Shown: positions 1 to 64,000 of the stretch, in pieces
Numbering within the stretch: position 1 is the first letter of the stretch
Layout of the letters: every line of letters begins with the position of its first letter
Assembly (NCBI RefSeq): GCF_009827655.1
Contig: NZ_WTYV01000005.1
Span: 124,001 to 188,000, forward strand
Source of the DNA: Alteraurantiacibacter buctensis
GTDB lineage: Bacteria > Pseudomonadota > Alphaproteobacteria > Sphingomonadales > Sphingomonadaceae
DNA: 64,000 nucleotides
Direction of reading: 5' to 3'
The notes under the pieces: model-generated
Databases searched by the model: none
Told to the model about the DNA's origin: nothing
The model's input: only the letters and a program-made list of their open reading frames with translations
Made by a program: the position numbers and the translations under genes

Positions 1-899
1 TCGTCCGGGTGGAAGAAGTTGAGATGGCCGATGGCCGGCAGGTCCAGCGGCTTGCAGGCTGTATCCATGCGGCTCGGCCAGGCGAGGCATGAGGCGATGG
101 GCACGCGCATGTCGCTGGGGCCAAGCTGGGCCAGCGTGGAGCCATCGCGGTATTCTACCATCGAGTGGATCACGCTTTGCGGGTGGACCACGATCCTGAG
201 GCGATCCAGCCCCACGGGGAACAGGTGCCAGGCCTCGATCAGTTCCAGCCCCTTGTTGAACATGGTGGCGCTATCGATGGTGATCTTGGCGCCCATGTCC
301 CAGTTGGGATGCTTCAGCGCCTGTTCGCGGGTGGCTTTCGCCAGTTGCTCGGCGCTCCATTCGCGGAACGGGCCGCCGCTGGCGGTCAGCGTGATCCAGC
401 GCACATCGGCCATGTTCTGGCCGTGGAGGCACTGGAAGATGGCGTTGTGCTCGCTGTCGGTGGGCAGCAGGGTTGCGCCGTGGCGCTCGACCGCCTGCAT
501 CAGGATGTCGCCTGCGGATACGAGGGTTTCCTTGTTGGCGAGCGCAATGGTGCTGCCCTGCTCCACCGCCGCCATGACGGGGGCAAGACCGGCACAGCCG
601 ACGATGGCGGCCACAGTGACGTCAGCCCCGGCGGCGGCGGCTTCGCACAGGGCCTGCGGGCCGCCCATCGCCTTGATGGAGGTGCCGGACAGGGCATCGC
701 GCAAGTCCGCCAGGCAGGTCTCGTCCCCTACCACCGCCATGTCCGCGCCGAATTCGATGGCTAGCGCCGCCAGTTCCCTGGCCGAGCAGTTGGCGGTGAG
801 CGCCTTGACGCGCCACTTGTCACGTTCGCCCCGGATCAGGTCCAGCGTGGACGAGCCGATCGAGCCGGTGGCGCCGAGGATGGTAAGGCTGCGGGTCAT
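1..899 (-). CDS. dxr: 1-deoxy-D-xylulose 5-phosphate reductoisomerase (3' part outside window)
   Basis: Converts 1-deoxy-D-xylulose 5-phosphate to 2-C-methyl-D-erythritol 4-phosphate with NADPH, the committed step of the non-mevalonate isoprenoid pathway. The reverse strand from 899 reads MTRSLTILGATGSIGSSTLD, the N-terminal NADPH-binding loop (GATGSIG) of the family. Further in are ALANKETLVSAG and ASGGPFRE, the latter part of the substrate and metal pocket. About 299 of the usual 385 or so residues are present and the frame runs off the left edge. The start overlaps the cdsA stop (ATGA), so the two are translationally coupled. It is the last visible gene of the frr-uppS-cdsA-dxr run. Confidence 0.96.
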   Translation of the reverse strand, partial: MTRSLTILGATGSIGSSTLDLIRGERDKWRVKALTANCSARELAALAIEFGADMAVVGDETCLADLRDALSGTSIKAMGGPQALCEAAAAGADVTVAAIVGCAGLAPVMAAVEQGSTIALANKETLVSAGDILMQAVERHGATLLPTDSEHNAIFQCLHGQNMADVRWITLTASGGPFREWSAEQLAKATREQALKHPNWDMGAKITIDSATMFNKGLELIEAWHLFPVGLDRLRIVVHPQSVIHSMVEYRDGSTLAQLGPSDMRVPIASCLAWPSRMDTACKPLDLPAIGHLNFFHPD

Positions 900-1597
900 C
901 GCGCCAGCCAGTGGGGGAATATCACCAGCAGCGGCGCACCGAAGACGCAGGCGACCGCCAACAGGCCATCGATCCGGTCAAGCACACCGCCATGCCCCGG
1001 GATCAGGTTTGAACTGTCCTTCACGCCCGCCCGGCGCTTCAGCCAGCTTTCGAGGAAATCGCCCACCTGCGCCACTACCGCCACCGCGGCGCCAAAGGGC
1101 AGCAGTTCGAAAACCATCGGCAGCCCGGAAAAGTTGCGATACCCGGCGGCCGCGCCGCCCCAACCGAAGTAGGCCAGCAGGGCGATTGTTGCCCCGATCA
1201 CCCCGCCCAGCAGACCGCTCCAGGTCTTGGACGGGCTGATCGAAGGGGCAATCTTGGGTCCGCCGAAGGTGCGCCCGGCGGCATAGGCACCAATGTCCAC
1301 CAGCACCACCGTGCCAACTAGCAGCAGCATCAGGGCGACATTATTGATCCGCAACAGCACCCAGACGGCGAGGCCGACATAGGCCAGCGCCGCCAGCGAA
1401 CCGGCTACTCGCACAGCGCCGGATGGCGTTGCCCGCGAGATCAGCCTGACAAATTCCCACAGGGCGGCCAACGCCACGAGGATGATGAACAGGTCGAGCC
1501 AGACGCCTCCCGCCCACAGCGCCCCGCCGGCCACGGCCAGCATGACCACGGCACTGGCCGTACGCACCGGCAGGTCGCTGTTCTTACCGTCCGCCAT
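896..1597 (-). CDS. cdsA: Phosphatidate cytidylyltransferase (CDP-diacylglycerol synthase)
   Basis: Integral inner-membrane enzyme making CDP-diacylglycerol from phosphatidate and CTP, the precursor of all phospholipids here. It feeds the pssA product at 9.5 kb. The protein (about 233 aa from MADGKNSDLP) is mostly hydrophobic helices. Near the C-terminus it carries the family signature in order: SWLKRRAGVKDSSN, then PGHGGVLDRIDG. A longer in-frame ATG exists at 1693, but it adds a Cys/Arg-rich stretch lying inside uppS. I chose 1597, which overlaps the uppS 3' end by 14 nt. Its own 3' end overlaps the dxr start. Confidence 0.95.
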   Translation of the reverse strand: MADGKNSDLPVRTASAVVMLAVAGGALWAGGVWLDLFIILVALAALWEFVRLISRATPSGAVRVAGSLAALAYVGLAVWVLLRINNVALMLLLVGTVVLVDIGAYAAGRTFGGPKIAPSISPSKTWSGLLGGVIGATIALLAYFGWGGAAAGYRNFSGLPMVFELLPFGAAVAVVAQVGDFLESWLKRRAGVKDSSNLIPGHGGVLDRIDGLLAVACVFGAPLLVIFPHWLAR

Positions 1598-2264
1598 AAC
1601 GCCGTTCCCTTCGGGCAAATTCTTCGCAAGCTGCGGTGAGGTGCTCTTCGCCGAAATCGGGCCACAGCACATCCGTGAACAGCATCTCGGCATAGGCGGC
1701 CTGCCACAGCAGGAAGTTGCTCAGCCGCACCTCACCCGAAGTGCGGATCAGCAGGTCGAGCGGCGGCAGGTCGGCGGTGTCGAGGTGCGCTTCGATGGTG
1801 GCCATCGTCACCTCGCCCTCCGCCGCGGCAGCCGCCGCCGCGCGGGCGATTTCCTGCTGCGCGCCATAGTTCAGCGCCACGGCCAGCGTGCGGGTGCCGC
1901 CAGCGGTGCGCTCCAGCGCCAGGTCCAGCTTAGCGACAATGTCAGGCTCGAACTTGCGCCAGTCACCGATCAGCTTCAGCCGGATGCCTTCGGCCACCAT
2001 GCGATCCAGGTTCGCATCGATGAAGTGGCGCATCAGCTTCATCAGGTCGGCAATCTCCTCCTCCTCGCGCTTCCAGTTCTCGGACGAGAAGGCGTAGATC
2101 GTCAGGCACTCGATCCCCAGCTTGCCGCAGGCGTCCACCGTGCGGCGCACGGCCTCGCCGCCCTCGCGATGCCCCAGGGCGCGGGGCAGGTGGCGCTTCT
2201 TGGCCCAGCGACCGTTGCCATCCATGATGATGGCAATGTGGCGGGGGACGGCAGGATCGGTCAT
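1584..2264 (-). CDS. uppS: Isoprenyl transferase (undecaprenyl diphosphate synthase)
   Basis: Cis-prenyltransferase that builds undecaprenyl diphosphate, the lipid carrier for peptidoglycan and polysaccharide units. 226 aa, normal length. The N-terminus has HIAIIMDGNGRWAK with the catalytic Asp at residue 15. AFSSENWKR follows, and the C-terminal half has DLLIRTSGEVRLSNFLLWQ, all hallmark segments of the family. It sits between frr (15 nt upstream) and cdsA (overlapping), the usual alphaproteobacterial order, so it is probably co-transcribed with them. Confidence 0.97.
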   Translation of the reverse strand: MTDPAVPRHIAIIMDGNGRWAKKRHLPRALGHREGGEAVRRTVDACGKLGIECLTIYAFSSENWKREEEEIADLMKLMRHFIDANLDRMVAEGIRLKLIGDWRKFEPDIVAKLDLALERTAGGTRTLAVALNYGAQQEIARAAAAAAAEGEVTMATIEAHLDTADLPPLDLLIRTSGEVRLSNFLLWQAAYAEMLFTDVLWPDFGEEHLTAACEEFARRERRYGGR

Positions 2265-2279
2265 GCGGAAAATCCACCC

Positions 2280-2837
2280 TTACTGGGTGAGGATTTCCTT
2301 TTCCTTGGCCGCGGCCGCGGCATCGGTTTCGGCCACGTACTTGTCGGTCAGCTTCTGGACTTCCTCTTCCTTGCGCTTGCGGTCGTCCTCGCTGATTTCC
2401 TTCTTCTTCTCGTCTTCCTTCAGCGCCTCCATCGCGTCGCGGCGCACGTTGCGGATGGCGATCTTGGCCCCTTCGGCATACTTGCCGGCGAGCTTCGCCA
2501 GTTCCTTGCGGCGTTCCTGCGTCAGGTCGGGCAGCGGCAGGCGCAGGGTCTGGCCATCGATCATGGGGTTGAGGCCCAGGTTGGCGTGGGCAATGCCCTT
2601 TTCCACCGCGATCAGGTTGCTGCGGTCCCACACCTGCACGCTGAGCATCCGCGGCTCCGGCGCGGAAACGGTGGCCACCTGGTTGAGCGGCATCATCGCG
2701 CCATAGACCTCGACCATCACCGGATCGAGCAGCGCGGTGTTGGCGCGGCCCGTGCGCAGGCCGCCCAGGTCACCCTTCAGGCTTTCCACCGCGCCTGCCA
2801 TGCGGCGTTCCACATCGGCCTTGTCATACTTCGGCAT
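2280..2837 (-). CDS. frr: Ribosome-recycling factor
   Basis: Works with EF-G to split the post-termination ribosome. 185 aa, the standard size, beginning MPKYDKADVERRMAGAVESL. It contains GLRTGRANTALLDPVMVEVYG, ALDVM-type and NLGLNPMIDG segments typical of RRF. The C-terminal half is a highly charged long helix rich in K and E. The gene lies 4 nt after the pyrH stop in the same direction, a very tight operon junction. Confidence 0.97.
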   Translation of the reverse strand: MPKYDKADVERRMAGAVESLKGDLGGLRTGRANTALLDPVMVEVYGAMMPLNQVATVSAPEPRMLSVQVWDRSNLIAVEKGIAHANLGLNPMIDGQTLRLPLPDLTQERRKELAKLAGKYAEGAKIAIRNVRRDAMEALKEDEKKKEISEDDRKRKEEEVQKLTDKYVAETDAAAAAKEKEILTQ

Positions 2838-2841
2838 AGTC

Positions 2842-3561
2842 TCAGTCCTTCTGTACCACGGTCTGCACGCCCTCGCCCGCCAGCACGCGCGCCAGATTGC
2901 CCTTTTCGCGGATCGAGAAGACCACGATGGGGATGGCGTTATCGCGGCACAGGGCCACGGCGGACGCGTCCATAACCTTCAGATTGTCTGCCAGCACCCT
3001 GTCATAGCTGACCGTTTCAAAACGCTTTGCGGCAGCGTTTTTCTTGGGATCGCTGTCATAGACCCCGTCCACGCTGGTGCCCTTGTACAGGGCATCGCAT
3101 TTCATCTCGGCCGCCCGCAGCGCTGCGCCGGAATCGGTGGTGAAATAGGGCGCGCCCACGCCGGCGGCAAAGATCACCACGCGGCCCTTTTCCAGGTGCC
3201 GTTCGGCCCGGCGGCGGATCACCGGCTCACACACCTTGTCCATCTCGATCGCGCTCTGCACGCGGGTGGGCACGCCAAGCTGCTCCAGCGCGTTCTGCAT
3301 GGCGAGAGCATTCATCACCGTCGCCAGCATGCCCATGTAATCGGCTTGCGCCCGGTCCATGCCCTTGGCTGCCCCGGCCATGCCGCGGAAGATATTGCCG
3401 CCGCCGATAACCAGGCACAGTTCCAGGCCCGTATCCTTGGCCGCCTTCACCTCTGCCGCCAGCTCCGCCACAAAGGCGGGATCGATCCCGAACTGCTGGT
3501 CACCCATCAGCACCTCGCCCGACAATTTCAGGAGAATACGCTTGGGTTTCGGCAGGGACAT
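2842..3561 (-). CDS. pyrH: UMP kinase
   Basis: Phosphorylates UMP to UDP in pyrimidine nucleotide synthesis; bacterial hexameric type of the amino-acid kinase fold. I start it at 3561 ([20 protein letters not shown]), giving 239 aa, the family length. The open frame extends 122 codons further upstream but only as low-quality Pro/Arg/His-rich sequence. Visible motifs are [29 protein letters not shown] and [16 protein letters not shown]. It is first in the visible pyrH-frr-uppS-cdsA-dxr run. In many relatives tsf lies directly upstream, but here an insertion separates them. Confidence 0.96.
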
Positions 3562-3738
3562 CTGGCGCGGGCTCTTTCGGCTGGGGCTGGTGTGGCCGCC
3601 CTTATAGTGACCCCGCCCGATGTGCCAAGGGGTTGAGGCAGGTTGTCGGCAGGGGCAAAGCGGGCTGCGGCGCCCCGCTGGACTTGCCGTTCGGGGATTC
3701 TTAAGCTGATGCCAGCAGCACGGACAGGGGCGGTCTTG

Positions 3739-4587
3739 ATGAAACAGATGATGCGGCGCGCAGGCGTCGCCATTTTCCGCTGGCTGCCGCTGGGGCACGA
3801 AGGCCGCCGCCGCGTGCGCAAGGCGCTGCTGGCCGTGATGGGCGGCCCGCGCCGGCCGTTCGTGATGGACTGGCGCGGCTTTCGCGTACAGATCGATCCC
3901 GGCCAGGCGATCGACATGCGGCTGCATTTCACCGGCGATTACGAGCCAGCCACCCTCGCCGCCATCAAGCGGCTGGCGTACCCCGGCAGCACGGCGATCG
4001 ACGTGGGCGCGAACGTGGGCCTTGTTTCATTATGGCTTACGCGCTGCGTGGGGCCGGCTGGGCGGGTGATCGCGGTAGAGCCATCCGCCTGGGCCTGCGA
4101 GCGGCTGGCCGACAATGCCGCCCTGTCCGGCGTGACCATGATCGAGACGATCCGCGCCGCTGTGGCCGACCGGCCGGGCGAGGCCGTGCTGGACGTGATC
4201 AACGGCTACAACCTCGACAACACCCGCTCGCGCCGCACCGAGACGGTGACCTGCGTGACCGTGGACCAGCTTGTGGCCGAGCGCGGGATCACCAACTTGT
4301 CCCTGCTGAAGGTCGATACCGACGGGTTCGAGATGGACGTGTTCCGCGGGGCGCAGACCGTGCTCTCCACGATCCGGCCGGACATCGTGTTCGAATACGG
4401 TCCCGATCACCTGCGCCGCTATTCGCGGGCCGAGCCGGAGGCCCTGATCGCCCTGCTGCGCGGGCATGGCTATGCCGTACTCGATGAGCACATGCAGCCG
4501 CTGGACCCGGCGGACCTGCGGCTGAAGTTCGGCGAAACTGCCAATCTTGTGGCCCGGCCGGAAGAACGGCTGGCAAGCGTCGGCTAG
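3739..4587 (+). CDS. FkbM family methyltransferase
   Basis: Predicted SAM-dependent methyltransferase of the FkbM family; substrate unknown, and family members commonly methylate sugars or polyketides. About 282 aa from [12 protein letters not shown] motif I is [15 protein letters not shown], followed by [14 protein letters not shown]. The family's later block is [19 protein letters not shown]. Longer in-frame starts exist at 3709 and 3643. I chose 3739 because a G-rich Shine-Dalgarno-like stretch (CAGGGG) lies ahead of it. It stands alone on the plus strand inside the split tsf/pyrH cluster and converges on the next gene. Confidence 0.85.
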
Positions 4588-4602
4588 CCGCAAAGTCGGT
4601 CA

Positions 4603-6306
4603 TCAGTTGGCGGCTGCTGCCGTCCCGCCATAGGCCAGCCACTGCTCCATTCGTGCCTTTACCACCGGCGCCAATGGCATCCGCTCCAGCACCTCGTCCG
4701 GTCCCGCGATCCAGCCGCCGGCACGATTGCGAATCCTGTCGAGCGCCACTTCGGCCGCCCGCCGCCTGCCCGTCCGCCGTGCATGGGCTGCCTCGAGCAG
4801 GGCCAGTGCGGGCTGGTCATCCAGGTAGAAGCGCAGGTTGGACAGATGCCGGCCGGCCTCAGCCACATCGTCATCCATCATGGCGGCCACGAAAAAGCCG
4901 GCGTGCTCCCATGGCAGGTTGACTTCCGGATCCTGCTCCAGCCCGGCCAGCACTTCCTTGCCCTGCGGATCGTTCCAGAATGCCAGCCAGGTTCCGGCCA
5001 TGCCGGCGATCACCCGGTTGCCGGGTGCGGCATCCAGCGCTGCGCGTGCCGATTGCCGCACCTCGGCGTCCATCCCCAGGAACGAATAGGTCCGCATCTC
5101 GCCCACGTAGAGCATCGCGCTTTCGGGGTTGCGGGCCAGGGCGTGATGGATCACGTCCAGCGCCTCCTGCAATTCGGCCTGCCGACGGTCATCGCCCAGC
5201 GTCGTCAGCGAGGCATCGACCATCGTCCAGTTGCGCAGGAAACCCGCCACCCGGCTGTCCTCGTCCGCTGCATACCAGTCGCGCGCGCAACGCTGCAGAT
5301 CGCTGTCCGACCGCGAGGAGTAGGACATGACCGACCCGGTGAAGCGCAGCCAGCAGCCATAGGGTGTCCACGGTTCCAGCCCCTTGCGCCGCCCGAACCT
5401 GGCCAGGGCCCCGCCGGGCGCGGCAATGGCCGCTGCGGCCATGCGGGCGTTGCGGAACGGATCGCCCGGTGCGGCAGCCGGATATTGCCGCGTCCACACG
5501 ACCCGCTGGCTGGCGGTTTCGATCAGCGACAGGGTGTCGAACCCGGCTTCGCCGGAACGATCGGCATCCAGCCTGATTTCGTAGTCCGCGCGCACCCTGC
5601 CCGGCTCCATCTGCCGGAAGCCGAAGTATTCTGCCAAGGTTGTCCGCAGCACGTTGCCGAAGGCGTCCAGTTCGGGCCTCTCTGGCGGAGCCACACCGCC
5701 CTTCTTGTCGGTGCCGATGACGACCAGCGTGGGAAAATCGGTCTGGGTCCAGCGGCCCTTGTCTCGCCAATCCATGTAATAGGCCGCGCCGGCAGCCAGC
5801 GCGGCAAGGACCAGCCCGGCCAGCGCCAGACGCAGCACACGCTTGCGCCCGGGTGCTTCCGCCTGGAGCGGCGCAGGCGCGGGAGGGGCTCCTTCGGGCT
5901 CACCTTCCGGCGCTTCGCCGGCCTCGCCCTTCTCGCGGATCTGCACCGTGTAGGACCGGGTATCGACGTAGATCTCGTCCTGATCCGGATGGTCGGCGTA
6001 GTAGCTGGCCAGGGCCCTGCGCAGCCGGGCCACCGCAACGCGCGCATAGGTATCGGCATCGGCACCGTCATCCTCGGCGCGGCCCAGCGCTTCGGTGGCG
6101 ATACGATAGGATTTGACCGGCACGCCTTCCAGCGACCGCTCGATCAGATATCGCAGCAGGCGCGACATTACCGGCGCCCGCCGGAACGCCTTGTCTTGCA
6201 GGACCCTTTCGGCGGCTGCACGCAATTCGGCAGCCTTCTCGGAAAGGGGAGCGACTTGAGCCACGAGTGCCCTCCCGATTGTGTTCTCGCGCCGTACTGT
6301 CAGCAT
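4603..6306 (-). CDS. Membrane protein with N-terminal regulator-like domain and large C-terminal region
   Basis: About 567 aa; no specific function recognised. The N-terminal cytoplasmic segment (about residues 30-125) reads like the winged-helix-like domain seen in alphaproteobacterial proteins that couple such a domain to TolB/TPR/cyclase-like regions: SRLLRYLIERSLEG, VAVARLRRALASYYA and IYVDTRSYTVQI. A Pro/Ala/Glu-rich linker leads to one membrane helix (about 157-178, LALAGLVLAALAAGAAYY). About 380 residues follow, presumably periplasmic, with helical alternation suggesting TPR-like packing in the last third. That makes it a possible one-component membrane regulator. An upstream GTG at 6318 could also be the start. 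Confidence 0.7.
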   Translation of the reverse strand: MLTVRRENTIGRALVAQVAPLSEKAAELRAAAERVLQDKAFRRAPVMSRLLRYLIERSLEGVPVKSYRIATEALGRAEDDGADADTYARVAVARLRRALASYYADHPDQDEIYVDTRSYTVQIREKGEAGEAPEGEPEGAPPAPAPLQAEAPGRKRVLRLALAGLVLAALAAGAAYYMDWRDKGRWTQTDFPTLVVIGTDKKGGVAPPERPELDAFGNVLRTTLAEYFGFRQMEPGRVRADYEIRLDADRSGEAGFDTLSLIETASQRVVWTRQYPAAAPGDPFRNARMAAAAIAAPGGALARFGRRKGLEPWTPYGCWLRFTGSVMSYSSRSDSDLQRCARDWYAADEDSRVAGFLRNWTMVDASLTTLGDDRRQAELQEALDVIHHALARNPESAMLYVGEMRTYSFLGMDAEVRQSARAALDAAPGNRVIAGMAGTWLAFWNDPQGKEVLAGLEQDPEVNLPWEHAGFFVAAMMDDDVAEAGRHLSNLRFYLDDQPALALLEAAHARRTGRRRAAEVALDRIRNRAGGWIAGPDEVLERMPLAPVVKARMEQWLAYGGTAAAAN

Positions 6307-6747
6307 CCGCTGCCGCACCCCTGGGGTGCAAGCGAAGGCTGTCCGTCAGCAGGCCAATGCGGATAAAGGGGCCAGCACGTCAAGCCAAGCACTTGATTTG
6401 GAACGGCGGCCACAATCACCGGGGGCAACGGGATTATCGCGCTTTGTCAGTCCTGAACGTGGTTAATTACGGATGTGCTCGATACTGTATCATGGTGAAA
6501 TGGTTAAAGGCAGACACCGTGACATACTTCCGCTGGCTCGCCTCAGGCCCGACAATGCGGACTGGGAGGGTCGCCCCATGGCTGGACCGCGCGGCGCTGT
6601 CGCGGGGTCAGGCTGGATCGATCCTGCCGTTGTTGCTTGCGGCCATCGCGGGGGATCGATGACGCATTCATTCCCATCTCCCATGCGGTGTGGCGGCCCC
6701 GCCAGCGCACCACACATCGGAAGGGCCGTGATTTGAAAAGTTTCAAA
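6307..6747. other. Gene-poor stretch between the membrane regulator and a small ORF
   Basis: About 440 bp with no convincing gene. It is noticeably more A+T-rich around 6390-6520, so it probably carries promoters for the flanking genes. One plus-strand frame reads ALSRGQAGSILPLLLAAIAG near 6590-6655. That resembles the N-terminal segment of TadE/TadG-type pilus proteins but stops at once, so at most it is a remnant. Confidence 0.4.
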
Positions 6748-6918
6748 ATGATGGCGGCAGTCACGCCCAGGCCGAGTGCCGAGCTTGTCAGGCTGGGGAC
6801 GCTGGAAGAGGTGCTCAATTCGCAGGCCTCGCCCGCGCTGAAGGCCGCCTGTGTCGAAATGGGCATCGAGGCGGCAGCGCGCCGCAGGAAGCCCCTGGCG
6901 GACGACCAGCAGGGCTAG
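6748..6918 (+). CDS. Hypothetical small protein (56 aa)
   Basis: Short open frame beginning MMAAVTPRPSAELVRLGTLE and ending in a basic tail (RRRKPLADDQQG). Composition is helical and protein-like, with normal high third-position G+C. No family recognised, and the Shine-Dalgarno match is poor because the region before the ATG is A/T-rich (TTGAAAAGTTTCAAA). It could be a small conserved protein or chance. Confidence 0.35.
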   Translation: MMAAVTPRPSAELVRLGTLEEVLNSQASPALKAACVEMGIEAAARRRKPLADDQQG

Positions 6919-6955
6919 CCTTCCAAGGCCCCGGCCAGACACAGATTGTGCTGTC

Positions 6956-7093
6956 CTACAGATCGGCAATCGTGCCAGGGCCGTGCCGCTCTTTGACCCT
7001 GTAATCCGCCAGCGCCTTCACCGCCACGGCCCCGGCCGACCGCGAAGGGCCCGCGCGCCCCTTTGGAACGGCCCCGTGCGGTCTGTATTTCAT
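6956..7093 (-). CDS. Possible small basic protein (45 aa)
   Basis: Reverse-strand frame from an ATG at 7093 to a TAG at 6956, reading MKYRPHGAVPKGRAGP and ending VKERHGPGTIADL. A GGGG run lies about 10 nt upstream. The peptide is strongly basic. It is co-directional with tsf but beyond the tsf terminator. Open frames of this length arise by chance in high-G+C DNA, so the call is tentative. Confidence 0.22.
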   Translation of the reverse strand: MKYRPHGAVPKGRAGPSRSAGAVAVKALADYRVKERHGPGTIADL

Positions 7094-7132
7094 CAACAAG
7101 CCCCGGCCTAAACCTGCCGGGCGCCAAACGAA

Positions 7133-7164
7133 ACGGGCGGAGCGACCAGTGCCGCCCCGCCCGT
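7133..7164 (-). terminator. Putative terminator after tsf
   Basis: Inverted repeat ACGGGCGG / CCGCCCGT (7133-7140 and 7157-7164) with a 16-nt loop. On the minus strand it lies 35 nt past the tsf stop and is followed by TTCGTTTGG. An alternative internal pairing (GGGCGG/CCGCCC) would give a tighter hairpin. The T-run is modest. Confidence 0.55.
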
Positions 7165-7198
7165 CCTAATGTCGCGAATGTCGCGTTGAAGGCCGGGC

Positions 7199-8125
7199 TC
7201 AGCCCTTGACCGCCGCAGCCACTTCGGCGGCGAAGTCGGTCACTTCCTTCTCGATGCCCTCGCCCAGCTGGAAGCGGACATAGTCCTTCAGCACGATCGG
7301 CGTGCCTGCTTCCTTGCCAGCCTTGGCCACCACTTCCGCGATGGGCGTCTTGTTGTCCATCACGAAGACCTGGCTGAGCAGCGCGTTTTCCTTGGCGAAC
7401 TTGGCAATCGCGCCATCGACCATCTTGGCCTGCACCTCGGCCGGCTTGCCGCTTTCGGCAGCCTTTTCGGCGGCGATCTTGCGCTCGCGCTCGATCACGT
7501 CGGCATCCAGGCCCGAGGCGTCCAGCGCCATTGGGAAGGCGGCGGCAATGTGCATGGCCAGCTGCTTGCCCAGCGGCTCGAGGACGTCGGCACCCGCGGC
7601 CGATTCCAGCGCCACGAGAACGCCGATCTTGCCCAGGTTGGGAGCGGCGGCGTTGTGCATGTAGGGGACCACCAGGCCCTGCTCGACCTGCACGGTCTTC
7701 ATGCGGCGCACCTGCTGGTTCTCGCCGATGGTGGCCACGTTGTTGGTCAGCTTGTCGGACACGGTGCCACCATCGGGATAGGCAGCCGCCTTCAGCGCTT
7801 CGACATCATCGTCCGACTGGCCCAGGGCAACCTGGGTGGTCTTGCGCACGAAGTCCTGGAACTGGTCGTTCTTGGCCACGAAGTCGGTCTCGGAGTTCAC
7901 TTCCACGGCCACGCCGCGGGTGCCTTCCACTGCCACGCCCACCAGCCCTTCGGCGGCGGTACGGCTGGACTTCTTCTGCACGGCGGCCAGGCCCTTGGCG
8001 CGCAGCAGGTCGACCGCGGCCTCGATGTCGCCGTTGGCTTCCTCGAGCGCCTTCTTGGCATCCATCATGCCCGCGCCGGTCTTCTCGCGCAGGTTCTTCA
8101 CATCAGCGGCAGTAAAAGCAGCCAT
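7199..8125 (-). CDS. tsf: Translation elongation factor Ts
   Basis: Guanine-nucleotide exchange factor that regenerates EF-Tu-GTP. 308 aa, normal size. The N-terminal UBA-like domain has [21 protein letters not shown]. The EF-Tu contact region follows with [16 protein letters not shown], the most conserved stretch in the family. The coiled-coil/C-terminal module ends [14 protein letters not shown]. It follows rpsB by 87 nt with a strong hairpin in the gap, consistent with a shared transcript and partial read-through. Confidence 0.98.
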
Positions 8126-8152
8126 CTGTCTGGTCCTTCTTGGTAAAATGGG

Positions 8153-8189
8153 GCGCGCCGGAACCTCCCGATGGAGAGGCCCGGCGCGC
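8153..8189 (-). promoter_or_regulatory. Strong rpsB-tsf intergenic hairpin (possible attenuator)
   Basis: GCGCGCCGG (8153-8161) and CCGGCGCGC (8181-8189) form a perfect 9-bp stem. An inner CCTC/GAGG pairing extends it. In the minus-strand transcript it lies between the rpsB stop and the tsf start and is followed by CCCCATTTTACC. The weak T-run suggests an attenuator or an mRNA-stability element rather than a full terminator. Confidence 0.6.
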
Positions 8190-8212
8190 GAAAATACGGT
8201 ACCGGGGCCGTG

Positions 8213-9001
8213 TTACTCGGCGGTGGCGGTTTCCTCGGCGGCAGGCTCTTCCACCAGCGCCGGCTCGTCCAGCGGGGCTTCCAGCGCGCCGACGTCGGCA
8301 CCGCTGTCGGCCACGGCACCCTGGCGGCCCTGGCTGGCAGCCTGGCCGATGGCTTCGCAATAGAGACGCACGGCGCGGGCCGCGTCATCGTTGCCCGGGA
8401 TCGGGAAGGCGATGCCGCTGGGATCCACGTTGGTATCCAGGATCGCGATCACCGGGATGCCGAGCACGTTGGCTTCCTTGATCGCCAGCTCTTCCTTGTT
8501 GGCGTCGATCACGAACATCACGTCCGGAATGCCGCCCATGTCGCGAATGCCGCCCAGCGACAGCTCCAGCTTGTCACGCTCGCGGGTGAGCTGCAGCACT
8601 TCCTTCTTGGTGAGACCGTGCATGGTGCCGCTCAGCTGCTCCTCAAGAGCCTTGAGGCGCTTGATCGACTGGCTGATGGTCTTCCAGTTGGTGAGCATGC
8701 CGCCCAGCCAGCGGTGGTTGACGAAGTGCTGGCCGCACTGGCGGGCGACCTGGGCGATCGGCTCCTGCGCCTGGCGCTTGGTGCCCACGAACAGCACCTT
8801 GCCGCCCTGGCGCACGGTGGCGGCCACGAAGTCCAGCGCGCGGGCGAACAGCGGCACGGTCTGCGACAGGTCGATGATGTGCACACCGTTGCGGGCGCCG
8901 AAGATATACGGCTTCATCCGCGGGTTCCAGCGGTGGGTCTGGTGGCCGAAGTGCGCGCCGGCCTCGATCAATTGGTGCATGGTGACGGTAGGGACCGCCA
9001 T
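8213..9001 (-). CDS. rpsB: 30S ribosomal protein S2
   Basis: Component of the small ribosomal subunit. 262 aa beginning [20 protein letters not shown], with the family blocks [41 protein letters not shown] and [17 protein letters not shown] 30-residue acidic/Ala-rich tail (ending [11 protein letters not shown]) is normal for this lineage. The Shine-Dalgarno GGAAAGGAATTACTT precedes the ATG. Its leader of more than 200 nt extends toward the plus-strand SOS-like promoter. Confidence 0.98.
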
Positions 9002-9350
9002 AAGTAATTCCTTTCCGGTTCAACCTCTGGAAGACGGGGAACCGCTCGCAAGCTGCGAAGGGCACCGGTGATGTGTGTCTTCCATGTGGATTTGCCGCCC
9101 GTTAGGCCGCCACGGAATTGCCGCAGCCCTGGTCGACGTGGCCGCCCTTAGCGGCACTCGGGGCAGATTGCCACCCCAATCGTGCAATCGTGGTCCGGCG
9201 AGCCGGCAAGAACAAAGCGCAAACATTGCCGTTGACATCGCGGAACGGAAATGGAACATGAGAACAAATGCGGAACTGAGGAACAAACCACGATTCCGTT
9301 GAGTTGTCAGACTGCCGGCCGGTCAGCCGGCCCAGGTTGGAGTAAGCGCC
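9002..9350. other. Divergent regulatory region between rpsB and a small membrane-protein gene
   Basis: About 350 bp without a gene. The left part is the untranslated leader of rpsB (minus strand). The right part (9232-9284) holds a TTGACA hexamer and the tandem GAAC-N7-GAAC boxes described separately, followed by an untranslated leader of roughly 80 nt up to the ATG at 9351. Confidence 0.6.
9232..9284 (+). promoter_or_regulatory. Promoter with tandem LexA-type boxes (GAAC-N7-GAAC twice)
   Basis: TTGACA at 9232-9237 looks like a -35 element. Starting just downstream, the tetramer GAAC occurs at 9243, 9254, 9262, 9273 and 9281, with alternating spacings of 11 and 8. This makes two perfect GAAC-N7-GAAC direct repeats (9243-9257 and 9262-9276) plus a half site. 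GTTC-N7-GTTC, the same motif on the other strand, is the established alphaproteobacterial LexA operator. The boxes would cover the -10 and start site for the gene at 9351. Confidence 0.7.
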
Positions 9351-9605
9351 ATGGTCGCCATTGCCATTTCCCTGCTGTTCGGCGGCCTGGCCGCCCTCGC
9401 CGCCTGGACCATTGCTTCGTCGCTGAAGCGGGGCATGGTGATCGGTCGCGAAATCTTGGCGGAACTCGCCGCCCTGGATAAGGCGCAAGTCAGTTCGTCT
9501 CCGACTTTCCGGCCCCTTCGCGGGCGTCCGGCTGTCAGTCAGCAGGCCTATACGCGTCAGGCAGTCCGCCTGCGTCCGCTGCGCCGCCCTTGCGCTGCCG
9601 CTTGA
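9351..9605 (+). CDS. Small single-helix membrane protein, predicted SOS-regulated
   Basis: 84 aa. Residues 3-24 (AISLLFGGLAALAAWTIASS) form one membrane helix. A basic SLKRGMVIGRE segment follows, then an amphipathic helix (ILAELAALDKA) and a basic Arg/Pro tail. No family recognised. GGAG lies 9 nt before the ATG. Tandem LexA-type boxes lie about 75 nt upstream. The last 71 nt overlap the 3' end of convergent pssA, so the tail sequence is constrained by that gene. Size, topology and putative LexA control recall the Caulobacter SOS division inhibitors SidA and DidA, but I see no clear sequence similarity. The division-inhibitor idea is inference. Confidence 0.65.
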   Translation: MVAIAISLLFGGLAALAAWTIASSLKRGMVIGREILAELAALDKAQVSSSPTFRPLRGRPAVSQQAYTRQAVRLRPLRRPCAAA

Positions 9606-10407
9606 CCCGGGCATAGCGCACTATGCCCAGCGGCATCAGCCCCAGGTAAACCGCGCAGATCACTGAGAGCGTCCACCAGGGTTCGCTCAGCAGGGCGGCA
9701 AAGGTCAGGCCGAAAAGGGCGATCATCACCAGCCGCAGGTCCTTGCTGGGGCGCAGCGACTTCCAGCTCAGCGTGGCAATGCTCGAGATCATCAGGAACG
9801 CAATAAGCACCAGCCAGCCCGCCACCAACCACGGATTGCGCAGCAGCGGCTCGCCCGTTTCCATCCACAGGTAGACTGGCAGGAAAGCCAGTCCCGCGCC
9901 CACAGGCGCAGGGATGCCGGTAAGAAAGCCGGCCGACTTGTGTGGTTGCTCGTCCGCATCGATCTGCGCATTGAACCGCGCCAAACGCAACGCGCAGCTG
10001 ATGGCAAAGCCGAGCGCTGCAAACCAGCCAAGCCGCGGCAGGTCGTTCAACGACCACAGGAACAGGATCAACGCCGGAGCCATGCCGAAGCTGAGCGAAT
10101 CGGCGAGGCTGTCCAGCTCTGCGCCGAAGCGGCTCTGCGCCTTGAGGAGGCGGGCAATGCGCCCGTCTATCCCGTCCAACACACCGGCAAAGACGATCGC
10201 CAGCAAAGCCATCTTCCAGTTGCCATCGATGGCAAAGCGGATGCCCGTAAGGCCGGAACAGAGCGCGGCCGCCGTAATTGCATTGGGGATTACGGCCCTG
10301 ACCGAGAGACCCCCGATGCGGCGCCCGCGCAGGGGAGAAAGCTGCTCGTGCTCGCTGGCGCTGGGGCCGACGCGGACGCCTTCCGGACCATCGCCCGCGG
10401 CCGTCAC
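9535..10407 (-). CDS. pssA: CDP-diacylglycerol-serine O-phosphatidyltransferase
   Basis: Makes phosphatidylserine from CDP-diacylglycerol and serine in the inner membrane. 290 aa. The CDP-alcohol phosphotransferase motif DG-x2-AR-x8-G-x3-D-x3-D is complete: DGIDGRIAR, then [10 protein letters not shown]. Several hydrophobic helices follow. The start overlaps the psd stop by 4 nt (ATGA), so the two consecutive enzymes of phosphatidylethanolamine synthesis are coupled. This membrane-spanning type matches the pssA of Gram-positives and alphaproteobacteria, not the E. coli type. Confidence 0.95.
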
Positions 10408-11162
10408 AGGCTGACGCCCTCGATGAGACCCTGCTTACCGGTCTCTGCGAGTACGGTCTCGCCAGCAACCACCTTCTGGCCCAGCAGCACGCGCGAATCG
10501 GTTCCGGCCGGCAGATAGACATCCACCCGGCTACCAAAGCGGATCAGGCCAATGCGCTGCCCGGCAGCCAGCAGGTCACCCGGTTTGACAAAGGGGATGA
10601 TCCGGCGCGCCACCAGACCGGCAATCTGGGTGAAACCGATCGGTACGCCGTCCGCACGCTCTATCAGCATGTGCTGGCGCTCGTTCTCCTCGCTTGCCTT
10701 GTCGAGATCGGCGTTGAGGAACTTGCCGGGGATGTAGACCACCCGCTGCAGGGTGCCCGACACGGGCGCCCGGTTGATGTGGACATCGAATACCGACATG
10801 AAGATGGAAATGCGGGTGACCGGTTCGGTTCCCAGGCCACGCCCGCTGCCATCATCGCCCTGCAGTTCCGGCGGCGGCGGCACCTGGGTGATAAGTGACA
10901 CCAGCCCGTCCGCCGGTGAGACGATCAGGTGTTCACCCTGCGGCACCACCCGCTCGGGATCGCGGAAGAAGGCGAACACGAACACCGTCAACGCCAGCAT
11001 CGGCCAGCCGAGGTACTCCCAGTCCAGTCCGAACAGTACCGCGAGCGCCGCAACCAGGGCGATCAGCCCGAACTTGCGCCCTTCGGGATGCACCGAAGGC
11101 CAACGCCACTCTGCTTCGCCGCGACCGCGATTGTCTTTCAGTTCACCTGCCATCCCTCGCAT
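10404..11162 (-). CDS. psd: Phosphatidylserine decarboxylase proenzyme
   Basis: Pyruvoyl-dependent decarboxylase turning phosphatidylserine into phosphatidylethanolamine. About 252 aa, the short archaeal/alphaproteobacterial type. The autocatalytic cleavage site is in [12 protein letters not shown] (Gly-Ser), giving a short alpha chain with the pyruvoyl group. [16 protein letters not shown] is the other conserved block. Two hydrophobic segments near residues 32-65 anchor the protein. An alternative ATG lies at 11153. It is directly upstream of pssA and downstream of tRNA-Tyr on the same strand. Confidence 0.95.
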
Positions 11163-11233
11163 CTAGGGGCTGCGGCCAAGGCGCACAACCCGCGAAGGCA
11201 CCGGACGCCGGCGAATGATGGAAAGGGCGGCGG

Positions 11234-11321
11234 TGGTGGACAGGGCTGGATTCGAACCAGCGTACGCAATGCGGGCAGATTTACAGTCTGCTGCCTTTAA
11301 CCACTCGGCCACCTGTCCACC
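11234..11321 (-). tRNA. tRNA-Tyr (anticodon GTA)
   Basis: On the minus strand the gene begins GGTGGACAGGTGGCCGAGTG. The anticodon arm is CAGACTGTAAATCTG with anticodon GTA. A long variable arm follows, then the T arm GCTGGTTCGAATCCAGC, and it closes with GTCCACC plus discriminator A. The long variable arm is expected for bacterial tRNA-Tyr. The encoded sequence after the discriminator is CCG, so a CCA end would have to be added after transcription. Confidence 0.95.
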
Positions 11322-11462
11322 GGATGCCGGAAAGCGGGCAAGCCCGCCAGTCTTGCAGGCCCCCGCAAGGGGGCCGGTCCAGCCGAGAGGCGCCCCAATG
11401 GCGAAGCCGTGCTTGCCTGTCAATGGCCGTGCTGGCAGGAGGCCGCTCGAAAGGACGCGAAC

Positions 11463-12260
11463 ATGGCAAAACGGGATGGCAGGTCCAACCTGCGCGGACG
11501 CGCGGGGCGCATGCAGGGCGGGCGCGGATCGGGCCGGGCAAGCTCGGGAGCGGTGCGCCTGTGGGGCCGGCACGCGGTGGAAGCCGCGCTGAAGAACCCC
11601 GAGCGCCGGCATCGCAAGCTCTGGGCCACGCACGAGGGCGTCGCCTCGCTGGATGGCGAGCTGCCGCCCGGCTTCCCCCTGGAGTATGCCGGGCCAGAGG
11701 ATCTCGCCCGCCTGGTATCCCGGGACGCCCCGCACCAGGGGCTGGTCCTGGAATGCGATCCGCTGGAAGACCTGCATCTGGAAGAAGTCCTGGACGGCGA
11801 TCCTGACCGGCCCATCGTGGTGCTGGACCAGGTGACAGACCCGCACAACGTGGGCGCCATCCTGCGCTCCGCCGCGGCCTTCGATGCTGCGGCCATCGTG
11901 ACGCAGGACCGCCATGCCCCGCCAGAGGGCGGCGTGCTGGCCAAATCCGCTTCAGGGGCGCTGGAGATCGTCCCCTGGGTGCGGGTGGTCAACCTGGCCC
12001 GCGCGCTGGAGGAGATGGCCGAGGCCGGTTACTGGCGCATCGGCCTGGCCGGGGAAGCCGAGGCCACCTTCTCCCAGGCCCTGCCTTCAGGTCCCGTGGC
12101 CATCGTGCTCGGCGCCGAGGGTGAAGGGATGCGGCACAACATCGCTGCCCATTGCGATGCCCTTGCCCGCCTGCCGATCAGCGAAGCGATGGAGAGCCTC
12201 AACGTCTCCAATGCCGCCGCCATCGCGCTCTACGCCGTGGCGACCCGCGAATCGGACTGA
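11463..12260 (+). CDS. rlmB: 23S rRNA 2'-O-methyltransferase RlmB-like (SpoU/TrmH family)
   Basis: SPOUT-class RNA 2'-O-ribose methyltransferase, of the type that modifies the 23S peptidyl-transferase region. 265 aa from MAKRDGRSN. A basic disordered N-terminus precedes the L30e-like substrate domain (VRLWGRHAVEAALKNPERR). The SPOUT knot shows all three motifs: VLDQVTDPHNVGAILRSA, VLGAEGEGM and ISEAMESLNVSNAAAIALY. A longer in-frame start at 11409 adds a Cys-rich extension I consider non-coding. It could equally be a TrmH-group paralogue; substrate assignment is by resemblance. Confidence 0.88.
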   Translation: MAKRDGRSNLRGRAGRMQGGRGSGRASSGAVRLWGRHAVEAALKNPERRHRKLWATHEGVASLDGELPPGFPLEYAGPEDLARLVSRDAPHQGLVLECDPLEDLHLEEVLDGDPDRPIVVLDQVTDPHNVGAILRSAAAFDAAAIVTQDRHAPPEGGVLAKSASGALEIVPWVRVVNLARALEEMAEAGYWRIGLAGEAEATFSQALPSGPVAIVLGAEGEGMRHNIAAHCDALARLPISEAMESLNVSNAAAIALYAVATRESD

Positions 12261-12286
12261 TCGCCGCACACGAACCGCCACACGAC

Positions 12287-12320
12287 AAGGGCCGCCGTCC
12301 CCGTCCGGACAGCGGCCCTT
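12287..12320. terminator. Bidirectional terminator between rlmB and HU
   Basis: AAGGGCCGC (12287-12295) and GCGGCCCTT (12312-12320) form a 9-bp stem that can serve both convergent genes. On the minus strand the stem's 3' arm is followed by GTCGTGTGG, on the plus by CGTGTTACC, so T-runs are weak. The position between two stop codons supports the call. Confidence 0.6.
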
Positions 12321-12344
12321 CGTGTTACCGGCAAGGCGGCAGGA

Positions 12345-12617
12345 TCAGTTCACCGAATCCTTGAGCACCTTGCCAGCCTTGAACTTGGGTTGGGTGGAAG
12401 CGGCGATCGGCATCGGCGCGCCGGTGCGCGGATTGCGACCGGTCGAGGCCTTGCGGCGCGCGACCGAGAAGGTGCCGAACCCCACCAGGCGCACTTCGCC
12501 GCCCTTCGACAGGGTGGCAGTGATCGTGTCGAACACGCTTTCCACCGCCTTGGTTGCATCACTGCGCGACAGGCCGCTTGCTTCGGCGACCGCGCCGATC
12601 AGCTCGTTCTTGTTCAT
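12345..12617 (-). CDS. hup: HU family DNA-binding protein
   Basis: Small histone-like nucleoid protein that bends and compacts DNA as a dimer. 90 aa, standard size, starting MNKNELIGAVAEASGLSRSD. The DNA-binding arm contains GFGTFSVARRKASTGRNPRT with the conserved GRNP turn. It lies downstream of a short perfect dyad (12662-12676) and next to lon in the same orientation, an arrangement common in bacteria, but has its own terminator region. Confidence 0.97.
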   Translation of the reverse strand: MNKNELIGAVAEASGLSRSDATKAVESVFDTITATLSKGGEVRLVGFGTFSVARRKASTGRNPRTGAPMPIAASTQPKFKAGKVLKDSVN

Positions 12618-12661
12618 TGTCCGGTTGCCCCCTCGGTATTGTTGTTATTCTCGAAGTTCAA

Positions 12662-12676
12662 AATCGCATCGCGATT
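12662..12676 (-). promoter_or_regulatory. Perfect dyad AATCGC-N3-GCGATT upstream of HU gene
   Basis: A 15-bp inverted repeat (AATCGCATCGCGATT) about 45 nt upstream of the HU start codon. It is followed on the minus strand by TTGAAC and an A/T-rich stretch (GAATAACAACAATA). It probably marks the HU promoter region; which regulator might bind is unknown. Confidence 0.4.
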
Positions 12677-12823
12677 GGGGCGGGAATTGAGCGAGTTTTC
12701 ACGGCGCTGTCTAGGCCTTAGCGGCTCCCGCCCGCCCGATTGTGGCAATTTCATGGACAAACGGTGCCAACCCCTGACGCAATCGCTGCGCAAGGGGCCG
12801 CTGCGGGGGCCAACAGGGCCGAA

Positions 12824-15220
12824 TCAGTGTGTGGTTGCGCCGGAAGCGCCGCCCGGCTGCGGCTGGCTGGCAAGGTCATCCGCCTCGGTCCATTCGATGG
12901 CCGCGGGCATGTGCACCAAGGCATGGGCCAGCACTTCGTCGACGTGGGACACGCAAACGATCTCCAGCCCCTGCTTCACGTTGTCGGGCAGTTCGGCCAG
13001 GTCCTTCTCGTTCTCGGCCGGGATCAGCACCTTGGTGATGCCGCCGCGCAGAGCCGCCAGCAGCTTCTCCTTCAGCCCGCCGATCGCCAGCACCCGCCCG
13101 CGCAGGGTGACCTCGCCGGTCATCGCCACATCGGGCCGCACGGCAACGCCGGTCAGGGTCGAGACGATAGAGGTGACCATGCCGATACCGGCAGACGGAC
13201 CGTCCTTAGGCACCGCGCCTTCGGGCAGATGGATGTGCACGTTCTTGCGGTTGAAGATCGACGGATTGATGCCATAGGCGGGCGCCCGCGCCTTCACGAA
13301 GCTGAAGGCTGCCGCCACGCTCTCGGTCATCACCTCGCCCAGCTTGCCGGTGGTCTTGACCTCGCCCTTGCCGGGCACGGTGACGCTTTCGATGGTCAGC
13401 AACTCGCCGCCCACGCTGGTCCAGGCCAGGCCGGTAACGGCACCCACCTGGGCTTCGGCCTCGCTCTCGCCATGCTTAAACTTGCGCACCCCGGCAAAGT
13501 CACCGAGGTTGTCGGGCGTCACCCGCACGCTCTGAACCTTGCCTTCCAGGATCTGGCGCAGACTCTTGCGGGCCAGCCGCGCGATCTCGCGCTCCAGCGT
13601 CCGCACGCCGGCTTCCCGGGTGTAGTAGCGGATCAGGTCGCGCAGGGCCGCTTCCTCAAGGTAGAACTCGCCCTTCTTCAGGCCGTGGGCCTTCACCTGC
13701 TTCTCGATCAGGTGGCGCTGGGCGATCTCGACCTTCTCGTCCTCGGTGTAGCCTTCCAGCCGGATGATCTCCATCCGGTCGAGCAACGGCTGCGGCAGGT
13801 TGAGGCTGTTCGCGGTGCACACGAACATGATGTCGGACAGATCGATGTCCAGCTCCAGGTAGTGATCCTGGAACTTGGCGTTCTGTTCCGGATCAAGCAC
13901 CTCAAGCAGCGCCGAAGCCGGATCGCCCCGGAAATCCTGGCCCAGCTTATCGATCTCATCCAGCAGGAACAGCGGGTTGCTGGTGCCGGCCTTCCTCAGG
14001 TTCGACACGATCTTGCCCGGCATCGAGCCGATGTAGGTGCGCCGGTGGCCGCGAATCTCGGCCTCGTCACGCACCCCGCCCAGGCTCTGGCGGATGAACT
14101 CGCGCCCGCAGGCCTTGGCGATCGACTGGCCGAGCGACGTCTTGCCCACGCCCGGCGGACCGACCAGGCACAGGATCGGCCCCTTCAACTTGTTGGTGCG
14201 CGCCTGCACTGCCAGGTACTCGACGATGCGGTCCTTCACCTTGTCGAGCGCGTAGTGATCGGCATCGAGCACGGCCTGCGCAGTGGCGATGTCCTTCTTC
14301 AGCTTGCTCTTCTTGCCCCAGGGCAGGCCCAGCAGCACGTCGAGGTAGTTGCGAATGACCGTTGCCTCGGCACTCATCGGCTGCATGTGCTTCAGCTTCT
14401 TCAGCTCGCCTTCGGCCTTGGCCTTGGCTTCCTTGGACAGCTTCAGCTTGTCGATGCGCTTCTGCAGCTCGGCAATCTCGTCGCCCTCGCCGTCATCCCC
14501 GCCTCCCAGTTCGCTCTGGATCGCCTTCAACTGCTCGTTCAGGTAGTACTCGCGCTGGGTCTTCTCCATCTGTCGCTTCACGCGGCCGCGGATCTTGCGC
14601 TCCACCTGCATCACCGACAGTTCGCCATCCATGGCTGAGACGACCATTTCCAGCCGCGTGAGCGGGTTGGTTTGGGCCAGCAGCTCCTGCTTGGTGGCGA
14701 CGCGCGCGGTCAGGTTGCCGGCGATGGTATCGGCCAACTGGCCCGGGTCCTCGATCTGCGCCAGTTCGCCTTCCAGCTCTTCCGGCAGCTTCTTGGAGTT
14801 GCGGGCATAGTCGGCAAAATGGTCGAGCGCGGTGCGCATCAGCGCGCTGGCTTCCACGGTCCCGGTGCCCTCGCCGGTCTCCGCCAGCTCGGTAACGGTG
14901 GCGCGGACCAGCCCGTCAGCCTCTTCCAGCGCATCGAGCGAGGCGCGCACCTGGCCCTGCACCATCACCCGCACGGTGCCATCGGGCAGCTTCAGCATCT
15001 GCAGCACCTGCGCGATCACGCCCACCTCGTAGAGGTCCGCCTGCGCGGGATCGTCGCACTTCTCGTCGCGCTGGGTGACCAGCACGATGCCCTGGTCCTC
15101 CGCCATCGCCGCTTCCAGCGCGGCAACCGACTTCTCGCGCCCCACGAACAGTGGGACGAGCAGGCCCGGGAACACGACTATGTCGCGCAGGGGCAGGAGC
15201 GGAAGGGACTTGGTGATCAT
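12824..15220 (-). CDS. lon: ATP-dependent protease Lon
   Basis: Cytoplasmic AAA+ serine protease for misfolded and regulatory proteins. 798 aa. The N-terminal substrate-binding domain starts [21 protein letters not shown] coiled region is followed by the AAA+ module with Walker [12 protein letters not shown] (around 355) and Walker B FLLDEIDK. The C-terminal protease domain has the catalytic serine in [11 protein letters not shown] and the catalytic lysine in a later [11 protein letters not shown] block. All active-site motifs are intact. A heat-shock-type promoter lies 36-66 nt upstream. Confidence 0.98.
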
Positions 15221-15255
15221 GTGCGGGGTATCCGGGAGGGGTTGCTTGGCACCTC

Positions 15256-15283
15256 ATATGGGGAGGCCTTGCGAGCCATGCAA
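15256..15283 (-). promoter_or_regulatory. RpoH (sigma-32)-like promoter of lon
   Basis: On the minus strand TTGCA (15283-15279) is followed after 15 nt by CCCCATAT (15263-15256), close to the heat-shock sigma consensus (CTTGAA, then CCCCATNT). The -10 element lies 36 nt before the lon ATG. lon is a classical heat-shock gene, which supports the assignment. Confidence 0.65.
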
Positions 15284-15380
15284 CCGAAGCACGGGGCGCA
15301 CCTGTGGATGCCCGAGCATTAGCCGCCAAATGCTTGATTCGCTTGGAACCTGGAACACATGGAACAAGGTTCAGAGGTGA

Positions 15381-15440
15381 AATGTAACCTTGCGGGCCAA
15401 AGTGTCACCTTGGACGGCAAGGTGCAATCTTGCCCGGCGG
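15381..15440. repeat. Three tandem 20-bp imperfect direct repeats
   Basis: 15381-15400, 15401-15420 and 15421-15440 align without gaps. All share TG at positions 3-4, C-T-T-G at 9-12 and G/C at 16 and 18 (for example AGTGTCACCTTGGACGGCAA). Units 1 and 2 match at 14 of 20 positions. The array lies in the lon/ybaB gap and could be a protein-binding array; the function is unknown. Confidence 0.4.
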
Positions 15441-15543
15441 TGGATGCAGGCAAATGCAGAGCTGGCAACGGCATGACGCCAGGCTTGCACAACGCCTTGC
15501 CTGTAGGAAAGCATCGAGCGGCGCCCGGTCGCCCGCGAGGCCC

Positions 15544-15882
15544 TCACATCCCCGGCAGCTTGAACCCCGGCGGCAGGCCCAGCCCGCTCTGCATCTTCTG
15601 CATTTCCTCGTTGCTGGCGCGGTCGGCCTTGTCGCGGGCGTCGTTGAAGGCGGCGGTGATCAGGTCTTCCAGGATCTGCTTCTCGCTGGGCTGCATCAGG
15701 CTGTCGTCGATCGCCACGCCCAGGATGCGGCCCTTGGCCGTGGCGCGGATGGTGACCAGGCCGCCGCCCGAGCGGCCTTCCACTTCCACGCTGTCCAGCT
15801 TTACCTGCGCCTCGTTCATCTGCTTCTGGATGTTCTCGGCGGCGGCCTGTGCGGCCTTCAGCATTTCTTCCATCGACTGCAT
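15544..15882 (-). CDS. ybaB: YbaB/EbfC family nucleoid-associated protein
   Basis: Small dimeric DNA-binding protein usually encoded just after dnaX, as here (5 nt apart). 112 aa: MQSMEEMLKAAQAAAENIQK forms the N-terminal helix. VEVEGRSGGGLVTIRATAKG is the beta-hairpin core, and LEDLITAAFNDARDKADR the C-terminal helix. A Met/Gly/Pro-rich tail ends at PGM. It is probably co-transcribed with dnaX. Confidence 0.95.
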   Translation of the reverse strand: MQSMEEMLKAAQAAAENIQKQMNEAQVKLDSVEVEGRSGGGLVTIRATAKGRILGVAIDDSLMQPSEKQILEDLITAAFNDARDKADRASNEEMQKMQSGLGLPPGFKLPGM

Positions 15883-15887
15883 AGGAT

Positions 15888-17702
15888 TTACGCTCTCTTG
15901 CTCCAGGTCTCGCGGCCGGTGGCGACCGCATCGATCAGTTCGGCTTGCGGGAAGGCGGCCAGCGCTGCCTGCACCAGCGGGTGGCTTTTCACGCGCTGCT
16001 CCTCGGCGCGGGCGGCTTCCTCCTCGCGCTCACGCAACGAAGGGGCACCCTCGCCCGTTCCCCGGGCCACGTCCCACCGCTCACCGGTGGCGCGCAGCAG
16101 GGCATCTTTCAGGTCGGGCCCGATCTCGTCGGTGAAAGTGGCGGGGGTGGTATAACGCAGGTGGCCGGGGCGCAGTTCGATCACCCGCACCCAGTCGCGC
16201 ATGATCTGGCCCACGCGCAGCAGGCCTTCCTGCTCCACCCGGTCGCACAGGATCGACCATTCGATCTCCGGCGCGGGCATCGAGGCGGTGGCGGGATGTC
16301 CGGCGGCGGCGGCAGGCCCGGAGGGAGCAGCGGCAGCGCCGGCCATCCCCACGCCGCGCTCTGCCGCTTCCTTCAGCAGCTTTTCCAGCTTGCCGGGATC
16401 GGGCATGTCGACCGCGTGCATCACCCGCAGCAGCGCCATCTGCGCGGCCACCAGCGGATCGGGCGCCGTCTTTACCTCGTCGTGCCCCTTCAGCAGCAGT
16501 TGCCACAGGCGGTGGACCTGCCCGGCGGATAGGCGCGCGGCCCAGCCGGCGATGATGGCGCGCTCCTCCTCCGATCCGCCGTCCGCCTCGCCCTCGGCGA
16601 TCTGCGCCACGGTGATGCGGTGCACCAGGTCCAGCGCGCCGCGCATCAGGGCCAGCGGCTCCACGCCCAGCGAATACTGGTCGTTCATCGCGGCCAGCAT
16701 GGCGCGGGCATCGCCGCCCAGCAGGCTGGCAAAGACGGCGCGCTGGGCGCCCTTGTCGGCCAGGCCCAGCATCTCGCGCACCTTGGCAGCGGTGACTTCG
16801 CCCCCGCCTTCCATGTCCGCATGGGCAATCGCCTGGTCAAGGATGGACAGGCCATCGCGTGCCGAGCCCTCGGCAGCGGCGGCGATCATTGCCAGCGCTT
16901 CGGTTTCCACCATCACGCCCTCGGCATCGCAGACGTGGCCGAAATGCGTCTGGAGCAGGTCTGCCGAAATGCGCCGCAGGTCGAACCGCTGGCAGCGCGA
17001 CAGGACGGTGACGGGCACCTTGTCCACCTCGGTCGTGGCGAACAGGAACTTCACGTGCGGCGGCGGCTCCTCCAGCGTCTTCAGCAGGCCGTTCCACGCC
17101 TGCTTGGAGAGCATGTGCGCCTCGTCGATGATGTACATCTTGTAGCGCGCGCTGACGGCCGCATAGCGGACCGCCTCGATGATCTCGCGCACGTCATCGA
17201 TGCCGGTGTGGCTGGCGGCGTCCATTTCCAGTACGTCGATGTGGCGGCCCTCGGCAATAGCTACGCAGGGTTCGCACTGCCCACACGGATCGATGGTGGG
17301 GCCGCCCTGCCCGTCAGCCCCCACGCAGTTGAGGGCCTTGGCGATCAGGCGGGCGGTGCTGGTCTTGCCCACCCCGCGCACCCCGGTCATCAGGAAGGCA
17401 TGGGCCAGCCGCTGGCGGGCAATGGCGTTGGCCAGCGTGCGGACCATCGGCTCCTGCCCGATCAACTGGCTGAAGGTCTGCGGGCGGTACTTGCGGGCCA
17501 GCACGCGATAGGGCTGCGTGGTGGCTGCCGCAGCGGGAGCGGGTGCCGGGGCTGCCGTCGGCTCCGGTCGTGCCGGTGCCGGCTCGCCGAACAGCGCGCT
17601 CTGCCCCGCCGCCTCAAGCTCGGCGGCAGAGGGCTGCTGCGCCTCCTCCTCGTCCTCGCCCGTTTCCCAGGGAGGGAGTTCGTCGTCCGGTGAATCACCC
17701 AT
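15888..17702 (-). CDS. dnaX: DNA polymerase III subunit gamma/tau
   Basis: Clamp-loader ATPase of the replicative polymerase. 604 aa from MGDSPDDELPPWETG. An acidic, Ala/Pro-rich N-terminal extension (about 60 residues) precedes the AAA+ core. The core starts YRVLARKYRPQTFSQLIGQE, with Walker A GVRGVGKTSTA, a four-Cys zinc module (CVGADG...CGQCEPC) and DEAHMLSKQAWNGLLKTLEE. The C-terminal tau-like part is retained. No A6G-type slippery heptamer is visible, so no gamma form by frameshift is predicted. The open frame extends upstream to 17945, but that stretch overlaps the SRP RNA gene. Confidence 0.96.
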   Translation of the reverse strand: MGDSPDDELPPWETGEDEEEAQQPSAAELEAAGQSALFGEPAPARPEPTAAPAPAPAAAATTQPYRVLARKYRPQTFSQLIGQEPMVRTLANAIARQRLAHAFLMTGVRGVGKTSTARLIAKALNCVGADGQGGPTIDPCGQCEPCVAIAEGRHIDVLEMDAASHTGIDDVREIIEAVRYAAVSARYKMYIIDEAHMLSKQAWNGLLKTLEEPPPHVKFLFATTEVDKVPVTVLSRCQRFDLRRISADLLQTHFGHVCDAEGVMVETEALAMIAAAAEGSARDGLSILDQAIAHADMEGGGEVTAAKVREMLGLADKGAQRAVFASLLGGDARAMLAAMNDQYSLGVEPLALMRGALDLVHRITVAQIAEGEADGGSEEERAIIAGWAARLSAGQVHRLWQLLLKGHDEVKTAPDPLVAAQMALLRVMHAVDMPDPGKLEKLLKEAAERGVGMAGAAAAPSGPAAAAGHPATASMPAPEIEWSILCDRVEQEGLLRVGQIMRDWVRVIELRPGHLRYTTPATFTDEIGPDLKDALLRATGERWDVARGTGEGAPSLREREEEAARAEEQRVKSHPLVQAALAAFPQAELIDAVATGRETWSKRA

Positions 17703-17759
17703 GCGGCGATAGGTAGGCGCTGAGCGCGCGCTTGTCATGCCAAGGCTGTGTGGAAAAAA

Positions 17760-17846
17760 GGAGCCGGGCGACCCGCTGCCATCTACCTGGGCTGCTGCCT
17801 TCCGGCCCTGACCCGGTGAGCAGACGCGAACGTCCACCCGACTCCC
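17760..17846 (-). ncRNA. ffs: Signal recognition particle RNA, small bacterial (4.5S) type
   Basis: The minus strand carries the highly conserved SRP domain IV core: GGGTCAGGGCCGGAAGG followed by CAGCAGCC (about 17813-17790). The arms close into a long hairpin. GGGAGTCGGGTGG at the 5' side pairs with GGTCGCCCGGCTCC at the 3' side, and six T residues (17759-17754) follow as a terminator. The RNA binds Ffh and targets membrane proteins. Position just upstream of dnaX is common in this lineage. The exact ends are estimated from the pairing. Confidence 0.92.
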
Positions 17847-17968
17847 GGAACGCGATCTAGGCCTGGCGCTGGGCGATTGCAACCCCTCGGGCGCAGGGGT
17901 ATCCCTGCATCGAGAGAGGTGTAGCAGAGGGGTCATCGCCTGCATCGCACCTGGGGGGAACCTGAACC

Positions 17969-18493
17969 ATGCGTACCATCATCACCGCCGCGCTTTCCCT
18001 GGCCCTGGCTGCCTGTGGCCAGGCCTCGCCCGATAGCCAGGACGCCGGGGAGCCCGCTGCCCTGGCCGCCGCCGGCAATGCCGCAATCGACTTCGGTGAC
18101 GATGCGAGCCGCTGGGCCAACGACAACGAGTGTGACGACAAGCGCTTCATCGACGCCGGGATGACTGCCACCCCGCTGCTGGACGAGGACATTGGCCACG
18201 ACGCCACCGATTGCCGCACCGCCTACGAGGCGGGCAACCTGCAACTGCGCCAGGCCGTGCCCGCCCGCCCGCTGTCTGCTCCGGTAGATGGAACGGTGGA
18301 CTTCGGCGACGACACCAGCCGCTGGGCCAATGACAACGAGTGTGACGACAAGCGCTTCACCGGCCCCGGCATGACCGAAACGCCGCTGCTGGACGAGGAC
18401 ATCGGCCACGATGCCACCGATTGTCGCCTCGCTTACGAAGCTGGTCGCCTGCAACTGGCGGACGGGGATGCCGGGGCTGCGCCCGCCAAATAG
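17969..18493 (+). CDS. Lipoprotein with two near-identical 53-residue acidic repeats
   Basis: 174 aa. The signal peptide ends in lipobox LAAC (Cys16), so it is a predicted lipoprotein. A short Ala/Gly linker leads to two repeats, residues 41-93 and 111-163, identical at 46 of 53 positions. Each runs from DFGDD through SRWANDNECDDKRF and LLDEDIGHDATDCR to AYEAG-LQL. Each repeat has two cysteines (a probable disulfide) and many Asp, suggesting a small disulfide-bonded, possibly cation-binding fold. I cannot name the domain. G-rich Shine-Dalgarno sequence is present ahead of the ATG. It is the only plus-strand gene between dnaX and hrpB. Confidence 0.85.
   Translation: MRTIITAALSLALAACGQASPDSQDAGEPAALAAAGNAAIDFGDDASRWANDNECDDKRFIDAGMTATPLLDEDIGHDATDCRTAYEAGNLQLRQAVPARPLSAPVDGTVDFGDDTSRWANDNECDDKRFTGPGMTETPLLDEDIGHDATDCRLAYEAGRLQLADGDAGAAPAK
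18089..18457 (+). repeat. Intragenic tandem duplication (two 159-bp units)
   Basis: Units at 18089-18247 and 18299-18457 encode the two 53-aa repeats of the lipoprotein. They are also close at the DNA level (for example the shared AACGAGTGTGACGACAAGCG), which suggests recent duplication or gene conversion. A 51-bp spacer separates them. Confidence 0.8.
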
Positions 18494-18508
18494 CCGCGCC
18501 CGCTGCCC

Positions 18509-18787
18509 TCAGCGGAAGTTGTCGGCGTAGGCCTGCAGCTTCAACCGCCGCGGCGGCACCACGTGGACCACGGCATCGATGCCGTATTTGTCGGCATAGG
18601 CCTGCGCGGCTTCCTGAGTGCCGAACTTGAGCTGCACCTGGCTCTGCGTATCGCCGCTGCCGGCCCAGCCCATCAGCGGATCGGCCTTTCTGGCCTGCGC
18701 TGGGGCGAATTCGAGGATCCACTGCTCAGCCAGAGCCTTGCCGCTCTGCATCGCGTTTTTCGGGCGTTGGAAGATGCGTGCCTGCAT
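18509..18787 (-). CDS. NADH dehydrogenase complex I accessory subunit, NDUFS4-like (ETC complex I subunit)
   Basis: 92 aa, beginning MQARIFQRPKNAMQSGKALA, with the family core WILEFAPAQARKADPLMGW, then SGDTQSQVQLKF and AQAYADKYGI. This matches the alphaproteobacterial orthologue of mitochondrial NDUFS4, a peripheral complex I subunit near the NADH-oxidising arm. Its presence supports an alphaproteobacterial host. It is not near any nuo gene in the window, which is usual for this accessory subunit. Confidence 0.9.
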   Translation of the reverse strand: MQARIFQRPKNAMQSGKALAEQWILEFAPAQARKADPLMGWAGSGDTQSQVQLKFGTQEAAQAYADKYGIDAVVHVVPPRRLKLQAYADNFR

Positions 18788-18820
18788 GGAACGAGCCTTT
18801 GCTGATTCGCGGGCCGCAAA

Positions 18821-21250
18821 TCAAGTGCGGTTGAAGGCGTTTTTCGTCTTCAGGCTGGGCTTCTCGGCCCAGGGTTCGTCCGGCCAGCGGTGCTTGGGGT
18901 AGCGGCCCTTGCCGTCCTTGGCCACGTCTTTCCAGCTTCCCTGCCAGAAGCCGGGCAGGTCACGCGTGGCCTGCATCGGCTTGCCCCCCGGGTCGGTCAG
19001 CTTCAGCAGCAGCGGCGTGGCGCCGATCATCGGATGCCGTTCCAGCCCGAACACCGCCTGCACCCGCACCTCTACGCTGGGGGCATCGTCCGCCGCGTAG
19101 TCGATGGCATGGTGCGTGCCGGCGGGACTGGCAAACTCGCGCGGGGCCAGCCGGTCGAGCTGCTGGCGTTCGTCCCAGGTCAGGCGGTTGAGGAGCGCTT
19201 CGGTCAGCGCCCCCTTAGGCAGGTCGAGATCGCGCCGCCCGGCAAGCAGCGGTGCCAGCCAGTCCCGCGCTTCCGCCGCCAGCCGATCCAGCGAAAGCGC
19301 GTCCAGCCCGGCAAACCGGGCGCGGGCCAGCAGGGTGCGGGGCAGCAGTTCCCCCAGCCGCTCCACAGCCTTTTCCAGAAGGATATCCACAAGCGCCTGC
19401 GGGTCTGGCTGCGGGTCCGGCCCGCTGGCCAGGGTGATGGCCCCCAGCCGCCGTTCAAGCCGCGCTTCCACCCGGCCCTCGCCGGCGTTCCAGCGCGCGG
19501 TGTGGCGGCGTTCGATCCGTGCGCCCAGCCATTGCTCGACCTCGGCCGGCTCCAGCGCCAGCGCGGCGGTAATGCGCGAAGCTCCGACCCGGCCCTGCGC
19601 ATCGCCGATCACCAGCCACTCCGCACGGGCAAGTGGACTGGCGGGATCAAGCACATACCCGCGCCCGCCGGCAGACAGCCAGTTCTCCCCCGAAGCATCG
19701 CGACGGCGGGCCAGATTGTCCGGCAGGGCGTGGGCCAGGAGCACACCAGGCGGGGGACAGGCCGCCCTTGCGCGCTCGGCCATGCCGCTTGCCCGCCGCG
19801 CCCATCCGGCTGCCAGCTTCCTTGCCGCGTCCGCCCGCCCCGACCGGTCGCCATCCCACCGCTGCAACCGCAAGGCCAGGTCCTCGCCCCGGCCGCCAAG
19901 TCCGCGCTCCTGCAGCAGCAGCGCCAACCGGGCCGTCTGCTCGCCCGCCCCGTGCGCTGCGCCGAACAGCAGCATGGCCGCTTGCCACGGGTCCATCGGC
20001 AGCGCAGCGATCCGGCGGCCGTGATCGGTGATCCGCCCTGCCCGGTCCAGCGCACCCAGCGCCTGCAACCGCTCATGCGCCGCCGCCATGGCCGGCCCCG
20101 GTGGCGGATCGAGCCACGGCAGGCTGGCCGCATCGTCCACCCCCCATTGCGCCAGCGCCAGGGTCAGCGGGGCAAGATCGCTGGTGAGCATTTCCGGCGG
20201 ATCGAAGGCCTCGCGCCCGGCATGGCCGCCCTCCTCCCACAGGCGATAGGCCACGCCCGGCCCCTGCCGCGCCGCGCGACCTGCGCGCTGGGCGGCGCTG
20301 GCCTGGCTGGCACACACCGTCACGAGATGGGTGGTTCCCGCCGCCACATCATAGGCGGGCCGGCGCGAGAGGCCGCTGTCCACCACCACCCTCACGCCGT
20401 CCAGCGTGATCGAGGTTTCCGCAATACTGCTGGCCAGAACCACGCGCCGCCGACCTGAAGGATCGCGCCGGATCGCCTCGCGCTGGCCTTGCGGCAGGAC
20501 CTGGCCATGCAGCGGCAATACGGGATTGTCCGGAAGGCGCTCAACCAGCCGCTCGCGCACCCGTTCGATCTCGCCCACCCCAGGAAGGAAGGCGAGGATA
20601 TCCCCCTCCTCCTCGCGCCAGGCGGTCAGGATGGCCGACGCCATGCTGTCTTCGAGTCGCTTTTCCGGGCTGGAGCCCAGCCAGCGGATTGCCAGCGGGT
20701 GGGCCTTGCCCTCGCTCTCGATCACCGGCGCGTCCCCGCCAAGCAGCGCGGCAAAGCGCGCCCCATCGATCGTGGCGCTCATCACCAGCACCCGCAGGTC
20801 ATCGCGCAGCACGCTTTGCGATTCCAGCGCCAGCGCCAGGCCCAGGTCACTGTCGAGATGCCGCTCGTGCGCCTCGTCGAACAGCACGGCGGACACGCCC
20901 GCCAGCTCCTGGTCGGCCAGGATGCGGGCGACGAAGATCGCCTCGGTCACCACCAGCAGGCGGGTGGCCTTGCTGCTCTTGCTGTCGAGGCGGGTGAGGT
21001 AGCCGACTGTCTGGCCTACCGGCTCACCCATCTGTTCCGCAATCCGCTCCGCCGCAGCCCGCGCGGCCACGCGGCGCGGGCTGAGCAGCAGGATCTGCCC
21101 GGTGCACCAGGGTTCGGCCAGCAAGGCCGGAGCAACCGCCGTGGTCTTGCCCGCACCCGGCGGGGCGATCAGCACGGCGCTGCTGCGCGCGCGCAGGGCG
21201 GCCAGCAGGTCCGGCAGGACAGCTTGGATGGGGAGAGACGCTTCAATCAT
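18821..21250 (-). CDS. hrpB: ATP-dependent helicase HrpB
   Basis: DEAH-box putative RNA helicase; role in the cell not well defined. About 809 aa from MIEASLPIQAVLPDLLAALR. Walker A is APPGAGKTT near residue 35 and the DEAH box is LFDEAHERHLDSDLGL. Helicase motif V/VI is SSIAETSITLDGVRVVVDSG, then QRAGRAARQGPG, with HrpB-type C-terminal domains after them. A slightly longer start at 21259 falls inside a dispersed palindromic repeat (21255-21342), which abuts the gene's 5' end and may supply or disturb its leader. Confidence 0.95.
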   Translation of the reverse strand: MIEASLPIQAVLPDLLAALRARSSAVLIAPPGAGKTTAVAPALLAEPWCTGQILLLSPRRVAARAAAERIAEQMGEPVGQTVGYLTRLDSKSSKATRLLVVTEAIFVARILADQELAGVSAVLFDEAHERHLDSDLGLALALESQSVLRDDLRVLVMSATIDGARFAALLGGDAPVIESEGKAHPLAIRWLGSSPEKRLEDSMASAILTAWREEEGDILAFLPGVGEIERVRERLVERLPDNPVLPLHGQVLPQGQREAIRRDPSGRRRVVLASSIAETSITLDGVRVVVDSGLSRRPAYDVAAGTTHLVTVCASQASAAQRAGRAARQGPGVAYRLWEEGGHAGREAFDPPEMLTSDLAPLTLALAQWGVDDAASLPWLDPPPGPAMAAAHERLQALGALDRAGRITDHGRRIAALPMDPWQAAMLLFGAAHGAGEQTARLALLLQERGLGGRGEDLALRLQRWDGDRSGRADAARKLAAGWARRASGMAERARAACPPPGVLLAHALPDNLARRRDASGENWLSAGGRGYVLDPASPLARAEWLVIGDAQGRVGASRITAALALEPAEVEQWLGARIERRHTARWNAGEGRVEARLERRLGAITLASGPDPQPDPQALVDILLEKAVERLGELLPRTLLARARFAGLDALSLDRLAAEARDWLAPLLAGRRDLDLPKGALTEALLNRLTWDERQQLDRLAPREFASPAGTHHAIDYAADDAPSVEVRVQAVFGLERHPMIGATPLLLKLTDPGGKPMQATRDLPGFWQGSWKDVAKDGKGRYPKHRWPDEPWAEKPSLKTKNAFNRT

Positions 21251-21254
21251 AATC

Positions 21255-21342
21255 GTCATGCTGAACTTGTTTCAGCATCCATTACTGATCCTCATCCGCC
21301 TTTGGTGCGGCGAAATGGACCCTGAAACAAGTTCAGGGTGAC
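21255..21342. repeat. Dispersed palindromic repeat, copy A (two inverted units)
   Basis: Two inverted copies of a unit of about 29 bp. The left unit starts GTCATGCTGAACTTGTTTCA at 21255. The right unit, read on the minus strand from 21342, starts GTCACCCTGAACTTGTTTCA. Each unit is itself an imperfect palindrome and ends with (A/G)TCCATT. About 30 bp separate them. It is the same kind of element as 51895-52031 and 59510-59540, consistent with a REP-like or small mobile family. Confidence 0.8.
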
Positions 21343-21363
21343 GAAGATGTCTGCGCGAGAGGC

Positions 21364-22386
21364 CTAATAGCCCCGCGTCACCGCGAACTGGGCGGCTTCC
21401 ACCATAGCGCGACGGGCTTCGCTGTCGGGGAAGATGGCCAGGGCATCGCATGCGCGCTGGGCATAGAGGCGGGCGCGCTCGCGGGTATCGGCCACGGCGT
21501 TGTGCCGATGGATGATCTCGACCGCCTGGGCCAGATCCTCGTCCGAATTGGCAAAGCCCGCCACGGCATCGCGCCAGAACTGGCGTTCCTCCTCAGTCCC
21601 GCGGGCATAGGCCAGGATCACCGGCAGGGTCATCTTGCCTTCGCGGAAATCGTCACCGGCATCCTTGCCCATCTCGGCCCGGTTGCTGTCGTAATCGATC
21701 GCATCGTCGACCAGCTGGAAGGCCACGCCCAGATAGCGGCCATAGTCGTCCAGTGCCTTTTCCTCGGCCTCGCTGCGTTCGGCCACCACGGCGGCGATGC
21801 GGCTGGCCGCGGCGAACAGGGCAGCGGTCTTGGCGCCGATGATGTGGAGGTAGCGTTCCTCGCTCGTCTCGATCCGGCGCTGGCTGACCAACTGGTCCAC
21901 CTCTCCCTGGGCGATGATCGCGCTGGCGCTGGAAAGGATCTTCAGCACCTTCAGGCTGCCGTCTTCCACCATCAGCTCGAACGCACGGCTGAACAGGAAA
22001 TCGCCCACCAGCACGGTGGCCGGGTTGCCGAAGACGATGTTGGCCGTGTCCTTGCCGCGGCGCGTCTCGCTGCCGTCCACCACGTCGTCATGCAGCAGGG
22101 TGGCGGTATGGATGAATTCCACGGCGGCGGCCAGCTTGTGGTGGCGCGTGCCCTGGTAACCCAGCACCTCGGCCCCGGCGATCGTCAGCATGGGGCGCAT
22201 CCGCTTGCCCCCGCCGGTGATCAGGTGGCCGGCGAGGGCCGGAATCAGCGGGATTTCGCTCTGCATCCGGTCAAGGATGACGGCGTTGACCGAATTCATG
22301 GCGCTGGCGGTCAATGACAGGATCGGGGCCAGCGACGGCTTGCCCTGTTCCGCACCGCGCTTGAGGGGGACCACGTTGGACGACAT
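21364..22386 (-). CDS. ispB: Polyprenyl (octa/decaprenyl) diphosphate synthase
   Basis: Trans-prenyltransferase making the ubiquinone side chain. About 340 aa from MSSNVVPLKRG. The first Asp-rich motif is LLHDDVVDGSETRRG and the second is LVDDAIDYDSN. GGGKRMRP and VGDFLFSRAFELM fit the long-chain class. Chain length (Q8-Q10) cannot be read here, though Q10 is usual for alphaproteobacteria. It is divergent from the chorismate mutase gene with a 67-nt promoter gap. An upstream ATG at 22425 would run into that promoter. Confidence 0.92.
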   Translation of the reverse strand: MSSNVVPLKRGAEQGKPSLAPILSLTASAMNSVNAVILDRMQSEIPLIPALAGHLITGGGKRMRPMLTIAGAEVLGYQGTRHHKLAAAVEFIHTATLLHDDVVDGSETRRGKDTANIVFGNPATVLVGDFLFSRAFELMVEDGSLKVLKILSSASAIIAQGEVDQLVSQRRIETSEERYLHIIGAKTAALFAAASRIAAVVAERSEAEEKALDDYGRYLGVAFQLVDDAIDYDSNRAEMGKDAGDDFREGKMTLPVILAYARGTEEERQFWRDAVAGFANSDEDLAQAVEIIHRHNAVADTRERARLYAQRACDALAIFPDSEARRAMVEAAQFAVTRGY

Positions 22387-22453
22387 TTCGCCTGTCCCCA
22401 TGAAGGGCCACGCGGGTGTTGGCAAGCGCGCAATTGGTGCTAGTCAGAGCGCG

Positions 22454-22753
22454 ATGGACACCAACCTGCAGCCCGATCCGGTCCTGGCCGGCTACCGCAA
22501 GAGCATCGACAACATCGACGCCGCGCTGATCCACATGCTGGCGGAACGCTTCCGCATCACCCAGGCGGTGGGCCAGTACAAGGCGCTTTCCAACCTGCCG
22601 CCCAGCGATCCGGGCCGCGAAGCGCGCCAGATCGAGCGGCTGCGCGCCCTGGCGATCGAGGCCGAGCTGGACCCGGAGTTCAGCGAGAAGTTCATCCGCT
22701 TCGTGATCGACGAGGTAATCCGCCATCACCAGCAGCACGCAGCCGGGGCCTGA
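22454..22753 (+). CDS. Chorismate mutase (AroQ class)
   Basis: Rearranges chorismate to prephenate for Phe/Tyr synthesis. 99 aa all-helical protein: YRKSIDNIDAALIHMLAERF, then VGQYKALSNLPPSDPGRE with the active-site Lys, and FIRFVIDEVIRHH in the last helix. This is the monofunctional AroQ type. The open frame runs upstream to 22190, but the ATG at 22454 gives the normal length and avoids overlapping the divergent ispB. The downstream gene starts 1 nt after its stop. Confidence 0.9.
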   Translation: MDTNLQPDPVLAGYRKSIDNIDAALIHMLAERFRITQAVGQYKALSNLPPSDPGREARQIERLRALAIEAELDPEFSEKFIRFVIDEVIRHHQQHAAGA

Positions 22754-22754
22754 C

Positions 22755-23192
22755 ATGACGGGCGAGGCGATGGCCAGTCAGCCGATGGAGGGCGGCTGCC
22801 TGTGCGGCGATATCCGCTATACCATCACGCCGCCGGCGCTGTTCGTCAGCCAGTGCTGCTGCCGGGATTGCCAGAAGGCCACCGGCACCGGCCACACCAC
22901 GATCATCGGCATCCACAAGAGCCAGCTGGCGATGGACGGGACGCCCGCCACCTATACCAACACCGGGGATACGGGCGGGCGGGTGACGCGGCATTTCTGC
23001 GGGCGCTGCGGCGGGCGGCTCTATACCTCGGGCGATCTGCCGGGGGATTACATCATGGTCCAGGCCGGCAGTCTCGACGATCCGGGGCAGGTCAGCCCGC
23101 AGGACGTGATCTACGTGAAGGACAAGCCACACTGGGACAAGGTGGATAACACCCTGCCCCAGTATGCCGAACTGCCTCCTCCCCCTGTATAG
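22755..23192 (+). CDS. GFA family zinc-binding protein
   Basis: 145 aa with the Cys pattern of glutathione-dependent formaldehyde-activating (GFA) family proteins: GGCLCGDIRY, SQCCCRDCQKATGTG and HFCGRCGGRLY, which bind structural and catalytic zinc. Family members are annotated as Gfa or CENP-V-like; substrates are mostly unknown and I would not infer formaldehyde metabolism from this alone. It starts one base after the chorismate mutase stop, so it is probably translationally coupled. Confidence 0.85.
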   Translation: MTGEAMASQPMEGGCLCGDIRYTITPPALFVSQCCCRDCQKATGTGHTTIIGIHKSQLAMDGTPATYTNTGDTGGRVTRHFCGRCGGRLYTSGDLPGDYIMVQAGSLDDPGQVSPQDVIYVKDKPHWDKVDNTLPQYAELPPPPV

Positions 23193-23200
23193 TACAGTGT

Positions 23201-23695
23201 TTACGGGCGGCGGGGGCGCTGCGGGCCGGTGGTGGTGACCGAACGGGTCACGCTGCCATCTTCTCGCACCGCCGATGCATCGCGGCTGCTGACCACTTCG
23301 CCCGCCTGGTTGGTGACGGCACGGCTGGCGGTATAGCCGCTGCCGGTCCGCACCCGTTCGCCGGAGATGTCATAGCTCTGCCCGCCCCTCCCGGTGGCGC
23401 TGCCGGAAAGCACCGAGCCGGATTCGGTGCGGGTGCGGGTGGTCTGGGCGGAGCGGGTGCGCCCCTGGAAATCGCTCTGCTGCACCGAGCGGGTCACGCT
23501 GCCGTCACCCCGCGTCCTTTCATAATGGCTGCTGGCCGTGGCGCCGTCGCGGCGGGTGACCTGGGTATCACGGGCAAGGTGGCCGGGCTGGCGGCTGGTG
23601 CTGGTCACACGCTCGCGCGCTTCGGCGGATGCGGTGGGGGCAAGCAGCGCCGCGCCCAGGGCAATGGCGACGAGAGCTGGAAAGGTCTTGTGCAT
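23201..23695 (-). CDS. Secreted Ser/Thr/Arg-rich hypothetical protein
   Basis: 164 aa with a clear signal peptide (MHKTFPALVAIALGAALLAP, cleavage after ASA). The mature chain is low-complexity and polar, with recurrent motifs such as GDGSVTRSV, DGSVTRSVTT, TRTRTES and ATGRGGQSYDISG suggesting a short beta-strand repeat of 20-25 residues. No family recognised. It lies 79 nt after the putative anti-sigma gene in the same direction, so it could be a target or third member of that unit. Confidence 0.65.
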   Translation of the reverse strand: MHKTFPALVAIALGAALLAPTASAEARERVTSTSRQPGHLARDTQVTRRDGATASSHYERTRGDGSVTRSVQQSDFQGRTRSAQTTRTRTESGSVLSGSATGRGGQSYDISGERVRTGSGYTASRAVTNQAGEVVSSRDASAVREDGSVTRSVTTTGPQRPRRP

Positions 23696-23774
23696 CGGCG
23701 TTCTCCTTCAGGGGGCGAGGCGCTTGGTGCGGCCTCATTCCCTTGACGCAGGAGCCCCGCGCCGCCCTTCGCGC

Positions 23775-24599
23775 CTAGGGTGCGATTTCTGTTTCCGGCG
23801 TTTGGGTCGGGGCCGGCTGGAGGGCCAAGCCGCGCCGTTCCGCCAGCCGCTGGCGCAGGGCGGAACGCTGCTCGGGAGACAGGCGCTGTGCCGGGGCCAG
23901 GCCAGCCTCCTCGCGCGCCTGGCGCAAGGTCTCGCGGGTGAGCGGCTGGCCCTCGGCAAGGGTCTGGCGTAATTCCTCGCGCAGGGCCTCGCGGCGCTCT
24001 TCCCCCTCAGCTTCGCTGCGTGCGCGGGCATCGGCCAGCCGCTGGCGCAGTGCCGCCTCCTGCTGCGCCGTGGGCACCGGCAGGCCGGCGGCGCGGCGGC
24101 GGTCGAGTTCGGCATCGATCCGCTGGTCCACCACAGCGCGTCGCTGGGCGACCCGTTCGGGACGGCGGGCATCGGCGCGGGAGAACACGGTATCCAGTTC
24201 CTCGGGCGTGTCGATCGGCCCTTCCACCACTGGCGGCAGAGTGGGGGTGGCAGGCGGCGGCGCGGCGGCTGGTGCGGCGACAGGCGCGCGCCCGGTCACT
24301 TTCTGCGCCACGTCATCGACGATCTTCTGCACCGGCTGCGGCAGCACGATGCCAACCTGCTGCAACATGCCCGTGGCCGCCGCCGCGCTCGACAGCAACA
24401 GCCCTGCACCAAGGCCAAGCGCCACCCGCCGGGCAGAACGCCAGCGGCTGGCAGGTGCACGGCGCAGCGGCGGCAGCGCAGGTGCGCGCCCCTCGGTAGC
24501 GGCCAGCACCCGGTCGGCAAACCCGCCAGACAGCGACGGCGCGCGGTCGGCATCCAGCAGCGCCTTCAGCGCGGGATCGAAGGGATCGGTCTGGCTCAT
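23775..24599 (-). CDS. Putative anti-sigma factor (single-pass membrane protein)
   Basis: 274 aa. The N-terminus DPFDPALKALLDADRAPSLSGG is cytoplasmic. One membrane helix lies near residues 58-78 (VALGLGAGLLLSSAAAATG). After a Pro/Ala linker, the outer region is a long Arg/Ala/Glu-rich helix, probably coiled coil, with repeated ALRQRLA / REALREELRQTL units. It overlaps the ECF sigma gene by 4 nt (ATGA), the classical sigma/anti-sigma arrangement. The charged periplasmic helices recall Spy/CnrX-like stress sensors, but that is only a resemblance. Confidence 0.65.
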   Translation of the reverse strand: MSQTDPFDPALKALLDADRAPSLSGGFADRVLAATEGRAPALPPLRRAPASRWRSARRVALGLGAGLLLSSAAAATGMLQQVGIVLPQPVQKIVDDVAQKVTGRAPVAAPAAAPPPATPTLPPVVEGPIDTPEELDTVFSRADARRPERVAQRRAVVDQRIDAELDRRRAAGLPVPTAQQEAALRQRLADARARSEAEGEERREALREELRQTLAEGQPLTRETLRQAREEAGLAPAQRLSPEQRSALRQRLAERRGLALQPAPTQTPETEIAP

Positions 24600-25192
24600 C
24601 GCCCGTCTCCTGCGGCGGTAAACGCAGCCTTCAGCGCCGCACGGGCGCGGAACAGCAGCGATTCGAACGCCTTCACCTGCATGTCGAGCGCCGCTGCGCT
24701 TTCCGCATTGGACAGCTCCTCGTAATAGGTCAGCACGATGGCGGCACGCTGCCGGTCAGGCAGGGCGGCGATCAACGCACGGGCACGGGTGGCCTGCTGG
24801 TTCGCCTCCAGCATGGCGTCGGCCAGCGGAGCCTCGTCGGCCCGCTCTGGCACCTCCCCGCCTGCAATCCTCTGACCGCGCCGCAGCCGGTCGATCGCCA
24901 AGTTGATCGCGATCCGTCGCAACCAGGCGGCCACGCTCTGCCGCCCCTCGGTCCAGCGCGGGGCATGGTCCCACAGCCGCAGCAACGCCTCCTGGGCAAT
25001 GTCCTCGGCTTCGTGCGCATCCCCCGTCATGCGCCAGGCCACGCGGTGCAGCGTGGCGGCGTGCCGCTCCACCAGTTGGCGGAATGCGGCGGCATCGCGC
25101 GCGGCCACGCGGGCCAGCAGGGCAGCCTCGCCCACTTCCATCGCGGGAGAGGCGAAGTCGCTGACTGACTGGACCGCCGGCATGGCTGGCAA
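24596..25192 (-). CDS. ECF-type RNA polymerase sigma factor
   Basis: About 198 aa with both sigma domains. Region 2 is AFRQLVERHAATLHRVAWRM and AEDIAQEALLRLWDHAPRW. Region 4 is LIAALPDRQRAAIVLTYYEE, LSNAESAAALDMQVKAFESL and LFRARAALK. That is sigma-70 group IV organisation. The start is TTG at 25192 with GAGGG 5 nt ahead; an ATG at 25183 is the alternative. It is coupled to the next gene, a likely anti-sigma. A loose A/T-rich stretch upstream could be its promoter, but I see no clear autoregulatory motif. Confidence 0.9.
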   Translation of the reverse strand: MPAMPAVQSVSDFASPAMEVGEAALLARVAARDAAAFRQLVERHAATLHRVAWRMTGDAHEAEDIAQEALLRLWDHAPRWTEGRQSVAAWLRRIAINLAIDRLRRGQRIAGGEVPERADEAPLADAMLEANQQATRARALIAALPDRQRAAIVLTYYEELSNAESAAALDMQVKAFESLLFRARAALKAAFTAAGDGR

Positions 25193-25292
25193 GCATTCCC
25201 TCGCTTGTGAAACAGGGCCTGTTTGCCCCTATCACGCAGCAGCTTGCAAAACCCTTCGCCAGCAGGCCCACATTCTTTCGGGCGAGGCATGT

Positions 25293-25327
25293 AAAAAGGG
25301 CAGGAGCGGATAACCGCCCCTGCCCTT
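25293..25327 (-). terminator. Rho-independent terminator of the outer-membrane protein gene
   Basis: AAGGGCAGG (25296-25304) and CCTGCCCTT (25319-25327) form a perfect stem. An inner GCGG/CCGC pairing extends it, and on the minus strand it is followed by TTTTT. It lies 25 nt after the stop codon at 25353. Confidence 0.85.
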
Positions 25328-25352
25328 CGCGTCCGTCAAACGGCAGACGGGA

Positions 25353-26180
25353 TCAGAACCGGAAGTTGGCCACCGCGCGCAGGCTGTGCCACGAGAAGTC
25401 CTTCTCGTAAGGGTGCATGGTCACGCCGCCGGCCAGCACGAACGGATTGGTGGCCCCGGCCGTGCCCTGGCCCACGGTCACCGAATAGCGGCCGTTGCTG
25501 ATGTCGTTGTAAAGGTATTCCACGCCCAGCGAGAGGCCTTCACTGATGCGGTATTCCGCACCGCCACCGGCCTGGAAGCCTTCCGACCAGCCCTTGGGGT
25601 TGTTCTGGGTGAAGGTGTTGGCAGTGTTGGTGCTTTCGAAGCGGTTATCCATCTTGGCGTGCAGCCAACCACCGGTGAAGTAGACCAGCCCGCGATCGAG
25701 TCCCCAGCCCAGGCGGCCACGAATGGCGGCGGTGTAATCGATATCGCGCGTGAAGGTGTAGCTGGCCGGCGTGGTGCTGAAGGCGGTCACCCGATCCTTG
25801 ATTTCGGTGATCCCGGCTTCGCCCACCAGGCCCACGATCATGCGGTCGCCAACGGGAATGTCATAGCCCAGGCGCGCCGAATAGCTGAACTCGTTGTCAT
25901 CGCCATCGCAGCCGGTGCCCGGCGCGGTGCTGGTGGGAGAGCCGCCGCAGAAGCCCGGCGAGAAGGCATTGGCCCCGGTGCTGGTGACCACAGTGTCGCC
26001 ATAGGTGCCGTTGTTGCCGTTGTCGAAATCGACGGTGTCGATACTGTCATCGTTGAGGATGTCATAGCCACCGGAGACGCCTACGTAGAAGCCGCCCCAC
26101 CCGTTAGTGTCCTGGGCCAGGGCCGGCGTCGCGGTGCCAGCGGCCAGTACGGCCAGCGAGAGTGCCAAAGTCTTACGCAT
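25353..26180 (-). CDS. Outer-membrane beta-barrel protein (OmpA/Opa-like, porin family)
   Basis: 275 aa from MRKTLALSLAVLAAG with a signal peptide ending ALAQ. The mature chain alternates short Gly/aromatic strands (GGFYVGVSGGYDIL, FSYSARLGYDIP, IVGLVGEAG, AIRGRLGWGLDRGLVYFTGG) and ends in a strand with C-terminal Phe (AVANFRF), the classic outer-membrane insertion signal. This fits the OMP_b-brl group. The open frame runs to 26261, but 26180 has AGAAGGA ahead and starts the signal peptide. A strong terminator follows, so it is a single-gene transcript. Confidence 0.9.
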   Translation of the reverse strand: MRKTLALSLAVLAAGTATPALAQDTNGWGGFYVGVSGGYDILNDDSIDTVDFDNGNNGTYGDTVVTSTGANAFSPGFCGGSPTSTAPGTGCDGDDNEFSYSARLGYDIPVGDRMIVGLVGEAGITEIKDRVTAFSTTPASYTFTRDIDYTAAIRGRLGWGLDRGLVYFTGGWLHAKMDNRFESTNTANTFTQNNPKGWSEGFQAGGGAEYRISEGLSLGVEYLYNDISNGRYSVTVGQGTAGATNPFVLAGGVTMHPYEKDFSWHSLRAVANFRF

Positions 26181-26294
26181 GAAAAAATGATCCTTCTGGT
26201 GCCTTGCGGCAGTTATCCCGTCCGGATCAGAAAAGGCTTGGGCGCGCGTGCGGTTCCGCACTGCAACAAGGGTTTACCGCAAGGTGTTGCCAAA

Positions 26295-27779
26295 TTACCC
26301 CGCTTTGGCGCGCGGCAGGTTCAGGATCACCAGCAGGCCGCCCAGGTCCTCGCTCTCGCCCAGCGCGATCGATCCGCCATAAATTTCCGCCACGTCGCGC
26401 ACGATGGCCAGGCCCAGGCCCGTACCGGGCTTTTCGGTGTCCAGCCGCGCCCCGCGGGTGAACAGTTCGCCGCGCCGGTCTTCGGGGATTCCGGCACCAT
26501 CATCCTCGATCCAGACGGCGCATTGGTCGGCCGCCGGATCGGCATCCACGGTGACGAAGACAGAGCCGCCGCCATACTTGGCCGCGTTCTCGATCAGGTT
26601 GCCCAGCATCTCCTCCAGATCCTGCCGCTCGATCGCCACTTCGCTGCGGGCGGCACCGTCAATGTCGAAGCGAACCTGCGGATAGAGTCGCGAAACGGCT
26701 CGCTCCACCGCCTGCGCCGCCTCGCGCACATCGGTGCGGGCATGGCCCACGGCGCGGCGGCCCACGGCGCGGGCGCGGGCCAGGTGGTGCTCCACCTGCC
26801 GGCGCATGGTCATCACTTCGCGCAGCACCGTGGTGTCGAGGTCCGGCGCATGGGCGCTGGCGGCGTTGGTCAGCACGGTCAGCGGCGTCTTCAGCGCGTG
26901 GGCCAGGTTGCCCGCATGGGTCCGCGCTTCCTCGGCCTGGCGTTCCGAATGGGCCAGCAGCGCGTTCAGTTCCTCCACCATTGGCTGCACTTCCAGCGGC
27001 AGCGGATCGGTGACGCGGTTGGCCCCAGCGGTACGGATGCGCTGGATCGCCATGCGGATGCGGCGCAGCGGTCCCAGGCCATACCAGGTTTGCAGCATGG
27101 CCATGACGAACAGGCCGATGCCCAGCACGGCGAAGGACCAGCCCAGGATCACGCGGATCTGCGAAAGCTGCTCCTCCAGGTCGGCGCGCGATCCGGCCAC
27201 GGCAAACTGCCATTCCACATCGCTGCCGGGCAAGGTTACCGTGCGCTGGGCAACGCGCAGCTCCTCACCGTTCTCGCTGACGAGATCATAGAAGATCGGC
27301 TGCACCGCGCGCACATCGTCGCGGATCGGCAAAGGAGTGTCCCACAACGAGCGTGACGGATAAGGCGCAAAGCCATCGCCGTTGATCTGCCAGTAAAAGC
27401 CGCTGTTCGGCTCAAGGAAGCGCTGGTCGCCCAGCGGGCGGTTGAAGAACACCTCGCCCAGCGGGTCGATCTCGGCACTGGCCATCATGCCGCGCAGCGA
27501 TTGCGCCAGTTGCTCGTCGAACTGGTTGGAAACCATGCTGGTCAGCGTGCGGTCCAGCGCCACCCCGCCCAGCGTCAGCAGGACGAGGATCCAGCCGGCC
27601 GCAATCATCAGGATGCGGCGCGAGATGGAACCGGTGTGCGGCGCTGCGCTAACCACGTCCGCACCGCGCGCGGCTGCGCCTTGCGGCACTTCGCTCAAGG
27701 GCGCGGTGCCGCCGGCAGGCCGCTCGCCCGCCGGATCACTCGCCGCGCGAATGGCCGGGGTCGTCGAGGCTGTAGCCAA
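26295..27779 (-). CDS. Sensor histidine kinase (PhoQ/EnvZ-type)
   Basis: 494 aa inner-membrane kinase. A disordered Ala/Pro/Gly N-terminus (1-50) precedes TM1 at about 56-75, a periplasmic sensor of about 130 residues and TM2 at about 211-230. A HAMP-like linker follows, then HisKA with phospho-acceptor His294 (LAHALKTPLTVL). The HATPase part has Asn398 (LGNLIENAAKYG), DDGAG (426-430) and GTGLGLAI (452-459). All catalytic boxes are intact. Its start overlaps the response-regulator gene by 44 nt, so the pair is co-expressed. A short PepSY gene upstream completes the set. Confidence 0.95.
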   Translation of the reverse strand: MATASTTPAIRAASDPAGERPAGGTAPLSEVPQGAAARGADVVSAAPHTGSISRRILMIAAGWILVLLTLGGVALDRTLTSMVSNQFDEQLAQSLRGMMASAEIDPLGEVFFNRPLGDQRFLEPNSGFYWQINGDGFAPYPSRSLWDTPLPIRDDVRAVQPIFYDLVSENGEELRVAQRTVTLPGSDVEWQFAVAGSRADLEEQLSQIRVILGWSFAVLGIGLFVMAMLQTWYGLGPLRRIRMAIQRIRTAGANRVTDPLPLEVQPMVEELNALLAHSERQAEEARTHAGNLAHALKTPLTVLTNAASAHAPDLDTTVLREVMTMRRQVEHHLARARAVGRRAVGHARTDVREAAQAVERAVSRLYPQVRFDIDGAARSEVAIERQDLEEMLGNLIENAAKYGGGSVFVTVDADPAADQCAVWIEDDGAGIPEDRRGELFTRGARLDTEKPGTGLGLAIVRDVAEIYGGSIALGESEDLGGLLVILNLPRAKAG

Positions 27780-28413
27780 GGCCGCGGATCGTGGTGATCA
27801 CCTCAGCACCCAGCTTCTTGCGGATGCGGGTGACGAAGACTTCGATGGTGTTGGAATCGCGATCGAAATCCTGATCGTAGATATGCTCGATCAGTTCGGT
27901 GCGGCTGACCACCTTGCCCTTGTGGTGCATCAGGTAGGACAGCAGCTTGTATTCCTGCGCGGTCAGCTTCACCGGCTCGCCATTGCGGGTCACGCGGCCA
28001 GAGCGTGTGTCCAGCCGCACTTCGCCGGCGATCAGCTCGCTGCTGGCATTGCCCGAAGCACGCCGGATAAGCGCGCGCAGGCGGGCGATCAGTTCCTCGG
28101 TCTGGAAAGGCTTGGCCAGGTAATCGTCGGCCCCGGCATCGAGGCCCGCCACCTTGTCGGACCACGAATCGCGCGCGGTCAGCACCAGCACCGGGAAGTT
28201 GCGCTTTTCCTTGCGCCACATGCCCAGCACGGTCAGCCCGTCAATCTCTGGCAGGCCCAGGTCGAGCACCACGGCATCGTATTCCTCGGTCGAGCCAAGG
28301 AAGTGCCCGTCCTCGCCATCGGTGGAAAGGTCAACGGCATAGCCGTTCTGTTCCAGCGTGTTCTTGAGCTGCTGGCCCAGCGTGGGTTCATCCTCCACAA
28401 TCAGGATGCGCAT
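27736..28413 (-). CDS. OmpR/PhoB family response regulator
   Basis: 225 aa. The receiver domain has the acidic pair in VEDEPTLG, phospho-acceptor Asp51 (AVVLDLGLPEIDG), the Thr in VLTARDSW and Lys in DDYLAKPF. The winged-helix output domain includes LTAQEYKLLSYLMHHKGKVV and TIEVFVTRIRKKLG with GLGYSL at the end. It works with the overlapping histidine kinase. A PhoP-like role is suggested by the PepSY neighbour but not shown. Confidence 0.95.
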   Translation of the reverse strand: MRILIVEDEPTLGQQLKNTLEQNGYAVDLSTDGEDGHFLGSTEEYDAVVLDLGLPEIDGLTVLGMWRKEKRNFPVLVLTARDSWSDKVAGLDAGADDYLAKPFQTEELIARLRALIRRASGNASSELIAGEVRLDTRSGRVTRNGEPVKLTAQEYKLLSYLMHHKGKVVSRTELIEHIYDQDFDRDSNTIEVFVTRIRKKLGAEVITTIRGLGYSLDDPGHSRGE

Positions 28414-28505
28414 CTGTGTTCCCCTGCAAACGTGCGAGCCGATAAGTGGTCGCTGTAGATTAACGCGTCAACCGGCGTGGCGGTTTCCCTGTGCACGATG
28501 CCCCA

Positions 28506-28832
28506 TCAGCGCGACACCCGCAGCACCCGCGCCGTGCGGGCATCCACATCGACCCAGATCATCTGGCCATCCCGCACAAATTTCAGGCGGTAGGCGCTGG
28601 CCGAGGGATCGTATTCGAAGCCGATATATTCGTCGCCCGCCATCTGCGGCAGGATGCGCCGCTCGATCTCGCGGATGGACAGGTTGCGCCCGGCCTGCAT
28701 CTGCTCACGCGCCCGTTGCTGTTCGCTGGCCACCGCCCCGCCATTCCCACGGGTCTGCGCCAGTGCCACATCGGCAAGGACGGGTCCGGTCAGCAGAGCC
28801 AGGACAGCAAGCGGGGCGATGATGCGCTTCAT
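28506..28832 (-). CDS. PepSY domain-containing exported protein
   Basis: 108 aa with a signal peptide (MKRIIAPLAVLALLTGPVLA, then DVALAQ). The mature part has the PepSY fold signature: REIERRILPQMAGDEYIGF, YRLKFVRDGQMIWVDVDART and ARVLRVSR at the end. PepSY proteins are periplasmic inhibitors or sensors, often next to PhoP/PhoQ-like systems, as here (92 nt before the regulator in the same direction). A direct sensory input role is inference. Confidence 0.85.
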   Translation of the reverse strand: MKRIIAPLAVLALLTGPVLADVALAQTRGNGGAVASEQQRAREQMQAGRNLSIREIERRILPQMAGDEYIGFEYDPSASAYRLKFVRDGQMIWVDVDARTARVLRVSR

Positions 28833-28911
28833 GATGCTGTAATGCCTAGCTGCAGCGCATTGAACAAGGTGTGAATGCCCGGTTCGCCGTTCAGACAGCT
28901 AGGCAGCAAGC

Positions 28912-29634
28912 TTAACGGGTCATCTCGTACTTGACCGTGATGGTCACGCCGGACTGGACCTGGCCAGGCACCACAGGCGTGGCAGCCTGCGCCGCGTCGC
29001 GCGTTACCGCTGCCACCGGCATGGGGCCGTAGAACTGCGGCTGGCCTTCGCTCACCTCTAGCAGGCGCACGCCGGAATAGCCGGCCATGCGAGCATAATC
29101 GGTGGCACGCTGTTCGGCGGTACGCATGGCCTGGGTGCGGGCCCGGCTTTGTGCCTGGCTGGGATCGTCAACGCTGAAGCCCACGCCGCCAAGGTCGGTC
29201 GCCCCGGCAGCAACCAGCGCGTCCAGCACCTCGCCGGTGCGGCCAATATCGCGCAGCTTCACGGTTACGCGGTTCATCACGCGATAGCCCTGGAAGCGCT
29301 GCATCCGGCTCGGCTCGTCCCACTGGTATTCGGCCTGCAGGTTGATGCCGGTGGTGCCGATATCCTCGCGCCGCACGCCCAGCGCGCGAATCCGGTCGAT
29401 CACCGCGGTCATCTGCGTGGCGTTCTGCTGCATCGCCGCCACGGCGGTGGGGGCAACCGTGGTCACGCCCGCGTCGAGCGAGGCCACATCCGGATCGCCC
29501 GGGATGCTTTCGCTTACCGTCAGTTCGACCACCGGGCCGCTGGCCTGGATCTGCACTTCGGCGGCAGAGGCGGCAGCGGGCACCATCGCGGCGAACGAGG
29601 CGGCGGCAAGGACGGGCAAAGTGGTACGGGTCAT
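28912..29634 (-). CDS. SIMPL domain-containing exported protein
   Basis: 240 aa from MTRTTLPVLAAASFAAM with signal cleavage after ASA. The chain has the SIMPL (DUF541) layout: VVELTVSESIPGDPDVASLD (alternating strand), then IRALGVRREDIGTTGINLQA, VMNRVTVKLRDIGRTGEVLD and GVGFSVDDPSQAQSRART, ending GVTITVKYEMTR. Family members are periplasmic or outer-membrane oligomers of mostly unknown role. The ATG at 29634 is preferred over 29718 because it begins the signal peptide. Divergent from uup with a 113-nt gap. Confidence 0.88.
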   Translation of the reverse strand: MTRTTLPVLAAASFAAMVPAAASAAEVQIQASGPVVELTVSESIPGDPDVASLDAGVTTVAPTAVAAMQQNATQMTAVIDRIRALGVRREDIGTTGINLQAEYQWDEPSRMQRFQGYRVMNRVTVKLRDIGRTGEVLDALVAAGATDLGGVGFSVDDPSQAQSRARTQAMRTAEQRATDYARMAGYSGVRLLEVSEGQPQFYGPMPVAAVTRDAAQAATPVVPGQVQSGVTITVKYEMTR

Positions 29635-29747
29635 CGATGGAATGCTCCTGGTATGGGATGGCACGTGTGCCGTTGCCGCAATTACGCGCCGCTGAACCAT
29701 CCGGTTCCTTGCCAGCAAGGTTTGCTGCCACTAGGTGCGCGCTCGAT

Positions 29748-31571
29748 ATGGCAGAACCCCCCATCCTTTCCTGGGAAGGCCTTGGCCTGCAGCAGGGCAG
29801 CGGCTGGCTGTTCGGCGCTCCCCCGCAAGTGCTGGGCGGCGGTGCCGGGCTTGACCTGCACATCGGCCCGCGCGACCGGCTGGCGCTGATTGGCCGCAAC
29901 GGCGCAGGCAAGACCACGTTGCTGCGCCTGGTCGCCGGCCAGATCGAGGCCGACCGGGGGTTGAGGAAGGTCAAGCCGGGGTTGAACGTGGTGCTGCTGG
30001 AACAAGACCCGGACTTTGCCGGCTGCGCCACGCTGATGGACTTTGCCCTGGCCGGCACCGACGCTCCGCAGCGGCACGAGGTGGAGGCGATTGCCGGGCA
30101 ACTCGGCATCGACATGGCCACCGGCGCGGCGGGTGCTTCAGGCGGTGAGCGGCGCCGGGCCGCGCTTGCCCGCGCGCTGGCGCTGGACCCTGACCTGTTG
30201 CTGCTGGACGAGCCGACCAACCACCTGGACCTGGCGGCGATCGACTGGCTGGAAGGCTGGCTGAGCCGCTTCAAGGGCGCTTTCATGGTCATCAGCCATG
30301 ACCGCACGTTCCTGAAGCGGCTGACCAACGCCACCCTGTGGCTCGACCGGGGCAACCTGCGCCGCAAGGACGTGGGCTTCGGCGGTTACGAGGCGTGGGA
30401 AGAACAGGTCTATGCCGAGGAAGCCCGCGCCGCCGAGAAGCTGGACGCGAAGCTGAAGCTGGAGGCCCACTGGCTGGCCCGTGGCGTCACCGCTCGCCGC
30501 AAGCGCAACATGGGCCGGCTGGACAAGCTGCACCAGATGCGCGCGGTCCGTGCGGCCATGATCAACCCGGCAGGTGCAGCCAAGCTGACTCTGTCGAGCG
30601 ATGACGACTTCAAGAGCAAGTCGGTGATCGTGGCCGACAGCATCACCAAGTCCTTCGGTGACCGCACGATCATCAAGCCATTCTCGCTGCGCATCCAGCG
30701 CGGCGACCGGATCGGCCTGGTGGGCGGCAACGGCGCGGGCAAGACCACGCTGCTGAAGCTTCTCACCGGCGAACTGGCTCCCGATAGCGGCACGGTAACC
30801 CACGCCCGCACCCTCAGCGGCGTGACCATCGACCAACAACGCAAGCTGATGGACCCGCAGAAGACCGTGCGCCAGGTGCTGGCCGAGGGCGGCGACTGGA
30901 TCGACGTGCGCGGCGTGCGCAAGCACGTGCAGGGCTACCTGAAGGACTTCCTGTTCGATCCCTCGGTGGTCGATGCCAAGGTCGGCACCTTCAGCGGCGG
31001 CGAGCGCAGCCGCCTGCTGCTGGCGCGCGAATTTGCCCGCACATCGAACCTGCTGGTGCTGGACGAGCCGACCAACGATCTCGACCTCGAAACTCTCGAC
31101 CTGCTGCAGGAAGTGATCGCCGATTACGAAGGCACGGTACTGATCGTCAGCCACGACCGCGACTTCCTGGATCGCACGGTTACCATCACCCTAGGCCTGG
31201 ACGGCAGCGGGACCGTGGATATCGTCGCCGGTGGCTACGAGGACTGGGAGAAGCAGCGCAAGGAGCGGGCCAGCAAGGCCAGGGCGGCTTCGGCCCCCGC
31301 TGCCGACAAGGCCGCGCAAGCCGCTCCCCTGCCCCCGCCCAGCAAGAAGCTGTCGTACAAGGACCAGCGCGATTACGAACTGCTGCCTGCGCGGATCGAG
31401 GAACTGGAAAGCCTGATCGCCCGCGGCGAGGCGGCGCTGGCCGACCCCGACCTGTACACCCGCGATCCGGACAAGTTCGCCCGCATCATGAAATCGCTGG
31501 AACTGGCGCGCGAGGAGAAGGACGCGGCAGAACTGCGCTGGCTGGAACTGGCGGAGCTGGTGGAGGGCTAA
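29748..31571 (+). CDS. uup: ABC-F family ATPase, Uup-like
   Basis: 607 aa soluble protein with two ATP-binding cassettes and no membrane domain. The first cassette has Walker A IGRNGAGKTT and signature ASGGERRRAAL. The second has VGGNGAGKTT and FSGGERSRLLLA. LLLDEPTNHLDLAAIDWLE and LDEPTNDLDLETLDLL are the Walker B regions. A charged C-terminal helical domain (after about 520) with SKKLSYKDQRDYELLPARIE matches Uup rather than EttA. ABC-F proteins act on ribosomes. A second member, ettA, is at 57.8 kb. The upstream in-frame extension is rejected because it overlaps the SIMPL promoter. Confidence 0.93.
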   Translation: MAEPPILSWEGLGLQQGSGWLFGAPPQVLGGGAGLDLHIGPRDRLALIGRNGAGKTTLLRLVAGQIEADRGLRKVKPGLNVVLLEQDPDFAGCATLMDFALAGTDAPQRHEVEAIAGQLGIDMATGAAGASGGERRRAALARALALDPDLLLLDEPTNHLDLAAIDWLEGWLSRFKGAFMVISHDRTFLKRLTNATLWLDRGNLRRKDVGFGGYEAWEEQVYAEEARAAEKLDAKLKLEAHWLARGVTARRKRNMGRLDKLHQMRAVRAAMINPAGAAKLTLSSDDDFKSKSVIVADSITKSFGDRTIIKPFSLRIQRGDRIGLVGGNGAGKTTLLKLLTGELAPDSGTVTHARTLSGVTIDQQRKLMDPQKTVRQVLAEGGDWIDVRGVRKHVQGYLKDFLFDPSVVDAKVGTFSGGERSRLLLAREFARTSNLLVLDEPTNDLDLETLDLLQEVIADYEGTVLIVSHDRDFLDRTVTITLGLDGSGTVDIVAGGYEDWEKQRKERASKARAASAPAADKAAQAAPLPPPSKKLSYKDQRDYELLPARIEELESLIARGEAALADPDLYTRDPDKFARIMKSLELAREEKDAAELRWLELAELVEG

Positions 31572-31581
31572 AGTCCTCTCT

Positions 31582-31598
31582 CGTCATTGCGAGCGGAG
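31582..31598. repeat. Partial dispersed repeat (CGTCATTGCGAGCGGAG)
   Basis: A 17-bp piece with the CGTCATTGCGAGCG start that is widespread in small intergenic repeat families. Only one half is present, in the 34-bp gap between uup and the convergent DUF885 gene. Low-confidence relic. Confidence 0.35.
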
Positions 31599-31605
31599 GT
31601 GGGCC

Positions 31606-33426
31606 TTATCGCCCCTTTTCCCGCGCAATCCACGTATCCACCTGCTCGCCCAGCATGTCGAGCGGCATCACGCCCAGCTTGATGAGCTCGTGGAAAGCGC
31701 CCAGGCGGAACCGGTCACCCAGCTCGCGTTCGGCCCGCTCGCGTAGCGCTACCCACACGTTCTGGCCCACCTTGTAGCTGCACGCCTGCCCGGGCGAGAC
31801 GCAATAGCGCTCGATTTCGCGCTGGCTGCGCTCGCGGGTGAAGGCCACGGTATCCACGAAATACTGCGTCGCGCGCTCGCGGCTCCAGCGCTGGTGGTGG
31901 ACCCCGGTATCGACCACAAGCCGCGCGGCGCGGAACAGCCAGCTTTGCAGCGCGCCGGCCTTCTCCAGCCCGCTGTAGGCCCCCAGTTCCTCGGCCACCT
32001 GCTCGGCATAGAGCGCCCAGCCCTCGCCATAGGCGCTCAGCCAGTAGTTCTTCAGCAGCAGCGGCAAGTCCGCTTGTTCCTGCAGCAGCGACAGATGCAG
32101 GTGATGGCCGGGATTGCCTTCGTGATAGGTCAGCGACGGCAGGGTATACTTCGGCCAGTCACCCGTGCTCTTCAGGTTGATCCAGTAGATCGCCGGTCGC
32201 GAACCATCGAGGGTGGCGGTGCTGTAATAGCCGTTTGGCGCGCCGTCCTGGATGTCCACCGGCACACGGCGGATTTCCAACGGCTGGGTGGGCAGGCTGT
32301 CGAAAGCCTGCGGCAGCAGCGCGGTGATGCGGGCCATGCCGGTGTTGAGGCTTTCCAGCAGTTCTGCGCGGCCTGCGTCGGTATTCGGGTAAAGCTGGTC
32401 TGGCCGCGTGTTGAGTGCGTTCAGCCGCTCGCCCACGCTGCCCCGGGTCAGGCCGGCACCCTTCAGGATCGTGTCCAGCTCTGCGCTGATTTCCGCCACC
32501 TGCGCCAGGCCGGTGCGGTGCACTTCGTCAGGGCTCATACTGGTGGTGGTGTAGTAGGCCAGCGCCTTGGCGTAGATCTCGTCCCCGTGCGGAATGCGCC
32601 ACACGCCGTCACCTGCTCGCGTGGTGCGGCGCATGCGGCGCACCAGCGCCCGCTGCCGCTCCAGTGCGGGATAGACACCATCGCGCACGATCCGCTCCGC
32701 CCGGCCCGCCCAGTCGCCCGCCAGGCCCTTCTCGCCCGCGCGGGTGGCCAGCGAGGTGACCATGCCACTCTCCCCGGGTGCCGGAGCCAGCAGGGCCCCG
32801 ATCTGCGCGTCCACCAGGTCCAGCGACCAGCCCGGTGCCGCCACACCGCGCGCCGCATCGGCCGCCTGGGCGGTGCTCTCGTCATCGATCAGGAAGGGAA
32901 AAGCCGCCAGCCGCGCCAGATAGGCATCGGCATCGGCAGCCGTATCCACCGGGTGCTGCGAGTTGAGGAAATCGGGAATCGAGAAATAGGCCCCACCCTG
33001 CTGGCTGAGGCGGTAGGGCGCACCCACGTGTTGCACCCGCAACGGTTCGGACACCAGCGACTGGTCCAGCATGTATTGCGTCACCGCGCGGCGCAGGCGC
33101 CAGGTCTCGCTGAGGCCGGCCTCGTCAATGGCCGCCAGCCGGGCGAGCGACTGGCGCGCCAGCCGGGCAGAGGCTTCCTCCACCGCAGGGCCGGTCTGGT
33201 CGAGTTGGCTGCGCTTGTCGGCAAAGGGGCCGGTGTCGATGCCAAGCGAGGTCATCGACAGCGGGCTCAACTGCATCTGCCAGTTGAACACCTGCTCCAT
33301 CTCGGTCGCCACTGCTGCATCTCCGGCAGTCTGGGCCAATACGGGGACAGACGTGAAGGCCGCACCCAAGGCGGCGGCGCTGGTGCCGGCCATGAAGGCG
33401 CGGCGATCGATCGGGGCAAGATACAT
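31606..33426 (-). CDS. DUF885 family exported protein (putative metallopeptidase)
   Basis: 606 aa from MYLAPIDRRAFMAGTSAAAL. The DRRAFM sequence followed by an Ala-rich helix and ALAQ-like cleavage resembles a twin-arginine signal. The chain contains the DUF885 metal-binding core LTYHEGNPGHHLHLSLLQEQ (His-Glu with downstream Gly-His-His), then YGEGWALYAEQVAEELG and an ERYCVSPGQACSYKVGQNVW block near the end. These fit DUF885 proteins, regarded as peptidase-like; substrates are unknown. Start at 33426 is preferred over 33468 because it begins the signal. Confidence 0.85.
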   Translation of the reverse strand: MYLAPIDRRAFMAGTSAAALGAAFTSVPVLAQTAGDAAVATEMEQVFNWQMQLSPLSMTSLGIDTGPFADKRSQLDQTGPAVEEASARLARQSLARLAAIDEAGLSETWRLRRAVTQYMLDQSLVSEPLRVQHVGAPYRLSQQGGAYFSIPDFLNSQHPVDTAADADAYLARLAAFPFLIDDESTAQAADAARGVAAPGWSLDLVDAQIGALLAPAPGESGMVTSLATRAGEKGLAGDWAGRAERIVRDGVYPALERQRALVRRMRRTTRAGDGVWRIPHGDEIYAKALAYYTTTSMSPDEVHRTGLAQVAEISAELDTILKGAGLTRGSVGERLNALNTRPDQLYPNTDAGRAELLESLNTGMARITALLPQAFDSLPTQPLEIRRVPVDIQDGAPNGYYSTATLDGSRPAIYWINLKSTGDWPKYTLPSLTYHEGNPGHHLHLSLLQEQADLPLLLKNYWLSAYGEGWALYAEQVAEELGAYSGLEKAGALQSWLFRAARLVVDTGVHHQRWSRERATQYFVDTVAFTRERSQREIERYCVSPGQACSYKVGQNVWVALRERAERELGDRFRLGAFHELIKLGVMPLDMLGEQVDTWIAREKGR

Positions 33427-33550
33427 GGTCGGTCCCTTACGCAGATGGTTGCGTGCGGAACCAGTCATTCCCCGAATTGTGCGGCGCGGGCAACCGGATT
33501 TCCCTTGTGCCTTCGACCAAGGGGGTTGCCCGCCCGACCGGCGGCTTGGT

Positions 33551-34021
33551 TCAGGCGATGCGGTAGAAGTCCGCCACCCGGTCCAGCGCCAGCTTCAGCA
33601 CCAGCTTGCCGCTGCGCGCGGGCCATTGCAGGCCCTTTTCCGCCGTGGGCAGGCTTTCGCCCGCGCAGACCACCCGCCAGAGGATGTCCTGCAGGCCGCT
33701 GCCAGCCCGGTCCAGCGCGCCGTGGAACCGGTCGCGCGCGGCCAGGCAGCGTTCGGTTGCATTCAGGCCCTGCTCGCCGCCGCGCACCCGCACCGGGTCC
33801 CACCTCATGGTGACGTTGGGCCCCAGTTGCGCCCGCTCGTAGTCCCGCCGCAGCAGTTCGCCGGCGGCGTGCAGCCGGTCATCGATGTGGCCGTGGGCGT
33901 GCAGCCAGCTGAGCGGACTCTCGGCAATGTTGACCGTGACGCTGCGGCCCCGGCGCGGCGCCCCGCCCCTGCTGCGGGGACCTTCGGGCGTCAGCGTCCG
34001 TTCGACCAGGTGCTGCTTCAT
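33551..34021 (-). CDS. DUF6456 domain-containing protein
   Basis: 156 aa, from MKQHLVERTLTPEGPRSRGG. After a basic disordered N-terminus comes the domain: ESPLSWLHAHGHIDDRLHAA, GELLRRDYERAQLGP and NATERCLAARDRFHGALDRA. It continues LQDILWRVVCAGESLPTAEK and LVLKLALDRVADFYRI. This helical domain is common in alphaproteobacteria beside transcription regulators. The start shares a 98-nt region with the divergent XRE regulator, which may control it. Function unknown; DNA binding is plausible. Confidence 0.75.
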   Translation of the reverse strand: MKQHLVERTLTPEGPRSRGGAPRRGRSVTVNIAESPLSWLHAHGHIDDRLHAAGELLRRDYERAQLGPNVTMRWDPVRVRGGEQGLNATERCLAARDRFHGALDRAGSGLQDILWRVVCAGESLPTAEKGLQWPARSGKLVLKLALDRVADFYRIA

Positions 34022-34059
34022 GGCGGCGATTCTCCCCTTTGCTGCGTGAAGCGGCGCGG

Positions 34060-34080
34060 TTGACACATGGAACATTGTGT
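34060..34080 (+). promoter_or_regulatory. TTGACA promoter element overlapping dyad ACACA-N8-TGTGT
   Basis: TTGACA at 34060-34065 overlaps an inverted repeat ACACA (34063-34067) / TGTGT (34076-34080) in the gap between the divergent DUF6456 and XRE genes. The layout suggests an operator blocking the -35 element, possibly autoregulation by the XRE protein. I see no good -10 at the expected distance, so promoter assignment is tentative. Confidence 0.4.
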
Positions 34081-34119
34081 AGGAAAGAAAAAACCAATCT
34101 GGTTATCTGGAGCCGCACC

Positions 34120-34704
34120 GTGATCAACCGTATCCGCGATATCCGTAAGCAGAAGAACATGACCCTGGCCGAAGTGGCAGCCGCCTGCTCTCCGCCAACC
34201 ACGGCGCAGACCATCGGGCGGCTGGAAACGGGCATGCGCAACCTGTCGCTCGTATGGATGAACCGCATCGGCACCGCGCTTGGGGTGGATCCGGAACTGC
34301 TGGTAAAGGGCGAGGACGAGGCCGTGCCCCAGGTGATTGCGCGCCTCACCGATCAGGGTGCCGAACCCCTCACCCGCCCGCGCGATGCAATCCTGCCTAC
34401 GCAGTTGACCGAGGGGCAGAAGGACACCGGCCCGCTGGTCTGCCTGGTGATCGAGACACCGCAGGGCGAATATCGCGCCGGTGACCAGCTATGGATGCGC
34501 CAGGTGGGGTTGGAGCAGACGGCATCGATCATCAACCGCGACGTGCTGGCCCCGCGCAGCGGTGGCCGCTTCGCCTTTGGTCGCCTGATCGACCGCCAAG
34601 GAACGATGGTCGGCCTGCTGCCCCCGGGCATGGGCCAGCGGCAGATCGTGATCGACCGGCCTTCCTGGCTGGCGGTGGCAGAGATGCTGGTGCGCAAGCT
34701 CTAG
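34120..34704 (+). CDS. XRE-family transcriptional regulator with S24-like C-terminus
   Basis: 194 aa starting at GTG 34120 (VINRIRDIRKQKNMTLAEVA). The N-terminal Cro/CI-type helix-turn-helix spans about residues 3-60 (MTLAEVAAACSPPTTAQTIG, then RLETGMRNLSLVWMNRIGTA). The rest has the beta-rich pattern of an S24/LexA-like dimerisation domain (VCLVIETPQGEYRAGDQLWM), but I see no catalytic Ser-Lys pair, so it is probably not self-cleaving. Divergent from DUF6456 and 17 nt upstream of a glycosyltransferase, suggesting an operon. Confidence 0.8.
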   Translation: MINRIRDIRKQKNMTLAEVAAACSPPTTAQTIGRLETGMRNLSLVWMNRIGTALGVDPELLVKGEDEAVPQVIARLTDQGAEPLTRPRDAILPTQLTEGQKDTGPLVCLVIETPQGEYRAGDQLWMRQVGLEQTASIINRDVLAPRSGGRFAFGRLIDRQGTMVGLLPPGMGQRQIVIDRPSWLAVAEMLVRKL

Positions 34705-34721
34705 GCCGGATCGCCAATGCC

Positions 34722-35897
34722 ATGAAGCGCCTGCTGTCCATCGCCACGCTCTATCCCAACGCCCATGCCCCGCGCTTCGGCACTTTCGTGGCGCGGCAGA
34801 TGGAGGCGCTGGCCGCGCGCGGGGACTGGGAGGTAACGGTAATCAACCCGGTGGGCACCCCGCCCTTCGCACCCGGCCGCTATGCTGCCGTGGCGCGCGC
34901 GGCGGTGAACGGGATGGAAGGCGGCGTGCAGGTGCTGCGGCCGCGCTTCACCCTCATCCCGGCGGTGGGCGGGCCGTTCAACCCGCGCATGATCTGCCGC
35001 GCGGTGCTGCCGCTGGCCCGGCGTTTGCACGCTGGGCAGCCGTTCGACCTGGTGGACGCGCAGTTCTTCTATCCTGATGGCCCCGCCGCTGCCGCCGTGG
35101 CGCGCGATCTGGGCCTGCCGCTGGCAATCAAGGCGCGCGGGGCGGATATCTCGCTGTGGGGCCACAAGCCCTATGCCAACCGCATGATGCGAGCCGCGGC
35201 TGAACAGGCGGCGGGCCTGCTGGCGGTAAGCGAGGCGCTGGCGGACGATATGGCCGCCATCGGGCTGCCGCGTGAAAAGATCGCCGTGCACTACACCGGG
35301 CTCGATCACGCGCTGTTCCGCCCGCTACCGCGCGAGGAAAGTCGCGCCGCGCTCGCCACGCGGCTGGGCGTGCCGCCTGATGGCACTCTGCTCGCCACGG
35401 TTGGCGCGCTGATCCCGCGCAAGGGGCAAAGCTACGTGATCGAGGCGCTGGCAGGTCTGCCTGATGCGCGCCTGGCGCTGGTCGGCAAGGGCCCGGACGA
35501 GCCCACGCTGCGCGCCCTGGCAGACCGGCTGGGCGTGGCCGGGCGGGTGCACTTCCTTGGTTCGCTCGACCATGCGGACCTGCCGCTGGTTCTGTCAGCC
35601 AGCACGGCGATGGTCCTGCCTTCTGCCAGCGAGGGACTGGCCAATGCCTGGGTGGAGGCGCTCGCCTGCGGCGCCCCGTTGGTCATTACCGATGCCGGAG
35701 GCGCGCGCGAGCTGGTGCGGGATGCCGATGCAGGCCGGATCGTGGCGCGCGATGCGGCCGCAATCGCCGCAGCCGTGGCTGACCTGCTGGCCAGTCCGCC
35801 ACCGCGCGACGCGGTAGCCCGCGCCGCTGCCGCGTTCAGCTGGGAAGCCAACGCGGCCCGGCTGGCTGAGCTCTACTCCGGTTTCATCGAAACCTGA
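34722..35897 (+). CDS. GT4-type glycosyltransferase
   Basis: 391 aa from MKRLLSIATLYPNAHAPRFG. GT-B fold: an N-terminal acceptor domain with FGTFVARQMEALAARG and LAIKARGADISLWGHKP, and a C-terminal donor domain with LLATVGALIPRKGQSYVIEA, LVGKGPDEPTL and VHFLGSLDHADLPLVL. The conserved E-x7-E-like sugar-nucleotide region is LPSASEGLANAWVEALACG. Acceptor and sugar are unknown; polysaccharide or lipid glycosylation is likely. It runs with the XRE regulator and converges on secF with only 3 nt between stops. Confidence 0.88.
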   Translation: MKRLLSIATLYPNAHAPRFGTFVARQMEALAARGDWEVTVINPVGTPPFAPGRYAAVARAAVNGMEGGVQVLRPRFTLIPAVGGPFNPRMICRAVLPLARRLHAGQPFDLVDAQFFYPDGPAAAAVARDLGLPLAIKARGADISLWGHKPYANRMMRAAAEQAAGLLAVSEALADDMAAIGLPREKIAVHYTGLDHALFRPLPREESRAALATRLGVPPDGTLLATVGALIPRKGQSYVIEALAGLPDARLALVGKGPDEPTLRALADRLGVAGRVHFLGSLDHADLPLVLSASTAMVLPSASEGLANAWVEALACGAPLVITDAGGARELVRDADAGRIVARDAAAIAAAVADLLASPPPRDAVARAAAAFSWEANAARLAELYSGFIET

Positions 35898-35900
35898 GGC

Positions 35901-36878
35901 TTACGCCTCGCCGCGGGCCTTGCGTTCCTGCACGTCCACCGCAGTCTCGGTGGGGACGAAGCTGTTGCCGCTTACCCCCAGCCAGATCAGGATCGGCGCG
36001 GACATGTAGACCGAGCTGTAGGTACCCACGAAGATGCCCAGCGTGATTGCGGCGGTAAACCCGAAGATCACCGGCGGGCCCAGCAGCAGCAGGGCAAGCA
36101 GAGTGATCAGCACCGACAGCGAGGTGACGACGGTGCGGCTCAGCGTTTCGTTCACCGACAGGTCGAGCAGCTCGGCAATCGGCATCTTGCGATACTTCTT
36201 CAGGTTCTCGCGGATGCGGTCGTAGACCACGATGGTATCGTTCAGCGAGTAGCCGATCAGCGTCAGGATGGCGGCTACGATGTTGAGGTCGAACTCCATC
36301 TGGGTCAGCGCGAACATGCCCAGCGTCAGCGTCACGTCATGCAGCAGCGCGAACAGCGCGCCCACGCCGAACTGCCATTCGAACCTGATCCAGATGTAGA
36401 CCGAGATCGCCAGCATCGCCAGACCGAGGGCCATCATGCCATCCTGGAACAGCTCGCCAGAGACTTTGCCGGATACCGAATCCACGCCATCGATGCGGAC
36501 ATCGGGATGGTCCGCCTCGATCCGGTCGGTGATGGTGCGGGCCATCTGGTCGGCCAAGCCCGGATCCTCGTCCGCCCCTTCGGGCAGGCGCATGCGGATG
36601 GAAATCTCGTTGTCCGCGCCGAACTGCTGGATGATCGGCTCACCATAGCCCAGGCTGCCCACGCTTTCGCGCAGCTCCTCCACCGGCGCCGTGGCGCTCT
36701 GGGTGAAGGTGGCGCGGATCATCTGCCCGCCCACGAAGTCCACGCCCAAGTTCAGGCCCTTGGTCATCACCAAGCCCACTGATGCGGCCATCAGCAGCAG
36801 GCTGACGACATAGAACGGCACCCGCCACCGCAGGAAGCGGATGTTGGTGTTGTCGGGTACCAGCTTGAGAAGTTTCAT
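35901..36878 (-). CDS. secF: Protein translocase subunit SecF
   Basis: 325 aa integral membrane subunit of the SecDF pump, which uses proton motive force to complete Sec export. From MKLLKLVPDNTNIRFLRWRV (TM1 at about 18-40). It carries LNLGVDFVGGQMIRATF, the first periplasmic domain, ILTLIGYSLNDTIVVYDRIR and MPIAELLDLSVNETLSRTVV, all SecF hallmarks, and ends in a charged tail. 14 nt after secD. The longer frame to 36944 lies in the secD 3' end. Confidence 0.96.
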   Translation of the reverse strand: MKLLKLVPDNTNIRFLRWRVPFYVVSLLLMAASVGLVMTKGLNLGVDFVGGQMIRATFTQSATAPVEELRESVGSLGYGEPIIQQFGADNEISIRMRLPEGADEDPGLADQMARTITDRIEADHPDVRIDGVDSVSGKVSGELFQDGMMALGLAMLAISVYIWIRFEWQFGVGALFALLHDVTLTLGMFALTQMEFDLNIVAAILTLIGYSLNDTIVVYDRIRENLKKYRKMPIAELLDLSVNETLSRTVVTSLSVLITLLALLLLGPPVIFGFTAAITLGIFVGTYSSVYMSAPILIWLGVSGNSFVPTETAVDVQERKARGEA

Positions 36879-36892
36879 TGTCGCTGCGTCCC

Positions 36893-38497
36893 TTACAACA
36901 CGATGTCGGCCGGCCGCGCCCTGCGCAGCCACATGGCGACCCACATGCGGGTGAGCCAGACGGCGGTGAAGACCGAGGTGCCGATGCCGATGATCAGCAC
37001 GACGGCGAAGCCCTTGACCGGGCCGGAGCCGATGAAGAACATCAGCAGCGCGGCGATCACGTTGGTGATGTTGGCATCGAAAATGGCGCGGCTCGCTTCG
37101 CGGTAGCCTGCCTCAACCGCCTGCACCACGCGGCGCCCGCGTGCCCGCTCTTCCCGGATGCGCTCGTTGATCAGCACGTTGGCGTCCACCGCCGCGCCGA
37201 TCGTCAGCACGAAACCGGCGATGCCCGGCAGGGTCAGCGTGGCCCCCATCACCGCCATGATCCCCAGGATCATCAGCGCGTTCAGGATCAGCGCGGCATT
37301 GGTGTAGATGCCGAAGCGGCCATAGGTCAGCAGCATGAAGGCGATCAGCACGAGCGTGCCAACGCCCATGGCGATGCCGCCGGCCTCGATCGATTCAGCG
37401 CCCAGGTCAGGCCCCACGGTGCGCTCTTCCACCACGGTCAGCTCCACCGGCAGCGCGCCGGAGCCGAGCGCAATGGCCAGCTGGGTGGACTGGGCGACGG
37501 TGAAACCGCCCGAAATCTGCGAGGTGCCGCCCAGGATCGGCTCGCGGATCACCGGGGCAGAGATCACCTCGCCATCGAGGATGATGGCGAACTGCTTACC
37601 CACGTTCTCGCGGGTAAGCCGCGCAAAGCGTTCGGCCCCGGCGGAATCGAAGGTAATCGACACGGCAGGTTCGTTGTTAGTGGGGTCGCGTGTGGCAACG
37701 GCGGCCGTCAGCGAGTCGCCGCGCACACCGCCCAGGCGGCGTACTGCAATCACGGCACCGTCATAGTCCGAGCCGCGCGCACCGGGGACGATCTGGCTGC
37801 CCGCCGGGGCAATGCCCTGCTGCACCAGGGCAGCGGCATCGGGGCTGTCATCCAACAGCTTGAACTCCAGCCGGGCGGTCTGGCCCAGCAGTTCCTTCAG
37901 GGCATCGGGATCCTGCAGGCCGGGCACCTGCACCACGATCCGGTCATCGCCCTGGCGGATGATGGTCGGCTCGCGCGTGCCCAGCGCGTCGATGCGGCGG
38001 CGGACAACGTCGGTGGCGCTGTCCATTGCGGTGGTGACCGCGTTCTGGAAGCCGCTGCTGGTGGGGGTCAGCACCATGCGCTGGCCGCCATCGAGCACGT
38101 CGAGGTCCCATTCCCGCGTCAGGCCGGTACCGTTGACCAGCGGCAGGATCGCCTCGCGCGCGGCATCCACCTGCGAGGGGTTCTCCAGCGTGATGGTGAG
38201 ACGGTTGTTGGCGGTGGAGACTTCGGAATAGCCAATTTCCGGATTGGCGGCATCAAACGCCTGCCGCACGCCTTCCTCGATGTTCTCCAGCCGCTGCACC
38301 GCAAGCTGGCGCTGGTCGGCCTCCAGCAGGATGTGGCTGCCGCCCGCAAGGTCCAGCCCCAGGTTGACCATCGGCTTGTAGACGCCATCGGGCCAGCGGA
38401 TGGTGGTGAACGAAAGCAGAGACGGGATCGCGGCAACAATGCACAGCGCCGTCACGGCCCAAAGGAAGAAGCGTTTCCAGCGGGGGAAATCGAGCAT
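36893..38497 (-). CDS. secD: Protein translocase subunit SecD
   Basis: 534 aa membrane subunit partnered with SecF. MLDFPRWKRFFLWAVTALCI carries the first helix; the large periplasmic P1 domain starts with PMVNLGLDLAGGSHILLEAD. Later blocks are VVRRRIDALGTREPTIIRQG, DDRIVVQVPGLQDPDALKE and VTLPGIAGFVLTIGAAVDAN, then VLINERIREE. The yajC-secD-secF order is the standard cluster. secD starts 22 nt after yajC. Confidence 0.97.
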   Translation of the reverse strand: MLDFPRWKRFFLWAVTALCIVAAIPSLLSFTTIRWPDGVYKPMVNLGLDLAGGSHILLEADQRQLAVQRLENIEEGVRQAFDAANPEIGYSEVSTANNRLTITLENPSQVDAAREAILPLVNGTGLTREWDLDVLDGGQRMVLTPTSSGFQNAVTTAMDSATDVVRRRIDALGTREPTIIRQGDDRIVVQVPGLQDPDALKELLGQTARLEFKLLDDSPDAAALVQQGIAPAGSQIVPGARGSDYDGAVIAVRRLGGVRGDSLTAAVATRDPTNNEPAVSITFDSAGAERFARLTRENVGKQFAIILDGEVISAPVIREPILGGTSQISGGFTVAQSTQLAIALGSGALPVELTVVEERTVGPDLGAESIEAGGIAMGVGTLVLIAFMLLTYGRFGIYTNAALILNALMILGIMAVMGATLTLPGIAGFVLTIGAAVDANVLINERIREERARGRRVVQAVEAGYREASRAIFDANITNVIAALLMFFIGSGPVKGFAVVLIIGIGTSVFTAVWLTRMWVAMWLRRARPADIVL

Positions 38498-38519
38498 CGG
38501 GAAAACCGCCTTCGCGTGA

Positions 38520-38837
38520 TCAGTCGTTGGCGGGTTTGGCGGTGGGGCTGGTCACATCACCGATCATCGACTTGACGACCTTGACCACCACGCCCTTGGC
38601 AATTTCCACTTCGATGTAATCGTCATCGACCTTGGTGACCTTGCCCACGATGCCGCTGGTGGTGACAACCTGATCCCGCGGCTTCACGGATGCCACCTTT
38701 TCGCGGTGCTGCTTCTGCTGGCGCATCTGCGGGCGGATGATCAGGAACCAGAAAATCGCGATCATGCCGATGATCGGCACGAAGCCGAGCAGGGACTCCG
38801 TTCCGGAAGCGCCGGCGGCGGCGAGGTAATCAAGCAT
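38520..38837 (-). CDS. yajC: Preprotein translocase subunit YajC
   Basis: 105 aa, one N-terminal membrane helix (about 20-38, LGFVPIIGMIAIFWFLIIRP) followed by QMRQQKQHREKVASVKPRDQ and VVTTSGIVGKVTKVDDDYIE, the YajC signature. It associates with SecDF to support Sec export. First gene of the minus-strand yajC-secD-secF operon; the 220 bp upstream to tRNA-Pro must hold the promoter. Confidence 0.96.
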   Translation of the reverse strand: MLDYLAAAGASGTESLLGFVPIIGMIAIFWFLIIRPQMRQQKQHREKVASVKPRDQVVTTSGIVGKVTKVDDDYIEVEIAKGVVVKVVKSMIGDVTSPTAKPAND

Positions 38838-39060
38838 AGTTCTGGCCCATCATGGTTAAATCCCGCTCCCCACGGGTTGTCGAAGGCGTAAATGGCCGCT
38901 CAGGCCACGCATTCAACCCCCATTGCGGGATGCGCGGTGCGCCTAGCAGCAATAAACCGGCAGGGCAATCAAGCGGGGACCGCGCAAGGGGTGGAACAAG
39001 GCGCTACTGGCCGCTTGCCATGCCCGCATGTCCTGCCTATAGGCGCGCTTCCACTGGCCT

Positions 39061-39137
39061 CGGGACGTAGCGCAGCCTGGTAGCGCATCACACTGGGGGT
39101 GTGGGGGTCGCAGGTTCGAATCCTGTCGTCCCGACCA
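39061..39137 (+). tRNA. tRNA-Pro (anticodon GGG)
   Basis: 77 nt. Acceptor CGGGACG pairs with CGTCCCG. D arm GTAGCGCAGCCTGGTAGCGC. Anticodon stem-loop TCACACTGGGGGTGTGG with anticodon GGG. T arm CGCAGGTTCGAATCCTG. Discriminator A and encoded CCA at 39135-39137. It decodes CCC and CCU codons. Confidence 0.96.
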
Positions 39138-39179
39138 GTGGACTTACCCCTTCCCATCACCCCCAACGCCCCGCGCCCG

Positions 39180-40430
39180 TCATTGCGACGTGGCGCCGAA
39201 GCTGAATTCCACCCGCACATTGGGCGCAATGCCCGCCGCGCTTTCTCCGGTGCCCACGCCAAAGGCGTTACGGTCCACCGTGGCGCTGCCGCTCACCTGC
39301 CGCCGTGCGCCGCTGCCGCCCAGCGTGAAGGTGATGGTCTGCGGTCGGCTGGCCCCGCGCAACGACAGCGTGCCGCGCGCGCGATAGGAATTGGACCCGG
39401 TCTTCTCCACGCTGGTGGAGCGGAAGGTGGCCGTGGGGTTGGCCCCGGTGTTGAAGAAATCGCCGCCCTGCAGCATCTCGTCCTGCGTGGCATCGCCGAT
39501 GCTGGCGCTGGCCAGGTCGATGCGGATGGCAATGTCAGCGCCGGCTGGATTCTCCGGATCCATGGCGATGGTGCCCTGCCAGCGGCTGAAGGAGCCGCTG
39601 ATCGCGGTGCCGCCATTGTCGGCGGTGAAGCGCAGCGTACCGCCGGGCTGGATGGCCCAGCTTGGCGGCGGGCCGGCAGCTTCGTCCTCGGCAGCGGCAG
39701 AGGCGCTGGCCTCGGGTGCGGGGCTTTCCTCGGCCAGCGGGTCTTCTGCCATGGCGCTGGCAGATGCTGCGGGAGCGGGAGCCGCGTCTTCGGCGGCTTC
39801 CTCGGCTTCGCCTTCCTCATGTCCCGGCAGTGCGGCCACCAGGCCGAAATGCAGCACCAGCACGCCCGCCAGCATGGCCAGGCCCAGGCCCGCCGCACCC
39901 TTGGGCGACATGCGCGCCATCGTGGCGTCCTTCAACAGGAAGTGGTGATAGAGCGCCGCCAGCACGTGGCCCACGAACAGCGCCATGCCGGCAAAGGCGA
40001 TCAGCTCGTGCGCTTCCTCCAGCGTGTGGTTGAGGCCATCTGCCAGCGGCAGGTGCGGCCAGGGGACCACGCCCCACAACAGGGTCGGCACGTCGATCGG
40101 CGCGGTCGAGACCACCGCCCAGCCGGTCAGCGGCGCGGCCAGCATGAAGGCGTAGAGTCCCAGGTGGCCCGCCTTGACCAGCAGGCCCTGGAACCCGCCT
40201 ACCAGCGTTTCCGGCGCAGGCCGGGCAAAGCGCCAGCCGATCCGCACCAGGGTGAGCAGCAGGATGGTGATCCCCAGGCTCTTGTGCAATTGGTAGAGGG
40301 TAAAGCCGCTGGCATCCTTCGGCATCCCGAAGCCCAGCGCCAGTTCTGCCGCCAGGGCAAAGGCAATCAGCCAGTGGAGCCAGATTGCCCCGGTGCTGTA
40401 CCTGGTTGCATCCATTCGCGTCATGGTCAT
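39180..40430 (-). CDS. Cytochrome b561-YceI domain fusion protein
   Basis: About 416 aa, two domains joined. The N-terminal half is a four-helix cytochrome b561 with heme-ligand histidines in IWLHWLIAFALAAELALGFG, LYQLHKSLGI and GHVLAALYHHFLLKD. After a linker of about 60 residues rich in Ala and Glu (EEGEAEEAAEDAAPAPAASA), the C-terminal half is a YceI lipocalin-like domain (SWAIQPGGTLRFTADNGG; FRSTSVEKTGSNSYRARGT; GTLSLRGASRPQTI; DRNAFGVGTGES). The fusion suggests membrane electron transfer coupled to binding of an isoprenoid quinone. Start at 40430 or 40424; a longer one is at 40481. Confidence 0.88.
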   Translation of the reverse strand: MTMTRMDATRYSTGAIWLHWLIAFALAAELALGFGMPKDASGFTLYQLHKSLGITILLLTLVRIGWRFARPAPETLVGGFQGLLVKAGHLGLYAFMLAAPLTGWAVVSTAPIDVPTLLWGVVPWPHLPLADGLNHTLEEAHELIAFAGMALFVGHVLAALYHHFLLKDATMARMSPKGAAGLGLAMLAGVLVLHFGLVAALPGHEEGEAEEAAEDAAPAPAASASAMAEDPLAEESPAPEASASAAAEDEAAGPPPSWAIQPGGTLRFTADNGGTAISGSFSRWQGTIAMDPENPAGADIAIRIDLASASIGDATQDEMLQGGDFFNTGANPTATFRSTSVEKTGSNSYRARGTLSLRGASRPQTITFTLGGSGARRQVSGSATVDRNAFGVGTGESAAGIAPNVRVEFSFGATSQ

Positions 40431-40452
40431 CTCGCTATCCCCGCTTGCACTA

Positions 40453-41007
40453 TCAGTCCCGGCCCTCGGCGGCACTGCCATCCGGCAGGGCCATCGCCTG
40501 GTCCAGCAGCTCTTCTGCCCGGCCGATCATCGTTTCGATCACCCGGCGCACCACGGCCAGATCCTCTTCAGGGATGCCCGCCGTGAGGAAGGCATCACGT
40601 TCCTTGGCCCGCGTGGTCATGCGGGCGCGCAGCTCAAGTCCCTCGGGGGCCAGGCCGATCTCGATCTCCGGCCCGCCGGGCTTGCGGGTGCGGGTGAGCA
40701 GGCCGCGCTCCACCATGGCCTTGACCGCGCGGCTCAACTGCCCCCGGTCCTGCACCAGCACGTCGGCGAGGTTGTTGAGAGAGAGCGACACGCCCTCGCT
40801 CACCTGCGTCATTATGCGCCATTCGATCTCCGATAGGCCGAACAGGCGGCGCTGGGCAATGATCATGCTGCGTCGCATCAGGGTGTTGAGGATGACCATG
40901 CGCATCGACACCAGCCCGCCCAGAGGACTGGCCGGGTTGCGCCTCAGGTTGGCCATGGCGCCCCCTTCCTCGCGTGCCCTGCGCGCTTCTGCCTCTGCTT
41001 CGGTCAT
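40453..41007 (-). CDS. MarR family transcriptional regulator
   Basis: 184 aa from MTEAEAEARRAREE, preceded by AGGGAAGG 7 nt upstream. The winged helix is visible in LFGLSEIEWRIMTQVSEGVS, LSLNNLADVLVQDRGQLSRA and VKAMVERGLLTRTRKPGGPE, followed by a C-terminal dimerisation helix. MarR regulators respond to small, often aromatic ligands. The gene follows an MFS transporter on the same strand (59 nt apart) and may regulate it. A longer frame reaching 41829 is antisense-type sequence inside the MFS gene. Confidence 0.88.
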   Translation of the reverse strand: MTEAEAEARRAREEGGAMANLRRNPASPLGGLVSMRMVILNTLMRRSMIIAQRRLFGLSEIEWRIMTQVSEGVSLSLNNLADVLVQDRGQLSRAVKAMVERGLLTRTRKPGGPEIEIGLAPEGLELRARMTTRAKERDAFLTAGIPEEDLAVVRRVIETMIGRAEELLDQAMALPDGSAAEGRD

Positions 41008-41066
41008 GGCGCGCCCTTCCCTGCGATTCCCCGTCTCACTCTCTTTGGCCATCCCTCTTGCCCCTG

Positions 41067-42413
41067 TCAAAAACCGGCCGCGACCTGGCGTTCCACCTCG
41101 CGCCGGTAGGGCCGCCAGCCCAGCAGCGTAACCAGCAGCGCCAGCGGCAGGAAAACCGCATGCAGCAGCATGATCGACAGCCCCAGGTCGCCCGAGACGA
41201 AATCGGTGGTCAGGCCCGTCACCACGGGCGAGAGGCCCTGCCCCACCACGGTGAAGATGAACAGGTACAGCGCCATCACCTGCCCGCGCACCTGCGCCGG
41301 GGTGATGATCAGCATGACCGCGTTGAGCATCGGTCCGCTCAGCCCCAGCACCAGGTAGGCAACCGCGTTGCAGGCCATCGCCAGTTCGGGCGTGGGCATC
41401 AGCGGCATGGCCACGGCAAAGGGAATGTTCAGAGCGCGAGTATAGACCACCACGCGGTATGGCGCGTCCACCAGGCCGCGGGCCTGCATCCGCTCCACCC
41501 AGCGCGCGCCCAGCCACAGGCCCAGCAGCATGATCGCAATGGCCGCGATCCCGGCAACCATGCCATAGGTGGCTGGCGACCAGCCGTGGGTGCGCTGGAA
41601 GAAGGCTGCGCCCCAGGCCCGGCTGCCGTTGTCGAGCGCGCCCAGCGTCAGCGCCAGGAACAGTGGGCCGTAAATCGCCGCGTGCCGGCCCATGAACTGC
41701 AGCGCCCCCCAGAACGGGACCGGGGAAACCGGCGTGCTGGGCGGCTTGCGCAGCGGCTCGCGGATGGTCAGCAGCAGGGCTGCGATCAGCAGGCCGGGCA
41801 GGCCCACAGCAAGCAGCACGGCCTGCCAAGGCCGCAGTTCACCCACCAGCGGCAGGGTGGGCGAACCGACGAACCCGATCACGTAGATGATAACCCCGCC
41901 CAGCAGCAGCGAGAGGCCGTTGCCCGCCACCGATCCCAGTTGCAGGGTGTAGATCGCGCGCGGCAGCCGTTCGCGCGGGAAGAAGTCCGATACCAGCGAG
42001 TAGGATGCCGGGCTGTTGATGGCTTCCCCCGCTCCCACAGCCATGCGCGCGGCGAACAACTGGGCAAAGCTGCTGGCCAGGCCGCAGGCGGCGGTGGCCA
42101 GGCTCCATACGATGATGGCGACCGCGATCATGCGCTTCCTCACCCAGCGGTCGATCAGCGGGGACAGCGGCACGCCGAAGATCAGGTAGGCCACGGCAAA
42201 GGCCGGCCCCAGCAGCAGGCTGGCCTGGGTGTCGGTAAGCTGGAAATCGACGATGATATCCTGGATCAGCAGGTTGAGGATGCCCTGGTCCAGCATGGCA
42301 AAAGTGGTGGTCAGCGCCAGAACGCCTACGGCGTACCAACCCTCGCGCTCGGGCGGATAGGCCGCTGGCGGTGCGGCCTCGCCCTGTCCTGCGTCTGCTT
42401 GCGGCACTCCCAC
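41067..42413 (-). CDS. MFS transporter
   Basis: 448 aa with 12 predicted membrane helices. Family markers are the loop 2-3 motif FGVPLSPLIDRWVRKRMIAV and VWSLATAACGLASSFAQLFA, then ARMAVGAGEAINSPASYSLV and DFFPRERLPRAIYTL. The EREG-type N-terminus and AINSPAS segment resemble the Spinster-like branch. Substrate unknown. It sits between the MarR gene and a block of exported proteins and a TonB receptor, all minus strand, so it could carry the same compound across the inner membrane. Confidence 0.92.
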   Translation of the reverse strand: MGVPQADAGQGEAAPPAAYPPEREGWYAVGVLALTTTFAMLDQGILNLLIQDIIVDFQLTDTQASLLLGPAFAVAYLIFGVPLSPLIDRWVRKRMIAVAIIVWSLATAACGLASSFAQLFAARMAVGAGEAINSPASYSLVSDFFPRERLPRAIYTLQLGSVAGNGLSLLLGGVIIYVIGFVGSPTLPLVGELRPWQAVLLAVGLPGLLIAALLLTIREPLRKPPSTPVSPVPFWGALQFMGRHAAIYGPLFLALTLGALDNGSRAWGAAFFQRTHGWSPATYGMVAGIAAIAIMLLGLWLGARWVERMQARGLVDAPYRVVVYTRALNIPFAVAMPLMPTPELAMACNAVAYLVLGLSGPMLNAVMLIITPAQVRGQVMALYLFIFTVVGQGLSPVVTGLTTDFVSGDLGLSIMLLHAVFLPLALLVTLLGWRPYRREVERQVAAGF

Positions 42414-42504
42414 CCCCGTTCGCCCGCCACGTCGATCGCACGGCGTTCGGGAAAAGGTTTAGGGACCGGCCGCCGCTTGGCAAGCCGGGCCCCTTGGCAT
42501 CGCC

Positions 42505-43335
42505 CTACAGGAACTGCGTGTTGCCTGTCTCGTCCACCGGATTGCGGTCATTCTCCGCGCACTGGAACTCGATCAGCGAGCCGTGGCGGTCACGGCGATA
42601 GCTGACGTTGACAACATAGGGGCGGGAAAAGGCCACCGGGTCGGTCATGGTCAGTTCGTTCAGCAGCACATCGGGGTTGTCGGGCGACAGGCGGATTCGC
42701 TCGACCAGCCGGAACTGGTCGGAATGCTTGCCGCCCTCGCCCACTTCCAGCCGGTCGGAAATGCCGATGGTATCCACCACCAGCGTATCGCCTTCCCAGT
42801 GGCCGATGGAATGGCCCATGAAGCTGGGGGTGATATCCTCCAGCGGCGGATGGCCGCGCCCGTCGGTCCAGATCGTGCGGGTCTGCATCCAGGCTTCCTG
42901 GTTGATCGTGATCCGGCCAGGGGTGAACAGGAACTCGTACGGATACTGCGCCAGCATCATGATGCGCGGCAGGCCGGGGGGCGAGCAATTGGACCGGCTG
43001 CGCAGTTCCACGCCATCGTTGGCCTGTACCTGGGCGCGCCAGGCTTCCCAGTTCCGCAGGTATTCGCCTTGCAGCGGCGGATGGTTGGGCCGTCCGCCCA
43101 TGGCCGGATCGCCGCCGCGATTGAGGAACCAGATGCCGCCCCAGTCGGGCAGCGCGTCCAATTCGTGATAGCGGCCCCGGGTGAACCCGGCGCTCTGTTC
43201 CGGGGCAATGCCCTCCGGCGGCGGCGATTGCGTGGCCGCCCCCACCGGCGGGGCGTTCTGCGCCTGGGCTGCGCCCACGACCGTGACCAGGCCCAGCGCG
43301 ACGATACCCGCCAGCGCGCGATTGATGCGTGTCAT
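42505..43335 (-). CDS. Exported protein of an uncharacterised family (WEGDTLVVDT motif), copy 2
   Basis: 276 aa from MTRINRALAGIVALGLVTVV; signal cleavage likely after AQA. The mature protein has PDWGGIWFLNRGG, CSPPGLPRIMMLAQYPYEFL, WTDGRGHPPLEDITPSFMGH, SIGHWEGDTLVVDTIGI and ERIRLSPDNPDVLLNELTMT. The same landmarks occur in 44188-45120 and, more weakly, 52050-52805. No characterised homologue is known to me; the strand-rich pattern suggests a periplasmic beta protein. GAGAGGAT precedes the ATG. Part of the tight minus-strand run after the TonB receptor. Confidence 0.75.
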   Translation of the reverse strand: MTRINRALAGIVALGLVTVVGAAQAQNAPPVGAATQSPPPEGIAPEQSAGFTRGRYHELDALPDWGGIWFLNRGGDPAMGGRPNHPPLQGEYLRNWEAWRAQVQANDGVELRSRSNCSPPGLPRIMMLAQYPYEFLFTPGRITINQEAWMQTRTIWTDGRGHPPLEDITPSFMGHSIGHWEGDTLVVDTIGISDRLEVGEGGKHSDQFRLVERIRLSPDNPDVLLNELTMTDPVAFSRPYVVNVSYRRDRHGSLIEFQCAENDRNPVDETGNTQFL

Positions 43336-43365
43336 CTGTGATCCTCTCCCCAACCCGTGACCGGC

Positions 43366-43758
43366 TTACTGTTGCGGCACGGTGCCCAGCGTGGTGCCAT
43401 CGGCCTTGCGGACGCCGACATAGCTGCCGCCGCGCGCACCGCTGCGCAAGGGGTGGACCCACAACTGCACCCGGTCGCCCTGGCGCAGGCTGGTGCGGGT
43501 CCAGCCTTCCTGGGTCAGGTTGTTGGGGCTGGTCATCTCGATCGACCATTCCTCGGTCTGCCCGCCGGCCGGCACCGTCACGCGGATGAAGGCGTGCGGG
43601 TTCTGCCAGCGGAACTGGGTGACCGTGGCCTGCAGCAGCACGGTGCGCTGCATGTCGAACATCGAATAGCTGTGATGTGCCGAGGCGGGAGCCGAAGCGG
43701 TCATCGCCAGCGGGGACAGTGCCAGTGCAGCCAGGGCCGCCTTGCCGATCAGTGTCAT
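43366..43758 (-). CDS. DUF6152 family exported protein, copy A
   Basis: 130 aa. The signal peptide ends in ASA just before HHSYSMFDMQ. The small mature domain has VLLQATVTQFRWQNPHAFIR, EMTSPNNLTQEGWTRTSLRQ and GDRVQLWVHPLRSGARGGSY. The pattern of short strands and a PNNL...GW...SL...GD core looks OB-fold-like (inference). DUF6152 proteins have no known function. GGAG lies 8 nt before this ATG; an ATG 6 nt upstream is less well placed. It is one of two adjacent paralogues, 17 nt after copy B. Confidence 0.8.
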   Translation of the reverse strand: MTLIGKAALAALALSPLAMTASAPASAHHSYSMFDMQRTVLLQATVTQFRWQNPHAFIRVTVPAGGQTEEWSIEMTSPNNLTQEGWTRTSLRQGDRVQLWVHPLRSGARGGSYVGVRKADGTTLGTVPQQ

Positions 43759-43775
43759 GGCCATCTCTCCTCAGC

Positions 43776-44195
43776 CTAGAAGTTCGGAACGTTGATAGGC
43801 TGCCCGTTCTTGGGCAGGCCCGAATCCAGCACAGTGCCATCGGCCTTGCGCAGGTCCAGGAACAGGCCGCCATGCTCGCCATTGCGCAACGGGTTCATGC
43901 GCAGCGAAATGCGGTCACCCGGGCGCAGCGAGGTGCGGCGCCAGCCCTGGCGGGTCAGGTTGTTGGGACTGTTGAGCTCGATGCTCCAGGTACGGGTGGA
44001 GTTGCCGTGCCGCTCCTCCAGCTCGATGAAAGCGTGGGGGTTGGTCCACTGGAACTCGCGAACCGTGCCTTCCACCGTCATGATCTCGCGCTGGTTGAAC
44101 ATCGCAAAACTGTGGTGCGCCACCACGGGTGCCGCCAGTATGGCCGCCGTGCCGGCACCGGCCACAGCCAGCGCCGCCGCCAAAATCCTAGTCAT
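43776..44195 (-). CDS. DUF6152 family exported protein, copy B
   Basis: 139 aa from MTRILAAALAVAGAGTAAIL; cleavage before HHSFAMFNQR. It shares with its neighbour the sequence order VEGTVREFQWTNPHAFIELE, SPNNLTRQGWRRTSLRPGDR and MNPLRNGEHGGLFLDLRKAD. The conserved His-His at the mature N-terminus could bind a metal, an inference. Overlaps the 3' end of the upstream WEGDTLVV gene by 8 nt. Probably arose by tandem duplication with copy A, which has diverged considerably. Confidence 0.8.
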   Translation of the reverse strand: MTRILAAALAVAGAGTAAILAAPVVAHHSFAMFNQREIMTVEGTVREFQWTNPHAFIELEERHGNSTRTWSIELNSPNNLTRQGWRRTSLRPGDRISLRMNPLRNGEHGGLFLDLRKADGTVLDSGLPKNGQPINVPNF

Positions 44196-45120
44196 GCTGG
44201 GGAATCCCTTCCACATTGCTCTGCCCCCGCTCCTCCGCTTCCGCGCGGCCCAGATCGGTGCCGGGCAGGTTGGCGTTGTAGGCCAGGATGCAGTTGCTTT
44301 CGTTGATGTCGGTATAGTCCTGCCGGTTGAACCGCTTGGTGGACTTCCACTCCCCTTCCCACAGCGTGGGATCGGTCATGGTGTATTCCACCTCCATCAC
44401 GGTGCCGTTTTCCAGCAACCGGATGCGCTCCTCGATCACCGTGTCGAAGCTGATCGGGATGCCGTGGTCGATCCAGTGGTTGTCGGCCTCGAAATAGGTA
44501 GTGTGGACCACCAGCGTATCGCCTTCCCAGCGGCCGATGCTCTCGCCGTTGTAGCTGGGAACGATCAGGTTCGAATCCGAATGGCCGCGCCCGTCCAGGA
44601 AGATCGTGCGGACCGAGTTGTTGAACCCGCTGATTACGTAGATCGCGGTGGGCAACTGGATGAAGGCGTGCGGCCACACGCGCGTCATCAGCATGGGCAT
44701 GCCCGGCGGATAGCACTGGCCGATCGCATCGCGATAGGTCTCGCCCCGCGCCTGGGCCTGCGGTGCCTCGATCAGCGCCTGGATGCCTTCCGGGCCGAAG
44801 CGCGGATAGGGCGGGCCGAACAGGTAGTGGTTGAAGCCCTGCGACAGGTCGATGAACCAGGTGCCGGTCACGCTGAACGGCGCTTCGGGCCGTGCGGCGT
44901 TGAGGTTGGCCGGAGCCAGCGCGCCAAGGTAGCCTGGATGCTTGGGCACCATGTCGTTGAGCCGCTCGGCGCTCAGCGGGGTATATGTGCGAACGACCTC
45001 GGGCTGCTGCGGTGTTTCATCCTGCGCTGCCGCGCCGCCGGCCACGGTCGCCACAAGCGCCGCCCCTGCCAGCATTGCGCCACAGCGCGCCATCGATCCA
45101 GAGCACAAGCGATTGACCAT
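44188..45120 (-). CDS. Exported protein of an uncharacterised family (WEGDTLVV motif), copy 1
   Basis: 310 aa, first gene of the four-gene run. Signal peptide MVNRLCSGSMARCGAMLAGA with cleavage near GAAAQDE. Landmarks shared with copy 2 are CYPPGMPMLMTRVWPHAF, IFLDGRGHSDSNLIVPSYNG, ESIGRWEGDTLVVHTTYFEA, EERIRLLENGTVMEVEYTMT, and a Trp/Cys-containing C-terminus. The family is unnamed as far as I know. AGGAAC precedes the ATG. A TTTGA-N5-TCAAA dyad lies 22 nt upstream, and the strong hairpin behind the TonB receptor separates it from that gene, so it likely has its own promoter. Confidence 0.75.
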   Translation of the reverse strand: MVNRLCSGSMARCGAMLAGAALVATVAGGAAAQDETPQQPEVVRTYTPLSAERLNDMVPKHPGYLGALAPANLNAARPEAPFSVTGTWFIDLSQGFNHYLFGPPYPRFGPEGIQALIEAPQAQARGETYRDAIGQCYPPGMPMLMTRVWPHAFIQLPTAIYVISGFNNSVRTIFLDGRGHSDSNLIVPSYNGESIGRWEGDTLVVHTTYFEADNHWIDHGIPISFDTVIEERIRLLENGTVMEVEYTMTDPTLWEGEWKSTKRFNRQDYTDINESNCILAYNANLPGTDLGRAEAEERGQSNVEGIPQHD

Positions 45121-45142
45121 TGCCGTTCCTATCCCATACCTT

Positions 45143-45157
45143 TTTGATTATGTCAAA
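45143..45157 (-). promoter_or_regulatory. Dyad TTTGA-N5-TCAAA in the promoter of the exported-protein operon
   Basis: Perfect 5-bp arms with a 5-bp spacer (minus strand TTTGACATAATCAAA), overlapping TTGACA and CATAAT hexamers 22-36 nt upstream of the ATG at 45120. Its position is right for an operator. The spacing and sequence differ from the TTTGTC-N-GACAAA sites, so a different regulator (perhaps the MarR protein) is possible. Confidence 0.45.
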
Positions 45158-45175
45158 TAAGGTGAAGCCAGCCTG

Positions 45176-45210
45176 AACGGCGCGCCCGCCACGCGAGCGG
45201 GCGCGCCGTT
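45176..45210 (-). terminator. Strong 14-bp hairpin terminator after the TonB receptor gene
   Basis: AACGGCGCGCCCGC (45176-45189) and GCGGGCGCGCCGTT (45197-45210) form a perfect 14-bp stem with a 7-nt loop, 11 nt past the TonB receptor stop. No T-run follows, so Rho-independent termination may be incomplete; it may instead protect the receptor mRNA 3' end. Confidence 0.65.
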
Positions 45211-45220
45211 CCGGAAATTA

Positions 45221-47719
45221 TCAGAAGTCGTAGCGGAAGGTCAGGCTGACTTCCCGCGGACGGCCCCGCACCACCGCCAGCGCGCTGCGCAGCGGGGCGG
45301 CCAGGCCCGTGCCGGCACCCGAGTCCCAGAACCCGCCACCAAACCGCTGGCCATAGGTGGCATAGGCCTTGTTCGCCAGGTTGGTGCCCGCCAGCGTGAA
45401 GGTGACCGGATAGTCGTTCAGCGCATACTGGATACGTGCGTTGAGCAGCCCGTACGACGGCAGGGTGTAAGACGAATCGGTACCCAACGAAGGATGTGTC
45501 TCCATCTTGCCCAGGTAGGCATAGCTGGCGTTCAGCGTCAGCTCACCGTCCGGCGTATCGGCAATATAGGTCGCGCCAACGTTGAAGGTGGGCGAAGGCG
45601 CATCCGGGAACAGGTTCACCGTGCCCGCCGGGGCGTTGATCAGTGTGGGCTTGAAGGCGGCAAAGCTGCCATCGATCAGGAAGTTGTCCGACATCTGGAT
45701 CTGGGCGTCCAGTTCCACGCCTTCCAGCTTCACGTCACCCTGGTTCTGTACCTGGATCAGGAAGCCCACGGGACACTGGGCACCGCCCGCCGGGATGTTG
45801 GCCAGAGCACCGGTGCCGCAGGTTACCTGCACGGCGGCCTGGCGATTGGTGAAATCCATCCGGAAAATGGTCGGGTTCAGGCGCAGCACGCCGTCGAACA
45901 GCTCGAGACGCAGGCCCGCTTCGTAATTGATCACCTTTTCGTTGGGGATCGGGTTGATGAGCAGGCTTTGCGCCGCACCGCTATAGTCGATGGGATTGTT
46001 CGGCCTTGTGGCATTGGCAGCGTTGTACGAAGTGATCGAGTAGCTGAACGACCCCGCCTTGTAGGCCTTGGACACCGTGGCGTAGGCCATGATCCCGTCA
46101 GCCGGGGTAATGTCGACCGTGCCGCGCCAGTCCCAGGCCGAGAAGTTGGCCGAGCTCGAGACATGGGTGCTGGCGGTGCCCGGTACCGGTGTGAAGTCCG
46201 GGGTGCCGGGGTTGCCGCCGGGGAAACGCTCCTGCTCATAGCTCTTGCTGTCCCACGCCCGGCGCACGCCGCCGGTCAGATTCACCAGGTCACCGAAGTG
46301 CAGCGTGCCGCTGGCAAACAGGCCGTAGGACTTGCTGACCTGGCCGATGTCGGAAACAGCGGTGCGGAACAGGCCGGCATCACCGTTGGGGTTGGACGCA
46401 GGGCCGGGGCTCTGCGGCGTGAAGGTGCTGGTGCCGCGCCGGGTGAGGTTCTCACCGGGCGAGAAGGAATCCTCCCAGAAATAGCTGCCGCCGGTCACGA
46501 GGTCGAACATGCCGTCGAACAACTCGGCGTTGAGCTGCACTTCCTGGTACAGCACCTCGGAACTCACGTTGTCGGTCCGGCTCTCGGTGCCCAGCACCTG
46601 GAAGTCGGTCAGGCCGGTGTGCTTGAGGTGCGAATAGCCGGTGACCGAGGACAGCGTAAGCGTGTCGCTCAGGTCATACGACATGTTCAGGTCAGCCTGA
46701 AAGAAATCGTCGTTGCTGAACTGGTTACAGGCCGCATCGTAGTCCGGGTTGAAGTCATCGATGAAACACAGGCTGGAGGCGGTATAGGGATCGCCGGTCA
46801 CGATGCGCGGATCGTTATAAGCGGCCAGTGGCGCCTGCCCGGCCTTCTTGAAGGCGTCGTTGATCCAGTCGGCATAGTTGCCCTGGATCACGCCTTCGAT
46901 GCCCGGGCGCATGTCGAACTCGGTCATCACGTAGGGCGTGCCGTTGGCGCGCGATTCGTTGTAGAACATGCCCAGCGTGGCGGTGAAGGCATCGGACGGC
47001 TCCCACTTCGCCTGGAAGCGGCCAATGGTATCGCTGCTGGCCCCCAGGTCCTCGGTGCCGCGAGTGACATAACCTTCCTGGTTCAGGTAAGCGCCCTGCA
47101 TCCGCACCGACAGCGTATCGGTCAGCGGGAAGTTGAGCATGCCGATCAGGTCATGCCGACCGTTGTTGCCCAGCGTCAGCTTGGCATAGCCCTCGAACTC
47201 GTTGGTCGGCTGCTGGCTGAACACGCGGATCGCGCCGCCGGTGGAGTTGCGGCCGAACAGGGTGCCCTGCGGCCCGCGCAGCACTTCCACCCGCTCCACG
47301 TCCATTACCCGCAGCACGGCGCCTGCCGTACGCGGCATGAACACGCCGTCGATATACAGGCCCACGCCGCGCTCGCCGGTGGCACCGCCGCCGCCGCCGA
47401 TGCCGCGGATCACGAAGTTGGACGAGTTGTTGCCGCCACCGCGCGTGGGCGTGATCGACAGGTTGGGAGTATAGCGCGCCAAGTCCTGGAGATCCTCGAT
47501 GCCCTTGGCCTCGATCATCTCGCCGGTCATGGCCACGATCGACAGCGGCGTTTCCTGCAGGTCGGTGGCGCGGCGCTCTGCGGTCACCACGATGGTTCCG
47601 CCAAGGCGGCTCTCTTCGCTATCCTCTTCGGTGTCCTGGGCAAACGCGGGTGCCGACAGCGCCATGATCGCGCATGACGTGACGAATGCCGCCCGGCGGC
47701 GGTTCCAGATTCCAGCCAT
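45221..47719 (-). CDS. TonB-dependent outer-membrane receptor
   Basis: 832 aa from MAGIWNRRRAAFVTSCAIMA; cleavage after AFAQ. The TonB-box-like segment is GGTIVVTAERRATDLQETPL, the plug contains LQDLARYTPNLSITPTRGGG and VEVLRGPQGTLFGRNSTGGA, and the barrel ends in VSLTFRYDF with C-terminal Phe. The plug sequence matches sphingomonad receptors for non-siderophore organic compounds, so transport of an organic substrate is likely; the substrate is unknown. GGGAGGATACA is the Shine-Dalgarno. A promoter and a TTTGTC-N-GACAAA-like dyad lie upstream, and a hairpin ends the transcript before the exported-protein operon. Confidence 0.95.
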   Translation of the reverse strand: MAGIWNRRRAAFVTSCAIMALSAPAFAQDTEEDSEESRLGGTIVVTAERRATDLQETPLSIVAMTGEMIEAKGIEDLQDLARYTPNLSITPTRGGGNNSSNFVIRGIGGGGGATGERGVGLYIDGVFMPRTAGAVLRVMDVERVEVLRGPQGTLFGRNSTGGAIRVFSQQPTNEFEGYAKLTLGNNGRHDLIGMLNFPLTDTLSVRMQGAYLNQEGYVTRGTEDLGASSDTIGRFQAKWEPSDAFTATLGMFYNESRANGTPYVMTEFDMRPGIEGVIQGNYADWINDAFKKAGQAPLAAYNDPRIVTGDPYTASSLCFIDDFNPDYDAACNQFSNDDFFQADLNMSYDLSDTLTLSSVTGYSHLKHTGLTDFQVLGTESRTDNVSSEVLYQEVQLNAELFDGMFDLVTGGSYFWEDSFSPGENLTRRGTSTFTPQSPGPASNPNGDAGLFRTAVSDIGQVSKSYGLFASGTLHFGDLVNLTGGVRRAWDSKSYEQERFPGGNPGTPDFTPVPGTASTHVSSSANFSAWDWRGTVDITPADGIMAYATVSKAYKAGSFSYSITSYNAANATRPNNPIDYSGAAQSLLINPIPNEKVINYEAGLRLELFDGVLRLNPTIFRMDFTNRQAAVQVTCGTGALANIPAGGAQCPVGFLIQVQNQGDVKLEGVELDAQIQMSDNFLIDGSFAAFKPTLINAPAGTVNLFPDAPSPTFNVGATYIADTPDGELTLNASYAYLGKMETHPSLGTDSSYTLPSYGLLNARIQYALNDYPVTFTLAGTNLANKAYATYGQRFGGGFWDSGAGTGLAAPLRSALAVVRGRPREVSLTFRYDF

Positions 47720-47795
47720 TGTATCCTCCCTCATCCCTTCCCGCCCCCTGTTGTCGAAAGCCCTCTCAAGCTTCGTCGGCGGTCTTGGTGGGGCG

Positions 47796-47842
47796 ATGAT
47801 ATTTTTGACTTTCACAAACGCAAGCGAATTGTGTCCGACAAA
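47796..47842 (-). promoter_or_regulatory. TonB receptor promoter with adjacent TTTGTC-N-GACAAA-type operator
   Basis: On the minus strand -35 TTGCGT (47823-47818), 16-bp spacer and -10 TATCAT (47801-47796). Just upstream is the dyad TTTGTCGGACACA (47842-47830), which differs from the perfect dyad at 53230-53242 by one base. The T-N-GT-N3-AC-N-A pattern matches the general operator form of GntR-type (FCD) regulators, so control by such a protein is a hypothesis. No GntR gene is in the window. Confidence 0.55.
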
Positions 47843-47957
47843 TAGGTGATAACGCTCCCATGTGTTGATTTCGCAACGGTTGAGCGCATTTCCTGCTGTC
47901 CTACAGGGACGCAAACACTCCATGCCCGCAGCGACTCAACTGCCAAGGAGTGTTGCC

Positions 47958-48371
47958 ATGGCCCTTCTCGAAGCCCTTATCGGCCCCCTCACCTCGATCA
48001 TCGACAAGGTCATCCCCGACCGCGAGGCACGCGACCGCGCCAAGCTGGAACTGCTGCAACTGCAGGGCACCCAGGAACTGGAACAGATCCAGACCCAGAT
48101 GTCCGCCATCATTGCCGAGGCCAACAGCCGCGATCCATGGACCAGCCGCGCACGGCCCAGTTTCCACTATGTGATGTACACCATGCTGCTGTTCGCGCTG
48201 CCCATGGGCATCCTCTCCGCCTTCCGCCCGCAGGCAGCGCTGGACATTGCGGCGGGAATCAACGGCTATCTCAATGGCCTGCCCGAGCCGCTCTATGCCC
48301 TCTTCGGCACGGGCTACCTCGGCTATACGGCCGCGCGCCAGTGGGGCAAGGTCAGGGGCGTGGACCTGTAA
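47958..48371 (+). CDS. Holin of 3TM family (orphan)
   Basis: 137 aa from MALLEALIGPLTSIIDKVIP, with AAGGAG ahead of the ATG. A charged coiled helix (RAKLELLQLQGTQELEQIQT) is followed by an AEANSRDPWTSRARPSFHYV segment and two strongly hydrophobic stretches (VMYTMLLFALPMGILSAF; LYALFGTGYLGYTAARQ). This matches the 3TM holin family found in phages and gene transfer agents. No endolysin, terminase or other phage gene is nearby, so it is an orphan. Its last 20 nt overlap the convergent gene. Confidence 0.75.
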   Translation: MALLEALIGPLTSIIDKVIPDREARDRAKLELLQLQGTQELEQIQTQMSAIIAEANSRDPWTSRARPSFHYVMYTMLLFALPMGILSAFRPQAALDIAAGINGYLNGLPEPLYALFGTGYLGYTAARQWGKVRGVDL

Positions 48372-49458
48372 GCCGCGCGGCCAGCCCGGCGCGGTCGAAC
48401 ATGCCGTCCGCGCCGCGCACCACCCATCCCGGCTGCGGCGGCACGCGCCAGGGTTCATAGATCACGATCCCTTCGGACAGCAGGGCCGCCAGGTGGCTGA
48501 AGCAGCTTTTCGACATCACCAGCACGTCCGCCTGCACCAGCGCGCGGAACGTGGCTATCGGGTTCCCGTCGCAGGTGATCGCATCGGCCAGGGGGGCCAG
48601 CGCCGCCAGGTCTTCCGGCTCACCCTGTGAATAGACGTGAACTTGCGGCCTGATCCCGCGCGCCGCCAGTTCGCCAAGCACCTGCTCCAGCGCGCGGGCA
48701 AAAGCCTCCCCATCGGTCCACATGTCGGGCCTGTCGGTCGACACGTCTCCGCGCCGCACATGGACCGCAACGGTCAAGCCACTAGTGGCCGTGGCTGCCT
48801 CGCGTGAGCGATAGCGGGCGCGCACCTCGGGCAACACGTCCTTCATCAAGGCAAGAAACGCTGCCGCCTGCCGGTCCCGCTCGGCCTCGGTCGCGGCTCG
48901 ATCAATGAAGGTATAGTAGGGCGCGAATTCGCCTGCCAGCGGTAACCCCGCCACTTCCAGCAGCGAAAGGCCGGGCGCCGCATCGTCGAGCAGCAGTTCC
49001 CACAGGCCGAACACGGCGGGGTCGGCCTTTCTCCCCACCGGCACCTCGCCCGCCCCCAGGTCAAGTTCACGCTCCCAGGCCGCATCGTAATCGCCCGCCG
49101 CGCGATCGGCATGGGCCACGCGGGTCTTGGGCGTGTGGCGATAGCGATAGCCATGGCGGCGGCACCAGGCGATGGCGTAGATCGTCATCAGGGCGCGCGA
49201 TCCGGCCCCCGCGCGCGGGGCGAAGTCTCCCACCGTAACCTGCCGAACCGGACGCAGGCGCAGCAGATGCGGCCAATGCTGCGCCAGCAGACGGCGATAG
49301 CGGTGGTGCGATACCTGTCGGCCGGCCACCCGGCGCACCGCGCCTGCTTCCGTGTCGATGGCAACCACCAGCACCATGCGCAGCACGAACAGCAGATACC
49401 GCAATTCCCGACTTCCCCGCTCCGCCGCCCGAGCGGAACTCGAGTGCAATATGCCCAC
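48352..49458 (-). CDS. Fucosyltransferase-like protein (GT11-type motif)
   Basis: 368 aa. The middle has VAVHVRRGDVSTDRPDMWTD; the HxRRGD motif is typical of alpha-1,2/1,6-fucosyltransferase-like enzymes binding GDP-fucose. CDGNPIATFRALVQADVLVM and SKSCFSHLAALLSEGIVIYE resemble their C-terminal donor site. The N-terminal 100 residues are basic and unusual for the family. The start is unclear: GTG at 49458 without a good Shine-Dalgarno, or ATG at 49377. The gene is divergent from aroQ and its end overlaps the holin gene, which looks like a compact, perhaps acquired, layout. Confidence 0.65.
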   Translation of the reverse strand: MGILHSSSARAAERGSRELRYLLFVLRMVLVVAIDTEAGAVRRVAGRQVSHHRYRRLLAQHWPHLLRLRPVRQVTVGDFAPRAGAGSRALMTIYAIAWCRRHGYRYRHTPKTRVAHADRAAGDYDAAWERELDLGAGEVPVGRKADPAVFGLWELLLDDAAPGLSLLEVAGLPLAGEFAPYYTFIDRAATEAERDRQAAAFLALMKDVLPEVRARYRSREAATATSGLTVAVHVRRGDVSTDRPDMWTDGEAFARALEQVLGELAARGIRPQVHVYSQGEPEDLAALAPLADAITCDGNPIATFRALVQADVLVMSKSCFSHLAALLSEGIVIYEPWRVPPQPGWVVRGADGMFDRAGLAARLTGPRP

Positions 49459-49499
49459 CGCCTTGGCAAGGGCGGCCCGGCGGTCTATTCGCCGCCGCC

Positions 49500-49934
49500 A
49501 TGACAGCCACTGTATTCGTCCTCAACGGACCTAACCTGAACCTCCTGGGCACGCGCGAGCCGGCGATCTACGGCTCGGCCACGCTAGACGACATTGCCGG
49601 TATGCTGGAAGATCGCGGGCGCGAGCTGGGCCTGGTGATCGACATGCGCCAGTCGAACCATGAAGGCCACCTGATCGACTGGATGCACGAAGCCCAGGCC
49701 GTTGGCGCCAGGGCAGTGCTGATCAACGCCGGAGCCTATACCCACACCTCGATCGCCCTGCATGACGCAGCCAAGGCGATCACGGTGCCGTGCATCGAGG
49801 TGCACCTGTCCGACCCGCTGACGCGCGAGCCCTTCCGCCATGTGTCGTACATCGGCATGGCCTGCGTGGCGGAGTTTCGCGGGCACGGTCCGCAAAGCTA
49901 TGTGCTGGCGCTGGAGCACGCCGCTACGCTTTGA
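49500..49934 (+). CDS. aroQ: 3-dehydroquinate dehydratase, type II
   Basis: Third shikimate-pathway step, dehydrating 3-dehydroquinate. 144 aa, typical type II dodecamer subunit. VFVLNGPNLNLLGTREPAIY includes the N-terminal loop with the active-site Tyr and Arg. IDMRQSNHEGHLIDWMHEA is the second block. INAGAYTHTSIALHDA carries catalytic-site residues and VHLSDPLTREPFRHVSYI the catalytic His. It is the first gene before accB-accC, a common neighbourhood. Confidence 0.96.
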   Translation: MTATVFVLNGPNLNLLGTREPAIYGSATLDDIAGMLEDRGRELGLVIDMRQSNHEGHLIDWMHEAQAVGARAVLINAGAYTHTSIALHDAAKAITVPCIEVHLSDPLTREPFRHVSYIGMACVAEFRGHGPQSYVLALEHAATL

Positions 49935-50011
49935 CGTTTGCGTGACACTTGCCTTGCGCCCCCCATGCATCTAGCGGGGGCGATTACAGATAAACGAGCC
50001 AAGAGGGTTTG

Positions 50012-50503
50012 ATGGCCGATACCAAGGGTTCCGCCGGTCGCAGCGCCATGAACATCGATGCCAAGCTGGTGCGCGAGCTGGCCGACATGCTGGCCGAAAC
50101 CGGCCTGACCGAGATTGAGGTCGAGGACGGGGATCGCAAGATCCGCGTTTCGCGCGGGGCCGTGGCCGCCGCTGCCGCTCCCGTGGCGCTTGCCGCACCG
50201 GTGGCCGCCGCGCCTGCCGCTGCTGCTGCTGCCGCCCCGGCCCCCGCAGCCGAACCGGCGGTGGACCTGGCCAATGCGGTGAAGAGCCCGATGGTCGGCA
50301 CCGCCTACCTGCTGCCCGAACCCGGCGCCGCGCCGTTCGTCTCGGTTGGCGATAACGTGAAGAGTGGCCAGACCCTGCTGATCGTGGAAGCGATGAAGGT
50401 GATGAACCCGATCACCGCTCCGCGCGATGGCGTGATCAAGCAGGTGCTGATCGAGAACGGCCAGCCGGTCGAATACGACCAGCCGCTGGTCGTCATCGGT
50501 TAA
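50012..50503 (+). CDS. accB: Acetyl-CoA carboxylase biotin carboxyl carrier protein
   Basis: Carries the biotin that shuttles CO2 from AccC to the transferase subunits, initiating fatty-acid synthesis. 163 aa from MADTKGSAGRSAMNIDAKLV. An N-terminal helical region and an Ala/Pro linker (about 50-85) precede the biotinyl domain with LLIVEAMKVMNPITAPRDG; the biotinylated Lys is about residue 129. GAGGG lies before the ATG. accC starts 15 nt downstream, so the two are co-expressed. Confidence 0.97.
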   Translation: MADTKGSAGRSAMNIDAKLVRELADMLAETGLTEIEVEDGDRKIRVSRGAVAAAAAPVALAAPVAAAPAAAAAAAPAPAAEPAVDLANAVKSPMVGTAYLLPEPGAAPFVSVGDNVKSGQTLLIVEAMKVMNPITAPRDGVIKQVLIENGQPVEYDQPLVVIG

Positions 50504-50518
50504 GGCGGGCTACCACTC

Positions 50519-51871
50519 ATGGCCATCAACCGCATCCTCATCGCCAATCGCGGCGAGATCGCCTTGCGCATCCACCGCGCGGCGCACGAAATGGGCATCG
50601 AGACGGTGGCGGTTCATTCCACCGCCGATGCCGAGGCCATGCATGTGCGCCTGGCCGACCATGCCGTGTGCATCGGCCCGCCGGCCGCGGCTGACAGCTA
50701 CCTCAACACCGCCGCGATCATTTCCGCCGCCGAGGTGACCGGCGCGGATGCGATCCACCCCGGCTATGGCTTCATGTCGGAGAACGCCCAGTTCGCCGAG
50801 ATCGTGGAAGCCCACGGCATCACCTGGATCGGCCCCAAGCCCGAACACATCCGCACCATGGGTGACAAGGTGCAGGCCAAGAAGACCGCCGGTGCCCTGG
50901 GCCTGCCGCTGGTGCCCGGTTCCGACGGCGCGGTGAGCGACTTCGACGAGATGAAGCGCGTGGCAGCCGAGATCGGCTATCCGGTGCTGGCCAAGGCTGC
51001 TGCCGGTGGGGGCGGGCGCGGGATGAAGGTGATTCCATCCGAGGACCAGATGGAACCGCTGGTGAAGCAGGCCATGTCGGAAGCCAAGGCTGCCTTCGGC
51101 GACGATACGATGTACCTGGAAAAGTACCTCGGCAATCCGCGCCACATCGAATTCCAGGTATTCGGCGATGGCAACGGCAACGCCATCCACCTGGGCGAGC
51201 GTGACTGTTCCTTGCAACGCCGCCACCAGAAGGTGCTGGAAGAAGCCCCCAGCCCCGTCATCACCCCCGAAGAGCGTGACCGGATGGGCGGCATCGTGGC
51301 CAAGGCCATGGCCGACATGGGTTATCGCGGGGCGGGCACGATCGAATTCCTGTGGGAAGACGGCAAGTTCTACTTCATCGAGATGAACACCCGCCTGCAG
51401 GTGGAGCATCCCGTTACCGAAGCGATCACCGGCATGGACCTGGTGCGCGAACAGATCCGCATTGCCGACGGCAAGCCGCTGAGCGTGACGCAGGAAGACC
51501 TGCGCTTCACCGGCCACGCGATCGAATGCCGCATCAACGCGGAAGACCCGTTCACCTTCGCCCCCAGCCCCGGCAAGGTCACCGCCTATCACCCGGCAGG
51601 CGGCATGCACGTGCGCGTGGATAGCGGGCTATACGCGGGTTACTCGATCCCGCCGTACTACGATTCGATGATCGCCAAGCTGATCGTCTACGGTCGCACC
51701 CGCGAAGGCTGCATCATGCGCCTGAAGCGCGCGCTGGAGGAGATGGTGGTTGAGGGGGTGAAAACCTCGATCCCGCTGCACGCGGAACTGATCCGCCAGC
51801 CGGATATCCTCAGCGGCGACTATTCGATCAAGTGGCTGGAGGATTATCTGGCTAAGCGGAACGCGGAGTAG
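50519..51871 (+). CDS. accC: Acetyl-CoA carboxylase biotin carboxylase subunit
   Basis: ATP- and bicarbonate-dependent carboxylation of biotin on AccB. 450 aa from MAINRILIANRGEIALRIHR. ATP-grasp features are AAAGGGGRGMKVIPSEDQME, VEAHGITWIGPKPEHIRTMG and EFQVFGDGNGNAIHLGERDC, followed by SLQRRHQKVLEEAPSPVITP. The catalytic region is FYFIEMNTRLQVEHPVTEAI. All expected blocks are intact. A dispersed repeat begins 23 nt after the stop. Confidence 0.97.
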   Translation: MAINRILIANRGEIALRIHRAAHEMGIETVAVHSTADAEAMHVRLADHAVCIGPPAAADSYLNTAAIISAAEVTGADAIHPGYGFMSENAQFAEIVEAHGITWIGPKPEHIRTMGDKVQAKKTAGALGLPLVPGSDGAVSDFDEMKRVAAEIGYPVLAKAAAGGGGRGMKVIPSEDQMEPLVKQAMSEAKAAFGDDTMYLEKYLGNPRHIEFQVFGDGNGNAIHLGERDCSLQRRHQKVLEEAPSPVITPEERDRMGGIVAKAMADMGYRGAGTIEFLWEDGKFYFIEMNTRLQVEHPVTEAITGMDLVREQIRIADGKPLSVTQEDLRFTGHAIECRINAEDPFTFAPSPGKVTAYHPAGGMHVRVDSGLYAGYSIPPYYDSMIAKLIVYGRTREGCIMRLKRALEEMVVEGVKTSIPLHAELIRQPDILSGDYSIKWLEDYLAKRNAE

Positions 51872-51894
51872 AGCTCGTCATTTCGCCATTGTTC

Positions 51895-52031
51895 GTCATC
51901 CTGAACTTGCTTCAGGATCCATTTCTCGTTCGAAGCAGCGAGCGAAGGCCGGGTGCCAACCTCCCGGTTGGCTTCCCTTGAAAGCAATGGTTTAGGCTCC
52001 GCGATTGATCATGAAATAAGTTCAGGATGAC
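51895..52031. repeat. Dispersed palindromic repeat, copy B
   Basis: The left unit starts GTCATCCTGAACTTGCTTCA at 51895. The inverted right unit, read on the minus strand from 52031, starts GTCATCCTGAACTTATTTCA. They share the unit of copy A at 21255. About 80 bp of G+C-rich sequence lies between the arms, including an imperfect GGTTGG/CCAACC-type pairing. It fills most of the gap between accC and the convergent gene. Confidence 0.75.
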
Positions 52032-52049
52032 GGGAAAAGGTCTGCGACC

Positions 52050-52805
52050 TTACTGCCCGCCCCCGCTGATCTGCCCATACTCCAGCGCAAAGCTGGGATC
52101 GCACTCGTACGGATAAACGTACTGCCCAGGCCGCTTGGTCCAGGTGATGTAGCGCGAACCATCGGTTTCCAGCACGTTGTGGTCGCTGAACCACTGGGTG
52201 GCGTGCAGGCGCGCGCCGTCCTCGGCCAGGCGATAGCGTTCCACCATCACGATCTCGTCGGTATGGTCGAGACCGTTGTTGGTAATCGTGCTGGCGGCGA
52301 TGTTGGTGGTCTCGATCACCAGGTCCTGGCCTTCCCAGTGCCCGCGCGAAAAGCCCATCTTGGTGTGCGGGGCATTCTCCGGCACCGGACGACCATCCAT
52401 GAAGATCAGCCGGTCCTGGTCGAAGTATTCATAGCGGAACACGATCAACTCGTCAGTCTGGTAGACCTCGAACGGGAACGGGCCCTGCACGGCATAGACG
52501 ATGGAGGGCGGCAGGCAGACGCGGTTGATCGTCATTTCCTGGCTGGCATCCCAGTTGGCGGCGTGTTCCGCCATCGACGGGGTCAGCACCAGGCCGCCGA
52601 ATTCGCCGCGCGGGAATTCCGCCGCGCCCACGTCCTCGATCATCACCGCGCCATCTGGGATGGCCTCGATCATGTCGGGTATGCGGATCGTCGTGTCGGC
52701 GTTGAAATCCGGGCCCCAGAAGCCGGTGAAATCGGGCACGGCATCCTGCGCAAGCGCAGGCACGGCCATCAACAGCGCCAGCGGCGCCAGCAGCAGGCGC
52801 CGCAT
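52050..52805 (-). CDS. Exported protein, distant WEGDTLVV-family member, copy 3
   Basis: 251 aa from MRRLLLAPLALLMAVPALAQ with signal cleavage after LAQ. PDFTGFWGPDFNADTTIRIP, CLPPSIVYAVQGPFPFEVYQ, IFMDGRPVPENAPHTKMGFS, RGHWEGQDLVIETTNIAAST and MVERYRLAEDGARLHATQWF align in order with copies 1 and 2, with WEGDTLVVDT changed to WEGQDLVIET. The ATG at 52805 follows the DUF6152 stop by 1 nt; a GTG at 52817 is possible. It repeats the DUF6152 + WEGDTLVV gene pairing of the TonB-linked locus. Confidence 0.7.
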   Translation of the reverse strand: MRRLLLAPLALLMAVPALAQDAVPDFTGFWGPDFNADTTIRIPDMIEAIPDGAVMIEDVGAAEFPRGEFGGLVLTPSMAEHAANWDASQEMTINRVCLPPSIVYAVQGPFPFEVYQTDELIVFRYEYFDQDRLIFMDGRPVPENAPHTKMGFSRGHWEGQDLVIETTNIAASTITNNGLDHTDEIVMVERYRLAEDGARLHATQWFSDHNVLETDGSRYITWTKRPGQYVYPYECDPSFALEYGQISGGGQ

Positions 52806-52806
52806 C

Positions 52807-53208
52807 TTATTCGTCACCCGTGCTGAAGGGAGCAGAACCGATCAGGCGGTTGTCTGCCGCAGAGCGGGCGCTGCGCAGGCGCATGTAGTTGCGCCCGTCG
52901 CGGCTGGGCCAGCCATCCATGATGATGCGATCGCCGGCGTGCAGGCTGCTGCGGTTCCAGCCGCGGCGTTGCAGCACCACGGGGGCATTGGTCTCGGCCC
53001 GCCATTCCACGGTCTGCCCGTTAGGCTGGGTCACGTTCATCACCACCAGCGCATGCGGGTTGGTGAAGCGGAAAGAGGTGACGGTGCCTTCCACCCGCAC
53101 GGTGCGGGTTTCATCGAAGAACACGGCGAACGAATGGTGCGCCCATGCCGCGCCACCGGCAGCAATGGCCGACAGGGCTGCCGCAGCGGCCAGAACCTTG
53201 GTTTTCAC
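52807..53208 (-). CDS. DUF6152 family exported protein, copy C
   Basis: 133 aa starting at GTG 53208 (VKTKVLAAAAALSAIAAGGA), with GGGAGAG ahead. Cleavage is probable before HHSFAVFFDE, the same His-His start as copies A and B. VEGTVTSFRFTNPHALVVMN, VEWRAETNAPVVLQRRGWNR and SSLHAGDRIIMDGWPSRDGR follow the family order. This gene and the next form an operon behind a promoter with a perfect TTTGTC-G-GACAAA dyad at 53230. Confidence 0.8.
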   Translation of the reverse strand: MKTKVLAAAAALSAIAAGGAAWAHHSFAVFFDETRTVRVEGTVTSFRFTNPHALVVMNVTQPNGQTVEWRAETNAPVVLQRRGWNRSSLHAGDRIIMDGWPSRDGRNYMRLRSARSAADNRLIGSAPFSTGDE

Positions 53209-53229
53209 GACGACTCTCTCCCGAGACTG

Positions 53230-53268
53230 TTTGTCGGACAAATTATCAACCCGCTGCCATGACTGCAA
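53230..53268 (-). promoter_or_regulatory. Promoter of the DUF6152-C pair with perfect TTTGTC-G-GACAAA operator
   Basis: Minus strand: -35 TTGCAG (53268-53263); -10 within TGATAATTT, either TAATTT at 17-bp spacing or GATAAT at 15. Directly after the -10 sits the inverted repeat TTTGTCCGACAAA (53242-53230), 22 nt before the GTG start. An operator over the start site suggests repression. The dyad has the GntR/FCD-like T-N-GT-N3-AC-N-A shape and is shared (one mismatch) with the TonB receptor promoter region. Confidence 0.6.
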
Positions 53269-53292
53269 GCTGAATGGTTGATCAATCAATCG

Positions 53293-53757
53293 TCAATCGA
53301 GCGGCACGCCGGGTTCGTGCTTGGCCGTGCGGATCGTCAGGCTGGTTTTCACGCTGGCAACGTTGGGTGCCGGGGTCAGCTTGCTGGTCAGGAATTCCTG
53401 GAAACTCTGCAAGTCGCGGCTGACGATCTTCAGGATGAAGTCGATCTCGCCGTTGAGCATGTGGCACTCGCGCACTTCGGGCAGGCCCTTGATGTGGTTT
53501 TCGAAGGCCCGCAGGTCTTCCTCCGCCTGGCTGCGCAGCGATACCATGGCAAAGACGGTGATGGCGAAGCCCAGCTTGGACGGGTCGAGATCGGCGTGAT
53601 AGCCGCGGATCACCCCCTCTTCCTCCAGCGTGCGGACGCGGCGCAGGCAGGGCGGCGCGGTCAGGCCCACGCGCTTGGCCAGGTCCACGTTGGTCACGCG
53701 CCCCTCGTTCTGCAATTCGGCCAGCAGCAGCCTGTCAATCCGGTCCAGCGTCGCCAT
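53293..53757 (-). CDS. Lrp/AsnC family transcriptional regulator
   Basis: 154 aa from MATLDRIDRLLLAELQNEGR. The N-terminal helix-turn-helix has VTNVDLAKRVGLTAPPCLRR and VRTLEEEGVIRGYHADLDPS. The ligand-binding RAM domain has FAITVFAMVSLRSQAEEDLR and MLNGEIDFILKIVSRDLQSF. Members respond to amino acids and often self-regulate. A dyad pair (53799-53807, 53821-53835) lies in the divergent region. Its 3' end is 24 nt from the promoter region of the DUF6152-C pair, so a link to that operon is possible but unproven. Confidence 0.93.
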   Translation of the reverse strand: MATLDRIDRLLLAELQNEGRVTNVDLAKRVGLTAPPCLRRVRTLEEEGVIRGYHADLDPSKLGFAITVFAMVSLRSQAEEDLRAFENHIKGLPEVRECHMLNGEIDFILKIVSRDLQSFQEFLTSKLTPAPNVASVKTSLTIRTAKHEPGVPLD

Positions 53758-53798
53758 GAGTCCCCCTTGGCACGCCCCTTTGGATGCGCCGTGGTTCA

Positions 53799-53835
53799 AT
53801 GCAGCATTTTGTGAAACGATTTGCACACAATGCAA
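53799..53835. promoter_or_regulatory. Two dyads in the Lrp / sensor divergent promoter
   Basis: TTGCA-N5-TGCAA (53821-53835) has perfect 5-bp arms in a 15-bp frame, the size expected for an Lrp/AsnC site. ATGC-A-GCAT (53799-53807) is a second perfect dyad, centred 25 bp away. Together they look like cooperative sites for the divergently encoded Lrp protein. Confidence 0.5.
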
Positions 53836-53850
53836 GCTTTTTCCGCAACA

Positions 53851-55653
53851 ATGTTATCCACGCAGGCAGCGAATTATGGGTTTGCCGCGCCACTGTCCCG
53901 CTTTGGTGCGCCGCCTGCGCCGGCCATGTCGCGTGCGGCTGCAATGGCTATGGAATGCTGGCGGGCAGCTGTGCCCGCGCGCCACGCCCAGGGGACCCGG
54001 ATTCGCCGCCTGCCGATGATGTTCGATGACCGCCTTGCCACTGTGCTGGGATCCCCCGTTGGCGGGGAGACGGCGGCGCGCACGCAGTTCCGGCAGTTGG
54101 TCGACCTGCTGGGCACCCCGGGCCGCAACACCGATAGTCCGCTGGAAGCGCGCGCCTGGGCACGGCTGGCCGAACTGGGCGAGCTGATCCCGGCCGAGGA
54201 GCGCAGCCGCATCCTGCGCGATCCCGGTCTGCGGCTGCGCGATCCGCGCCTGATCGGCGTGCTGGCGGCGGGCGATGCCAAGCCGGCCGCCGCGGCAATG
54301 GCGGTCGCCCGGCTGGACGAGGCGCAGTGGCGCACACTGATCCCCACCCTGCCGGTGATGGCCCGCGGCTTCCTGCGTCACCGGCGCGACCTGCCGCAAG
54401 GCACGCGCGAATTGCTGCGCCACCTTGGCGCGGGCGACATGCTGCTGCCGCAGCCGGAGGGAGCGACCGCCCCTTCCCCTCTCGCTCCGGCTCCGCCTCC
54501 GCCGGGCACCGTTCCCGAGCGCGACTCCATCCGCGCGCTGCTGCGCCGGATCGAGGCCTTCCGCGAAGGCCGCCGCCCCGATGCCGCCGCCGGTCCGCTC
54601 GATCCGCGCCTGCCGCTGGGTGACGTGGCCGAGGACGAGGCCGCCCCCGCGCCGCCCGCCCAATTCGCCTTTACTGCCGACGAAACGGGCCGCATCGGCT
54701 GGACGGACGATGCCGTGGCTCCCTTGCTGTGCGGCCTGCGGCTCGGCCCCGCTGGTCCCGGATCGGTCGCAGCGCTAGAGGACCGCGCCGTGCGGGCCAT
54801 GCAGGGCCGCCAGCCGCTGCATGGGGCCGCGCTGGCGATCGATGCCGCCCCGGCCATTACGGGTGACTGGCGGGTGGATGCCGAGCCCGTCTTTGCCCCT
54901 GGCGGTGCCTTCACCGGATGGCGCGGGCGCTTGCGGCGGCCCGTGTTCCTGCCCGCCCCCGAAGCGCCCCCTGCTCCCACCGATACCCCGCAGGACCGGA
55001 TGCGCCAGGTGCTGCACGAGTTGCGCACGCCGGTGAACGCCATCCAGGGCTTTGCCGAGATCATCCAGCAGCAACTGTTCGGCCCCGCGCCCAACGAATA
55101 CCGTGCCCACGCCGCCGCCATCGCGGTGGATGCCGCCAAGCTGCTGGCAGGGTTCGACGAGATCGACCGTCTGTCGAAGCTGGAAGCGGGCGCGCTCGAG
55201 CTGGACCAGGGCGAGGCGGACCTGCGCGAGGTGGTGGAGCTGACCGTGCGCCGGATGGAAGGCGTGCTGCGCTCGCGCGGGGCGGGCTTTGCCGTGCAGG
55301 GCGCGGAGGAGCGCCTGCCAACGACCCTCGACCGCCCCGAGCTGATGGTGCTGGTATGGCGCGTGCTGGCCAGCCTGGCAGGGGCGCTGGCCCCGTCGGA
55401 AGTGCTGGGCGCGGAGCTATCCATCGACGATAGCCAGGCCTCGCTGGCGGTGGACCTGCCCGGCTCGATCGCCCGCGCGGCAGACCCCTTTGCCCTGCCC
55501 CTGGCGGAGCAGCGCCCGGTGCTGTCTGCGGGCATGTTCGGCCCCGGCTTCACCTTCCGGCTGGCCCGCGCCGAGGCCGAGGCGGCTGGCGGCACCCTGG
55601 CCTTCGCGGATGATACGGTGACCTTGCGCCTGCCGCTCTTGACCGGTTGTTAA
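53851..55653 (+). CDS. Degenerate sensor histidine kinase (intact H-box, altered ATPase domain)
   Basis: About 600 aa. The N-terminal half is helical and has no membrane segments; a PAS-like stretch lies near 270-370. The HisKA H-box is intact: QVLHELRTPVNAIQGFAEII with His389. The expected N-box is LVWRVLASLAGALAPSEVLG with no Asn at the Mg-binding position, and I find no DxGxG or GxGLGL, so ATP binding is doubtful. It may act as a phosphotransfer or scaffold protein. The start is uncertain (53830, 53851 or 54016). I avoid 53830 because it lies inside the TTGCACACAATGCAA dyad. Confidence 0.75.
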   Translation: MLSTQAANYGFAAPLSRFGAPPAPAMSRAAAMAMECWRAAVPARHAQGTRIRRLPMMFDDRLATVLGSPVGGETAARTQFRQLVDLLGTPGRNTDSPLEARAWARLAELGELIPAEERSRILRDPGLRLRDPRLIGVLAAGDAKPAAAAMAVARLDEAQWRTLIPTLPVMARGFLRHRRDLPQGTRELLRHLGAGDMLLPQPEGATAPSPLAPAPPPPGTVPERDSIRALLRRIEAFREGRRPDAAAGPLDPRLPLGDVAEDEAAPAPPAQFAFTADETGRIGWTDDAVAPLLCGLRLGPAGPGSVAALEDRAVRAMQGRQPLHGAALAIDAAPAITGDWRVDAEPVFAPGGAFTGWRGRLRRPVFLPAPEAPPAPTDTPQDRMRQVLHELRTPVNAIQGFAEIIQQQLFGPAPNEYRAHAAAIAVDAAKLLAGFDEIDRLSKLEAGALELDQGEADLREVVELTVRRMEGVLRSRGAGFAVQGAEERLPTTLDRPELMVLVWRVLASLAGALAPSEVLGAELSIDDSQASLAVDLPGSIARAADPFALPLAEQRPVLSAGMFGPGFTFRLARAEAEAAGGTLAFADDTVTLRLPLLTGC

Positions 55654-55713
55654 GCCAACCATAGCAAAGAGGCTTGGTTATGAAGCCGGCAGGACAGGGG
55701 GTGTCTGCCGGCC

Positions 55714-56736
55714 ATGCCGGAGCCTGGATCCACTCCCTTGCGCAGCCTGATTGCTCCTCCCCCGTCTTCTGCACGGGCGCGTTTTGCCGATGGTTTCGGC
55801 ACGCGCTTCATCGTGTCCATCGACGCCGAGGAAGAGTTCGACTGGACCGCTCCCCTTGCGCGCGAGAACCAGGGGCTGGCGCACCTGACCAGCATCGCCC
55901 GCTTCCAACAGTTCTGCGAAGGCGAAGGCGTGGTGCCGCTGTGGCTGGTCGACTGGCCGGTCGCGAAGGCCACCCTGGCGGCGGAAATCCTGCGCCCGGC
56001 GGTTACGGCCGGCAGGGCCGAGGTCGGCCTGCAACTGCACCCCTGGGTCAACCCCCCGTTCGACGAGGAGGTGACACCGCACAACTCGTTCGTCGGCAAC
56101 CTGCCGCCCGAGCTGGAAGCCGCCAAGCTGGCCGCGCTCAGCGCCCAGATCGAGACTGCCTTCGGCACCCACCCGGTGATCTACCGCGCGGGCCGCTATG
56201 GCCTGGGGCCCAACACGGCCCGGATCCTGCACGAACAGGGGGTGGCGATCGACACCTCGGTGCGTCCGCTGTTCGACTATGCCAGCGGCGGCGGGCCGGA
56301 CTATCGCGGCTTCCCGCTGCATCCCTATTGGCTGGATGATGCGCAGACCCTGCTGGAACTGCCGCTGACGACCAGTTACTGGGGCATGTTGCGGCGGCAG
56401 GGCGATGCAATCTTCCCGCGCCTGTGGCGGATGCCCATGATGCGCGGCGTGCTGGCCCGGCTGGGCCTGCTGGAACGCATCCCGCTGACGCCCGAGGGGA
56501 TCAGCGTGGACGAGGCGATCCGCGGGATCGACATGGCGCTGGACGATGGCCTGCCGCTGCTGATGTTCTCGTTCCACTCGCCCTCGCTGCACCCGGGACA
56601 CACCCCCTATGTGCGCGACGAGCGGGACCTGGATGCCCTGTACGACTGGTTCCGGCGGGTCTTCGCCTACCTGGAACGGCGCGGCGTGCAGCCAACCACT
56701 GTCTCCGGCGTGATGAACAACGTCGTGCGCGCCTGA
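55714..56736 (+). CDS. Polysaccharide deacetylase family protein (WalW-like)
   Basis: 340 aa. The NodB-type catalytic core shows IVSIDAEEEFDWTAPLARE (metal/base Asp-Glu), VGLQLHPWVNPPFDEE (the His motif) and VIYRAGRYGLGP, with LMFSFHSPSLHPGHTPYVRD toward the end. These place it among the polysaccharide deacetylases related to WalW, likely acting on a cell-surface glycan; the substrate is unknown. It begins 60 nt after the degenerate kinase on the same strand and may be co-transcribed. Confidence 0.85.
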   Translation: MPEPGSTPLRSLIAPPPSSARARFADGFGTRFIVSIDAEEEFDWTAPLARENQGLAHLTSIARFQQFCEGEGVVPLWLVDWPVAKATLAAEILRPAVTAGRAEVGLQLHPWVNPPFDEEVTPHNSFVGNLPPELEAAKLAALSAQIETAFGTHPVIYRAGRYGLGPNTARILHEQGVAIDTSVRPLFDYASGGGPDYRGFPLHPYWLDDAQTLLELPLTTSYWGMLRRQGDAIFPRLWRMPMMRGVLARLGLLERIPLTPEGISVDEAIRGIDMALDDGLPLLMFSFHSPSLHPGHTPYVRDERDLDALYDWFRRVFAYLERRGVQPTTVSGVMNNVVRA

Positions 56737-56797
56737 AACTCCTGCGGCCTCCCTTGCCAGAAATGGCGGCGGCGGCTAGGTCCGCCCGCGCGGGGCG

Positions 56798-56873
56798 GGG
56801 CCTGTAGCTCAGCGGTTAGAGCTGGCCGCTCATAACGGCTAGGTCGCGGGTTCGAATCCTGCCGGGCCCACCA
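56798..56873 (+). tRNA. tRNA-Ile2 (anticodon CAT, lysidine-modified type)
   Basis: 76 nt. Acceptor GGGCCTG pairs with CGGGCCC. Anticodon arm GGCCGCTCATAACGGCTAG with loop CTCATAA, anticodon CAT. T arm CGCGGGTTCGAATCCTG; discriminator A and encoded CCA. The overall sequence resembles the bacterial tRNA-Ile(CAU) that is modified to lysidine at C34 and reads AUA, rather than an initiator or elongator Met tRNA. The Ile assignment is by resemblance. Confidence 0.88.
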
Positions 56874-56903
56874 CGCACTGGTCCAGGGTTCGGCCATCAG
56901 GGT

Positions 56904-56980
<77 letters not shown>

Positions 56981-57072
56981 GTTTTCCGTGACAGCACCAT
57001 CCGGGGGATGGTCCTGGCCGGAAAACTCCCAAGCGGAGCGCGGGAGGGGTCCGGTTTACGCACCCCGCCCTT

Positions 57073-57708
57073 TCAATGCCCCATATACCGCCCCGGCTTG
57101 TGATAGGCGACCAGCACCAGGTTGATCGCCAGCGTGCTCAGCACCGACCACCCCCATTGCGCCCAACTCAGCGTAAACCAGGCGGCCAGCAGCACGGCCC
57201 CGTCCAGCACCATGTGCAGCCGGCCCACGCTGCCGCCGCGGCGCTTTTCCACCCACAGGGCCACGATGTTGACCCCGCCCACCCCGGTGTTGTGGCGGAT
57301 CAGCGCCAGGATGCCCACGCCCATGGCCGTGCCCCCCGCCAGTGCGGCAAAGGCGGGGTGGACGAAGGTGATAGCCACCGACACTTGCGCCAGCGCGGTC
57401 AGCGCGAAGATCAGCCCGATCGCCAGCGTGGTCCTGATCGCAAAGCCCCGCCCCAGCGTGGCCATAGCCAGCAGCAGGAAAGGCACGTTCAGCGCAAAGA
57501 ACAGCAGCCCCACCCCCAGCGGCACGTGGTAGGAGATGAGCAGCGCCACCCCGGCAATACCGGCCGTCACGATCCCCGCGCTCTTCATCAGCAGCAGGCC
57601 CAGCGCAAGCAGGGTGCAGCCCGACAGCATGGCGTAGACATCCTCCAGCAACGTATGCTCGGACGGATCGCGCAAGGGATGGCGCGGGGACGGCGCAACA
57701 GGTTTCAT
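57073..57708 (-). CDS. YitT family membrane protein
   Basis: 211 aa from MKPVAPSPRHPLRDPSEHTL. About five to six hydrophobic helices: SGCTLLALGLLLMKSAGIVT with AGIAGVALLISYHVPLGVGL, then LGRGFAIRTTLAIGLIFALT, HPAFAALAGGTAMGVGILAL and IRHNTGVGGVNIVALWVEKR. The TGG/VGGVNI-type repeats fit the YitT_membrane (DUF161) family of uncertain transport function. A longer frame reaches 57792, but the chosen ATG fits the family length. Confidence 0.85.
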   Translation of the reverse strand: MKPVAPSPRHPLRDPSEHTLLEDVYAMLSGCTLLALGLLLMKSAGIVTAGIAGVALLISYHVPLGVGLLFFALNVPFLLLAMATLGRGFAIRTTLAIGLIFALTALAQVSVAITFVHPAFAALAGGTAMGVGILALIRHNTGVGGVNIVALWVEKRRGGSVGRLHMVLDGAVLLAAWFTLSWAQWGWSVLSTLAINLVLVAYHKPGRYMGH

Positions 57709-57821
57709 GTGTAACGGGTAGGCGCAAGCCCGCCGCCCCGCAAGAACCTTGCCCTGCCCCGCCCGCTCCCCTATCTGCGCGGGCAAATCCAATCTCTCCA
57801 GATACCCACGAAGGACGCAGC

Positions 57822-59495
<1,674 letters not shown>

Positions 59496-59509
59496 TATCG
59501 AACATCCTC

Positions 59510-59540
59510 GTCACCCCGGACTTGATCCGGGGTCCAGTTT
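59510..59540. repeat. Dispersed palindromic repeat, single unit (copy C)
   Basis: One unit starting GTCACCCCGGACTTGATCCG and ending GGGGTCCAGTTT. It has the same architecture as copies A and B: GTCA, a palindromic CC-GGA-CTTG-ATCC-GG core and a TCCA end. No inverted partner is present nearby. It sits in the ettA / RcnB-like intergenic region. Confidence 0.65.
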
Positions 59541-59735
59541 CCTTCGCAAGATTGCAAGGAACCTGCGGGACTGCGGGTTTGGCACGGGATGAGGTGGTTC
59601 CATTCACCCGGCCCGTTCCAAACCTGAACGTTAAGCCAGCAGGCCTATTCAGTTAACGGACAGCCCGAATCGCCTAGACGCACTCCACACACAACGCACC
59701 GCACCACTCGGCGGGGCACTTGGAGGGTGACTACA

Positions 59736-60809
59736 GTGACGTTCAAATCTTTGCTCAAGTCGGGTGGACTGGCTGCTCTGGCGATTGCCATGGCGGCTCC
59801 CGCCCTTTCCGTCGAAGTCGCGGCGCAGGAGCGTCCGCAGCGCGGCAACTGGCGCGGGGGCGATAATGCCCAGGCCCAGCAGCAGGGCGGCGGCGCCCGG
59901 CAGGCGATGCGCGAACACCGGCAGGAACAGCGTCAGGCGCGGCAGGAGCAGCGCCAGGAACAACGCCAGGTCCAGCAGCAGCAGCGGCAGGTGCCCCAGC
60001 AGCGCGCTCCGCAACAGCAGGCTCCGCAGCAGGCGCAGGCCCCGCAGGGTGGCTGGCAGCGTGGCGGCGACCAGGGCCGGCGGGGTGACTGGAACCGCGG
60101 CGGCGACAATAACGGCCAGCGCTGGCAGGGCCAGAACCGCGCCGAACAGAACCGCGCCCAACAGAACCGGCCGGACCGCTCCGAAGGCGTCTACAACCGC
60201 CAAATCGACCGCAACCGCGACCGTTCGGGCGAGCGCGTGGTCGGCACCAACCCGCCGCAGCAGCGCGACTGGAACCGCGATGGCAATCGCGACACCAACC
60301 GCGATGGCCGCGACTGGAACCGTGACGGGCGTGATCGCAACTGGTCCGGCAACAACAACCGCGACTGGAACCGTGACCGCAACTGGCAGGGCAACCGCGA
60401 CCGCGACTATCGCGACAACGACCGCAACCGCGACTATCGCGACCGGGACCGCAACGGTTCCTACCGCGACGGCTATCGTGATGCGCGCCGCGACCATCGC
60501 CAGTGGGACCGTCGCTGGCGCGACAACAACCGGTACAACTGGAACAGCTACCGCTATTCCAACCGGCACATCTATACGCCGGGCCGGTATTACGCGCCCT
60601 ATCGCAACTACAGCTATCGCCGCCTGAGCATCGGGTTCTACCTCGACAACCTGTTCTTCGGCAGCCGCTACTGGATCAACGACCCGTGGCAGTATCGCCT
60701 GCCCCCGGTCTACGGCGACTATCGCTGGGTCCGCTACTACGACGACGTGCTGCTGGTAGACATGTACAGCGGCGAAGTGGTCGACGTGATCTACGACTTC
60801 TTCTGGTAA
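59736..60809 (+). CDS. RcnB family protein with long Gln/Arg/Asn/Asp-rich region
   Basis: About 357 aa from a GTG start at 59736, 9 nt after GGAGG (an upstream GTG at 59727 would be too close to it). Signal peptide (SLLKSGGLAALAIAMAAPAL, cleavage near AAQ). Residues 30-120 are Gln/Arg-rich. 120-240 are dominated by short repeats such as RDWNRDG and NRDRNWQGNRDRDY. The C-terminal 70 residues (YWINDPWQYRLPPVYGDYRW and VLLVDMYSGEVVDVIYDFFW) are the RcnB domain, known from a periplasmic nickel/cobalt homeostasis protein. The size is much larger than RcnB because of the repeats, which are typical of sphingomonads. Confidence 0.85.
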   Translation: MTFKSLLKSGGLAALAIAMAAPALSVEVAAQERPQRGNWRGGDNAQAQQQGGGARQAMREHRQEQRQARQEQRQEQRQVQQQQRQVPQQRAPQQQAPQQAQAPQGGWQRGGDQGRRGDWNRGGDNNGQRWQGQNRAEQNRAQQNRPDRSEGVYNRQIDRNRDRSGERVVGTNPPQQRDWNRDGNRDTNRDGRDWNRDGRDRNWSGNNNRDWNRDRNWQGNRDRDYRDNDRNRDYRDRDRNGSYRDGYRDARRDHRQWDRRWRDNNRYNWNSYRYSNRHIYTPGRYYAPYRNYSYRRLSIGFYLDNLFFGSRYWINDPWQYRLPPVYGDYRWVRYYDDVLLVDMYSGEVVDVIYDFFW

Positions 60810-60855
60810 CCAGCCTTTCGGCTCGGGTTGCCGGAAGAGTGGCCGGCAACTTGGG

Positions 60856-60887
60856 AGTCCCCGCCCTTCCCTGAGGGCGGGGGCTTT
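60856..60887 (+). terminator. Terminator after the RcnB-like gene
   Basis: CCCCGCCC (60859-60866) and GGGCGGGG (60875-60882) form a perfect stem with an 8-nt loop, flanked by AG/CT pairs and followed by CTTTCCC. It lies about 50 nt past the stop. Confidence 0.75.
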
Positions 60888-60939
60888 CCCGCGTCTGTGG
60901 CTTGCCTATGCCCCGCGCGGCCATTTATGGTGCGCGCGC

Positions 60940-61617
60940 ATGACACCCGAAGTCGCCACCGAATTCCGCAAGGACCAGCCGATCCTGCGCGCCATGGGCC
61001 AGCGCGTGCGCGAGCGGCTGGCGGCCAACCCCGCCGTGTGGCGCGCGCCCACCGACAAGGCCGAACTTTACGCCGTGGCCGACTTCATCAGCGCGGATGA
61101 ATGCGCCCGCCTGATCGCCATGATCGACGAGGTGGCGAAGCCCTCCACCGTGTTCGACATGACCTATGCCGATGGCTACCGCACCAGCTTTTCGGGCGAT
61201 GTCGATCCGCACGACCCTTTCGTGAAAAAGATCGAGCGGCGGCTGGATGACCTGCTGGGCGTGGAGCCGAGCTGGGGCGAGACCGTGCAGGGCCAGCGCT
61301 ATGCCCCCGGCCAGCAGTTCAAGGCCCATCACGACTGGTTCCATCCCAACACCAGCTATTGGGACCGCGAGACCGAAAAGGGCGGCCAGCGGGCCTGGAC
61401 GGCGATGATCTACCTCAACAACGTTGAAGCCGGCGGCACCACCGACTTCAACGAGCTGAACATGTCGATCGAGCCCAAGCAGGGCGTGCTGCTGCTGTGG
61501 AACAACGTGGACGAAAACGGGCTGCCCAACCGGGCCACGCTGCATGCGGGAACGCCGGTGGTCAGCGGGGTGAAATACGTCGCCACCAAGTGGTACCGCG
61601 CAAGACCATGGCTATAG
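60940..61617 (+). CDS. 2-oxoglutarate/Fe(II)-dependent prolyl 4-hydroxylase-like protein
   Basis: 225 aa. The C-terminal double-stranded beta-helix contains iron ligands His131, Asp132 (or nearby: KAHHDWFHP) and His202 (ATLHAGTPV) and the 2-oxoglutarate-binding Lys212 (GVKYVATKW). The sequence follows the P4Hc family: YAPGQQFKAHHDWF, GGQRAWTAMIYLNN and VLLLWNNVDENG. Substrate unknown. It is a single gene between the RcnB terminator and the convergent DUF1003 gene. Confidence 0.88.
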   Translation: MTPEVATEFRKDQPILRAMGQRVRERLAANPAVWRAPTDKAELYAVADFISADECARLIAMIDEVAKPSTVFDMTYADGYRTSFSGDVDPHDPFVKKIERRLDDLLGVEPSWGETVQGQRYAPGQQFKAHHDWFHPNTSYWDRETEKGGQRAWTAMIYLNNVEAGGTTDFNELNMSIEPKQGVLLLWNNVDENGLPNRATLHAGTPVVSGVKYVATKWYRARPWL

Positions 61618-61632
61618 GGCCGTGGATATAGC

Positions 61633-62163
61633 CTAACTTTCCCCCTCGAATGGCAATTGCTTCGCCGCCATCCGCACTTCAGCCGCCATCCGGTCGATCT
61701 TGCGGGCCAGCCGCAGGATTTCCAGCTGGGTGCGAAGGTTCACCTCGTAATCGTGGCGCGCGGTGATGCGGTCCTTCGTGGCCTGGCGGTTCTGGCTCAT
61801 CAGGATGATCGGTGCCTGCACCGCCGCCAGCGTGGACAGCATCAGGTTGAGGAAGATGTAGGGATAGGCATCGAAGGGCCGCAGCCCCACCGCCTCCAGC
61901 ACCCGGCTGTTGAGCAGCATCCAGCCCAGCAGCACCACGGCAAAGGCGATGATGAAGGCCCAGCTACCGCCCACGGCCGCCACCCGGTCGGCCATCCGGT
62001 CACCGAAGGTGTTGTGCAGTTGCACCAGTTCGTCGGCATCGGGCTGGGTATAGGTGCCGGTGGCCACCCGCTCCAGCACGCGCTGCTCGTCGGCCTCCAG
62101 CTCGTCGTATTCGCGGCCGAGCAGGTCCAGCGCCAACTGGTGCGCGTCGGTCTCCTGCGTCAT
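61633..62163 (-). CDS. DUF1003 domain-containing membrane protein
   Basis: 176 aa from MTQETDAHQLALDLLGREYD. A soluble N-terminus (LHNTFGDRMADRVAAVGGS) is followed by two helices: WAFIIAFAVVLLGWMLLNSR and PYIFLNLMLSTLAAVQAPII. The signature LMSQNRQATKDRITARHDYE and the charged tail match DUF1003 (function unknown). Its start is 10 nt after the lysK stop; both are minus strand and probably one operon. Confidence 0.9.
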   Translation of the reverse strand: MTQETDAHQLALDLLGREYDELEADEQRVLERVATGTYTQPDADELVQLHNTFGDRMADRVAAVGGSWAFIIAFAVVLLGWMLLNSRVLEAVGLRPFDAYPYIFLNLMLSTLAAVQAPIILMSQNRQATKDRITARHDYEVNLRTQLEILRLARKIDRMAAEVRMAAKQLPFEGES

Positions 62164-62173
62164 GCCATACTCC

Positions 62174-63784
62174 TCATTGGGCCAGCGCCTCGGCAATCAG
62201 GCGGCGGCTGTTGGCTACACCGTATAGCGCGATGAAGCTGCCCATGCGCGGGCCCTGCTCGCTGCCCAGCAGCGTCTCGTATAGCGCCTTGAACCAGTCG
62301 CGCAGCGTCTCGAAGCCGTAATCCGGATTCTTGCCGATTTCATAGACCGCGTTCTGCAGGTCTTCCGCCGGGGTGTCCTCGGCCACGGTGGCGAGGTGCG
62401 CGTCGAGCGCACGCAGGGCCGCCGCCTCGCCCGCCGTGGGCGCGCGGCGCTTCAGGTGCGGGGCCACGAAATCGCGGTTGTAGGCCAGCGCCTTTTCCAC
62501 CAGCCGGAACAGGTCCGGGTGATCGTCGGGCACGGCATCGCCGATGTAGTTGCCGAGATAGTTCCAGACCTGCTGGTGCGTTGCCCCCGCCCCCAGCACG
62601 CCCACCAGGTTGAGCAGCAGGCCGAAGCTGACCGGAAGGCTGTCACCCGCGCCATCATCGTTGCCCATCGCGTGCAGCAGGTGCCAGGCGGGGTTGCCCA
62701 GCCGCTTGTCCCACTCCTGCCCGGGGATCGCCGCGCGGAACTGCCAGTATTCGTCCACCGCGCGCGGGATCACGCCGACGTGGAGCGACTTGGCGCTCTT
62801 GGGATTGGCATAGATGTAGTGGCCCAGGCTCTCCTCGCTGCCATAGGTCAGCCATTCCTCGATGCTGAGGCCGTTGCCCTTGGACTTGGAGATCTTCTCG
62901 CCGTTGGCATCCAGGAACAGCTCGTAGATCATGCCTTCGGGCTTGCGGCCGCCCAGCACCTGCACGATGCGGCCCGACTGGGTGACGCTGTCGGTCAGGT
63001 CCTTGCCGCACATCTCGTAGTCCACGCCCAGCGCATACCAGCGCATGGCCCAGTCCACCTTCCATTGCAGTTTGGCATTGCCGCCCAGGATCGACTGTTC
63101 GACCACTTCGCCGGTTTCATCGGTAAAGCGGACCAGACCGGCTTCGGCATCGACCACCTCAACCGGCACCTGCAACACCACGCCGCTGGTGGGGCTGACG
63201 GGCAGGACGGGGGAATAGGTCGCCTGCCGCTCCGCCCGCAGGGTGGGCAGCATGATGTCCATGATGGCATCGTACTTGCGCAGCACCTGCTTGAGCGCCT
63301 CGTCGAAGGCGCCGGAATTGTACCGGTCACTGGCGGAAACGAACTCGTACTCGAAGCCGAAACTGTCGAGGAAGGCGCGCAGGCGGGCGTTGTTGTGGTG
63401 GGCAAAGCTCTCGTGCGTGCCAAAGGGATCGGGAATGCGCGTCAGCGGCTTGCCCAGGTGGCTGGCCAGCAGGTCCCGGTTGGGCACGTTGTCCGGCACC
63501 TTGCGCAGGCCGTCCATATCGTCGCTGAAAGCCACCAGCCGCGTGGGTGCGGGCGCTCCGCCCTCCGCCGCCACGATCTCGTAGGCACGGCGGACCAGCG
63601 TGGTGCGCAGCACTTCCTGGAAGGTGCCGATGTGCGGCAGGCCAGAAGGACCGTAGCCGGTCTCGAACAGCACCGGCGCGCCGCCCGGCTTGGAACCATT
63701 GAACCGCTTGGCGAGTTTCATGGCTTCCTGGAATGGCCATGCCCTGGACACGCGGGCGGCGGAGATCAGCGCTTCTTCGAACAT
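62174..63784 (-). CDS. lysK: Lysyl-tRNA synthetase, class I
   Basis: Charges tRNA-Lys using a Rossmann-fold class I enzyme, unrelated to E. coli LysS. 536 aa from MFEEALISAARVSRAWPFQE. The HIGH motif is PSGLPHIGTFQEVLR (about 47-61) and the KMSKS equivalent is KISKSKGNGLSIEEW. NRDLLASHLGKPLTRIPDPF and SFGFEYEFVSASDRYNSG are also typical. Class I LysRS is found in archaea, spirochaetes and alphaproteobacteria, which supports the host assignment. Start chosen at 63784 because upstream residues are Arg/Cys/Ala-rich without a homologous block. Confidence 0.95.
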   Translation of the reverse strand: MFEEALISAARVSRAWPFQEAMKLAKRFNGSKPGGAPVLFETGYGPSGLPHIGTFQEVLRTTLVRRAYEIVAAEGGAPAPTRLVAFSDDMDGLRKVPDNVPNRDLLASHLGKPLTRIPDPFGTHESFAHHNNARLRAFLDSFGFEYEFVSASDRYNSGAFDEALKQVLRKYDAIMDIMLPTLRAERQATYSPVLPVSPTSGVVLQVPVEVVDAEAGLVRFTDETGEVVEQSILGGNAKLQWKVDWAMRWYALGVDYEMCGKDLTDSVTQSGRIVQVLGGRKPEGMIYELFLDANGEKISKSKGNGLSIEEWLTYGSEESLGHYIYANPKSAKSLHVGVIPRAVDEYWQFRAAIPGQEWDKRLGNPAWHLLHAMGNDDGAGDSLPVSFGLLLNLVGVLGAGATHQQVWNYLGNYIGDAVPDDHPDLFRLVEKALAYNRDFVAPHLKRRAPTAGEAAALRALDAHLATVAEDTPAEDLQNAVYEIGKNPDYGFETLRDWFKALYETLLGSEQGPRMGSFIALYGVANSRRLIAEALAQ

Positions 63785-63851
63785 GGCCAGCGCCTTTGCG
63801 CAAAGACACGCGTTGCGCAAGCGAGAAGCCCGCAGCACCCGGAGTAGCCGA

Positions 63852-64000
63852 TTGCCCTATCTCGATACCCTGAACAACCAGTGGCTTGCCATGACCCGCG
63901 GAATCGTGGCCAGCCTGCCCAATATCACCATGGCGCTGGTAGTGGTCCTGCTCACCTGGTTCGTCGCCCGGTATGCCGTGCGCATTGCTGACTGGCTGAC
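63852..64000 (+). CDS. MscS-type mechanosensitive channel, N-terminal fragment (gene continues beyond window)
   Basis: 49 complete codons to the window end, from TTG 63852 (or ATG at 63891): LPYLDTLNNQWLAMTRGIVA, SLPNITMALVVVLLTWFVAR and YAVRIADWL. A long helical, partly hydrophobic N-terminus like this is seen in small-conductance mechanosensitive channel proteins of alphaproteobacteria. Only the beginning is visible, so the MscS call is tentative. It is divergent from lysK. Confidence 0.5.
   Translation, partial: MPYLDTLNNQWLAMTRGIVASLPNITMALVVVLLTWFVARYAVRIADWL

What the first reader, a model, noticed from the sequence alone, without database searches (positions are those of the whole stretch)
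9232..9605. A small membrane protein behind tandem LexA-type boxes: candidate new SOS gene
The promoter has two perfect GAAC-N7-GAAC repeats (9243-9257, 9262-9276) plus a further half site, phased 11-8-11-8. GTTC-N7-GTTC (same motif, opposite strand) is the established alphaproteobacterial LexA operator. Two in tandem in 34 bp are very unlikely by chance. The ORF 75 nt downstream (84 aa, ATG with GGAG) encodes one membrane helix and a basic tail, a size and topology shared with Caulobacter SOS division inhibitors SidA and DidA. It shows no clear sequence similarity to them.
Basis: partly seen in the sequence, partly recalled or inferred. Interest (0 to 1): 0.8.

Follow-up and report, generated by a model that had tools for sequence, protein, structure and literature searches.

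The report
Family-wide SOS-controlled small membrane protein
A short, overlooked gene for a one-helix membrane protein appears to be under DNA-damage (LexA) control in one family of bacteria, and it is a good candidate for the protein that stops these cells dividing while their DNA is repaired.

Summary
Two perfect GAAC-N7-GAAC boxes (9243-9257, 9262-9276) and a fifth half-site (9281) follow a TTGACA that points at the 84-aa ORF. The same motif precedes lexA, recA and uvrA in this genome; uvrA has the identical TTGAC-N6-box layout. All 29 genus loci analysed (window included) have box and ORF. Of 30 sampled family genomes, 29 have a box (27 perfect, 2 with one mismatch) at the locus: 27 beside pssA, 2 upstream of rpsB with no pssA matched nearby. 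Outside the family: 1 of 51 rpsB-anchored and 0 of 40 pssA-anchored loci. In all 6 genomes where pssA was found away from rpsB, a box stays with pssA, so it hardly serves rpsB. Relatives' ORFs are under protein-level selection (pN/pS 0.28). No Pfam, NCBIfam or PHROGs family fits convincingly. Best reading: a LexA-repressed single-span inner-membrane protein, most likely a division inhibitor working like SidA. LexA control is near certain but unmeasured; the division step is inferred. Correction: SidA has 29 residues and DidA is SOS-independent. New member of a known kind.

The parts
9232..9237 (+). TTGACA, probable -35 element of the ORF's promoter
   Evidence: Sequence; TTGAC 4-7 nt before a perfect box in 47 of 51 ORF-bearing loci, 38 of them at 6 nt, and 0 of 51 pointing towards rpsB
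9243..9257 (-). LexA-type box 1, GTTCCATTTCCGTTC; lies after the -35, its last half-site on the inferred -10
9255..9260 (+). AACATG, inferred -10 position (17-nt spacer), overlaps box 1
   Evidence: Inference from spacing only; the consensus promoter scan found nothing
9262..9276 (-). LexA-type box 2, GTTCCGCATTTGTTC; differs by 2 bases from the uvrA box of the same genome (GTTCCGCAAATGTTC)
9281..9284 (+). Fifth GAAC half-site, 8 bp after the fourth
9339..9342 (+). GGAG, Shine-Dalgarno-like
9351..9605 (+). 84-aa small membrane protein: predicted helix 2-48 with the hydrophobic part at about 2-24, then a basic tail
9535..9605 (.). Convergent overlap of the ORF with the 3' end of the pssA-like gene; present in 47 of the 49 loci (of 51) where the pssA end was found
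9535..10407 (-). pssA-like CDP-alcohol phosphatidyltransferase gene (convergent neighbour)
   Evidence: PF01066 E 5.7e-26
8213..9001 (-). rpsB, divergent neighbour (not the likely target of the boxes)
   Evidence: PF00318

Best explanation
A LexA-controlled SOS gene. In undamaged cells LexA binds the tandem boxes, which lie between and over the -35 and the inferred -10, and blocks the promoter. After DNA damage RecA-driven LexA cleavage frees the promoter and a small single-span inner-membrane protein is made. By the positive-inside rule its N terminus faces the periplasm and its basic tail the cytoplasm. The most likely action is to hold up cell division through its membrane helix, in the manner of SidA acting on FtsW, until repair is done. 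Supported here by sequence: conserved boxes and promoter, motif shared with lexA/recA/uvrA, protein-level selection in relatives, one predicted helix, basic tail. Inferred: LexA binding, induction, membrane insertion and orientation, the division target. My probability is about 0.93 for LexA control and about 0.5 for division inhibition.
For: LexA motif: same GTTC-N7-GTTC upstream of lexA, recA, uvrA, an mmcB-like gene and rmuC in this genome (lexA also by TIGR00498, 171.6 bits); uvrA has TTGAC-N6-GAAC-N7-GAAC as here; GTTCN7GTTC is the Caulobacter LexA consensus (PMC12700426, passages). Genus: 29 of 29 loci analysed (window included) with box and ORF, 28 of 29 with two or more boxes; all 9 loci also have boxes after TTGAC, though several repeat species already counted. 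Family: 21 of 30 rpsB-upstream regions with a perfect box plus 2 with one mismatch; for the other 7 genomes pssA was found in 6, all 6 with a box downstream of it, 5 with the ORF. Specificity: 0 of 23 loci of other families of the order and 1 of 28 of the class upstream of rpsB; 0 of 23 and 0 of 17 downstream of pssA. Markov control: 1.5% of regions carry a box by chance. Coding: pooled pN/pS 0.28, substitutions by codon position 177/94/416 over the 24 genus pairs above 72% nucleotide identity. Topology: net charge after residue 24 positive in 51 of 51, first 3 residues about 0; AF2 helix 2-48, mean pLDDT 79.5. No SulA match in the genome.
Against: No binding, expression or phenotype data. Box 1's core departs from the commonest bases (G at position 6 in only 4 of 47 boxes). 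No similarity to a proven division inhibitor could be shown, and SidA's sequence was not at hand. The 24 pairs of the coding test do not include the window's own ORF, which is divergent (29-45% identity); its differences from the 28 others are 609/454/788 by codon position, a weaker third-position excess. The conserved face S7-G11-A14 is not significant as a helical moment (p = 0.15). One family genome (L261) has the box but no ORF was found; in G025 pssA was not found at all. Another boxed ORF of this genome (L103, 76-78 aa) also has a weaker N-terminal hydrophobic stretch and a basic tail.
Confidence: 0.55

Rival explanations
1. SOS-induced membrane peptide that lowers the proton gradient and makes cells dormant, as TisB does in E. 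coli.
For: Same kind of regulation and a hydrophobic N-terminal helix. TisB is LexA-controlled and depolarises the membrane (PMC8145889, start of abstract in the listing).
Against: TisB-type toxins come with a small antisense RNA and a structured leader (recalled); here the distance from nearest box to start varies from 2 to 135 nt in the genus and Rfam finds nothing at the locus. Length (54-98 aa) and the conserved stretch after the helix (E38 invariant in the genus) suggest a protein partner.
Confidence: 0.17
2. SOS-induced modulator of the neighbouring PssA or of membrane lipid synthesis, through the protein or through the convergent transcript.
For: The ORF overlaps the pssA 3' end in 47 of 49 loci, and the box stays with pssA when pssA lies away from rpsB (6 of 6 boxes, 5 of 6 ORFs). 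No terminator-like site found in 8900-10500 (a simple scan).
Against: An overlap by itself locks two genes together. Protein-level selection in the non-overlapping part points to the protein as the product.
Confidence: 0.17
3. The boxes regulate rpsB.
For: They lie about 240 bp upstream of the rpsB start codon.
Against: 0 of 51 loci have a TTGAC-box promoter pointing at rpsB. In 6 genomes pssA lies on another contig than rpsB or more than 190 kb away, rpsB is not in the pssA stretch, and the box is beside pssA and not found upstream of rpsB (in 2 of the 6 only 266 and 634 nt were available there).
Confidence: 0.02
4. The GAAC-N7-GAAC repeats are bound by a regulator other than LexA.
For: No binding data; about half of the genome-wide matches are expected by chance.
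Against: Same motif, spacing and promoter placement as at uvrA, and the motif at lexA and recA.
Confidence: 0.04

Closest known systems
SidA of Caulobacter crescentus (SOS division inhibitor, interacts with FtsW)
   Same: LexA box of the same type (GTTCN7GTTC), small inner-membrane protein, Alphaproteobacteria (PMC4211646, PMC12700426, passages)
   Different: SidA has 29 aa, this family 54-98; no similarity shown (SidA sequence not at hand); FtsW binding unknown
DidA of Caulobacter (71 aa, damage-induced division inhibitor, interacts with FtsN)
   Same: Size and one predicted membrane helix (PMC4211646, passages)
   Different: DidA is induced by DriD independently of SOS; here the promoter carries LexA-type boxes
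YneA (B. subtilis), SosA (S. aureus), ChiZ (M. tuberculosis)
   Same: Damage-induced membrane proteins that act late in division (PMC13396833, passages)
   Different: YneA has an extracellular LysM domain; here the tail is short, basic, probably cytoplasmic, and without a known domain
TisB (E. coli SOS membrane toxin)
   Same: LexA-controlled hydrophobic peptide (PMC8145889, abstract start in listing)
   Different: Length; no known RNA family or constant leader found at this locus

Membership tests
LexA (SOS) regulon | GTTC-N7-GTTC operator in the promoter | tested here: met
   same motif at lexA, recA, uvrA
LexA (SOS) regulon | Operator and gene conserved together in relatives | tested here: met
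   29 of 29 genus loci; 29 of 30 family genomes with a box, 27 perfect and 2 with one mismatch; ORF found in 28 of the 30
LexA (SOS) regulon | LexA binding and damage induction dependent on recA/lexA | not testable with these tools
   Needs EMSA or ChIP and RNA-seq
SOS-induced small membrane division inhibitors (SidA, SosA, YneA type) | Short protein with one membrane helix | tested here: met
   By prediction only: hydropathy and AF2
SOS-induced small membrane division inhibitors (SidA, SosA, YneA type) | Blocks division when expressed; binds FtsW or another late divisome protein | not testable with these tools
   Bench test needed
SidA family by sequence | Sequence similarity to SidA | not tested
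   SidA sequence not available; the 2011 paper is not held
SulA family (PF03846) | Match to the SulA profile | tested here: not met
   No match at E <= 0.001 in the window's genome; not among the Pfam matches of the 26 members
TisB/IstR type I toxin-antitoxin | Antisense RNA or structured leader at the locus | tested here: inconclusive
   No Rfam family at the locus; leader length not constant; no direct search for a new antisense RNA

The most novel reading that the evidence does not exclude
A damage-controlled convergent pair: one LexA-repressed transcript both encodes a membrane division inhibitor and runs antisense into the end of pssA in almost every member of the family, so that DNA damage slows septation and phospholipid (phosphatidylserine/ethanolamine) synthesis together.
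Probability: 0.1. Interest if true: 0.78.

Novelty: new member of a known kind. Interest (0 to 1): 0.6.

Why it matters
SOS division inhibitors are short and fast-evolving, and easily missed by annotation (recalled). My searches of the open-access library turned up no such inhibitor described for this family of bacteria (listings only, subscription papers mostly absent). This locus gives a family-wide, testable candidate with a fixed address (the 3' end of pssA) and a readable promoter. It also shows how synteny plus operator conservation can trace a protein family too divergent for plain sequence search.

Tried and rejected
Conserved Ala-Ala ending as a ClpXP degron: 35 of 51 ORFs end in AA, which looked like a turnover signal. 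Rejected as evidence, because the ORF end is antisense to the PssA C-terminal codons in 47 of 49 loci, and in the overlap the substitutions (69/122/109 by ORF codon position) do not show selection on the ORF frame; I read them as the PssA frame dominating.

Conserved helix face (S7, G11, A14) as a binding surface: the periodicity test is not significant (p = 0.15 for conservation, 0.82 for small residues).

Plain protein search: one sequence finds 17 of 199 family genomes, many of them weak hits, and nothing in genome contigs. The profile A1 finds 59 of 397 genomes, 28 of 96 genera, 12 of the 59 from the genus itself; of 18 loci outside the genus inspected, 17 have a box and lie beside rpsB, and L161 is spurious. 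Absence in sequence search is therefore no evidence of absence.

First negative reading: 7 of 30 family genomes seemed to lack box and ORF with rpsB as anchor. Anchoring on pssA found a box in 6; in the seventh (G025) pssA was not found.

'The only small membrane ORF behind a box': first written so, then dropped. The scan of 95 boxes in 79 fetched stretches (ATG starts, 20-120 aa, within 150 nt) also lists other hydrophobic ORFs; most have the hydrophobic part in mid-protein or look secreted or pilin-like, but L103 is a weaker look-alike. Boxes with mismatches were not scanned.

Family matches of single members (best: bestrophin-like PF14023 E 0.00046, 3 of 26 members; DUF6187 PF19685 E 0.0018, 5 of 26; others weaker) are scattered and were set aside. 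PTS_EIIC for the window protein is E 0.086, below cut-off. Rfam: nothing at the locus. Promoter/terminator scan: nothing found, so the -10 is inferred. Plasmids: no match for one genus member.

Rows dropped or weak: 2 of 40 genus genomes had no rpsB match and 8 of the 38 others no locus; L055 was dropped because my pattern missed its rpsB start. In the family the ORF list (22 loci) was selected by a hydrophobicity filter with ATG starts, L180 was added by eye, so the 51 loci are chosen for having the ORF. Among the 51 outside controls several flanks are short (271 to 730 nt) and L242 begins inside rpsB. In one search, L282 had only 60 nt, L265-L267 and the weak matches L312-L322 were not used; 4 of the 40 outside loci show a hydrophobic ORF by the same filter (L272, L293, L294, L305) but no box.

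Full report
What is there. The window carries rpsB (8213-9001, minus), a gap of about 350 bp, then an 84-aa ORF on the plus strand (9351-9605) whose last 71 nt overlap the convergent end of a pssA-like gene (9535-10407, minus; PF01066 E 5.7e-26). In the gap are two perfect GAAC-N7-GAAC repeats at 9243 and 9262 and a fifth half-site at 9281. TTGACA at 9232-9237 reads towards the ORF. The two boxes are the only such motifs in the window. The genome has 101 matches against 50 for the reversed control; in the 100 listed I see no other pair within 40 bp, and none closer than 60 bp is in the 79 stretches fetched.

Is it LexA. In the same genome the motif stands upstream of lexA (L107; TIGR00498 171.6 bits at C17:215442), recA (L086), uvrA (L085), an mmcB-like gene (L067) and rmuC (L118); Pfam confirms these five. 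Further names (radA for L106, uvrD for L088) are by eye only; Pfam gave L106 RecA/KaiC-type ATPase matches and L088 was not scanned. The uvrA promoter has TTGAC, 6 nt, GAAC-N7-GAAC, the same layout as here, and box 2 differs from the uvrA box by two bases. The Caulobacter LexA consensus is GTTCN7GTTC (PMC12700426 and PMC4211646, passages). About half of the genome-wide matches are chance, and 46 of 95 examined lie inside long ORFs, so the motif alone would not be enough; conservation carries the case.

Conservation in the genus. rpsB was found in 38 of 40 genus genomes; 30 loci were held and 29 analysed, the window among them. All 29 have a small ORF divergent from rpsB (consensus MxxAIAISLFFGLVAA...RxIRAELAAxDRA from 26 of them), and all 29 have at least one box, 28 at least two. 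A scan of named genomes with 12 members as query gave 9 loci: 5 Aurantiacibacter, 1 uncultured Erythrobacter, 3 uncultured Sphingomonadaceae; all 9 have boxes behind TTGAC.

Conservation in the family. In 30 family genomes outside the genus (27, 3), 21 rpsB-upstream regions have a perfect box and 2 more a one-mismatch box in the same place (L174, L175). A pssA-like gene follows in 21 of the 30; of these 21, 20 have the ORF in the table and L180 has it by eye, and 19 have a perfect box. L186 and L190 have box and ORF although no pssA was matched near. The remaining 7 showed neither upstream of rpsB. Searching them for pssA found it in 6. In all 6 a box stands downstream of pssA in the expected orientation with a TTGAC before it, and 5 have the small membrane ORF between. 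In these 6 genomes rpsB is on another contig or more than 190 kb away and is not in the pssA stretch; in L261 the box is about 500 nt from the pssA stop, that pssA frame is broken, and no ORF was found. So box and ORF travel with pssA, not with rpsB. In other families of the order the counts are 0 of 23 (rpsB anchor) and 0 of 23 (pssA anchor); in the rest of the class 1 of 28 (L221) and 0 of 17.

The promoter. Over 51 loci chosen for having the ORF, 47 have TTGAC 4-7 nt before a perfect box, 38 of them at 6 nt; none of the 51 has such a promoter towards rpsB. The operator thus fills the spacer and reaches the -10 position, a usual place for a repressor. A first-order Markov control gives a box in 1.5% of regions. 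Extra boxes are mainly a feature of the genus; of the 22 family loci in that set 17 have one, 3 more than one and 2 none that is perfect. Spacing between successive boxes is 17-21 bp in 19 of 43 cases and 33-35 bp in 17.

The protein. In the part that does not overlap pssA, the 24 genus pairs above 72% nucleotide identity give pooled pS 0.480 and pN 0.134 (ratio 0.28) and substitutions of 177/94/416 at codon positions 1/2/3. Pairs share sequences and were picked for closeness, so this is a description, not a p-value. The window's own ORF is in none of these pairs; against the 28 others its differences are 609/454/788. AlphaFold2 on 26 genus sequences gives one helix, residues 2-48, pLDDT 94-98 over the first 40 residues and 55-62 in the tail. 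The first three residues carry about no net charge and the part after residue 24 is positive in 51 of 51, which by the positive-inside rule puts the tail in the cytoplasm. No family in Pfam, NCBIfam or PHROGs fits convincingly, and no SulA match was found in the genome. Members outside the genus are matched by the genus profile in part of the cases and otherwise assigned by position, promoter and topology, not by sequence.

What it does. A LexA-repressed, short, single-span membrane protein, conserved in position and fast-changing in sequence, fits the class of damage-induced division inhibitors that act through the membrane on FtsW or its partners: SidA, SosA, ChiZ, YneA (PMC13396833, passages). 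Among the boxed small ORFs scanned in this genome it has the strongest N-terminal hydrophobic stretch (H 2.18) followed by a basic tail; L103 is a weaker look-alike. The division step is an inference. The chief rivals are a TisB-like depolarising peptide and an effect on the overlapping pssA.

DidA is not an SOS gene and SidA has only 29 residues (PMC4211646, passages). The rpsB alternative is excluded as far as sequence can.

Literature. Searches in an open-access library (listings) turned up no description of this gene or of an SOS division inhibitor in this family. Passages were seen of PMC4211646, PMC12700426, PMC13384398, PMC13396833 and PMC1839093. Erill et al. 2004 and the 2011 SidA paper are not held, so a mention there cannot be excluded.

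Noticed in passing
L115 (G000:C18:200856), ORF L115:1291-1695 +: A perfect box ends 19 nt before the start of a 135-aa protein without Pfam match: another possible unknown SOS gene of this genome.
   Followed up: partly
L083:2792-3208 - (G000:C15:387076): GTTCTCATTCTGTTC 68 nt upstream of a 139-aa protein without Pfam match, hydrophobic in part by eye.
   Followed up: partly
L103 (G000:C17:12513): A 76-78 aa ORF with an N-terminal hydrophobic stretch and basic tail starts about 95 nt after the box GTTCTTTATTTGTTC; whether it is a gene was not tested.
   Followed up: no
G000:C10:28085, C15:802273, C16:70080: The same box GTTCTATATATGTTC occurs three times; the C16 copy precedes a long ORF 14 nt downstream.
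   Followed up: no
L128 and L129 (G000:C20:217382-218260 and C21:2216-3094): Two stretches on different contigs carry the same pair of boxes beside nearly the same ORFs: a duplicated element, perhaps a prophage or an assembly copy.
   Followed up: no
L096 and L104 (G000:C16:34474/34715, C17:37612/37835): Two boxes 223-241 bp apart near a pilin-like small membrane protein in both places, perhaps conjugation genes under SOS control.
   Followed up: no
window 9535-9605: Convergent gene overlap with pssA, seen in 47 of 49 loci; selection on the ORF frame is not visible in the overlap.
   Followed up: partly
L257 (positions 655-680 of the convergent strand used): Two boxes share a half-site (GAAC-N7-GAAC-N7-GAAC), a three-half-site ladder.
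   Followed up: no
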